Source: Rhodospirillales bacterium
Lineage (GTDB): Bacteria > Pseudomonadota > Alphaproteobacteria > TMED109
Direction: 5' to 3'
DNA length: 34,906 nt
Assembly (NCBI GenBank): GCA_028824295.1
Contig: JAPPED010000006.1
Coordinates: 1 to 34,906 of the forward strand
Shown: positions 1 through 34,906 of the stretch, in pieces
How the letters are laid out: each line of letters starts with the position of its first letter
How positions within the stretch are numbered: position 1 is the first letter of the stretch
The notes under the pieces: generated by a model
Told to the model about the DNA's origin: nothing
Seen by the model: the letters and a program-made list of their open reading frames with translations, nothing else
Database searches by the model: none
Translations under genes and position numbers: made by a program

Positions 1-1070
1 TGCATGCGCTCCGGCAGGCCGCCGACGTTGTGGTGGGACTTGATGGTGACGCTCGGCCCGCCCGAGGGGGCGACCGACTCGATGACGTCCGGATACAGGG
101 TGCCCTGCGCCAGGAAATCGGCCCCGACGTCGCGTGCGACCTTCTCGAACTCCTCCACGAACACGCGGCCAATGGTCTTCCGCTTCGCTTCCGGTTCCGC
201 GACGCCGGCGAGCGCTGTCAGGAACGAATCGCCCGCATCGACGGTGCGGAGCTCGATGTTGAAGCGCCCTCGGAAGGTTGCCTCCACCTCGTCTGCCTCG
301 CCCGCGCGCAGGAGGCCGTGGTCGACGAACACGCAGGTCAGGCGGTCACCGACCGCCTCGTGGACCAGGCGTGCCGCCACCGAGCTGTCGACACCGCCCG
401 ACAGGCCGCAGATGACCCGTCCGTCGCCTACCTGGTGGCGGATGCGCGCAACCGCCTCCGCACGAATTCGCCCGACCGACCACGAGCCGCTCAGCCCGGC
501 GACGTCCCGCACGAAACGGCGCAGGAGCGCCGAACCGTCCGGCGTATGCACCACTTCCGGGTGGAACTGCACGCCGTAGTAATGACGGCGGTCGTCGGCA
601 ATGGCCGCGAAGGGCGCGGCCTTGGTCCGGGCCACTGCCCTGAAGCCTTCCGGCATGGCGTCGACGCGGTCACCGTGGCTCATCCAGACGGGGTGGCACT
701 CGCCGGGTTTCCAGAGACCGTCGAACAGCGCCGACGGCGCCGTGATCTCGATGTCGGCGCGTCCGAATTCCCGGGTCCGCGCGGCGCCCACCCGGCCGCC
801 GAGGGCCTCGACCATCGCCTGCTGTCCGTAGCAAATCCCGAGGACCGGTACGCCACTTCCGAAGATTTCCGGTGCGATGGCCGGTGCCGATTGAGCGGCG
901 ACCGAGGCCGGACCGCCCGACAAGATGATGGCACCGGGCGGGGGATCAAGATGATCGGCCGCGCGGTGCCAGGGAACGATCTCGCAGTAGACGCGGTGCT
1001 CCCGCACGCGTCGCGCGATTAGCTGGGTGACCTGGCTCCCGAAGTCGACGACGAGAACACGTTCGGTCAC
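1..1070 (-). CDS. guaA: GMP synthase (glutamine-hydrolysing), 3' end outside window
   Basis: Converts XMP to GMP with ATP and glutamine, the last step of guanine nucleotide synthesis, in the cytoplasm. About 356 codons are visible. The N-terminal class I amidotransferase domain has the nucleophile in GICYGQQ (Cys80) and the motif VWMSHGD. The ATP-pyrophosphatase P-loop LSGGVDSS lies near 372-404, and the last residues in the window read [12 protein letters not shown], typical of the dimerisation domain. The full protein is usually about 520 residues, so roughly 165 lie beyond position 1. The start is GTG at 1070, overlapping the TGA of the upstream TPR gene as GTGA, which implies translational coupling. 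It is the last gene of the order guaB - TPR gene - guaA. Identification is secure. Confidence 0.96.
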
Positions 1071-1576
1071 CCGTCCAGATTCTTCCGGTACAGCGCGATC
1101 TGCTCCGCCAAGTCATCGCCGCTGGGACACGGGAAGTCGCAGACGGCTTCGATCTTGGTCAAATTGGCCTCAGCCTCTTCCAGGCGCCCCAGCGCCAGAA
1201 AGGTCTCGGCCTGGTAATGGAGCGCCCCGGTGTGCTCGGGGGCGAGGGTCAGTGCCTTCGCGTAGTGCTGGAGCGCCTTGTCAAAGTTCTGCAGGCGGCG
1301 TTCCAGGTATCCGAGCTGGTTCCACGCCTCGGCGGAATCCGGAGCCTCTGCCAGCACGGCGCCGAGCGCCAGCCGGGCATTCTCGTAGTAGCCGCCCTCG
1401 ATGAGTTCGCTGGCTTCCGCGAGGAGCGTCGCGGTCTCGTCGCCGCCGCCCACCCCGAACGAGTCGGTAGGCTCTTCCATGGCGAGGGCGGCGGGGCCCG
1501 CGGTCGCAACCAGCAGCACGGTTGCTGACGCCGCAAGGCGATGCCGCCATGCCGGACCAACCCACTTAGTCATCAT
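1067..1576 (-). CDS. secreted tetratricopeptide-repeat protein between guaB and guaA
   Basis: A 169-residue protein of unknown specific role. Residues 1-32 look like a Sec signal peptide: basic start, hydrophobic [13 protein letters not shown], cut near ALA-ME. The mature part (about residues 45-165) is made of TPR helices, with the repeat pattern [19 protein letters not shown] followed by [19 protein letters not shown]. Two cysteines near the C terminus (CDFPC) could form a disulfide in the periplasm. It sits 42 bp after guaB and overlaps guaA by 4 bp, so it is probably co-transcribed with them. In many alphaproteobacteria an rsmB-like methyltransferase occupies this slot; here it is a periplasmic TPR protein. 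The start could also be the second Met at 1573. Confidence 0.85.
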
Positions 1577-1618
1577 GTTCCTCCGGGGCGATCATGCAAT
1601 GGATCGGGAGAACCAGGA

Positions 1619-3851
<2,233 letters not shown>

Positions 3852-3987
3852 CGTCAGCCGGATCGCCGCCCCGGGCAGCGGGAACGGAATGGCTGCGCGT
3901 CCGCCAGGGCGGCGGGGACCGGGACCCGCAGGTCCATCGTCGGCCGGAGGGGGCGACAGGAGGCAGTCGGCGCAATCCGGCCGGTAT

Positions 3988-5097
3988 TCAGTAGATCACC
4001 ACGCTGCGGATGGATTCACCGCGGTGCATGAGATCAAAGGCGTCATTGATGTCAGCGAGCGGCATCGTGTGCGTGATCATGTCGTCGATGTCGATCTTGC
4101 CGTCCATGTACCAGTCGACAATCTGTGGCACCTGGGTCCGGCCCTTGGCCCCACCGAACGCGGTTCCGCGCCACACCCGGCCGGTCACCAGCTGGAACGG
4201 GCGGGTGGCGATCTCGGCCCCGGCCGGCGCCACGCCGATGATCACCGATTCGCCCCATCCCTTGTGGCAGCATTCCAAGGCCTGACGCATCGTGGTGACG
4301 TTGCCAATGCACTCAAAGCTGTAGTCCGCGCCGCCGCGCGTCAGGTCCACGAGATGGCCGACGAGGTCGTTTCCCGCATCGCGGGGATTGACGAAATCCG
4401 TCATGCCGAACTTCCGCGCCGTCGCCTCGCGTGCGGGATTGATGTCGACGCCCACGATCATGTTGGCGCCGACCATGCGAAGCCCCTGGATGACGTTGAG
4501 CCCGATGCCGCCGAGGCCGAAGACGACGCAGTTCGACCCGGGCTCGACCTTGGCCGTGTTGATGACCGCACCAATCCCCGTCGTCACACCGCAGCCGATG
4601 TAGCAAATCTTGTCGAAGGGGGCGTCTTCACGCACCTTCGCCACCGCAATTTCCGGCAGGACCGTGTGGTTCGCGAACGTCGACGTGCCCATGTAGTGCA
4701 GCACCGTTTCGCCAGCAAGCGAGAACCGGCTGGTCCCATCCGGCATCACGCCCCGACCCTGGGTCTCGCGGATGGCCTGGCAGAGGTTGGTCTTGCCGGA
4801 CGTGCAGTACTCGCATTGCCGGCACTCGGGCGTGTACAGGGGGATCACGTGGTCGCCGGGCTTGACCGACGTCACCTCGCGGCCGATATCGACAACGACT
4901 CCCGCACCCTCGTGTCCAAGAATGGCCGGGAACATGCCTTCGGGATCGTCCCCTGACAGGGTGAACGCATCCGTGTGGCAGACGCCGGTCGCCTTGATCT
5001 CCACAAGCACCTCGTTGTCCTTTGGTCCCTCGAGATCGACTTCCTCGATCACGAGCGGTTTGCCGGCCTCGACGGCTACTGCTGCTCTCGTCTTCAT
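3988..5097 (-). CDS. frmA: S-(hydroxymethyl)glutathione dehydrogenase / class III alcohol dehydrogenase
   Basis: Oxidises the glutathione adduct of formaldehyde with NAD+ and can also reduce S-nitrosoglutathione; cytoplasmic. At 369 residues it has the expected length. Catalytic zinc ligands C40 (GVCHTDAF) and H62 (GHEGAG) and the structural zinc cysteines C92, C95, C98 and C106 (ECRQCEYC...NLC) are present, as is the NAD motif GLGGIG. ATG at 5097 is chosen because it gives the conserved MKTRAAV start and is preceded by GGGAGA about 8 bp upstream. The frame is open beyond it to 5166. No S-formylglutathione hydrolase gene is adjacent, so the second step must be encoded elsewhere. Confidence 0.95.
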
Positions 5098-5523
5098 CGC
5101 ACGGATTCTCCCTTGGGAATACGTCGGGCTGACCATATCACGCCGCAGCGGTGTTCTAGGCTCCAACCCGGTCTGAAACTCACGGACCCGAGCGCCCCTG
5201 TCCTGCTTCCGCGGCGGGGACTTCAGTCGCCTGACCGTTCCCTAGCTGCGCCGGTATCCGGCCGCTTCGCCATGCGGGCCAGGCGGACACCACGACGCTT
5301 GGTACATGGTTCAAACAGGGGCAGCCGGTACGGATGTCGAAGCGCGACGGGAGCCGAGGCGCCGGCAACGAGCCGGTGGGTACTGGGAGGCGCATGCCAG
5401 CGACTCTGGCGGACCCGATCACGCCGAATACCGTGTTGGCCTCGATGCGGCGGGCAGCAGACGTTGTGCACGGCAACGGCCAGCGGCACACTCCCATCGC
5501 CGTCTACTCCGTCAGGTGCCACC
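5098..5523. other. 426-bp divergent intergenic region
   Basis: Separates frmA (minus) from the DSD1-family gene (plus). Short open frames occur on both strands, but none resembles a known protein or has a convincing ribosome-binding site. CAGGTG lies about 7 bp before the ATG at 5524. I could not identify clear -35/-10 pairs, so promoters for both genes are assumed here only by position. Confidence 0.5.
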
Positions 5524-6648
5524 ATGACCACGCCCCCGCCCGCCCAGGCCGGCATGCCGCTCGCCGATGTCGACACGCCAGCCCTCCTCATCGAGATGGA
5601 CGCCTTCGAGCGCAATCTCGACACTATGGCCCACGGCATCGCAGCTGCGGGTGTCCGGCTCCGCCCGCATGCGAAGACCCACAAGTGCGCGCCGATCGTG
5701 CGCCGGCAGATGGCGCTGGGGGCCGTGGGGGCATGCTGCCAGAAGGTGAGCGAAGCGGAGGCGCTGGTGCAGGCCGGGGTACCCGATGTTCTCGTGAGCA
5801 ACCAGGTCGTCGGGGGCCGGAAGATCGCCCGGCTGACGTCCATGGCCAGCGATGCAAAGGTCGGGGTCTGCGTGGACAATGCGCACAACGTGGCAGAGAT
5901 CGGCGCGGCGGCCGTCGGCGCCGGCGTCAGCATCGACGTATTGGTGGAGATCGATGTCGGGATGTCGCGCTGCGGCGTCGCGGCGGGCGATGAGGCGCTG
6001 GTGCTGGCACGGCAGGTCGCCGCAACCGATGGGCTCCGGTTTGCGGGTCTCCAAGCCTACCACGGCCTCGCGCAGCACATCCGCAGCCACGCCGAGCGGC
6101 GCGCGGCCACCGATGCCGCCATCGACCTGACCCGCTCGACCGTCGACCTGCTGGGCCGGCAAGGTATCCCGTGCGAAATCGTCGCGGGCGCCGGCACCGG
6201 CACATGGGAATTTGAAGCGGCAAGCGGTGTCTACAACGAGTTGCAGGCGGGCTCGTACGTCTTCATGGACGCGGACTACGCGCAGAACCTGGATGCGACG
6301 GGGGCACCCGTCGCCAGTTTCGAGCAGGCGCTCTTCATCTATTCGACCGTGATCAGCAGCCCGGTTCCCGAACGCGCCGTCGTGGATGCCGGGCTCAAGG
6401 CGCTGTCGGCGGAATCCGGCGCGCCGGAAGTCGCCGACATCGAGTCGGCACGCGTCGCCGGTGTCTCCGATGAACACACGACGATCGACCTGTCGAATTC
6501 CAACACCCGCCTCGCGGTCGGCGATGGCGTCAAGTTGATTCCTTCGCACTGCGATCCCACCGCGAATCTGCACGACTGGTATGTGTGCGTACGGAATGAC
6601 CACGTGGAAGCCCTTTGGCCTGTCGTCGCGCGCGGATGCATCTGGTAG
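5524..6648 (+). CDS. DSD1-family PLP enzyme (D-threonine / 3-hydroxy-D-aspartate aldolase type)
   Basis: A fold-type III PLP enzyme of 374 residues from the alanine-racemase-like group that contains D-threonine aldolase, D-serine dehydratase and 3-hydroxy-D-aspartate aldolase. The Schiff-base lysine is K51 in RPHAKTHK. The substrate-metal motif near the C terminus reads PSHCDPTANLHDWY, offering H342 and D344 (or C343) as ligands. The spacing recalls the Mg/Mn-dependent aldolases rather than the zinc HxC dehydratases, but this is judged by eye. The start is ATG 5524 with CAGGTG upstream; the longer open frame before it is non-coding in character. The gene is divergent from frmA. Likely products are glycine (or glyoxylate plus glycine) from a beta-hydroxy-D-amino acid; the exact substrate cannot be read. 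Confidence 0.85.
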   Translation: MTTPPPAQAGMPLADVDTPALLIEMDAFERNLDTMAHGIAAAGVRLRPHAKTHKCAPIVRRQMALGAVGACCQKVSEAEALVQAGVPDVLVSNQVVGGRKIARLTSMASDAKVGVCVDNAHNVAEIGAAAVGAGVSIDVLVEIDVGMSRCGVAAGDEALVLARQVAATDGLRFAGLQAYHGLAQHIRSHAERRAATDAAIDLTRSTVDLLGRQGIPCEIVAGAGTGTWEFEAASGVYNELQAGSYVFMDADYAQNLDATGAPVASFEQALFIYSTVISSPVPERAVVDAGLKALSAESGAPEVADIESARVAGVSDEHTTIDLSNSNTRLAVGDGVKLIPSHCDPTANLHDWYVCVRNDHVEALWPVVARGCIW

Positions 6649-6710
6649 TGGACAGGCTGCTCCCCAGAACCCTCGCAGGCCGGCGGGATCGGGTCAGAAT
6701 GACTGTGACC

Positions 6711-6726
6711 ACGGCCGATCGGCCGT
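6711..6726. other. 16-bp perfect palindrome between the DSD1-family gene and metK
   Basis: ACGGCCGATCGGCCGT is fully self-complementary and starts 63 bp after the DSD1-family stop. As RNA it could form a 6-7 bp GC hairpin, but no T-tract follows, so an intrinsic terminator is doubtful. It could equally be a protein-binding site or chance in GC-rich DNA. Confidence 0.4.
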
Positions 6727-6833
6727 TGGACAGGTCCTCGTGCCTCGGCTAGTTTCGGAAGCTGCATCGACGCGACTTTCCGCCCAGCACTAGCGGCCTG
6801 CAGCAGCGCCATTGTCCCGTCACGAGTCATACC

Positions 6834-8009
6834 TTGCCGAGTCATCTCTTCACCAGTGAATCCGTGTCCGAAGGTCATCCGGACAAGATTTGCGACCAGA
6901 TTTCGGACACGCTTGTCGACCTGATCCTCGAGCGGGCCGAGGATCCGAGGGCTGCGCGGGCGGCCTGTGAAGCGGTGACCACCACCAACCTCGTGCTGGT
7001 CGCCGGCGAAATTCGCGGGCTCACACTGCCGGTGGCAGAAGTCGAGTCGGCAGTGCGGCAGACCGTTCGCACCATCGGGTACGAGCAGGAATCGTTCCAC
7101 TGGCAGCACTTCGAGTTCGATTACCGTCTCCACGGCCAGTCCTCGGACATCGCTCAGGGAGTGGACGCCGCGGCACAGGCGGACGAAGGCGCGGGCGACC
7201 AGGGCCTGATGTTCGGTTATGCCTGCCGTGAAACCGAAGACGCCCTCATGCCGGCCGCCCTGCACTACAGCAACCAGATCCTCCTGCACCTCCGTGACGC
7301 GCGGCGTGCGGGCACGGTGGACGGCCTAGGCCCGGACGCGAAGTCCCAAGTCACGCTCCGCTACGAGGATGGCCGCCCCGTCGGGGTCGAGAAGGTCGTG
7401 GTCTCGAGCCAGCACGATGCGAGCCTTTCGCTGGCAGCAGTCCGCGACCGCATCATCCCGTCCATCGAGACCGTCTTGCCGCGAGGGTGGATGCCGCCCG
7501 CCGCCTCGGTTCTCGTCAATCCGACCGGCAAGTTCGTGATCGGTGGTCCCGACGCGGATGCCGGGCTCACCGGCCGCAAGATCATTGTCGACACCTACGG
7601 CGGCGCCTGCCCGCATGGCGGCGGCGCCTTTTCCGGCAAAGACGCGAGCAAGGTCGATCGCTCTGCGGCGTACGCCGCCCGCTACCTGGCCAAGAACATC
7701 GTCGCGGCCGGGCTGGCCGATGCCTGCACCATCCAGGTGGCGTATGCCATCGGCGTGGCGGATCCCGTCTCGATCCGCGTGCAGACTGACCGGGGGCCGG
7801 AACGCGACGCTGCGCTGACGCGAGTGCTGGATGACGGAACGGTGTTTTCCCTGCGGCCCGGCGATATCCGCGAGCAGCTGGGGCTCTATCGTCCGATCTA
7901 TCGCCGCACGGCTTCCTACGGGCACTTCGGGCGCGCACCCGAAGCGGACGGCGGCTTCAGCTGGGAGCAAACCGACCGCGTCGACGCCCTACGTGCCGCG
8001 GTCAGCTGA
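6834..8009 (+). CDS. metK: S-adenosylmethionine synthetase
   Basis: Makes SAM from methionine and ATP. The 391-residue length is usual. The ATP motif is [11 protein letters not shown] at the N terminus. [12 protein letters not shown] and the phosphate-binding [19 protein letters not shown] follow. The only start that gives the conserved N terminus ([10 protein letters not shown]) is TTG at 6834; no ATG or GTG lies in frame close upstream, and no strong Shine-Dalgarno sequence is visible. That suggests modest or regulated initiation. The 185-bp leader was inspected for SAM-II and SAM/SAH riboswitch signatures and none was recognised. trmB follows with an overlap. Confidence 0.96.
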
Positions 8010-8718
8010 ACCGCCTCGTTATCGCTGTTACGGACGGCGGCAGCGCGGCCGCCTGCGACCCGGCCGGAAGGCCCTGATCGAGCACGTCCTCCCCGAGCTC
8101 TCGATCCCCGTTGACCAGCCAGCTGGCACGCTCAACCCCGCTTCCCTGTTTTCTGGACCCGTGACCGAAACCTGGCTGGAAATCGGTTTCGGGAGTGGCG
8201 AGCACCTGACCGCCCTGGCCCGTGCCCACCCGGACACCGGGTTTCTGGGGTGTGAGCCCTTTATCAGTGGGGTCGCCGCACTGCTTGCCCACCTGCCGAT
8301 CAAGGACCGTGCGCGGACCCGGATCCTGGCGGACGACGCCCGTCTGCTCCTCGACGCACTGGCTCCCTCGTCAATCGGCCGCGTGTTCCTCCTGTTCCCG
8401 GACCCCTGGCCCAAGCGCCGGCACGCGAAGCGGCGATTCGTGCAGCCACACACGCTCGACCAGCTGGCCCGGGTGATGCGTCCGGGGTCGCGGCTGCGGT
8501 TCGCGAGCGACCACCCGGTGTGCCAGCACTGGACGCTGCGGCAGCTCCTCGATCATCCGCAGTTCGAATGGACCGCCCGCCGTCCCGGGGACTTCCTCGC
8601 ACCGCCCGAGGATTGGCACGGGACTCGCTACGAGACTCGTGGCGCCCCCGGGTCGTCCGGCCTCCTGTTCCTCGAGTTCGCCCGGACCGGGACGGCCGCG
8701 TCGCCAAGCGGTCATTGA
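7993..8718 (+). CDS. trmB: tRNA (guanine-N7)-methyltransferase
   Basis: Methylates G46 in the variable loop of tRNAs using SAM. With the GTG start at 7993 the protein has 241 residues and begins [16 protein letters not shown], followed by LRPGRKAL, the normal N-terminal signature. The start lies inside metK, overlapping its last 17 bp, so translation is probably coupled. SAM motif EIGFGSGEH is at 63-71. The catalytic and tRNA-binding segment [14 protein letters not shown] is at 135-148, and the C-terminal T-[KR]-[FY]-E motif appears as TRYE. The 3' end overlaps the convergent toxin gene by 7 bp. metK-trmB is a common alphaproteobacterial pair. Confidence 0.94.
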
Positions 8719-9122
8719 CCGGCTAGCAGATCGTCCATGGTGATTGCCGTCTCGGGAAATGTGCGCACGATGCGGACGTCTTCGGTGACCAGCGGATAAC
8801 CCATCGACTTGGCCAAGGCGACAAACTCGCAGTCGTAGGCCGGACAGGCCGAATTGGCGACAAGTCCCATCACGGCGGCGGAGTCGACATCGCGCTCGCC
8901 ATCAACCAACTCGGCCTCCGCACTCCGAATCAGGGCGCTGGCCTGCGCGAGTCCGATCGTGCCGGCGCGAAGATAGCGGGCCAACATGTTGCGGAATTCG
9001 GATCGCCACAGCGTCGGCACAAACCACTCGTCGGTATGTCGCCGCAGGGCCACAGCGCTGTCGGTGTGCGCCCCCGGCAGCCAGTAGTACGCGACGATGT
9101 TCGTGTCAACCACGACGTTCAC
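8712..9122 (-). CDS. vapC: PIN-domain toxin, VapC family
   Basis: A 136-residue PIN-fold ribonuclease, the toxin of a type II toxin-antitoxin system. The acidic metal-binding residues are visible: D6 in VVDTN, E42 in RSEFRN, D97 in AYDCEF, and D115 in TEDVRI. The ATG at 9122 overlaps the antitoxin stop by 4 bp (ATGA), the classic coupled arrangement. The gene end runs 7 bp into trmB on the opposite strand. The RNA target cannot be deduced from sequence. Composition is less GC-extreme than the neighbours, consistent with an acquired module. Confidence 0.9.
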   Translation of the reverse strand: MNVVVDTNIVAYYWLPGAHTDSAVALRRHTDEWFVPTLWRSEFRNMLARYLRAGTIGLAQASALIRSAEAELVDGERDVDSAAVMGLVANSACPAYDCEFVALAKSMGYPLVTEDVRIVRTFPETAITMDDLLAGQ

Positions 9123-9355
9123 GGCCGGCCGCTACGCTTGTACCGGTCCACGAGGCCGTGATCGACGGGCGGCAGCTTGCCTCGCAGCTGGGCAGCTTCG
9201 GCCATCAGTTCCGCTTTGGATCGCGGCGGTTGCTCCGCGTAGCGTTCGAGGCAGGCGATGACCTCGTTCTGCAGGCTTCGGTGGTGACGGCGCGCAATGT
9301 CCTTCAACCGCTCATGGAGTGTGGCGGAGATGCCCTTGATCGTGATGGATGGCAT
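9119..9355 (-). CDS. vapB: ribbon-helix-helix antitoxin (FitA/VapB-like)
   Basis: A 78-residue DNA-binding antitoxin. Residues 1-40 (MPSITIKGI, then LHERLKDIARRHHRS and LQNEVIACLERY) fit an Arc/FitA-type ribbon-helix-helix. The C-terminal half, about 45-78, is the likely toxin-neutralising tail. The start is ATG 9355. The frame continues upstream into a decayed glcF fragment that is not part of this protein. The stop overlaps the vapC start by 4 bp. Such antitoxins normally repress their own promoter. Confidence 0.82.
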   Translation of the reverse strand: MPSITIKGISATLHERLKDIARRHHRSLQNEVIACLERYAEQPPRSKAELMAEAAQLRGKLPPVDHGLVDRYKRSGRP

Positions 9356-9370
9356 GGGCTGACTTCCGAT

Positions 9371-9416
9371 TTGCAACCAAAGTGCAAGTTTGGGCGGGAC
9401 GGCGCGTTCTGTCAAC
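9371..9416 (-). promoter_or_regulatory. possible vapBC promoter/operator
   Basis: On the minus strand a perfect -35 hexamer TTGACA (9411-9416) is followed by two TTGCA repeats (within 9371-9389) just upstream of the antitoxin start. Repeats at this place would suit autoregulation by a ribbon-helix-helix dimer. The -10 element is poor, so this is a suggestion only. Confidence 0.3.
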
Positions 9417-9433
9417 GTCGCGGCGCGGCATCC

Positions 9434-9560
9434 GAAGGGGCATGTCGTCATGCCGGACAGGCATAGCCGGCACTGGTCCACGTTCCGCACCGTCCTGGCG
9501 TCCACCAGCCGGTCGTTCTCAAACATGTCGTTGATCAGGTAGATCCGGCCGCGCGGGTTG
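9434..9560 (-). pseudogene. decayed internal fragment of glcF (glycolate oxidase Fe-S subunit)
   Basis: The minus strand reads NPRGRIYLINDMFENDR followed by a CRLCLSGMTTCP segment, matching the intact GlcF of this window (SPRGRIYLIKDMLENDR...CLSCLSCMTTCP, 22099-22225). A gap-free hand alignment of 127 bp shows about 25 mismatches, roughly 80% identity. The CxxCxxCxxxCP cluster motif has lost its third cysteine (replaced by Gly), and nothing else of glcF can be recognised on either side. It therefore cannot make a functional protein. The frame is still open and runs into the vapB frame, which could mislead gene callers into extending the antitoxin to 162 residues. It is probably the scar of a duplication or insertion. 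Confidence 0.8.
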
Positions 9561-9632
9561 TGCGTCGGCGTCCCGACCCCGACACAGGCCGCTGACGTTG
9601 AGGTCACGGCAGATCAATCCATAATGTCGAAA

Positions 9633-9649
9633 CTGTAACTATGTAACAG
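9633..9649. promoter_or_regulatory. imperfect palindrome before the COG0523 gene, possible metalloregulator site
   Basis: CTGTAACTATGTAACAG is an inverted repeat (6 of 7 arm positions pair) ending 13 bp before the ATG at 9663. It is AT-rich in GC-rich DNA. It does not contain the ATGTTATA core seen at the two stronger Zur-like sites of this window, so assignment to Zur is weak. Confidence 0.35.
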
Positions 9650-9662
9650 GCAGGTTTGCGCA

Positions 9663-11006
9663 ATGACCCAGCGTGTTCCCGTAACCGTGCTGACCGGATT
9701 TCTCGGCAGCGGCAAAACCACCCTGCTCAACCGAATTCTGACGGAGAACCACGGTCAACGCATAGCCGTGATCGAGAACGAGTTTGGCGAGATCGGCGTC
9801 GATCAGGAGCTGGTGATCAATGCCGACGAAGAAATCTTCGAGATGAACAACGGCTGCATCTGCTGCACCGTGCGAGGCGACCTGATCCGCATCCTGGGAA
9901 ACCTGGTCAAGCGGCGCGACAAGTTCGACCGGATCCTGGTCGAGACCACCGGACTGGCTGACCCGGGCCCGGTGGCGCAGACGTTCTTCGTCGACGACGA
10001 GACCCGCGAGTCGTTCGACCTTGACGGCGTCGTGACCCTGGTCGATGCGAAACATGCGGAGTTGCAGCTCGACACCAGCGAGGAAGCCGCATCGCAGATC
10101 GCCTTCGCAGACGTCATCGTCATCAACAAGATTGATCTGGTTGACACCGACGCACTCGACGCACTGAAACGGCGGCTCAGGTCGATGAATCTCATGGCCC
10201 GCATCGAACAGGTCGAAATGGCCGATGCACCCATGGAACAAGTGCTGAACGTCGGCGGCTTTGATCTCGACCGTGCACTGGAGCTCAAACCAAGCTTCCT
10301 CGAACCGGAGTATGCATTCGAGTGGGGCGGTGTACTGCGCCTCGACGGCAAGGCGAAATTCAGGCTTCAGAATGGGCCAGATCCCGTGATGTCGGCGGTG
10401 CTGGAGCCCATCCACGCGGCCACGACCGAAGCCCTGATGGAGGCCGCGGAACGCGTCTACACCCGGTTCTCGGCACCCGGTGAGGTGCTGCAGCCGGGCG
10501 CCACGATGACCCCGGGCGAAACCCTCTGGACGCTGACGCTCACCGATGCCGATCACTACGAATACACGCTTGCTGCCGATCAGCCGGGCCTCTACGCACT
10601 GTTTACCGAGCACACGCCGGAGGAATTCGACGCCGGGTTCTACGGTGATTCGGGTGCGGGCATCGACGTTGCGATGGAGCATTTTTTCAATCCGGAGCAC
10701 ACGCACGACGACACGGTCGGTTCGATCGCCCTGGAACTCGATGGCGAGATCGACGGCACGGCGCTCAACGCATGGATGGGCCAGCTGCTGCAGACCCGAG
10801 GCCCCGATATTTTCCGGATGAAGGGCATTCTGGCGATCGCGGGCGAAGAGCAGCGATTCGTGTTCCAGGGCGTGCACATGCTGTTCGACGGCCAGCCCGG
10901 CAAGGCCTGGGGCGACCAGCCCCGCTCCAACCGCCTGGTCTTTATCGGCCGCAATCTGGATGAGACGGAGCTGGAACAGGGTTTGCGCAATTGCCGGGCG
11001 CGATGA
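9663..11006 (+). CDS. COG0523/CobW-family GTPase, putative zinc chaperone
   Basis: A 447-residue G3E-family GTPase thought to deliver metal to client proteins. The Walker A motif GFLGSGKT is at 12-19. The metal-binding CxCC motif is NGCICC (C65, C67, C68). The Walker B-like ETTGLADPGPV is near 94-104 and the guanine-specificity motif NKID at 155-158. The C-terminal CobW_C region contains a His/Asp-rich stretch (HFFNPEHTHDD) that could bind metal. It resembles the group found with Zur regulons, and here a zur-znu operon lies 6.5 kb away with a degenerate paralogue in between. Zinc is inferred from this context; other metals cannot be excluded. The gene starts at ATG 9663, and a WD40 gene follows on the same strand. 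Confidence 0.9.
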   Translation: MTQRVPVTVLTGFLGSGKTTLLNRILTENHGQRIAVIENEFGEIGVDQELVINADEEIFEMNNGCICCTVRGDLIRILGNLVKRRDKFDRILVETTGLADPGPVAQTFFVDDETRESFDLDGVVTLVDAKHAELQLDTSEEAASQIAFADVIVINKIDLVDTDALDALKRRLRSMNLMARIEQVEMADAPMEQVLNVGGFDLDRALELKPSFLEPEYAFEWGGVLRLDGKAKFRLQNGPDPVMSAVLEPIHAATTEALMEAAERVYTRFSAPGEVLQPGATMTPGETLWTLTLTDADHYEYTLAADQPGLYALFTEHTPEEFDAGFYGDSGAGIDVAMEHFFNPEHTHDDTVGSIALELDGEIDGTALNAWMGQLLQTRGPDIFRMKGILAIAGEEQRFVFQGVHMLFDGQPGKAWGDQPRSNRLVFIGRNLDETELEQGLRNCRAR

Positions 11007-11260
11007 GAACAGTCGCCATCGAGCCCGGGGGCGAATCGGACAAAACCGACGGTTGGCATTTGGAGTGATCTGCAGCGAAGCGGTACTTTGCCAGCCGGTG
11101 AGACGTTCCACGCCCCGGCGGGAGCAAAGCCTGTCCCCACGGCCGTTGCAGGCTCGGCGACAACCGCGGATGCCCGACAGCAGTCTCATGCTCCTGTTTC
11201 CCGGCAGCCCGAGGGCTCGGATTGCCGGTCTGCGAGGCGATCAATGCGATGTGACAGGCG

Positions 11261-12337
11261 ATGTTCGTTCAACCGACGGCTGGGTCGAAGGCCGTGAGTG
11301 ACTATGGGCTCGATAGTTGGACAGTGAACGCGCCTCTGACCGGCGTGTGTGTCGAGCGTAGCGGGCAGTTTGCAGCGTTTGCGGGAGGGGACGGCTGCGT
11401 TCGCATTGTTTCCCTTGTTGAACCGGAATCCTCTCTCTCGGTATGGTCACTAACAAAAGGCGCAGTGCTGGCGCTGACCCCCGATTGTCAGGCGCGCGGC
11501 TTCCTGTGTGGGGCCGATGACAGCGCGCTGTACCAAGTCCATCCCATGGATGGACCACGAGAGCTGGCGCTGCTCACCCGTTCTTGGCCAGATCAAGTGG
11601 TCGCGCACCCGCGTGGCCTGCGAGCGGTCTCCGACGGCCCGGAAGTCCGGCTGCTGGACGCCGAGGGCCGGCTGGTCACCGTGCTTGCCGAGCATCCAAG
11701 CACCGTCGCCGGCCTGGCCTTTGACGACAGCGGCCGGCGGCTGGCCGTCTCGCACTACAACGGGGTCAGCCTGTGGACGCTGGACGGGCGAAGCGGTGAG
11801 CCGCAGCGCCTGTGTCATCGAGGCTCACACCTCGATCTAACCTGGAGCAGGAACGGCCGGTTTCTGGTGACGGCCACGCAGGAAAAGACACTGCACGTGT
11901 GGGATCTCGTGTCCGGGCAGGACTCCACGCTCGGGCCGTGCATCAACAAGGTCAAGGCGCTCAGCTGGAGCGCTGACGGATCGTGGCTGCTCGCCTCGGG
12001 GGCCGATACCGTTAGCGGTTGGTCATTCTCGAACGACCGCCTGCCGGCGGCGGCGCCGCACATGCTGGGGCGCTACAGCGAATACCTGATCGGCAATGTT
12101 TGCGCCAACCCCAGCCTCGCCCTGGCGGCGGCCGGGTACAACGATGGCGGTCTTGAGCTGGTGAGCCTGGCGGTTCAGCCGCAGAGGCGGAGCCTGGTCA
12201 GAGCGCCAAGCAGTCCAATCGCAGGCCTCGCGTGGTCCCCGAGCGGGGACCACTTGCTCGGCGGAGACAAGGACGGGCGATTGTTCGCATATCGTTTCGA
12301 TAGCGATTCGCTCGCCCGCCTTGCCTGCACAGATTGA
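11261..12337 (+). CDS. WD40-repeat protein
   Basis: A 358-residue protein built of WD40-like blades. Repeat units are seen near residues 26-52, 148-175, 190-218 (with HVWDLVSG), 231-257 and 320-348, each with a GLAW/ALSW-S-x-DG core. It probably folds as one seven-bladed propeller, with some blades too diverged to count. No signal peptide or catalytic residues are visible, so a scaffold or binding role is likely. The start is uncertain: ATG 11261 or the in-frame GTG 11294 (GAAGG upstream). It lies 254 bp after the COG0523 gene on the same strand, and its end is 6 bp from the convergent cyclase gene. A link to zinc is suggested only by this position. Confidence 0.82.
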   Translation: MFVQPTAGSKAVSDYGLDSWTVNAPLTGVCVERSGQFAAFAGGDGCVRIVSLVEPESSLSVWSLTKGAVLALTPDCQARGFLCGADDSALYQVHPMDGPRELALLTRSWPDQVVAHPRGLRAVSDGPEVRLLDAEGRLVTVLAEHPSTVAGLAFDDSGRRLAVSHYNGVSLWTLDGRSGEPQRLCHRGSHLDLTWSRNGRFLVTATQEKTLHVWDLVSGQDSTLGPCINKVKALSWSADGSWLLASGADTVSGWSFSNDRLPAAAPHMLGRYSEYLIGNVCANPSLALAAAGYNDGGLELVSLAVQPQRRSLVRAPSSPIAGLAWSPSGDHLLGGDKDGRLFAYRFDSDSLARLACTD

Positions 12338-12343
12338 CGTTCG

Positions 12344-13516
12344 CTAGACGACCGCAATCGGGTTGCCCGGTGAACCCGTGGCACCCTTGATCGGCAGCGT
12401 CGAGAAGATGAAGGCGAACTTGTAGACGCCGTCATTGGCCAGATGGTCGAGCCGCACGTTCTCCAGGATGTGGATACCGTTCTTCGGCAGGAAAATCTGG
12501 TGGACGGGGAATGCCAGGTTCGGATCCGGGTTGGGCACGCACTCAATCGCCCAGACGTCGGCCGCACCCACGGAAATTCCCTTGGCTGCGAGCCATTCCG
12601 CCGCGCCCACGCCAATTCCAGGCTCGCCAGAATTGAACCGGGCGTTGTCCTTCATCCACAACTCTTCGCCCCAGCCGGTGCGCCACATGCACGCGCTGCC
12701 TTCAGTGATGTCGGCTTCGCTCATGCCTTGACGTTCCAGGCAGGCCTGCAAGTCGGCGACGGTGATCTCCTCACCCTTGTCCAGCATGCGCCCCTTGAGG
12801 CTCATGACGTCGAACAGGATGCCACGACAGAAGAACGGCTTGACATGTTCCATGCCGAGCGCCTGCAGCCCGTAAGCGCCGGCAGTTGACCCTGCCTCGG
12901 CGTCGTTGTTGTGCAGGTCCTTCGTGGTGAAACCGTTGTAGAAGACCTCCTGGGACAGGTCGCCCGCTTCGCCGATCCGGGCGCCGATGTGGGCGAGTCC
13001 GTCGAACTGCGTGCCGACCTGACCGATTTCGGTGGTCAGGATCTCGTCGTGCCAGATGATCTGGTTCTTGCCGAATGCGCCCCCGGTCGGAGCGCCCGGG
13101 ATCCGCAGCGCAAACACGCGCTGGCCGAACAACGGCATGCCGTACTCGTAGACCCGGCCCAGGCTGTAGACCTTGCCCTTCTTGATCAGGCTAACCGCGT
13201 CCAGCGCCACCTCGGGCGTCATGTGGTTGGTCGAGCCGGTCTGGTCGCCCTCGCCCCAGCGAGACGGCCACCATTTCTCAGCGATCGGCGTACCCTCGAT
13301 ACCGCCTTCGGCGGCGTGTGCAGGCTTCACCAGATCCAGTTCATGCATCACGTCATCGCCGAAGGCGCCGACTGCGGCCGCGCCTGTGGCGATTGTGGCG
13401 GTCTTGATGAACGTGCGGCGGGACTCGGACTCGAGTCCGTCACCATCTTGGGCCTGAACGGACTGTGCGTCCGTATCCTGGTCTTCGGAGTTAATTGGAC
13501 GTTGTTCGTCGCTCAT
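12344..13516 (-). CDS. Tat-exported cyclase-family protein (kynurenine-formamidase-like fold)
   Basis: A 390-residue member of the 'cyclase' metal-dependent hydrolase family, which includes kynurenine formamidase. A hydrophilic lead of about 30 residues is followed by the twin-arginine signal ESRRTFIKTATIATGAAAVGA, so the folded protein is predicted to be exported to the periplasm. The family metal motif appears as GTQFDGLAHIG, with Gln where many formamidases have His. ATG 13516 is chosen because GGGAGGA stands 7 bp upstream; the frame opens a few codons earlier. It is preceded by a strong promoter overlapped by a Zur-like box, so expression in zinc starvation is likely. The substrate is unknown. 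Confidence 0.82.
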   Translation of the reverse strand: MSDEQRPINSEDQDTDAQSVQAQDGDGLESESRRTFIKTATIATGAAAVGAFGDDVMHELDLVKPAHAAEGGIEGTPIAEKWWPSRWGEGDQTGSTNHMTPEVALDAVSLIKKGKVYSLGRVYEYGMPLFGQRVFALRIPGAPTGGAFGKNQIIWHDEILTTEIGQVGTQFDGLAHIGARIGEAGDLSQEVFYNGFTTKDLHNNDAEAGSTAGAYGLQALGMEHVKPFFCRGILFDVMSLKGRMLDKGEEITVADLQACLERQGMSEADITEGSACMWRTGWGEELWMKDNARFNSGEPGIGVGAAEWLAAKGISVGAADVWAIECVPNPDPNLAFPVHQIFLPKNGIHILENVRLDHLANDGVYKFAFIFSTLPIKGATGSPGNPIAVV

Positions 13517-13561
13517 CGCGGTTCCTCCCAACGTAGTGTCGGCCGAAAATGTCCTGTCGAA

Positions 13562-13597
13562 GAAACATTATAACATTTCAACACGGAAAAATGTCAA
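13562..13597 (-). promoter_or_regulatory. promoter with Zur-like box upstream of the cyclase-family gene
   Basis: On the minus strand a perfect -35 TTGACA (13592-13597) and a perfect -10 TATAAT (13567-13572) with an extended TG are separated by 19 bp. The 18-mer GAAATGTTATAATGTTTC (13562-13579) overlaps the -10 and matches the idealised Zur palindrome GAAATGTTATAACATTTC at 16 of 18 positions. Predicted transcription starts near 13560, about 44 bp before the ATG. Occupation of this box would block RNA polymerase, as expected for zinc-dependent repression. Confidence 0.68.
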
Positions 13598-13624
13598 TCC
13601 CCGTCCGTGAAGTTGACCGCAGGG

Positions 13625-13655
13625 CGGCACGGCAAAGCGGCACGGCAAAGCGGCA
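13625..13655. repeat. short tandem repeat, 13-bp unit
   Basis: The unit CGGCACGGCAAAG occurs twice in direct succession (13625-13637, 13638-13650), followed by a partial third copy. It lies between the two minus-strand genes, upstream of the cyclase promoter. It is probably slippage-derived; no function is apparent. Confidence 0.7.
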
Positions 13656-13724
13656 TGATTTTGCAACGGCGCAAGGTGACGGTTGGTTGCATCGCTAGCG
13701 GCAGCAGCAAGACATTCCCTTCCA

Positions 13725-14777
13725 CTAAACCGGTAGCGACGGATCCCGCGCTGCGCGGGCTGCCCGGGCCGCGCGTGCATCGCTCAGGCGCTGAAAATGC
13801 GGTAAGTCCAGGCGCAGGCTGTCTTCAACTGCGGCGCGGTCGAGATTGGAGGTGATGAACAGCAACCGGGAGCGATCGACCGCGGCCTCCGGCAACCACT
13901 GCGGAGGCTGGTAGACATGCTGGACGCCGTTGATAACTACGGGCCCGTCCATGCCCTTGATGTTGATAGCGCCCTTCGTTCGATACATGACGTCGCCGTT
14001 CGACTGCGTGCCGGCGTTCAGCCAGCCGTGCAGGGCCTCCCATTCGAGTGCGTGCGAAAATTCGATCGCGAATCCATGCAGCCCGTTCTCTAGCAGATCG
14101 CTGTTGGCATAGTGCGGCGAGGCCAGCCAGCCGCTCAAATCACCATCCAGCAGTCGTGTTTCCAGGCCTGCCCCGAGCAATGCTTCAGCCAGGAAAGGCT
14201 GATCGGACGGCACGCGGACGGCACCGGGGTTCAATCCCTGCAGCAGGGCGTGTGTTGCCGGATCAGCGCGTGACGCGGTGTCGAGCACGATGCGGTCGGC
14301 CACGGCAAGCTGCTTGAAGCCATACTGTGACCGCGCCAGCGCGTTCAACCGGTTGGCGCCGCCCATGACCGTCACCACGCTGTCGAGCCGAAAGTACTCC
14401 GTGACCAGCGCATTGTTCAGCAACGTTTGCATGATTGGCGCCGGATCAGCATCGGCGAGGGTTTCGATCAACACTTGGTCAAATTCGATTTCGCCCTGAG
14501 CCCGCTGGGCAAACAGCCGGCGCAGGCTGCTGACCAACCCCGAGCGGGTGATACAGCACAAACACCCGATGGCATGCGGCACCATCTGCCCGGCAACACG
14601 GTCGGTCGACGCGGCGGTGAACTCCGGACCGTCGACATCGTTGCTGATCACCGCCCAGCGACCACCGTCCGTTTCCAGCAGGTGTTCAACGGCTTCGGTT
14701 CTTGTACGGGCATCGACCCCGCAGACCACGATCGCCGGCAGCTTGGCTCGGGCAGAGTCAGGGACAAATTTCAGCAT
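13725..14777 (-). CDS. COG0523-like protein lacking the GTP-binding P-loop
   Basis: A 350-residue paralogue of the COG0523 GTPases. The CxCC metal motif is kept (GCLCC, C72, C74, C75), and ETLADADPAPI aligns with the ETTGLADP switch region. The C-terminal CobW_C domain is recognisable near residues 240-335 (KGAINIKGMDGPVVINGVQHVYQ). At the Walker A position the sequence is GVDARTRT (20-27) instead of GFLGSGKT, with no lysine, and no NKxD motif is seen near 163-170. It therefore probably cannot hydrolyse GTP in the usual way. ATG 14777 has AGGTGA 8 bp upstream; the frame opens at 14828. It lies 141 bp after znuA on the same strand and may be the last gene of the zur-znu unit. Confidence 0.85.
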   Translation of the reverse strand: MLKFVPDSARAKLPAIVVCGVDARTRTEAVEHLLETDGGRWAVISNDVDGPEFTAASTDRVAGQMVPHAIGCLCCITRSGLVSSLRRLFAQRAQGEIEFDQVLIETLADADPAPIMQTLLNNALVTEYFRLDSVVTVMGGANRLNALARSQYGFKQLAVADRIVLDTASRADPATHALLQGLNPGAVRVPSDQPFLAEALLGAGLETRLLDGDLSGWLASPHYANSDLLENGLHGFAIEFSHALEWEALHGWLNAGTQSNGDVMYRTKGAINIKGMDGPVVINGVQHVYQPPQWLPEAAVDRSRLLFITSNLDRAAVEDSLRLDLPHFQRLSDARAARAARAARDPSLPV

Positions 14778-14801
14778 GGTTGGTTCACCTGAACAGTGCA
14801 G

Positions 14802-14819
14802 GGACGAGACCGCTCGTCC
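14802..14819 (-). terminator. hairpin between znuA and the COG0523-like gene
   Basis: A perfect 7-bp stem, GGACGAG with CTCGTCC, with a 4-base loop lies 100 bp downstream of znuA. No T-tract follows, so it may only attenuate read-through or protect the upstream mRNA's 3' end. Confidence 0.3.
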
Positions 14820-14918
14820 GGTTGTCAACGGGGTGTTGTGGTCCGGTTGGCAAGGGCGAATGCCCCGGACGGCCAGCCTTGCGGGGTACCGGCAAGCGCG
14901 CGCTCATCTGATGATCAG

Positions 14919-15824
14919 TCAAGCCGACAGCGCCCGTGCAAGCGTCATCGCGTTGTAACGCATCATGTCGAGATAGGTGGACGCAGGACCGTCAGGTCCG
15001 GACAGCGCATCGGAGTAGAGCGTCCCGCCGATGGAAGCCCCGGTTTCGTTGGTGATCTGCTCGAGGAGACGCGAATCGGTGATCGCTTCGAGAAAGACGG
15101 CCTCGATCCTCTCTTGACGGATCTGCCGGATCAGCGTGGCGACGTCCGTTGCAGACGCCTCGCTTTCCGTGCTGACGCCATGGGGTGCCACAAAGTGCAG
15201 ACCGTAGGCTTCGGAAAAGTATCCGAAGGCGTCGTGGGACGTCACGACGGTACGCCGGTCCGCTGGCAGCCCCGCGAACAGCTCGCGGATTTCCGCCTCC
15301 AGCGCCTCGATTTCGGCCACATAGGCAGCACGGTTCCGGTAGTAGAAATCCGCGTTCTCCGGATCAGAGGTAGCCAGTGCCCCCGTGATGTTGTCGACGT
15401 AGACCAATGCGTTTGCAAGGCTCTGCCAAGCATGCGGGTCGAAGGCGTCGTGGTAGTCGTGATCGGCAAGCGCGATTGGCTCAATTCCCTCGCTTGCCAC
15501 CACGCGGACGCCAGCAAAGTGCGATGCCTCGACGAGTCGATCCAGCCAGCCTTCGAATGAGAGGCCATTGACCACGAGGATCTCGGCCTGGCTCACGGCG
15601 CGCGCATCTTCCGGGACCGGCTGGTACACATGGGCGTCGCCGTTGGGCCCCACGAGCATGGTGACGGCCACCTTTCCCCCCCCAATGCGCTCAACCATGT
15701 CTCCAAGAATTGAGAAGGTGGCGACGACCGGGATGGGCCCGGCGGACCAGGCCAGCGTTGGACCGGTCAACACAAGGACGAAAAGAGCCGTCGCTGCTTT
15801 CAGCAGGTTTCTGCGGTCGAGCAT
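14919..15824 (-). CDS. znuA: zinc/manganese ABC transporter substrate-binding protein
   Basis: A periplasmic metal-binding lipoprotein-like or soluble receptor of the cluster A-I family, 301 residues. The signal sequence is about residues 1-28 (RRNLLKAATALFVLVLTGPTLAWSAG). Metal ligands by pattern are H65 (DAHVYQP), H131 (DPHAWQS), H197 (SHDAFGYF) and D272 (YSDALSG). Three histidines plus Asp is the ZnuA/TroA set, favouring zinc over the His2-Glu-Asp manganese set. Only a short acidic His stretch (ADHDYHDAFDPH) replaces the long His-rich loop of E. coli ZnuA. It is the last transporter gene in zur - 44-codon gene - znuC - znuB - znuA, 12 bp after znuB. Confidence 0.92.
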   Translation of the reverse strand: MLDRRNLLKAATALFVLVLTGPTLAWSAGPIPVVATFSILGDMVERIGGGKVAVTMLVGPNGDAHVYQPVPEDARAVSQAEILVVNGLSFEGWLDRLVEASHFAGVRVVASEGIEPIALADHDYHDAFDPHAWQSLANALVYVDNITGALATSDPENADFYYRNRAAYVAEIEALEAEIRELFAGLPADRRTVVTSHDAFGYFSEAYGLHFVAPHGVSTESEASATDVATLIRQIRQERIEAVFLEAITDSRLLEQITNETGASIGGTLYSDALSGPDGPASTYLDMMRYNAMTLARALSA

Positions 15825-15836
15825 CGGAATTTCTAG

Positions 15837-16703
15837 CTAGGCTTCAGCGTGACGATACGGATGGACCCGTGCGACAAAGCTGCCCGTCGGTCCGAAGGTG
15901 AGCGACAGCCCGTACGCGAAACCCGCTGCGAGGATGATTGCCGGTCCGGACGGCAGCCCGAAATGGTAGGAAACAAGGAGACCGCAGACGCTCGCGGCCA
16001 CGGCGATAGTGACCGCGGTGAGGATGAGCCCGCCTATGCTGACGGCCCAAAACCGCGCGGCAGCGGCCGGAACAATCATGATGCCGACGACCATCAGGGT
16101 GCCGAGCGCGTGGAAGCCACCGACGAGGTTCAGGACGACAAGCGCGAGAAACGTGAAATGAGTCACGGCGCTCAGCCTGCTCACTGCCCGCAGGAACTGC
16201 GGATCCGCGCACTCAAGGACCAGTGGGCGGAACAGAAGTGCAAGCGCCAGCAGCGTGATGCTCGCGATGCTGCACAACAGAATCAACGCCGAGTTGTTGA
16301 GCGCAAGCACCGTGCCAAAGAGCACGTGCATCAGGTCGACGTTGCTGCCGCGGGTGGACACGATCAGCACGCCAAGCGCCAGCGAGATCAGGTAGAAGGC
16401 CGCGAGGCTCGCATCTTCCCGCAGCGCCGTGACGCGGGTGACGAAGCCCGAAAGCAGCGCGACGGCAATGCCCGCCAACAGCCCGCCTATCGTCATGGCC
16501 CCGAGCGAGAGTCCCGCTACGAGATAACCGACCGCCGCGCCGGGCAGGATCGCGTGCGCCATCGCATCGCCGGTCAGGCTCATCCTGCGCAGCAGCAGAA
16601 AGACGCCCACGGGCGTGGCGCCCACTGAGATTGCGATGCAACCCAGCATTGCACGGCGCATGAAGCCAAATTCGACGAACGGTTCAACCAGCGCTTCCCA
16701 CAT
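15837..16703 (-). CDS. znuB: zinc ABC transporter permease
   Basis: Inner-membrane permease of the ABC-3 family, 288 residues, with about eight or nine hydrophobic segments. The family motif region SLTGDAMAHAILPGAAVGYL (residues 42-61) is the typical ABC-3 signature, and GGFHALGTLMVVGIMIVPAAAARF is the conserved late segment. The ATG at 16703 overlaps the znuC stop by one base (TAATG), so the two genes are translated together. It would form the channel for zinc delivered by ZnuA, powered by ZnuC. Confidence 0.94.
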   Translation of the reverse strand: MWEALVEPFVEFGFMRRAMLGCIAISVGATPVGVFLLLRRMSLTGDAMAHAILPGAAVGYLVAGLSLGAMTIGGLLAGIAVALLSGFVTRVTALREDASLAAFYLISLALGVLIVSTRGSNVDLMHVLFGTVLALNNSALILLCSIASITLLALALLFRPLVLECADPQFLRAVSRLSAVTHFTFLALVVLNLVGGFHALGTLMVVGIMIVPAAAARFWAVSIGGLILTAVTIAVAASVCGLLVSYHFGLPSGPAIILAAGFAYGLSLTFGPTGSFVARVHPYRHAEA

Positions 16704-17446
16704 TACGAAGCGTATCTCCCGCAGTCATGGGGCGGGCCGACACATGCCTCGCACATCTGGCGGGCACGGAACTGGTTCGCCGCCGTCAGCACCTCTGCCG
16801 TGGGGCCGTGCGCCACGAGATCACGCGCCAGTATCAACGTCTCAGGAAAATGCTCCCGGACCGTCTCTGCATCATGCAGAACGGCGATCACCGTGCGCCC
16901 CTCGCCATGCCAGCGCTGCACCACACCCAGGAGATCAATCATTGTCTTGGCATCGATCGCCGTGAACGGTTCGTCGAGTAGCACGAGCCGCGCGTCCTGA
17001 AGCAAGAGCCGAGCGAAAAGCGCCCGCTGAAGCTGTCCGCCCGACAGCGAACCGACGGGTCGGGACTCAAACCCGGTGAGACCGACGGCGGAAATGGCAT
17101 CGTCGACCCGGGCACGAAGTGCGGCGCGCAGCCCGAAGAATCCGCCAATCTCACTCCAGAGACCCACAGCCACCAGATCGACGACCGTGATCGGAAACGA
17201 CTGATCGATGTCCGATTGCTGCGGCAAGTAGGCGATATCGCTCCGGGTACAGGTTCCGAAGTCGACCCTCCCTGCCAGCGGACGCAATGCGCCCGTCATC
17301 CCCTTCAGCAGTGTCGATTTGCCCGCACCGTTGGGCCCTACAACGGCGGTCAGACTGCCGTCGGCAACCTCGCCATCAAGCTGGCGTACCGCCGGATGCC
17401 GGTCGTATCCGAGGGTCAACTCCTCAAATGCAACAGCGTAGGTCAT
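16703..17446 (-). CDS. znuC: zinc ABC transporter ATP-binding protein
   Basis: A 247-residue ATPase of the metal-uptake ABC transporters. Walker A GPNGAGKST is at 37-45, the Q-loop near LPQQ at 74-77, the signature LSGGQ at 134-138, and Walker B LVLLDEP at 154-160. A switch histidine follows in VLHDAE. ATG 17446 is chosen because it overlaps the stop of the preceding 44-codon gene as ATGA and has GGGGAG upstream. A longer frame to 17488 would overlap that small gene and adds no family-like residues. It is part of the zur-znu operon. Confidence 0.94.
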   Translation of the reverse strand: MTYAVAFEELTLGYDRHPAVRQLDGEVADGSLTAVVGPNGAGKSTLLKGMTGALRPLAGRVDFGTCTRSDIAYLPQQSDIDQSFPITVVDLVAVGLWSEIGGFFGLRAALRARVDDAISAVGLTGFESRPVGSLSGGQLQRALFARLLLQDARLVLLDEPFTAIDAKTMIDLLGVVQRWHGEGRTVIAVLHDAETVREHFPETLILARDLVAHGPTAEVLTAANQFRARQMCEACVGPPHDCGRYAS

Positions 17447-17577
17447 TGGCTCCCCGGTGTGGAGGTCGCCCAGAAAAATGCGGCCCAAAGCGCCATGACG
17501 AACAGTACCGCTACGGCGAGCCGTGGACCGACTCCCACGAGAAGCACCCTACCGGCCACGTGGCGCCAGACTTTCAT
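17443..17577 (-). CDS. 44-residue single-span membrane protein inside the zur-znu operon
   Basis: A short gene not matching any family I know. It encodes a basic N terminus (MKVWRHVAGR), then a hydrophobic stretch of about 25 residues with two tryptophans (LAVAVLFVMALWAAFFWAT), and a short tail. This predicts one transmembrane helix with the N terminus in the cytoplasm. Its ATG overlaps the zur stop (ATGA) and its own TGA overlaps the znuC ATG (ATGA), so it fits exactly between the two and should be translationally coupled to both. It fills what would otherwise be a 127-bp gap in a compact operon. It could be an accessory subunit of the ZnuBC permease or a coupling leader; function is unknown. 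Confidence 0.68.
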   Translation of the reverse strand: MKVWRHVAGRVLLVGVGPRLAVAVLFVMALWAAFFWATSTPGSQ

Positions 17578-17975
17578 GCTTGATCCTCTGCTGATCCGCA
17601 GCTTGCGCACTGGCCGTGGACCTCAATCACGTGGCGTGTCGGTGCGAAGCCCGACTGTCCCGCGATGCTGGACAGCTCCCTCAGCAGGTCCGGTGCGACG
17701 AATTCCTCGACCTCCCCGCAATCATCACAGATCGAGAGAATCGACGCGTCTTTATGCGAATGTGACTTGCAGGCGATAAAGGCATTAAGGGATTCAAGAC
17801 GGTGCACGCCGCCGCGCTCCGTCAACGCTGCCAGGGCACGATAGATGGTTGGCGGTGCAAGCTGAGGGTTACTGTCACGCAATTGGCCAAGTACCTCGTA
17901 AGCGGACATTGGAGTACCGCGACGCCGCAAGATGGCAAGCACCTCCGCCTGCATGATCTCGCCACGCTTTTTCAT
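17574..17975 (-). CDS. zur: zinc uptake regulator, Fur family
   Basis: A 133-residue Fur-family repressor that binds DNA when zinc is plentiful. The winged helix spans about 1-60, with the recognition segment APPTIYRALAALTERG. Structural zinc cysteines are C83, C86 (CDDC), C123 and C126 (CASC). Regulatory-site candidates include H72 and H74 (SHSHKD), and H115 and H120. Start ATG 17975 has GAGGA about 5 bp upstream. It is the first gene of the operon leading into the znu genes, so it is likely autoregulated through the box at 18029-18046. Zur rather than Fur is chosen because of the znuCBA linkage. Confidence 0.93.
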   Translation of the reverse strand: MKKRGEIMQAEVLAILRRRGTPMSAYEVLGQLRDSNPQLAPPTIYRALAALTERGGVHRLESLNAFIACKSHSHKDASILSICDDCGEVEEFVAPDLLRELSSIAGQSGFAPTRHVIEVHGQCASCGSAEDQA

Positions 17976-18014
17976 GCGATCCTCGCGCTCAGTCCCAGAG
18001 TCGCTCAGCCCCGA

Positions 18015-18046
18015 AGTAAAGTGTGTTTGTTATGTTATATCAAGCC
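18015..18046 (-). promoter_or_regulatory. zur-znu operon promoter with Zur-like box
   Basis: On the minus strand -35 TTGATA (18038-18043) and -10 TTTACT (18015-18020) are exactly 17 bp apart. Predicted transcription starts near 18008, about 33 bp before the zur ATG. The AT-rich stretch GTTATGTTATATCAAGCC (plus strand, 18029-18046) overlaps the -35 and spacer. It contains the core ATGTTATA, also present in the cyclase promoter, and one good Zur half-site (TATAACATAAC read on the minus strand). Confidence 0.62.
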
Positions 18047-18582
18047 CGTGGTGAATTCGTGACGTTCCCCACCGAACCAGGAACACTGATTGCCAAGAAG
18101 TTCACGATCGGGTTTTCCGGGCCGCACGGGGTAGCGGCGGCCGAGCAGCCGAAATTCAGGGAGCAGTCGATCGCGTTCATCCGCGGGCAGGCGGAGATTG
18201 CCGTAGGCCGCACTGGTTGTTTCAGTGGCGGAACTTGCCGGGGCTTTCGCCCGGGAGCGCTGGCGTAGGCGGCCGCCGGCTCCGTTTGGCGGTTCCCGAG
18301 GCGGCGGTGAAGCCGGCTCGTGCACCAGCCGGCTCCCGCTGCAGGACAGGTACGAGACCGACTCGTCCGGCGGTGCCGGGAACGGCCGGAGCAGCCCGGT
18401 CTGCGCCCGGCCCGGACAGCGCTCGTCAACGCGACACAACTGCTGACGAAGATGGCGCGGCAGTGTTCTCGAGCGCTCCTGTACCTCGGCGACGGCAGTG
18501 CCGGACATGGCTCGCTATTGTTACCGGACGCTAACCTCCTGGCACGTTCGTCCGACGCGCGATCAGCCACAGGAGATGACGC
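18047..18582. other. 536-bp region between the zur promoter and the DinB gene
   Basis: Open frames exist on both strands (for example minus 18035-18508), but none has a recognisable domain, and their arginine/proline-rich composition is that of random GC-rich frames. The stretch near 18050-18220 is lower in GC and could be gene debris; I cannot name a parent. AGGAGA at 18569-18574 is the ribosome-binding site of the DinB gene. Confidence 0.5.
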
Positions 18583-19077
18583 ATGTTCCTGTCCCACTTC
18601 GCGACGCTGGCCGCCTATAACCGTTGGGCCAACGCCCGCCTCTATGACGCGTGTGCAGGCTTGAGCGACGCGGCCCGCAAGCTCGACCGCCGGGCGTTCT
18701 TTGGCTCGATCCACAACACGCTGAACCACATCCTCGTAGGCGATCGCGTCTGGCTGGACCGCGTCGAGGAAATTGATCCCGGCGCGGTCGCGCTCGACAC
18801 TGTGCTGTTCGACGATTTTGCCTCGCTGCGCAACGCTCGAACGGTCGAAGACGAGCGAGTTGACCGAGTGCTCGCACGCATGGACGAAGCTCGCATGGCC
18901 GGCGATCTCGTCTACCGCAACGTAGCGGGCATCCGGTACCGCACGCCGATGCGCCTGGTATTCACACATCTCTTCAATCACCAAGCGCACCATCGCGGCC
19001 AGGTGCACGACATGCTGAGCCAGGCTGGTGCCTCGCCGCCTGAACTGGATCTGATCTACTACGTCCGAACGCTCTAG
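18583..19077 (+). CDS. DinB-family protein
   Basis: A 164-residue four-helix-bundle protein of the DinB/YfiT type, often thiol- or metal-dependent transferases or hydrolases of unknown substrate. The expected histidine triad is visible: H49 in SIHNTLNHILVGD, and H133 with H137 in FNHQAHHRGQ, which normally hold a divalent metal. The start MFLSHFATLAAYNRWAN is characteristic, and AGGAGA lies 8 bp upstream. It stands alone, transcribed away from zur. DinB proteins bind zinc or nickel, but no Zur-like box is visible near this start. Confidence 0.9.
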   Translation: MFLSHFATLAAYNRWANARLYDACAGLSDAARKLDRRAFFGSIHNTLNHILVGDRVWLDRVEEIDPGAVALDTVLFDDFASLRNARTVEDERVDRVLARMDEARMAGDLVYRNVAGIRYRTPMRLVFTHLFNHQAHHRGQVHDMLSQAGASPPELDLIYYVRTL

Positions 19078-19446
19078 ATCGGCGACCCGTCAGCGGGAGG
19101 ATCGTTTCACCCAAACACCGGAATGCTGGAGAACCCGCAAACGGTCATGGCGATTGCTGTGCCATCGCCGACCGCGACAAAAGCGGGTCCGGCGTGCAGC
19201 ACGCGCGACGACGTAGGCGGTCGGCATCGCCCTCGATCCGGCGTGATTTCAGCCGATCACCGGCCGGCGTGACCCATACTGAAGCAGTGGATCCGGTGTG
19301 TCCGTCCAGGTGATCGAACGAGCAGCCGTCTCGGCTCCAGGTTTCTTCCGTCCGACTACAATCGGCCTCCGGGCACCCGCACCCTTTGCAAGCCGGTTCC
19401 GCAGATTCGCCGGACCGGCTGCGGTTCCTGCCACAGGACTGCCTCG
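19078..19446. other. 369-bp intergenic region
   Basis: Lies between the DinB and GNAT genes. No tRNA, convincing small gene or promoter could be recognised. A 6-bp stem GGCGAT/ATCGCC occurs near 19148-19168 without a T-tract. Confidence 0.5.
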
Positions 19447-19968
19447 ATGCAAGACTTTGTCCGCCGAGATGTTGCGATAACGGAAGCATCGTCTGTCGCG
19501 GACATCGATGACTTACGGACCCTGTTCATCGAGTACCAGCAATGGCTCGGCCTGGATCTGACTTTTCAAAACTTTTCCACCGAACTGCGTTCGCTCCCGG
19601 GCGACTACAGACCGCCAAAAGGACGCATGCTGCTCGCGCGCCAAGCTGACGGGCCTTTGATCGGCGGCGTCGCAATGAAGCCCCTGTCAGATGGAATCTG
19701 TGAGATGAAGCGCCTCTACGTACGCCCGCCCTGGCGAGGATCCGGCATGGGGCGCGCGCTGGCCAACGCCATCGTTGCTGCCGGCCGCACGGCCGGATAC
19801 GCGCGTATGCGACTCGACTCGTTTTCCCGGTTATCCGCGGCCATAAGGCTGTACCGTTCGATGGGATTCCGCGAAATCGATCCGTACTACGAGAACCCCC
19901 TTGACGGGGTCATTTACATGGAAAAGGCGTTGGACGAACGTGACTCGGCATCGGCGAACCGAGGATAA
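19447..19968 (+). CDS. GNAT-family N-acetyltransferase
   Basis: A 173-residue acetyl-CoA-dependent acetyltransferase. The acetyl-CoA binding motif A is clear: CEMKRLYVRPPWRGSGMGRAL, with the R-G-x-G-M-G pyrophosphate loop near residues 99-104. Motif B follows as LDSFSRLSAAIRLYRSMGFRE. The N-terminal part (residues 20-60) with EYQQWLGLDL is typical of a GNAT subgroup with unassigned substrates. No partner gene identifies the acceptor. The start is ATG 19447. Confidence 0.88.
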   Translation: MQDFVRRDVAITEASSVADIDDLRTLFIEYQQWLGLDLTFQNFSTELRSLPGDYRPPKGRMLLARQADGPLIGGVAMKPLSDGICEMKRLYVRPPWRGSGMGRALANAIVAAGRTAGYARMRLDSFSRLSAAIRLYRSMGFREIDPYYENPLDGVIYMEKALDERDSASANRG

Positions 19969-20016
19969 GGGGGCGACAGGGCGCGCGCCGCCGGAGGCAT
20001 CGTCGGCGAAACTTGG

Positions 20017-20044
20017 GCCCCGCCGGCCAAGCAGCCGGCGGGGC
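20017..20044 (-). terminator. strong GC hairpin, terminator for the dioxygenase gene
   Basis: A perfect 11-bp stem (20017-20027 with 20034-20044) and a 6-base loop, beginning 15 bp past the dioxygenase stop. On the minus strand it is followed by a short AAGTTT. It may also end GNAT transcription from the other side, since the two genes converge. Confidence 0.6.
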
Positions 20045-20058
20045 AAACTGGATGGTTG

Positions 20059-20778
20059 TCAACCCTGCTGCTGGCGGATGATGTCCATCAGTTCCGGCGG
20101 CGGCATCCAGCCCTCCGGCACCTGAAGGTTGAAGGTTCCTTGCTTGATCCCGTCTGCGGTCTCGGCATCGAAGGCGACGATCAGTCCCGCCCGTTCCGAT
20201 TCCGACAGCGGCTTGAGGAGAAGGTCGCTTTCGAGCAGCGGGTCGTCATGGAAATACATCTGCGTCGTGACACCCGGATTCAGCGGCGGATGCACCTTGA
20301 AGTGGATGTGCGCCGGGCGGTACCAGTCGCCGATCGCCGCATAGGGGGCGGGGCGGATGGTGCGGAACCGGTAGCTCCCGTCCTTGTCGGTGACGATTCG
20401 GGCATAACCCTGGAAATTGGGGTCGAGCGGCGCCGGGTTGCCGTCCTTCGGATGGTCGTAGCGGCCATGCACGTTCGCCTGCCAGATCTCGAGCACACAG
20501 TCGCCGACCGGCCTGCAGTTCGCGTCCTGGATCTTGCCGACGACCTCGATGACTTCGCCGGCAGCCCGGTTGGCCCCGCCCGCGACGTGGGTCAGATCCC
20601 AATCCTGTTCGCCGGTCGTGTACGGAAAGAACGGCCCGTCGATCTGGTACGCGGTCACCGAGCAGGCGGCGCGCGCCACTCCGGCAGTCGCAACGGAGGC
20701 GGCTGCAACACCAAGTCCCGACAGCATGCTGCGGCGCGACAAGCGGCGTCGTGCCGCCGAACGGCTCATCTTGTTCAT
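20059..20778 (-). CDS. Tat-exported intradiol ring-cleavage dioxygenase-like protein
   Basis: A 239-residue protein with the protocatechuate 3,4-dioxygenase fold. The four Fe(III) ligands are visible by pattern: Y107 (HGRYDHP), Y153, H157 and H159 (DWYRPAHIHFKV). Other family marks are YQIDGPFFPYT and the core GDCVLEIWQAN. The N terminus carries a twin-arginine signal (SRRSMLSGLG, then an Ala-rich hydrophobic run ending ARAA), so the enzyme is predicted to be periplasmic, unlike cytoplasmic PcaGH. It would open catechol-type rings between the hydroxyls, but with no pathway genes nearby the natural substrate is unknown. It is a single gene followed by a hairpin terminator. Confidence 0.88.
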   Translation of the reverse strand: MNKMSRSAARRRLSRRSMLSGLGVAAASVATAGVARAACSVTAYQIDGPFFPYTTGEQDWDLTHVAGGANRAAGEVIEVVGKIQDANCRPVGDCVLEIWQANVHGRYDHPKDGNPAPLDPNFQGYARIVTDKDGSYRFRTIRPAPYAAIGDWYRPAHIHFKVHPPLNPGVTTQMYFHDDPLLESDLLLKPLSESERAGLIVAFDAETADGIKQGTFNLQVPEGWMPPPELMDIIRQQQG

Positions 20779-21075
20779 TGGTCCCCTCCTCAGGCAGCGA
20801 CCGACCGGCCACCGGCCTAGTCTCGCGCCCGGTGGAGCCTAGCAGGCCATTCGGCGGACCATCGCTTCCAGAATCGGACGCCAATCAGCAGCCACGCTCG
20901 GAAAACATTCGCAAATGGACAGGCCTCACCCGGCACAGCCTGGTTCGCCTCCCGCCGAGGCATCCCGCCGCCGACGCTCACATTCAGCGCAACTGTTGAC
21001 GTCCCCGCGGCCGTGCAGGAAGCGATTCCCTGGAGCGCGCCCGGTGGGAATGCAGCCTCCGCCCAGCCGGCACCC

Positions 21076-22362
21076 TCAGTGAAGGGCCGCCGGTCGCGGC
21101 CCCCCGGTCGCCCAATCGAGCAGTTCCACCGTATGCACCACCGGGAGGTCGCAACCTCCTGCGATCTGCACCATGCAGCCGATATTGCCGGCGGCAACAA
21201 CGGTTGCACCGGTCCGCTCTAGGTTGCCGACCTTTCGTTCGCGCAGCCGCTCCGCAATCTCGGGCTGCAGCAGGTTGTAGGTGCCGGCCGACCCGCAGCA
21301 GAGGTGTCCCTCGGCCACCGGCCGCACGTCGAACCCGGCTGCGCTCAGGAGCGACGCGGGCATGCGGGAAATCTGCTGGCCATGTTGCAGGGAACATGCC
21401 GAGTGGTAGGCGACGCTCGTGCCCGCGTGCGGCCCGGATATGGCCGGCAGCGTCAGGCGCTCCACCACTTCGGTAACGTCGGCCGCCAGCCCGGCGACCC
21501 AGGCCGCGTCCTCGCGGTCCGCGTCCGACCCGAGCAGGTGGCCGTAATCCTTGAGCATCGTGCCGCACCCGGACGCGTTCACGACGATGGCGTCGAGCGG
21601 ATCCTGGGCGTCCAGCGCACGCCACGCGGCGATGTTCTGCCGGGCGGCCTGCTTGGCGGCGTCCTCCCGGCCCATGTGGTGCACCAATGCGCCGCAGCAG
21701 CCGGCCGTGGCGGCCACGACCACGTCGGCACCCAGCCGGGTGAGCAGTCGCACCGTCGCGTCGTTGATCCGGGGGTCGAGGGCCTGCTGCACGCACCCGG
21801 CGAGCAGCGCCACCCGGAGCTTGCGGTCGCCCGCTGCCGGGTGGACGGAGCCCGGTCGGACGAAGCTGCCCGGGACAGGCTGCCGCGGGATCATGCGCAG
21901 CATGGTCCCGGCGGGCTCGGGCAGCAGCCGGCCAAACGGGCGGGCGATCCGTCCGAGGCGCAGCGCCCACCGAAAGCGCGCGGGATAGGGCAGCAGGAGT
22001 CCGAACAGACCCCGGACCAGCCGCTCGAACCAGGGGCGCCGATACGTCTCCTCGATCCAGGCCCGCGCGTGGTCGACCAGGTGCATGTAGTGCACGCCGG
22101 AGGGGCACGTCGTCATGCAGGAGAGGCACGAAAGACACCGGTCCATGTGCAGCACCGTCCGGGGATCCGCCGGCCGGTCGTTCTCCAGCATGTCCTTGAT
22201 CAGGTAGATCCGACCCCGCGGGCTGTCGAGTTCGTCCCCGAGCAGCACGTACGTCGGACAGGTGGCCGTGCAGAACCCGCAGTGCACGCAGGCACGGAGA
22301 ATGCCGTTCGCCGTGCGGATGGCCGGGTTCTCGAGCTGGGCGGCCGTGAAGTTGGTGCGCAC
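21076..22362 (-). CDS. glcF: glycolate oxidase iron-sulfur subunit
   Basis: A 428-residue electron-transfer subunit of the GlcDEF complex, which oxidises glycolate to glyoxylate. The first cluster motif is CVHCGFCTATCP, and the second CLSCLSCMTTCP follows, both for [4Fe-4S]. Two CCG-type repeats come later: AGCCGALVHH and HLCCGSAGTYNLLQPE. The start is taken as GTG 22362, four bases after glcE's stop and with GAGG just upstream, because it gives the usual N terminus (RTNFTAAQLENPAIRTANGILRAC...). The longer frame to 22569 only overlaps glcE. A fragment of a second glcF copy lies at 9434-9560. Confidence 0.94.
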   Translation of the reverse strand: MRTNFTAAQLENPAIRTANGILRACVHCGFCTATCPTYVLLGDELDSPRGRIYLIKDMLENDRPADPRTVLHMDRCLSCLSCMTTCPSGVHYMHLVDHARAWIEETYRRPWFERLVRGLFGLLLPYPARFRWALRLGRIARPFGRLLPEPAGTMLRMIPRQPVPGSFVRPGSVHPAAGDRKLRVALLAGCVQQALDPRINDATVRLLTRLGADVVVAATAGCCGALVHHMGREDAAKQAARQNIAAWRALDAQDPLDAIVVNASGCGTMLKDYGHLLGSDADREDAAWVAGLAADVTEVVERLTLPAISGPHAGTSVAYHSACSLQHGQQISRMPASLLSAAGFDVRPVAEGHLCCGSAGTYNLLQPEIAERLRERKVGNLERTGATVVAAGNIGCMVQIAGGCDLPVVHTVELLDWATGGPRPAALH

Positions 22363-22366
22363 CGCC

Positions 22367-23578
22367 TCAGGCTCCCATGCGGCCGGGATTGAGGACGCCC
22401 GCAGGGTCGAAACCGGAACGGATCGCCGCCGCAATCCGCTCGATGCCGTCGCTCTGCCGCGGAAACACTCCCTCGGCGGCCCGCACCGATGGCGGCGCCC
22501 GGAGCAGCGTCGCCGCCCCTCCCACGCGTTCCGTTTCGGCGCGGACCTCGGCCGAGGCGCTGGCCTCACCCGCGGGCGCGAACCACAGCATGCCGCCGTC
22601 CAGCAGCCACACCCCGCCCGGGCGCCCGACCAGCCGGTCGATCACGCCGGCAGCCGAGGCGGGCGGCAACGACAGCCGCCAGAGCGGACGCTCCGCCTGC
22701 ACTGACACCGCATCCGCGAACGGCGCCGCGTCCGTGATCGCCTTCCACACCGCGCGCGATTCTTCATCCCCGAGCTGGAGCGAGGCACCGCCCAGCTGGT
22801 CGCGCATGCGCGTGAGCCGGTCGAGCACCGAACTCTCCGGCCCTTCGAACCGGATGGCGGCGATGCACCCTGCATCGGCCGGCAGGCCCGGCGGCAGCAG
22901 CGGCACGACTTCCGGCGGGACGCAACTGAACCCGCTCGGCTCCAGGCGGCTCTGCCAGGCGGCGATCAGCAGGCCGACGGCATCGGCGACGGATCGGCCC
23001 GGCAGCAGCAGCGTGCCGGTCCGCGCCGCCCGCGGCAGCACCTTGACCGTCACCTCCGACAGGGCGGCGAGCGTGCCGAACGAACCCGCCAGGAGCTTGC
23101 AGAGGTCGTACCCGGTCACGTTCTTCACCACGTGGCCGCCAGCCTTGAACGCCTCGCCCCGGCCGCTCACGGCCCGAAACCCGAGGAAGTGATCCCGCGC
23201 GCCGCCCGCGCGGACCCGGCGGGAGCCGGCGAGATTGCACCCGAGCACGCCGCCGACGGTGGCGCCGCCAGCCGGTACACCGTAGAGCGGACCGAAGTCG
23301 GGCGGCTCGAACGCCAGTTCCTGATCGTGTTCCCGCAGCAGCGCTTCCACCGTCGCGAGCGACGTGCCGGCCCCGCAGGTCAGTGTCAGCTCGTCTGGAG
23401 CGTAGGCCTCTATCCCGGTGAGGCCGTCCAGTTGCAGGGTCACGCCGGCATTGACCGGTCGCCCGAAACGCTGCTTGGTGCCAGCACCGTTGACCTGGGC
23501 CGGCGTTCCCGCCGCCGTCAGCCCCCGAATCGCGTCGATGAGTTCCGACTCGTCCGCCGGCCGGACCTGCACGTCCAC
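22367..23578 (-). CDS. glcE: glycolate oxidase FAD-binding subunit
   Basis: The accessory FAD subunit of glycolate oxidase, 403 residues. It has an FAD_binding_4 domain with GAGTKQRFG near the N terminus, PAGGATVGGVLGCNLAGSRR as the FAD pyrophosphate region, and VVKNVTGYDLCKLLAGSFGTLA, typical of GlcE. The C terminus ends GVLNPGRMGA as in other FAD-linked oxidases. The start is uncertain: GTG 23578 is favoured because it lies just after glcD (stop at 23592), whereas the frame upstream is glcD sequence. GTG 23572 is possible. Order glcD-glcE-glcF, likely one operon. Confidence 0.9.
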   Translation of the reverse strand: MDVQVRPADESELIDAIRGLTAAGTPAQVNGAGTKQRFGRPVNAGVTLQLDGLTGIEAYAPDELTLTCGAGTSLATVEALLREHDQELAFEPPDFGPLYGVPAGGATVGGVLGCNLAGSRRVRAGGARDHFLGFRAVSGRGEAFKAGGHVVKNVTGYDLCKLLAGSFGTLAALSEVTVKVLPRAARTGTLLLPGRSVADAVGLLIAAWQSRLEPSGFSCVPPEVVPLLPPGLPADAGCIAAIRFEGPESSVLDRLTRMRDQLGGASLQLGDEESRAVWKAITDAAPFADAVSVQAERPLWRLSLPPASAAGVIDRLVGRPGGVWLLDGGMLWFAPAGEASASAEVRAETERVGGAATLLRAPPSVRAAEGVFPRQSDGIERIAAAIRSGFDPAGVLNPGRMGA

Positions 23579-23591
23579 TGGCGGCGGCGCC

Positions 23592-25079
23592 TCAGAAACG
23601 AGGAAGGTGAGGAAACGGAAGCTTGCCGTGGTGGACGTGCATCTTCCCGAGCTCGGCGCAGCGGTGCAGCTCCGGAAACATCTTGCCCGGATTGAGCAGG
23701 CCGTCCGGGTCGAACGCACACTTCAGCCGCTGCTGGTGCTTGAGGTCGGTGTCGTCGAACATGGTGGGCATCAGGTCGCGCTTCTCGACACCGATGCCGT
23801 GCTCCCCGGAGAGCACGCCGCCCTCGGCCACGCACAGCTTCAGGATGTCGGCGCCGAACGCCTCGGCCCGTGCCAACTGGTCGGAATCGTTGGCGTCGTA
23901 CAGGATCAGCGGATGCAGGTTCCCGTCGCCGGCGTGGAACACGTTCGCGACCCGGAGATCATGCTTCCGCGAGAGGGCGGTGATCCCGTCCAGCACGTCC
24001 GGCAGCCGGCCGCGCGGGATCGTGCCGTCCATGCAGATGTAGTCGGGCGAGAGACGCCCCATCGCCGGAAACGCCGACTTGCGGCCCGACCAGAACCGCT
24101 CGCGTTCGGCCTCGTCCGCGTTCTCGCGGACATGCGTGGCGTCGCACTCGCGGGCGATCGCGATCACCCGTGCCATGCCGTCGTCGACCTCCGACACCGT
24201 CCCGTCGAGCTCGACGATGAGGAGCGATTCGGCGTCGAGCGGATAGCCGGCGTGCGCAAAGGCCTCCGCGGCCTCGATCGCGAACTTGTCCATCATTTCC
24301 ATGCCGGCCGGGATGATGCCTTCCGAGATCACCCGGCTGACGCACGTGGCCCCGGCGCGGATGGTGGGGAAGCCCAGCAGCGCCGCCCGCGTGCACTCGG
24401 GCTTCGGCCGGATCTTCACCGTGACCTCCGTAATGACGCCGAGCAGGCCCTCCGAACCCGTGATCACGCCGAGCAGGTCGTAGCCTGCGGGGTCCGCGTG
24501 CCGGCCGCCGATCTGGAGCACGTCGCCCGCCATGGTGACCAGCTCGACCCCGGTGATGTTGTTCGTCGTCACCCCGTACTTGAGACAGTGGACGCCGCCC
24601 GAGTTCTCGGCCACGTTGCCGCCGATCGAGCACGCGATCTGGCTCGACGGATCGGGCGCGTAGTAGAAACCCTGGTCCTCAACCGCCCGCGTGATCGCCA
24701 GGTTGGTGACCCCGGGCTGCGTCACCACGCACAGGTTGTCGTAGTCGATCTCAAGAATGCGGTTGAAGCGGCCGAGGCCCAGCGTGACCCCGTCACGGAG
24801 CGGCAGGGCGCCGCCGGACAGCCCGGTGCCGGCCCCGCGCGGCACGATCTTCACGCCGCGGCCGTGGCAGAGCTTGAGCACGGCGGCGACCTGCTCGGTC
24901 GTTTCCGGCAGCACCACCAGCATCGGCAGTTCCCGGTAAGCCGTCAGACCGTCGGTTTCGTAGGCGAGGAGTTCCCGTTCCTCCTCGATGACGCCTTCGC
25001 CGGGCACGATCGCGCGGAGCGCCGCCACGAGCTCCGCGCGGGCGGCGATGACCGCCGCATCCGGTTCCGGCATCCGCAT
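23592..25079 (-). CDS. glcD: glycolate oxidase catalytic FAD subunit
   Basis: A 495-residue FAD-dependent 2-hydroxy-acid oxidase of the GlcD/D-lactate dehydrogenase group. The FAD-binding segments are PRGAGTGLSGGALP and ACSIGGNVAENSGGVHCLKYG. The C-terminal substrate and metal region has FHAGDGNLHPLILYD and GEHGIGVEKRDLM. It makes glyoxylate from glycolate (or acts on D-lactate) and passes electrons through GlcF to the quinone pool. The start is ATG 25079 or the nearby in-frame ATG 25073. It lies 53 bp after rpmJ on the same strand and may share its promoter. Confidence 0.95.
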   Translation of the reverse strand: MRMPEPDAAVIAARAELVAALRAIVPGEGVIEEERELLAYETDGLTAYRELPMLVVLPETTEQVAAVLKLCHGRGVKIVPRGAGTGLSGGALPLRDGVTLGLGRFNRILEIDYDNLCVVTQPGVTNLAITRAVEDQGFYYAPDPSSQIACSIGGNVAENSGGVHCLKYGVTTNNITGVELVTMAGDVLQIGGRHADPAGYDLLGVITGSEGLLGVITEVTVKIRPKPECTRAALLGFPTIRAGATCVSRVISEGIIPAGMEMMDKFAIEAAEAFAHAGYPLDAESLLIVELDGTVSEVDDGMARVIAIARECDATHVRENADEAERERFWSGRKSAFPAMGRLSPDYICMDGTIPRGRLPDVLDGITALSRKHDLRVANVFHAGDGNLHPLILYDANDSDQLARAEAFGADILKLCVAEGGVLSGEHGIGVEKRDLMPTMFDDTDLKHQQRLKCAFDPDGLLNPGKMFPELHRCAELGKMHVHHGKLPFPHLPRF

Positions 25080-25132
25080 GCCGCGACCTCAGGCCAGGAC
25101 TCGCCCGCCGTCCGGCTGCACGGCAGACGGGA

Positions 25133-25258
25133 TCATCCCTGGCGCGCCTTCAGGCGGGGATTCTTCTTGTTGATCACGTAGACGCGGCCCTTCCGCCGGA
25201 TCACCCGGCAGTTGCGGTCACGTTTTTTGGTACTCTTCAGCGAGTTGACAATCTTCAC
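25133..25258 (-). CDS. rpmJ: 50S ribosomal protein L36
   Basis: A 41-residue ribosomal protein starting at GTG 25258 and reading [17 protein letters not shown], with [18 protein letters not shown] at the end. This is the YkgO-like long form usual in alphaproteobacteria. It has only one cysteine (C17), so it lacks the CxxC...C/H zinc ribbon and does not need zinc. In gammaproteobacteria such zinc-free L36 paralogues are Zur-controlled, but here no Zur-like box is seen and this may be the sole L36. It lies upstream of glcD. Confidence 0.94.
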
Positions 25259-25304
25259 GGCTCGACCTTCGCCAGCTGAACGAAACGCGGTGGGAAGTCA
25301 GGGC

Positions 25305-25333
25305 ACTATCAGAATCATGTGCTGTGCTGTCAA
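25305..25333 (-). promoter_or_regulatory. promoter of rpmJ
   Basis: The minus strand has a perfect -35 TTGACA (25328-25333), a 17-bp spacer and -10 GATAGT (25305-25310). Transcription would start near 25298, about 40 bp before the GTG start. Confidence 0.6.
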
Positions 25334-25351
25334 TCCGCCGGGGGCCGAACC

Positions 25352-25708
25352 ATGATCCCGAGACCGCTCGTGCCGGCCTCGCTCATCCCGTTTCTGGACC
25401 CGTGGTGCTGGTGGGGCGCCGCCTTGGTTGCCGTGCTCGTTGTCGTCGCCCTGCGCTGGCAGGCACCGGACTGGCGGCAGCTTCGAGGCCTGCTGGTCCG
25501 CGTTGCGGTGGGCCTGCTCGGGATCGGCGTGCTGCTCGAGCTCCAACGCCGCGGCGGCATCGGCGCACCGGTCCGCAGCTGGGCCAGCCTGCTGCTGTGG
25601 ACAGCCGCCAGCGCGGCGTTCGCGCACGGCGCCGTATCGCTCCTGGACCGGGCCCTCCGGTCGAGGTCAGGCCAGCACCGCCCGGACCACGAGGAACCCG
25701 AACCATGA
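25352..25708 (+). CDS. small membrane protein coupled to a racemase-family gene
   Basis: A 118-residue protein that I do not recognise. Hydrophobic stretches near residues 18-33 (GAALVAVLVVVALRW), 47-62 (LVRVAVGLLGIGVLLEL) and 75-98 (SWASLLLWTAASAAFAHGAVSLL) suggest three membrane spans, followed by a basic, polar tail. Its TGA overlaps the ATG of the next gene as ATGA, so the two are translated together. That link suggests a role with the racemase/dehydratase or simply shared expression. The start is ATG 25352; the frame opens a little earlier. Confidence 0.6.
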   Translation: MIPRPLVPASLIPFLDPWCWWGAALVAVLVVVALRWQAPDWRQLRGLLVRVAVGLLGIGVLLELQRRGGIGAPVRSWASLLLWTAASAAFAHGAVSLLDRALRSRSGQHRPDHEEPEP

Positions 25709-26787
25709 CGATCGCCACACTTGAGGTCAGCCAGTACCGCCTGCCGCTCGACCCGCCGCTCACGGATGCCACCCACGGCGCGATGACCGTCTTCGAGTTG
25801 ATCATCGTCGACATCCGTACCGAGGATGGCGCGACGGGCTCGGGCTACACGTACACGGCCGGCCGTGCCAGTGGGGCGATACGCAGCCTGATCGAGGACG
25901 ACTTCAAGCCCCTGCTCATCGGCGCGGACGCCGGGCGGATTGAGGCCCTGTGGCAGCGCCTCTGGCACGCGGTGCACTACGTGGGCCGCGGCGGCCCGGT
26001 GAGCTTCGCGCAGGCGGCCGTGGACGTTGCGCTGTGGGACCTGAAGGCCCGGCGCGCGGATCTGCCGCTGTGGCGCCTGCTTGGTGGCCATGATCCCGAG
26101 GTCGCCTGCTACGCCGGCGGGATCGACCTGCAGGATCCCATCGAGGAGCTCCTGGCGCGCACCGAGAGACGGATCGAGGACGGGTTCCGCGCCATCAAGA
26201 TGAAGGTCGGCCGACCGAACGTGCACGAGGATGTGGAGCGGGTTGGCGCCATGCGGAACCTGCTCGGAGACGGCTTCCCGCTGATGGTCGACGCCAACAT
26301 GGGCTGGCGGGCCGGCGAGGCCGTCCAGGCGGCGCGGCTGCTCCGGCCGTTCGACCTGGTGTGGCTCGAAGAGCCCGTGGCTCCCGACGACTTTTCCGCC
26401 CACCGGCGCGTGCGCGACGTCGGGATTCCCATCGCGGCGGGAGAGAACCTTCATACGCTGGCCGAGTTCCAGGCGCTGCTTGCGGCGGGCGGCGCCGACT
26501 TCCCGGAACCGGATCTCGCGACGTGCGGCGGCATCACGGTCTGGCGGAAGGTGGCAGCCCTAGCGGAGGCATACGGTCTGCCGGTGACCTCGCACGGCGT
26601 GCACGACCTGCACGTGCACGTGCTCGCCGCGGCGGCGAACGCGTCGTACCTCGAGATCCACGGCTTCGGCCTAGAAAAGTTCATCGCGCATCCGCTGGAG
26701 ATGCGCGACGGCAAGGCCGTGGCCCCCGACAGGCCCGGACACGGCGTCGTGTTCGACCGCGAGCGGCTCGGCGAATTCGCCATCTGA
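25705..26787 (+). CDS. mandelate racemase-type enolase-superfamily enzyme
   Basis: A 360-residue enzyme that abstracts a proton alpha to a carboxylate: a racemase or acid-sugar dehydratase. All residues of the mandelate-racemase subgroup can be placed. The KxK base is K165/K167 (AIKMKVG). Mg ligands are D196 (MVDANMGW), E222 (WLEEP) and E247 (AAGENLH). The His-Asp pair is H297 (TSHGVHD) with D270 (EPDLATCGG), and E317 lies in YLEIHG. The numbering is almost identical to P. putida mandelate racemase. The substrate is not readable. The ATG at 25705 overlaps the stop of the small membrane protein gene. A DHA2-type exporter follows after 69 bp. Confidence 0.9.
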   Translation: MTIATLEVSQYRLPLDPPLTDATHGAMTVFELIIVDIRTEDGATGSGYTYTAGRASGAIRSLIEDDFKPLLIGADAGRIEALWQRLWHAVHYVGRGGPVSFAQAAVDVALWDLKARRADLPLWRLLGGHDPEVACYAGGIDLQDPIEELLARTERRIEDGFRAIKMKVGRPNVHEDVERVGAMRNLLGDGFPLMVDANMGWRAGEAVQAARLLRPFDLVWLEEPVAPDDFSAHRRVRDVGIPIAAGENLHTLAEFQALLAAGGADFPEPDLATCGGITVWRKVAALAEAYGLPVTSHGVHDLHVHVLAAAANASYLEIHGFGLEKFIAHPLEMRDGKAVAPDRPGHGVVFDRERLGEFAI

Positions 26788-26856
26788 CCCGCTTCCCGCC
26801 CCGCCCGGCCCCTCCCCCTTGCGGGCTGGCGGCACCCTCCCGGTCCGAGACACGGC

Positions 26857-28422
26857 ATGGCTGACGTAACGGTGGCGGCCAGCCCGCCCGAGACGATCAA
26901 CGTACGCCGGTTCGTGGCGTTCATCGCGATGATCGCGGGCATGTTCATGGCGGTGCTGTCGGTGCAGATCGTCGGCTCGTCGTTCAAGGAGATCCAGGCG
27001 GCGCTGGGCGCCGCCCCGGACGAAGTGAGCTGGGTGCTGACCGCCGCCCTGATCGCCGAAGTGATCATGATTCCGCTGTCGGCGCGCTTCAGCCAGATCT
27101 GTTCGACCCGCATCTTCTTCACGATCTGCGCTGGCGGGTTCACGCTGGCCAGCGTGGGCTGCGCGCAGGCTTGGGACGTGCCGTCGATGATCGCCTTTCG
27201 GGCGACCCAGGGGTTCTTTGGCGGCGGGATGATGCCGATGGTAGTGGCCAGCCTCTACACCGCCATCCCGCGCCGCCTGCAGGTCACGTTCGCCATGATC
27301 TTCGGGATGCTCGGCACCAGCGCGGTCGCCATCGGGCCGGTGGTGGGCGGCTGGATCACCGAGGTCCTATCGTGGGAATGGCTGTTCCTCGTCAACGTGC
27401 CGATCGGTGTAGTGGTGGTGGTCGTGGTCGGGCTCCTGGTGGACTTCGATCGGCCGGACGTGCGCCTGATCAGGCAGACCGATTTTGCCGGGATTGTCCT
27501 CGCGTTCCTCCTGCTCGGGTCGACCCTCTTCGTGCTGCAGGAGGGTCAGCGCCGCGATTGGTTCGAATCCGCCCTGATCCTGGGCTGCACAGTAGTGGCC
27601 GGGATCACGCTGTTGGCGTTTCTCGTCCGCGAGTTCACCGCGCGCGAGCCCCTGGTCCGCTTCGGCACGTTCCGGCGCTCCCATTTCCTGGTCGGCGTGC
27701 TCCTCATCGGTGTGTTCGGGGGCGGACTGTACGTCCCGATCTACCTGCTGCCGCTGTACCTCGGGCAGGTCCGGGGCTTCGACACCGCCACCATCGGCAG
27801 CATCACGGCCGTCCTCGGCGTCTCGATGGTGTTGTCCGGCGTGTTCGCCGGGCATCTAGTCCGCTACATCGGCCTCGGCTGGACCGCCGCCCTGGGTTTT
27901 GGGCTGCTCGCGGCCGGCACCATCCTGCACGCCGGTCTCACGATCGACAGCGGGTTCGCCGAATGGGCGCTGCCGCAGGTGCTGCGGGGGATGGGCGCTC
28001 CCCTGGCCTACTTCACGATGCTCGATCTCTCGATGAGCTCGCTGCCCGTGTCGGAAGTCAAGCACGGAAGCGCGCTCTTCAACCTCATCATGCGCCTCGG
28101 CGCGGCGGTCGGCCTCGCTATCGCGAATACGCTGCTGGTCGCGCGCGCGGACCTGCATTACGCGCGGATCGCCGAATCGATGGCGCTGCCGCCCGGCGGC
28201 GGGTGGCAGATCCTGGGGCTGGTGTCAGGCCTGCTCGCCGGAAGCGTCTCGCCCGAGGTGCATGCCGACGCGGTGGGTTACCTGACCCAGATCGCCCAGC
28301 GCGAAGCCCTGATCATGGCGTTCAACGACGTGCTGATCGGCAATGCCTGTCTGCTCGGGATGGCCCTGCTCGTGATGCCGGTGGTCGGCCGGATCGCGCG
28401 GACGTCGCACGTCCGGCTCTGA
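26857..28422 (+). CDS. MFS transporter, DHA2/EmrB family
   Basis: A 521-residue proton-driven efflux-type permease with about 14 hydrophobic helices, as in EmrB/QacA. The motif near residues 110-130 (FRATQGFFGGGMMPM) and motif C of antiporters (GPVVGGWITEVLSWEWLFLVNVP, about residues 153-175) are present. There is no EmrA-like membrane-fusion partner or TetR regulator beside it, so the substrate and coupling are unknown. It follows the racemase-type gene by 69 bp and may be co-transcribed. Its stop is 3 bp from the convergent YmdB-like gene. Confidence 0.9.
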   Translation: MADVTVAASPPETINVRRFVAFIAMIAGMFMAVLSVQIVGSSFKEIQAALGAAPDEVSWVLTAALIAEVIMIPLSARFSQICSTRIFFTICAGGFTLASVGCAQAWDVPSMIAFRATQGFFGGGMMPMVVASLYTAIPRRLQVTFAMIFGMLGTSAVAIGPVVGGWITEVLSWEWLFLVNVPIGVVVVVVVGLLVDFDRPDVRLIRQTDFAGIVLAFLLLGSTLFVLQEGQRRDWFESALILGCTVVAGITLLAFLVREFTAREPLVRFGTFRRSHFLVGVLLIGVFGGGLYVPIYLLPLYLGQVRGFDTATIGSITAVLGVSMVLSGVFAGHLVRYIGLGWTAALGFGLLAAGTILHAGLTIDSGFAEWALPQVLRGMGAPLAYFTMLDLSMSSLPVSEVKHGSALFNLIMRLGAAVGLAIANTLLVARADLHYARIAESMALPPGGGWQILGLVSGLLAGSVSPEVHADAVGYLTQIAQREALIMAFNDVLIGNACLLGMALLVMPVVGRIARTSHVRL

Positions 28423-28425
28423 CGG

Positions 28426-29241
28426 TCAGAGCCGCGGCCGCGCCTCGGGCAGGTGGCCGCCGACCCGCACCGGTTCGGCCCGCACGGCGAGCCCCGTGCC
28501 GTCGGCGGTTTCCACGAACACGCCGGACAGGGAGGCCTCGCCGGTGGCGGCCCGGATCCGCCCCGTGCGCATCTTGGTCCGGAACCGGGCGATCCAGGGC
28601 TCGGCCTGGTAGCCGATGACCGACTCGTAGTCGCCGCACATCCCGGCATCCGCCTGAAACGCAGTGCCGCCGGGAAGGATCCGCGTATCCGCGGTCGGCA
28701 CATGTGTATGCGTGCCGACCACCAGGCTGGCAAGGCCGTCGAAGGCGCGCGCGAACGCCATCTTCTCCGACGTGGTTTCGCCGTGGAGGTCGATCAGCAG
28801 GGCGTCCGCGGTCTCCCCGAGGCGATGCTCCTGCAGCAGGGCATCGGCCATGGCGAAGGGATCGTCGAGGGGCTCCATGAAGGTGCGCGCCATGAGGTTG
28901 ATCACGCAGACGCGGCCGCCGGCGGCCGCGGCGTACACGCCGACGCCGGTTCCGGGCACCGTGCCCGGGTAGTTGTGCGGCCGGAGCAGTCGGGGCTCGC
29001 GCGCTGCAAACGGAATGATGCCGGCGTTGTCCCAGATGTGGTTGCCCGACGTGACCACGTCGATCCCGGCGCTGAAGAGCTGCTCGCAGGTGTCCGGCGA
29101 TGGCCCGTAGCCGTCGAGCGCGTTCTCCCCATTGGCAACCGTGAAGTCGAGCTGCAGGTCCCGCTTGAGGTCCGGGAGGTACCGGCGCAGCGCCCGGATC
29201 CCGGTCGCGCCCACCACGTCGCCACAGAAAAGGAATCTCAC
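28426..29241 (-). CDS. ymdB: YmdB-like metallophosphoesterase (TIGR00282 family)
   Basis: A 271-residue dinuclear metal phosphoesterase of the family containing B. subtilis YmdB, which hydrolyses 2',3'-cyclic nucleotides. Metal-site motifs are FCGDVVG (D8) at the start, ANGEN, SGNHIWDN, IDLHGETTSEK and VGTHTHVPTAD. The C terminus GDYESVIGY is also typical. The GTG start at 29241 overlaps the fau stop as GTGA. In alphaproteobacteria this gene commonly follows fau, as here. It may affect RNA turnover or signalling; the physiological role here is unproven. Confidence 0.92.
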   Translation of the reverse strand: MRFLFCGDVVGATGIRALRRYLPDLKRDLQLDFTVANGENALDGYGPSPDTCEQLFSAGIDVVTSGNHIWDNAGIIPFAAREPRLLRPHNYPGTVPGTGVGVYAAAAGGRVCVINLMARTFMEPLDDPFAMADALLQEHRLGETADALLIDLHGETTSEKMAFARAFDGLASLVVGTHTHVPTADTRILPGGTAFQADAGMCGDYESVIGYQAEPWIARFRTKMRTGRIRAATGEASLSGVFVETADGTGLAVRAEPVRVGGHLPEARPRL

Positions 29242-29834
29242 GGTCCTGCTACGTCCACCGCGTGGTCCCGCCGGTACACCCGACACTCCGTTACTACCAT
29301 GTCCAAGGTCCGGTCGTGCGGCGCCGTCGGGACTCGGCTTGCGCGTTGCCGCTCCCAGGCCAGGCCGACCACCCGTACTCCCGTACCGAGGGCCGCGAGC
29401 GCGCGGTCGATGTACCCGCCGCCGCGACCCAGCCGGCGGCCGCCCGCGTCGAACGCCACCAGCGGGCACAGCACGAGATCGGGGACGACGGTCGGGGCAG
29501 TCGCCTCCGGCGCGAGGATACCGACCCGGTCGGGCCCGAGCGGCTCGCCGGGCTGCCAGGCGCGGTACACCGGCGCGGCAGCGCGCTCGACCACGGCCGG
29601 GAGCGCCAACCGCACCCCGCGCTCGGCGAGCGCCGCCATCAGCGGACGGGGATCGATCTCGCCGTCGTCGGGCCAGTATCCGGCCGCCACGCTGCCGGGC
29701 GGGACCGAAACCTCCCGGAGGACCCTCCGCGCCAGCGCGTGCGCGCCGTCAGGCCGCGTCGCCTGCTCTCGGCGCCGGCGGGCCCGGAACTCCCGCCGGA
29801 GCGCCCGCTTCGCCTCGGCCAGTTCACCGGTCAT
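29238..29834 (-). CDS. fau: 5-formyltetrahydrofolate cyclo-ligase
   Basis: Converts 5-formyl-THF to 5,10-methenyl-THF with ATP. With ATG 29834 the protein has 198 residues, close to the family norm; an in-frame TTG at 29876 would add 14 poorly conserved residues. Features are the N-terminal ALRREFRARRR (K/R-rich nucleotide-binding helix), PLVAFDAGGRRLGRGGGYIDR, which is the conserved G-x-G-x-G-[GY]-Y-[DY]-R segment, and the end motif HDRTLDMVVTE. It lies downstream of zapA with a 240-bp gap, the usual site of 6S RNA in proteobacteria, and is coupled to the YmdB-like gene. Confidence 0.92.
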   Translation of the reverse strand: MTGELAEAKRALRREFRARRRREQATRPDGAHALARRVLREVSVPPGSVAAGYWPDDGEIDPRPLMAALAERGVRLALPAVVERAAAPVYRAWQPGEPLGPDRVGILAPEATAPTVVPDLVLCPLVAFDAGGRRLGRGGGYIDRALAALGTGVRVVGLAWERQRASRVPTAPHDRTLDMVVTECRVYRRDHAVDVAGP

Positions 29835-29963
29835 CGGCTCAGGCTGGGTGGGAGGCGCCGCGCCGACCGTTCGCAACGGAAACCACTGTGGCGCAAAATG
29901 CTCAGGTGGGCGCCGTTTAACCGGACCACGGCCCGGACAGGGACAGCTCCCCAGTGGTAATTG

Positions 29964-30046
29964 AGGCCCAAGGGTTGTTCGTGCAGCGCGAATCGGGCAG
30001 CAACCATCCCGACCGGGAATCTAGCAAACGTGGGAGCGCAGGGCCT
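29964..30046 (-). ncRNA. candidate structured RNA in the zapA-fau gap (6S RNA position)
   Basis: On the minus strand an 83-nt segment is closed by AGGCCC (30041-30046) pairing with GGGCCT (29964-29969), with inner pairings GGTTG/CAACC and TTCG/CGAA. The zapA-fau interval is the classical ssrS locus. The segment GATGGTTGC...CCCTTGGGCC loosely recalls the 5' half of 6S RNA, but I cannot recognise the 3' half or the full central bubble. Boundaries and identity are therefore uncertain. Confidence 0.3.
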
Positions 30047-30074
30047 CCGGGGCCCGTCGGGCGGTTCCGCGGGC

Positions 30075-30347
30075 TCAGGGCAGGACCTTGGCCTGGAGGG
30101 CGTCGACGCGTTCCTCGAAGGCGACCAGCCGCGCCATCGCGGTCTCCGCGGCGGTCCGGGCGTCGTCTAGCACGGTCAGCGCCGCCATCAGGATCAGCTG
30201 GCTCTGCCCGGCACCCGGATTCTGCTGCTGGAACACGGCGATCTGACGATCGATTTCCGCGGCCAGTGCCCGCACGCGCTCCATCTCCTCCGGCGCGCAT
30301 GAGATGTGGTAGGGGCGGTTGCCGACCGTGACCTCAAGCCTTGCCAT
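30075..30347 (-). CDS. zapA: cell division protein ZapA
   Basis: A 90-residue FtsZ-ring stabiliser. The N-terminal strand region ARLEVTVGNRPYHISC is typical. It is followed by EEMERVRALAAEID and a long C-terminal coiled coil with QSQLILMAALTVLDD. ATG 30347 is chosen because GGTGGA lies just upstream and the conserved N terminus starts here; a GTG at 30356 is the alternative. It overlaps the preceding small coiled-coil gene by 14 bp. The order (coiled-coil gene, zapA, fau) is standard in alphaproteobacteria. Confidence 0.92.
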   Translation of the reverse strand: MARLEVTVGNRPYHISCAPEEMERVRALAAEIDRQIAVFQQQNPGAGQSQLILMAALTVLDDARTAAETAMARLVAFEERVDALQAKVLP

Positions 30348-30558
30348 CGGATCCACCCAGCAGATCGTTCAACTGGTCAAGCGCCGCGTCAAGGCGCGCA
30401 AGCCCACGCTCGCGCTTCGCGTCGGCGGCCGTCCGCCCTTCGGCGGCGGCGCGTGCCCGGTCGAGGCCGGCCTCGATCTGGTCAAGGCCGGCCTCGATGC
30501 GCTCCGATATCCGGTCGACGTTCGCGGTTGCCGGCCCCAGACCCGGCGCGCGGTTCAT
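30334..30558 (-). CDS. small coiled-coil protein (DUF4164/ZapB-like position)
   Basis: A 74-residue, Ala/Arg/Glu-rich protein predicted to be one long helix. It contains an internal repeat, RIEAGLDQIEAGLDRA, mirrored by a repeated DNA segment (GGCCGGCCTCGAT at about 30474 and 30490). It precedes and overlaps zapA, the slot filled in many alphaproteobacteria by DUF4164 proteins. A supporting role in division is inferred from this position only. Confidence 0.75.
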   Translation of the reverse strand: MNRAPGLGPATANVDRISERIEAGLDQIEAGLDRARAAAEGRTAADAKRERGLARLDAALDQLNDLLGGSDGKA

Positions 30559-30579
30559 CGCCGGCCGAACGTCGTGCTG

Positions 30580-31710
30580 CTATGGCAGGTAGCCCCGATC
30601 ACCCCACGTCTTGTACTTCTCGCGGAACTCTGAGAGCGAGGTCCATACCCGGGCGAAGTCCGCATCCTTGGCGGCCTCTTCCTCGACCACCTCGTTCCAG
30701 GCGTTCTCGAAGACCGCGAGGAACTCCGGCTCCCACTGGTGCACGGTCACGCCGCGCTCCTCGAACTGCACTAGCGCATCCGGCTGCAGGGACTCGGCCA
30801 GTCCGTACGACTTCAGGATGCTTTCCGCGCAGGTCGTCTCGACCTGCGCCTGCTGCGCCACGCTCAGGGTCTGCCACTGGTCCATGTTGACGATGAACTC
30901 GGAGAAGCTCGTCGGCTGGTGCCAGCCGGGCAGGTAGTAGTGCTTGGCGACCTGGTAGAACCCGAGGTCGAAGTCGATGACCGGCTGCGCGAATTCGGTG
31001 GCATCGATCGTGCCGAGGTCGAGCGCCGGATAGATGTCGCCGCCGGCCAGCAGCTGGGTCGACACGCCGACCTTTTCCATCACCTTGGCGCCCAGCCCGA
31101 AGAAGCGCATCTTCAGGCCCTGCAGATCGTCCACGCTTTCAATGGGGTTCCGGAACCAGCCGGATCCCTCGGGGGAGATCATCATGCAGTGGACGGGATG
31201 GATGTTGTGCCCGGCGTACAGCTCGGTGAACAACTCGTTGCCGCCGCCGTAGCGCAGCCAAGCCATCACCTCGCCCGGCAGCGGGCCGAACGGAATCGCC
31301 GTGAAGAACTGCAGGGCCGGAATCTTGCCGGCCCAGTAACCCGGCGTGGACCAGCCGGCATCCACCGCGCCGGTGGACACGGCGTCGAAGATCTCGAGGG
31401 CCGGAACGAGGGCACCGGGCTCGAAGAATTGGATGTTGATGGTGCCGCCCGACACTTCCTCGATGCGCTCGACGAACTCCTTGCCGCCGCTTCCGAGGAT
31501 GACGAGGTTGCCAGGGAAGGTGCTGGGCATCTTCCACCGCACCGTGGTGGCGCCGGTCGCTCCCGGGTCCGTCGCGTCACCGGCGTCGGTTGCCGCCGTG
31601 GTGGTCGCATCCCCGGCCTGCTGCGGGCCGTCCTGCGACATGACATTTGCGCCCAAATATCCAACAACCAAGCCGACTACGAGTACGACCACGAGCAGAA
31701 TCTTATTCAT
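30580..31710 (-). CDS. TRAP transporter substrate-binding protein, orphan, membrane-tethered
   Basis: A 376-residue DctP-type solute receptor. The core begins at VRWKMPSTFPGN and has the usual body, GALVPALEIFDAV, GYWAGKIPALQFFTAIPFGP, and YYLPGWHQPTSF. The arginine that binds the substrate carboxylate is expected in GLKMRFFG. It most resembles the TakP-like (2-oxo acid) subgroup. The N terminus is a hydrophobic helix (ILLVVVLVVGLVVGYL) without an obvious cleavage site, followed by about 35 residues rich in Ala, Thr, Asp and Gly. This looks like a tether and linker. ATG 31710 has AGGGAAG upstream. No TRAP membrane subunits are in the window. Confidence 0.88.
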   Translation of the reverse strand: MNKILLVVVLVVGLVVGYLGANVMSQDGPQQAGDATTTAATDAGDATDPGATGATTVRWKMPSTFPGNLVILGSGGKEFVERIEEVSGGTINIQFFEPGALVPALEIFDAVSTGAVDAGWSTPGYWAGKIPALQFFTAIPFGPLPGEVMAWLRYGGGNELFTELYAGHNIHPVHCMMISPEGSGWFRNPIESVDDLQGLKMRFFGLGAKVMEKVGVSTQLLAGGDIYPALDLGTIDATEFAQPVIDFDLGFYQVAKHYYLPGWHQPTSFSEFIVNMDQWQTLSVAQQAQVETTCAESILKSYGLAESLQPDALVQFEERGVTVHQWEPEFLAVFENAWNEVVEEEAAKDADFARVWTSLSEFREKYKTWGDRGYLP

Positions 31711-31915
31711 GGCGTGAGCTTCCCTGGTACCGGGCCTGCCGTGGACGTTCCCCGGCTTATCGCCCCCCCGGATACTGCCGCATGGTGCAGGGGCGCGCAA
31801 ACTGCATGGCTGCCATCAACAGGTGGTGTCACGGTCCGTTGGCCGCTAAATCGAGTACGGGCGGCCGCAGGAAACCTACGAGGCCGCCGCCGCAGGGCTC
31901 GGCAGGAGAAATCGG

Positions 31916-33052
31916 ATGTCACGGTCGATGGATGTACTGGTAATCGGGGCCGGCATCGCCGGCGCGTCGGTCGCCGCGCGGCTCGCCCCCCATGGCCGGG
32001 TGGTCGTGCTGGAGCGCGAGCCGATGCCCGGCTACCACACGACCAGCCGGTCCGCGGCGTTCCTCACCGAGAGCTACGGCAACCCGTCGATCCGGGCGCT
32101 CACGCGCGCCAGCCGGACCTTCTTCGAACAGCCCGAAGAGCATTTCGAGGCGCCGCTGCTGTTCGGATCGGGCGGCGCGCTGTTCATTGCTAGGGCGGAT
32201 CAGGAAGAAGCCTTCGACCGGGAATTCCAGACCGCCAGTTCACTCGACCCGTCGATCATCGAGGTGACCCCGGACGAGGCGGCCGAGCGGGTGCCGGTCC
32301 TCCGGCCGGGCTACGTGGCGCACGCTTATTTCGAGGCCGCGGGCCGCGAAATGGACGTGGACCGGATTCACCAGGGCTGGCTGCGGACGCTGCGCGCCCA
32401 CGGCGGCGAAACCATCTGCAACGCCGAGGTCCGCGCGATCGAGCGGCACGACGGCCTCTGGCAGGTCGACACCCCGCAGGGACGATTCCGGGCGCCAGTG
32501 CTGGTCAACGCGGCCGGCGCCTGGTGCGACGTGATCGGGCGCATGGCGGGTTGCCAGCCGATCGGGCTCGTGCCCAAGCGGCGCACCGCCATCGTGTTTG
32601 CCGCCCCGCCGGATGTCGAAATCGGCGACTGGCCGGTGACGCTGGACGTCGAAGAGCAGTTCTACTTTCGGCCCGACGCCGGACGGATCCTCGCGAGCCC
32701 GGCCGACGAGACGGACTCGCCGCCCTGTGATGCCCAGCCGGAGGAGCTCGACATCGCGATCGTGGCCGAACGGATCAAGCTGGCCACCACGTTGACGATC
32801 GACCGCATCCAGAACCGATGGGCCGGACTGCGGAGCTTCGTGGCCGACCGGACGCTGGTCATCGGCGAGGACCCCGAGCAGTCGGGGTTCTACTGGCTGG
32901 CCGGACAGGGCGGGTACGGGATCATGACGTCGCCGGCCGCCGCGGCCGCCGGCGCAGCGCTGATCACCGGCGCATCCTGGCCGACGGAACTGGCGGACGA
33001 GGGACTGGCCCCGGACACGTTTGCGGCGGCCCGCCCGGGCCTCGGCCGGTAA
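31916..33052 (+). CDS. DauA-like FAD-dependent D-amino-acid dehydrogenase
   Basis: A 378-residue flavoprotein of the DAO family. The dinucleotide motif is VIGAGIAGAS (9-18). The following LEREPMPGYHTTSRSAA, VNAAGAWCD, PKRRTAIVFA, TLTIDRIQNRWAGLRSFVADR and GQGGYGIMTSPA closely resemble, from memory, D-arginine dehydrogenase DauA of Pseudomonas aeruginosa. Tyr54 matches its active-site Tyr53. However, the residue corresponding to Glu87, which holds the guanidinium of D-Arg, appears to be Gly87, and His48 appears as Phe49. The substrate is thus probably a different, less basic D-amino acid. Start ATG 31916 has AGGAGA upstream. It is divergent from the TRAP binding protein gene, with 205 bp between. 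Confidence 0.87.
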   Translation: MSRSMDVLVIGAGIAGASVAARLAPHGRVVVLEREPMPGYHTTSRSAAFLTESYGNPSIRALTRASRTFFEQPEEHFEAPLLFGSGGALFIARADQEEAFDREFQTASSLDPSIIEVTPDEAAERVPVLRPGYVAHAYFEAAGREMDVDRIHQGWLRTLRAHGGETICNAEVRAIERHDGLWQVDTPQGRFRAPVLVNAAGAWCDVIGRMAGCQPIGLVPKRRTAIVFAAPPDVEIGDWPVTLDVEEQFYFRPDAGRILASPADETDSPPCDAQPEELDIAIVAERIKLATTLTIDRIQNRWAGLRSFVADRTLVIGEDPEQSGFYWLAGQGGYGIMTSPAAAAAGAALITGASWPTELADEGLAPDTFAAARPGLGR

Positions 33053-33155
33053 CGCGACATGCCGGGCCGGGGCTGATTCCAAGCCGAACCGGCCGCCCGA
33101 CTCGCCGGTCGAAGCCGCCGTACCGCAACCCGCGGCCCGGCCCGCGCGGCATGCG

Positions 33156-33183
33156 TTGCGCCGTGTTCAACGACGGCTAGACT
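33156..33183 (+). promoter_or_regulatory. possible promoter of coxB-ctaD
   Basis: TTGCGC (33156-33161) and TAGACT (33178-33183) are 16 bp apart, about 50 bp before the coxB start. Both elements are imperfect. Confidence 0.35.
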
Positions 33184-33234
33184 TCCCGCTTCTGCCCGTG
33201 CTGGGGCAGGCCGGAAGGCCGAAGGGGATTGCGG

Positions 33235-34083
33235 ATGCACATTGGCAAACTAGCAGGAGCCGTGCTCGCCCTCGCGTGCGTCGCGACCGGCGCCATGGCA
33301 GCTGAGGTCGTGGGCGCCCCCGTGGATTGGGGCCTCAATTTCCAGGTTGCCGGCTCGGAAATGATGAGCGAGCTGCGACGCTTCCACGACTGGCTGCTCT
33401 GGCTGATTCTCGCGATCTCCCTGTTCGTGCTGGCCCTGCTGGTCTGGGTGATGGTCCGCTACAACGCGTCGGCAAATCCGACGCCGGGCACCCGGACGCA
33501 CAACACCGTGCTCGAAATCCTGTGGACGGCGATCCCGGCGATCATCCTGGTCATCGTCGCCGTCCCCTCGTTCCGGATCCTGTATGCGGCCGACGTGATT
33601 CCGCCGGCAGACATGACCATCAAGGCGACCGGCTATCAGTGGTACTGGGGCTATGAGTACCCCGACCACGGAGACTTCTATTTCGACGCGTTCATCGTGG
33701 ACAGCGCTGACGAGTTCGAGGAGCCGCGGCCGTTCGCACGGCTGCTGTCCACCGACCTCCCGGTCGTTGTCCCGGTCGACACGACGGTCCGGGTGCTAGT
33801 CACCGCCGCCGACGTGCTGCACAGCTGGACTATTCCTGCGTTGGGGGTGAAGGTGGACGGCGTACCCGGCCGCCTCAACGAGACCTGGTTCCGCGCCGAG
33901 CGGGAAGGCATCTATTACGGCCAGTGCTCGGAACTGTGCGGGGACTTCCACGGCCGGATGCCCATCGAGGTCCATGTCGTCTCGCAGGAGGCATTCGATG
34001 CCTGGGTTGCCGAGGCGCAAGCCGAGTTCGCGCACGATTCGCCTCTGGGCGAACCCGTGCTGCTCACGCAGACCGCCCACTAG
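33235..34083 (+). CDS. coxB: cytochrome c oxidase subunit II
   Basis: Carries the CuA centre that accepts electrons from cytochrome c in the aa3-type terminal oxidase. The protein has 282 residues. A signal peptide (1-23, ending GAMAAE) is followed by two membrane helices (about 50-75 and 92-115) and a periplasmic cupredoxin domain. CuA ligands are complete: H196 (VLHSWTIP), C231, E233, C235 (CSELC), H239 and M242 (GDFHGRMP). The aromatic YQWYWGYEY electron-entry segment is present. ATG 33235 is chosen over an in-frame TTG at 33229 because GAAGGGGA lies 6 bp before it. ctaD follows after 30 bp. Confidence 0.96.
   Translation: MHIGKLAGAVLALACVATGAMAAEVVGAPVDWGLNFQVAGSEMMSELRRFHDWLLWLILAISLFVLALLVWVMVRYNASANPTPGTRTHNTVLEILWTAIPAIILVIVAVPSFRILYAADVIPPADMTIKATGYQWYWGYEYPDHGDFYFDAFIVDSADEFEEPRPFARLLSTDLPVVVPVDTTVRVLVTAADVLHSWTIPALGVKVDGVPGRLNETWFRAEREGIYYGQCSELCGDFHGRMPIEVHVVSQEAFDAWVAEAQAEFAHDSPLGEPVLLTQTAH

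Positions 34084-34906
<823 letters not shown>

Follow-up and report, generated by a model that had tools for sequence, protein, structure and literature searches.

A COG0523 homologue that has lost its nucleotide-binding motifs is conserved in zinc loci of Alphaproteobacteria beside a Tat-signal cyclase

Background

In the COG0523 model, GTP binding and hydrolysis tighten and release a bound metal. The role of GTP and the clients of COG0523 metallochaperones are open questions. According to Haas and co-authors (2009), the Walker A and Walker B motifs define COG0523 proteins, and Rv0106 of M. tuberculosis has a CxSC motif and no Walker A (PMC2770081). Mrf, its orthologue, is regulated by Zur, and the recruitment of a ribosome hibernation factor by Mrf depends on zinc (PMC7174638, PMC13418864). 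The loss of Walker A thus has a precedent in Rv0106/Mrf, which is distantly related and has another function. A partial search of the literature returned no COG0523 protein that keeps CxCC without the nucleotide motifs and no pair of a COG0523 protein and a Tat cyclase.

Here we analyze a stretch of 34,906 nucleotides from a Rhodospirillales bacterium (contig JAPPED010000006.1), which we call the window. It encodes a COG0523 homologue with an intact metal motif and none of the nucleotide motifs, referred to below as the pseudo-GTPase. We demonstrate that this protein is a real conserved variant of a known family and that it has a concrete, testable candidate client.

Results

The pseudo-GTPase gene occupies positions 13725..14777 on the reverse strand. 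Its frame begins with ATG and encodes 350 amino acids followed by a stop codon. A Shine-Dalgarno sequence, AGGTGA (14785..14790, reverse strand), lies 7 nt before the ATG, in agreement with the good ribosome-binding site described in the original prediction. Two Pfam domains were detected in the protein: cobW (PF02492) at residues 26-172 (E 1.9e-16, 60.6 bits against a cut-off of 20.7) and CobW_C (PF07683) at residues 235-322 (E 2.4e-16, 59.8 bits against a cut-off of 22). More specific profiles gave nothing: the Mrf profile NF047431 has no match at E<=0.01, and the scores for the CobW cobalamin profile TIGR02475 (51.8 bits, cut-off 332.1) and the ZigA profile NF038288 (40.3 bits, cut-off 600) do not reach the thresholds.

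The P-loop GFLGSGKT is replaced by GVDARTRT at residues 20-27 (14697..14720, reverse strand). Therefore the protein fails the Walker A pattern GxxxxGK[ST] of COG0523/G3E GTPases, as do all its orthologues. The site of [NT]KxD reads DTAS (residues 166-169, 14271..14282, reverse strand). The original prediction had reported both losses together with the retention of CxCC and CobW_C, and all of this is correct. It had also taken the switch region to align; that motif (Walker B / switch II) proved degenerate as well, with ETTGLADP changed to ETLADADP at residues 105-112 (14442..14465, reverse strand). In sum, two P-loop glycines, the lysine, the glycine of ETTG, and NKxD are all gone. What remains is the CxCC motif, here CLCC at residues 72-75 (14553..14564, reverse strand) within an intact GCLCC (residues 71-75), together with E105, D111, K155-Q156, H287, and the C-terminal domain. 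A C-terminal tail (residues 325-350, 13728..13805, reverse strand) is conserved in the pseudo-GTPase group only. We class the protein as a COG0523 homologue rather than a GTPase.

YjiA of E. coli is a sequence match of the pseudo-GTPase (E 7e-15). The predicted structure of the protein also matches the YjiA fold (Z 23.5 over 292 residues). A helix begins inside the former P-loop in this model; the control model of the intact neighbour is poor (pLDDT 63). A collapse of the P-loop was dropped from consideration, as the control model looks much alike here and the two models do not discriminate.

Orthologues that are 69-97% identical to the pseudo-GTPase were found in four of six other genomes of the same genus and in five of eight genomes of one genus from a second alphaproteobacterial family. 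Every orthologue that covers the former P-loop reads CG[VIL][DN]AR[TA]RT, with C19, G20, A23, R24, R26, and T27 invariant, and GCLCC is present in all those that include its region. The same altered motif thus occurs in all recovered orthologues from several independent assemblies, and a sequencing error is therefore not the explanation. Across ten orthologues 206 of 350 positions are invariant. Conservation is highest in the CxCC region (30 of 32 positions in residues 64-95), and only two of nine positions are invariant in the former NKxD region. Pairwise dN/dS is 0.07-0.24 for the pseudo-GTPase, which is similar to the values of the intact COG0523 neighbour (0.10-0.19). We have high confidence that the loss of the nucleotide motifs is conserved in this group. 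The gene is shown to have been under purifying selection since that loss, with CxCC invariant.

Beyond these two genera, a sample of 397 further genomes from across the phylum gave no hit at E<=1e-45, and the pseudo-GTPase was not found in further genera of the order. Three genomes of one genus (g229) without the pseudo-GTPase have GTPase-type genes only. No intermediates with a normal P-loop were seen among near relatives.

A decaying paralogue would be consistent with the long stem branch of the group (see below). Such a copy would hardly show dN/dS of 0.07-0.24, and the orthologues whose sequence is complete all share the motif change and have a full-length frame. We therefore reject decay, against which the original prediction had also argued, and give it almost no weight. 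A normal P-loop in close relatives combined with relaxed selection would have spoken against that prediction; neither was found.

The invariance of G20, R24, R26, and T27 raises another question, namely whether a nucleotide or other phosphate ligand is still bound in a remodelled pocket where R24, R26, and T27 were retained or gained. The predicted model, which keeps the YjiA fold, would allow this. Against it stand the lost glycines, lysine, ETTG glycine, and NKxD, and the structure models leave the shape of the pocket unsettled. We consider such binding very unlikely.

The nearest proteins outside the group are 31-36% identical by BLAST and up to 40% identical in genome searches, and all of them have GFLGSGKT. 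In the full tree the pseudo-GTPases form one clade (support 100/100) with a stem of 2.73 changes per column. In a 41-row tree built after removal of the trait columns (motifs and tail), the clade is recovered with the same support, 100/100, and a stem of 2.13. In this tree the pseudo-GTPases group with all 16 cyclase-linked GTPases and one unlinked row (97/86). A single clade of pseudo-GTPases and cyclase-linked rows is not rejected by the AU test (p 0.26). Every outgroup relative retains GFLGSGKT, so the loss is derived and happened once, on the long stem. The partner cyclases form one clade too, with a stem of 0.62, much shorter than that of the pseudo-GTPases, and this clade is sister to the cyclase of a GTPase-bearing locus (95/96). 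Taken together, the two trees imply one loss of the nucleotide motifs, in a lineage that was already linked to the cyclase. The pseudo-GTPase appears to descend from COG0523 GTPases of a branch whose members are encoded beside Tat-exported cyclases; its exact placement is provisional owing to the long branches.

The gene belongs to a zinc locus. On the reverse strand the window encodes a Zur-like repressor of the Fur family (17574..17975), the zinc ABC ATPase AztA (16703..17488, above the NCBIfam cut-off), an AztB-like permease (15837..16703), an AztC-like zinc-binding protein (14919..15824, 141 bp upstream of the pseudo-GTPase), the pseudo-GTPase itself, and, directly downstream of it, a Tat-signal cyclase (PF04199; 12344..13531), which is its likely client. 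On the forward strand lie an intact COG0523 GTPase of 447 amino acids with GFLGSGKT, CICC, and NKID (9663..11006), 2.7 kb away as predicted, and downstream of it a gene for a WD40-repeat protein (11261..12337).

A palindromic motif of 15 bp has been reported for P. denitrificans (PMC5387054). Three Zur-box-like sites, which resemble the alphaproteobacterial 15-bp Zur palindrome, were seen in the window against 0.3 expected: a palindrome upstream of the cyclase (13561..13575) and sites upstream of zur-aztABC (18028..18042) and of the intact COG0523 gene (9634..9648). Other loci have such sites at the same places, and those of the second family have one in the divergent region between zur and the pseudo-GTPase as well. 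The 141-bp gap before the pseudo-GTPase in the window contains no Zur-box-like site, and the gene probably rides there on the zur-aztABC transcript. Scans for terminators and sigma-70 promoters gave results at the chance level.

Several further features of these loci were observed. The block of aztABC, zur, pseudo-GTPase, cyclase, WD40, and COG0523 genes is patchy and rearranged in the two families (f1 and f80), which suggests that it was transferred as a unit. One MAG has a second copy of the locus (L028, G004:C86) that is much closer to the other family; this contig is probably mis-binned. In genome G389, a second pair of WD40-like and AztC-like genes is located upstream of the zinc locus (L050, 157-2333). 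In the window, an open reading frame at 9119-9607 (reverse strand), upstream of a VapC-like toxin gene, resembles in its N-terminal part residues 97-134 of a GlcF-like protein encoded at 21076-22569; it could be what is left of a gene, joined in frame to a VapB-like antitoxin.

The pseudo-GTPase gene immediately precedes the cyclase gene, in the same orientation, in 10 of the 12 loci. In the other two (L022 and L023) both genes belong to one cluster and lie approximately 6 kb apart. Among 15 genomes of the two genera, 10 have both the pseudo-GTPase and the cyclase orthologue and five have neither (Fisher p 0.0003, uncorrected for relatedness). One partner cyclase (L027, 8047-9218, the same contig as L051) is split between two frames in one assembly, owing to a frameshift or decay.

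The link to COG0523 extends beyond the pseudo-GTPases. Alphaproteobacterial cyclases with a readable twin-arginine (RRxF) signal have a COG0523 gene within approximately 4 kb, usually at 50-400 bp. About 26 cyclases of the Sec type have no COG0523 gene in the flanks examined (mostly 1.5 kb, four of them longer); the one exception of this type sits beside another COG0523-cyclase pair. The association of the Tat signal with COG0523 may have arisen just once in the tree, and it is possible that Tat PF04199 cyclases and COG0523 proteins are a general pair of enzyme and metallochaperone. The partners of pseudo-GTPases share a 10-residue insertion that GTPase-paired cyclases lack. Throughout the cyclase subfamily the canonical H-x-G-T-H is replaced by Q-x-G-T-Q, with glutamine for both histidines. 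This replacement makes the need of the cyclase for metal uncertain, which is the main weakness of the proposal that the pseudo-GTPase loads it.

Discussion

The explanation we tentatively prefer, although we hold it with slightly less than even confidence, is that the protein is a Zur-controlled pseudo-GTPase derived from COG0523 that would hold or load metal for the cyclase linked to it, with no need for nucleotide. From the invariant CxCC motif we infer that it holds metal. Zinc starvation would induce the gene, with expression following Zur; transcription would start from zur-aztABC in the window and from a shared or its own Zur site in other genomes. Lacking a GTP switch, the protein would bind zinc through CxCC and dock on the cyclase by its conserved CobW_C face. 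The metal might then be held or passed by ligand exchange before Tat exports the folded cyclase. Our confidence in this mechanism of action is moderate. It is possible, if rather doubtful, that the protein is a nucleotide-independent loader dedicated to the Tat-exported cyclase, in which the GTP switch became dispensable and metal holding and client docking were kept. The Tat pathway exports folded proteins, and cofactors of its substrates are inserted in the cytoplasm. It therefore makes sense for a cytoplasmic metal chaperone to be encoded beside a Tat enzyme.

The original prediction proposed a metal-holding partner, decoy, or regulator of the active GTPase. Its core, a conserved version in a zinc locus without nucleotide motifs, stands; the choice of the GTPase 2.7 kb away as the partner is less supported, since the recurring partner in the branch is the Tat cyclase. 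The pseudo-GTPase could still be a decoy or regulatory partner of the active GTPase (9663-11006), for instance in a metal-holding heterodimer whose active subunit supplies GTP switching. Both proteins have CxCC, both are under the same predicted Zur control, and they share a locus in almost every genome that has the pseudo-GTPase: the long COG0523 gene (cobW-long) is absent from two genomes only, where the locus is on a short contig. As the intact GTPase and the cyclase both co-occur with the pseudo-GTPase, co-occurrence cannot separate the two partners. However, the pseudo-GTPase and the intact GTPase come from separate COG0523 branches (28-31% identity), and the relatives of the former have a cyclase as partner even in genomes where no cobW-long was found nearby. 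We regard a role as partner of the GTPase as unlikely. The cyclase is the likelier client because it recurs in the branch, also without cobW-long nearby.

A role like that of Mrf was considered as well. The protein would then respond to zinc, and its apo form would recruit or regulate some other protein, possibly under the control of proteolysis, with no chaperone role. Rv0106, the Mrf orthologue, is also zinc-linked and without Walker A (PMC2770081, PMC7174638, PMC13418864), and fast change on the stem with conservation thereafter agrees with a new function. The Mrf model is nonetheless unmatched at E<=0.01, the pseudo-GTPase keeps CxCC where Rv0106 has CxSC, and the neighbouring gene encodes a cyclase rather than paralogues of ribosomal proteins. 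We find this role quite improbable.

Among the known systems, subfamily 5 of COG0523, found with WD40 and znuABC genes (Haas et al. 2009, PMC2770081), fits in its context the intact neighbour (9663-11006) and the WD40 gene. It describes that neighbour and not the pseudo-GTPase. Mycobacterial Mrf (Rv0106 / MSMEG_6069) is COG0523-like and induced by zinc starvation; it differs in its context of ribosome hibernation and, in Rv0106, in the CxSC motif. E. coli YjiA (PDB 1nij, 4ixm) shares with the pseudo-GTPase the overall fold, CxCC, and CobW_C. Unlike the pseudo-GTPase, which is without any nucleotide motif, YjiA has GFLGAGKT and verified GTPase activity (PMC2770081). A protein that keeps the metal motif without the GTP motifs, in the same genomes as intact COG0523 GTPases, offers a direct comparison of the two forms. 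The closest relatives outside the group are the cyclase-linked COG0523 GTPases of Alphaproteobacteria (for example L053, L061, and L066), which are 350-370 amino acids long and adjoin a Tat cyclase, as the pseudo-GTPase does. They keep GFLGSGKT, ETTG, and [NT]KxD, whereas the pseudo-GTPase has none of these, and their genes are mostly divergent from the cyclase gene, whereas that of the pseudo-GTPase is upstream on the same strand. The linkage to the Tat cyclase proposes a concrete client for the whole COG0523 branch, testable in ordinary alphaproteobacteria.

Follow-up and report, generated by a model that had tools for sequence, protein, structure and literature searches.

What controls the zinc-uptake genes of this alphaproteobacterial contig, and does the exported enzyme encoded beside them answer to the same regulator? 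The window, by which we mean the whole stretch of 34,906 nucleotides analyzed here, carries on its minus strand, in this order, a zur gene, three azt-like ABC transporter genes, a COG0523 gene and, after a gap, a gene for a Tat-signal cyclase. The zur product (17574-17975, 133 aa) is a Fur family protein of Zur type with a short N-terminus, matching Pfam FUR (6.2e-13) and E. coli Zur (4mtd, 1.3e-24). It is followed by an aztA-like zinc ABC ATPase (16703-17488; NCBIfam AztA 222 bits, above the cut-off of 220), an aztB-like zinc ABC permease (15837-16703; AztB 267.1 bits, below the cut-off of 280) and an aztC/znuA-like zinc-binding protein (14919-15824; Pfam ZnuA 1.7e-87, AztC 310.1 bits, below the cut-off of 350), then by the CobW-family COG0523 GTPase (13725-14828; Pfam cobW and CobW_C) and the PF04199 cyclase-family protein (12344-13516, its start placed at a conserved ATG; Pfam Cyclase 8.2e-18, Tat TIGR01409 5e-5). 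The original prediction had spoken of a znu operon; a zinc-uptake ABC system is encoded here, but it resembles azt more than znu in the strict sense. A search of viral contigs with AztA yielded no relative.

Judging from sequence comparison, the segment 18015-18046 very probably comprises the promoter and a Zur operator of a zur-aztABC-COG0523 zinc-uptake operon, with the cyclase gene likewise under Zur control. The 17-bp spaced promoter pair that had been read by hand is present on the minus strand as a −35 hexamer TTGATA (18038-18043) and a −10 hexamer TTTACT (18015-18020), which together match 9 of 12 consensus positions, score best of all pairs from the zur start out to 18200 and are identical in three genomes. 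These predicted hexamers, the −10 in particular, are weak, and a stricter promoter scan requiring A at position 2 of the −10 returned nothing in 12300-19000. The octamer ATGTTATA, said to overlap the pair and to recur at the cyclase promoter, has just two occurrences in the window, 18032-18039 (plus strand) and 13569-13576 (minus strand), where 0.01 would be expected; none of 100 window shuffles contains it twice. The whole 3.02-Mb, 35-contig genome contains 10 copies spread over 8 places, 6 of the copies forward and 4 reverse, against 2 + 1 for the reversed control. When the window is aligned with its same-genus relatives G002 and G004, 18014-18044 forms an uninterrupted block of 31 invariant columns out of 31, the longest such run among 225 noncoding columns of which 149 are invariant (permutation P 7e-5), and it nearly coincides with the interval 18015-18046 first singled out. 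Conservation in the same alignment is 30/38 between block and gene, 39/54 over 18047-18100 and 48/100 over 18101-18200.

An independent motif was derived from 46 alphaproteobacterial zur loci, one per genome and some sharing a genus, with the window's genus excluded and no input from the window. Because an initial de novo run picked up nothing but the conserved segment encoding the recognition helix, we masked the coding part of zur before searching for palindromic 18-mers. The resulting motif, GATATGTTATAACATATC, reached a best set score of 363.9, compared with 238-252 in 4 shuffled sets; 23 of the 46 training loci score at least 14, and the 24 best served to refine the matrix. Applied to the window, this matrix ranks the box at the cyclase promoter first (25.3 bits) and the box at the zur promoter second (17.0 bits). 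Next come offset registers of the same two boxes, 13.95 for zur and 4.65 for the cyclase, with unrelated sites at 3.62 or less. Simulated DNA with the window's dinucleotides gives 0.0017 sites of at least 17.0 bits per 34.9-kb window, a figure based on one match in about 20 Mb, and of 1000 column-permuted motifs 17 attain 17.0 anywhere in the window and 2 attain it at a second site.

Simpler consensus searches of the genome were less discriminating. A loose 13-mer search allowing up to one mismatch gave 9 matches and its reversed control 8, while a loose 18-mer search gave 27 and its control 36; these counts are close to or below their controls, and they served only as candidate lists for scoring. 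A stricter 18-mer search gave 5 matches vs. 0 in the control, with the zur-promoter site absent from its list. Among the sequence searches, only the octamer, the stricter 18-mer and the matrix separate the sites from chance.

The anatomy of the zur-promoter box can be read through the E. coli protein, in which each Zur dimer reads RNNNYxxxRNNNY and two overlapping dimers make up an 18-bp element (PMC4219657); this motif geometry accounts for the 5-bp offset between the two dimers. The best 18-bp register, GTTATGTTATATCAAGCC, lies at 18029-18046 (plus strand), and an overlapping second register, TGTTTGTTATGTTATATC, offset by 5 bp, lies at 18024-18041 (plus strand). The best-preserved dimer site is the 13-mer GTTAT-GTT-ATATC at 18029-18041, that is GTTATGTTATATC, whose arms are both good and which agrees with the perfect form GTTATnnnATAAC at 9 of 10 positions; ATGTTATA straddles its center. 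On either side of this 13-mer the second register is eroded (18029-18046 or 18024-18041). The second half-site had been described as degenerate, and because both arms of the central 13-mer are good, that description applies to the outer dimer alone. The published proteobacterial motif GTTA-5N-TAAC (PMC4176598) is matched at 7 of 8 positions by the zur site, a score that 2 of 600 random stretches equal. Both window sites fit the skeleton of two dimers from E. coli, RNNNYRNNRYNNYRNNNY (PMC4219657), at 8/8, although at the zur site this is equalled by 72 of 600 random stretches. No random stretch of 600 equals the zur site's matches to the Zur 18-mer and 13-mer. The box overlies the predicted −35 along with most of the spacer, 53 bp upstream of the zur start, and thus overlaps the predicted promoter elements of a zinc-uptake gene cluster.

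At the cyclase promoter, the box GAAATGTTATAATGTTTC (13562-13579, minus strand) covers a perfect predicted −10, TATAAT (13567-13572), 19 bp from a predicted −35, TTGACA (13592-13597), both on the minus strand and both invariant in 4 of 4 aligned genomes. Since a like box sits on the cyclase −10, we propose that operon and cyclase are both Zur-controlled. The suggestion that the operon is repressed more weakly than the cyclase agrees with box scores in the window, G002 and G004 (17.0-18.3 for zur vs. 25.3-27.5 for the cyclase), but in sister loci the order is reversed, with for example 23.5 for the zur box and 9.4 for the cyclase, so the order of strength is not conserved. Moreover, scores are not affinities: in the E. 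coli study, motif score did not predict affinity, and znuABC, put at the top by the matrix, was among the weakest in affinity (PMC4219657). The ranking of the two window sites is for this reason only a hint that repression of the operon may be the weaker.

Do relatives keep this arrangement? A scan of genome contigs by cyclase alignment was examined for the best 80 of 472 loci (L114-L193), many of them close relatives, and 10 of these 80 contain a zur hit. All six loci with a zur of at least 66% identity (5 genomes) have a box of 16.3-23.5 bits lying 27-53 bp before the start of the zur hit, so the operator is kept at orthologous promoters. Among the four more distant zur loci, L133 also keeps one ahead of zur, L124 has it ahead of COG0523 and not of zur, and L126 and L127 show none above 15 other than at the cyclase promoter. 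The motif is thus present at promoters of zur and of COG0523 in relatives. Two gene layouts recur: COG0523 trails the azt genes in the window, L114 and L125, while zur and COG0523 diverge around one box in L118, L120, L128 and L131, where the cyclase promoters score low (9.4, 10.3, 6.7 and −1.5). In another member of the window's genus (G003, L032:189-3184), the zur orthologue looks broken, its recognition-helix and cysteine motifs gone in the matching frame, and aztC falls into two matching pieces behind a box of 19.3 bits; an assembly error is possible.

Zur-type boxes of at least 16 bits lie upstream of the cyclase in 10 of the 79 scorable loci among the best 80 of 472. Boxed cyclase promoters, those of G094 and G237 from a search of the class included, are found at L106/L109, L100/L110, L114, L115, L116, L117, L119, L123, L124, L125, L159 and L179, so the link between Zur and the cyclase is not limited to the window's genus. 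One pattern that looked Zur-like, the Reyranella-type repeat CATATGTAACAA-GTAAC in the COG0523/cyclase spacer, was not counted as Zur because a related pattern occurs once in genome G305 and not at all in G306; the repeat is shared by loci L144, L146, L153, L166, L171, L175 and others. A de novo search of 48 divergent COG0523/cyclase spacers returned as its top motif a palindrome around CCATGG (421), probably the start-codon region, and placed the Zur-like seed GACATGTTACAACGTATC eighth (318 vs. 421).

Other boxes in the same genome, drawn from pattern searches so that their counts are lower bounds, include several at zinc genes. Contig C16 has a box of 29.9 upstream of zur2-aztC2-COG0523, C20 one of 28.1 upstream of the remnant of a COG0523 gene, behind which lie genes for a TonB receptor and a PepSY protein, C8 one of 25.0 upstream of zur3, and C15 one of 16.8 upstream of zrgA, which is accompanied by genes for an ABC ATPase and a permease of FtsX/MacB type. 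A weaker box (16.2) is found at C4:27436. The C20 receptor's NCBIfam match is of siderophore-receptor type, and its role in zinc uptake would accordingly be an inferred one. A strong box at C15:104754 (23.7; L053:5255-5272) has no obvious zinc gene adjoining it, so a box alone is no proof of a target; our reading of the open reading frames places a HicB/HicA-like pair about 730 bp away. The remnant on C20 is a 119-aa reading frame (L054:5223-5582) between a near-perfect Zur box and the TonB receptor and includes a degraded stretch of COG0523 (48% over 52 residues). In the C16 cluster (L057:5563-10011), aztC2 has a His-rich insert and an ISAZ013-type transposase adjoins, and the cluster may be mobile. 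The independent motif, the relatives' promoters and the zinc genes of this genome agree in pointing to a common Zur-type regulator of the zur and cyclase promoters, as had been proposed from the two cores.

Whether that regulator is the adjacent Zur itself is a separate matter. The window protein scores 103.3 bits with the NCBIfam Zur model and at most 38 with Fur and PerR models; it falls below the Zur equivalog cut-off of 167 bits, but this cut-off is attained by 0 of 241 class genomes and 1 of 14 controls and is unsuited to the class. All four structural zinc cysteines align (Cys103, 106, 143 and 146), the sensor site keeps equivalents of His77, Cys88 and Glu111 (3 of 4) with Asp at the His96 position and His residues nearby, and the base-reading Tyr45 and Arg65 are aligned. 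What the protein lacks are the N-terminal backbone contacts Thr25, Gln27 and Arg28, replaced by Glu, Met and Gln, an absence its close orthologues share. Among 44 class Zurs (the 46 loci minus 2 without a usable frame), Thr25 is present in 42 and Arg28 in 38; Thr25 is absent from the window Zur, its orthologues and G092. With base-reading, structural and most sensor residues kept but the N-terminus short, a Zur operator is well supported and autoregulation likely; of the original description of an autoregulated zur promoter, the Zur-type operator stands, and self-repression by the adjacent product is the part left in some doubt.

That doubt has a concrete source, for the genome encodes four Zur-like proteins (Fur-family matches at E ≤1e-10 on C6, the contig of the window, and on C8, C15 and C16, all fitting NCBIfam Zur at 96-103 bits), the most in our list, in which the other 149 matching genomes have 1-3 each; G004, of the same genus and outside that list, has 7 matches to the window Zur. 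It is possible, if on balance doubtful, that a canonical paralogue from C16, C8 or C15 is the main reader of the site and that the window Zur binds weakly, as part of mixed dimers or not at all. Such cross-regulation would suit the presence of Thr25 and Arg28 in all three paralogues and the stronger boxes at zur2 and zur3. Against it, the short Zur retains the base-reading, sensor and structural residues named above, and two relatives have it at about 95% identity, adjoining the conserved box. In the paralogues on C16 and C8, moreover, Ser replaces His77, and motif scoring showed no box at the zur promoter of C15.

Readings that deny the site to Zur altogether fare much worse. Fur-family boxes share AT-rich palindromes, and an Irr consensus box fits the cyclase site at 10 of 14 positions (a figure without a random-stretch comparison), which would suit an iron regulator such as Fur, Irr or RirA. 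At the zur site, however, consensus boxes compared with 600 random 51-bp stretches of the window fit no better than many of those stretches, at 9/19 for Fur (163/600), 7/14 for Irr (140/600) and 5/6 for RirA (76/600), and the operon downstream is a zinc operon; we rejected this reading as very improbable. Just as improbable is a chance AT-rich promoter sequence with no operator role, for although promoters are AT-rich and ATGTTATA contains TATA, only about 0.002 such sites are expected per 34.9-kb window, the site is conserved at orthologous promoters, and the genome's boxes form a coherent regulon. On the favored Zur reading, Zur loaded with zinc, as one dimer or as two that overlap, would bind GTTATGTTATATC and its flanks, sit over the −35 hexamer and spacer and block RNA polymerase; as zinc falls, Zur would release the site and the genes from zur through COG0523 would be expressed, presumably as one transcript.

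A Zur operator here would be ordinary control for such genes and a new instance of a known operator class; the published work drawn on comprises PMC4176598, PMC6103462, PMC5387054, PMC4219657 and PMC2770081. The GTTA-5N-TAAC core (PMC4176598) and an alphaproteobacterial 15-mer such as GTAATGTAATAACAT, found at zur/znuA, aztA and COG0523 promoters (PMC5387054, Table 7), recur here at the same gene classes as in Caulobacter crescentus and Paracoccus denitrificans, but the window places zur, aztABC and COG0523 consecutively after one box and has another box of its own on the gene for the Tat cyclase. With the E. coli operators (znuABC, zinT, L31p and pliG) the site shares the 18-bp skeleton of two overlapping dimers, and the weaker-looking site at the uptake operon recalls the weaker binding of znuC relative to L31p and zinT (PMC4219657); unlike E. 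coli Zur, the window protein has Gly at Asp49, which forms the inter-dimer salt bridge, and lacks the N-terminal arm residues. In the clusters of Zur and COG0523 paralogues of Haas et al. 2009 (PMC2770081), too, Zur, zinc ABC, COG0523 and an enzyme gene stand under Zur boxes, but the enzyme of the window belongs to the PF04199 cyclases and carries a Tat signal. The text of Haas et al. showed neither the word "cyclase" nor "formamidase", and a literature search across titles and abstract openings of the papers listed, subscription papers aside, turned up no Zur-controlled cyclase or kynurenine formamidase and no COG0523-cyclase pairing.

The less ordinary features are the Zur-boxed, Tat-exported cyclase and its frequent COG0523 neighbor. 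Among the best 80 of 472 loci, COG0523 adjoins the cyclase in 61 (48 divergent, 13 on the same strand), including loci of Bradyrhizobium, Reyranella and Skermanella. To our knowledge the client proteins of the COG0523 family are mostly not established, and such frequent adjacency suggests a chaperone-client pair. We abandoned the idea that Zur-boxed cyclases are missing metal ligands that their Zur-free paralogues kept, as GQ.GTQFD occurs in nearly all boxed and unboxed members. More speculatively, and with a probability we would put as low, the COG0523 GTPase may load or spare metal for the Tat-exported PF04199 cyclase, this conserved pair having been drawn into the Zur regulon here under a shortened Zur beside three canonical paralogues, with mixed dimers, for example, tuning a weak uptake operator against a strong enzyme operator.

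Through these tests an octamer read by hand has become a candidate Zur operator, and an uncultured alphaproteobacterial lineage gains a small, coherent candidate zinc regulon. Two oddities stand out: a 3-Mb genome encodes four Zur-like proteins, of which one lacks the usual arm for DNA contact, and an exported cyclase has a Zur box.
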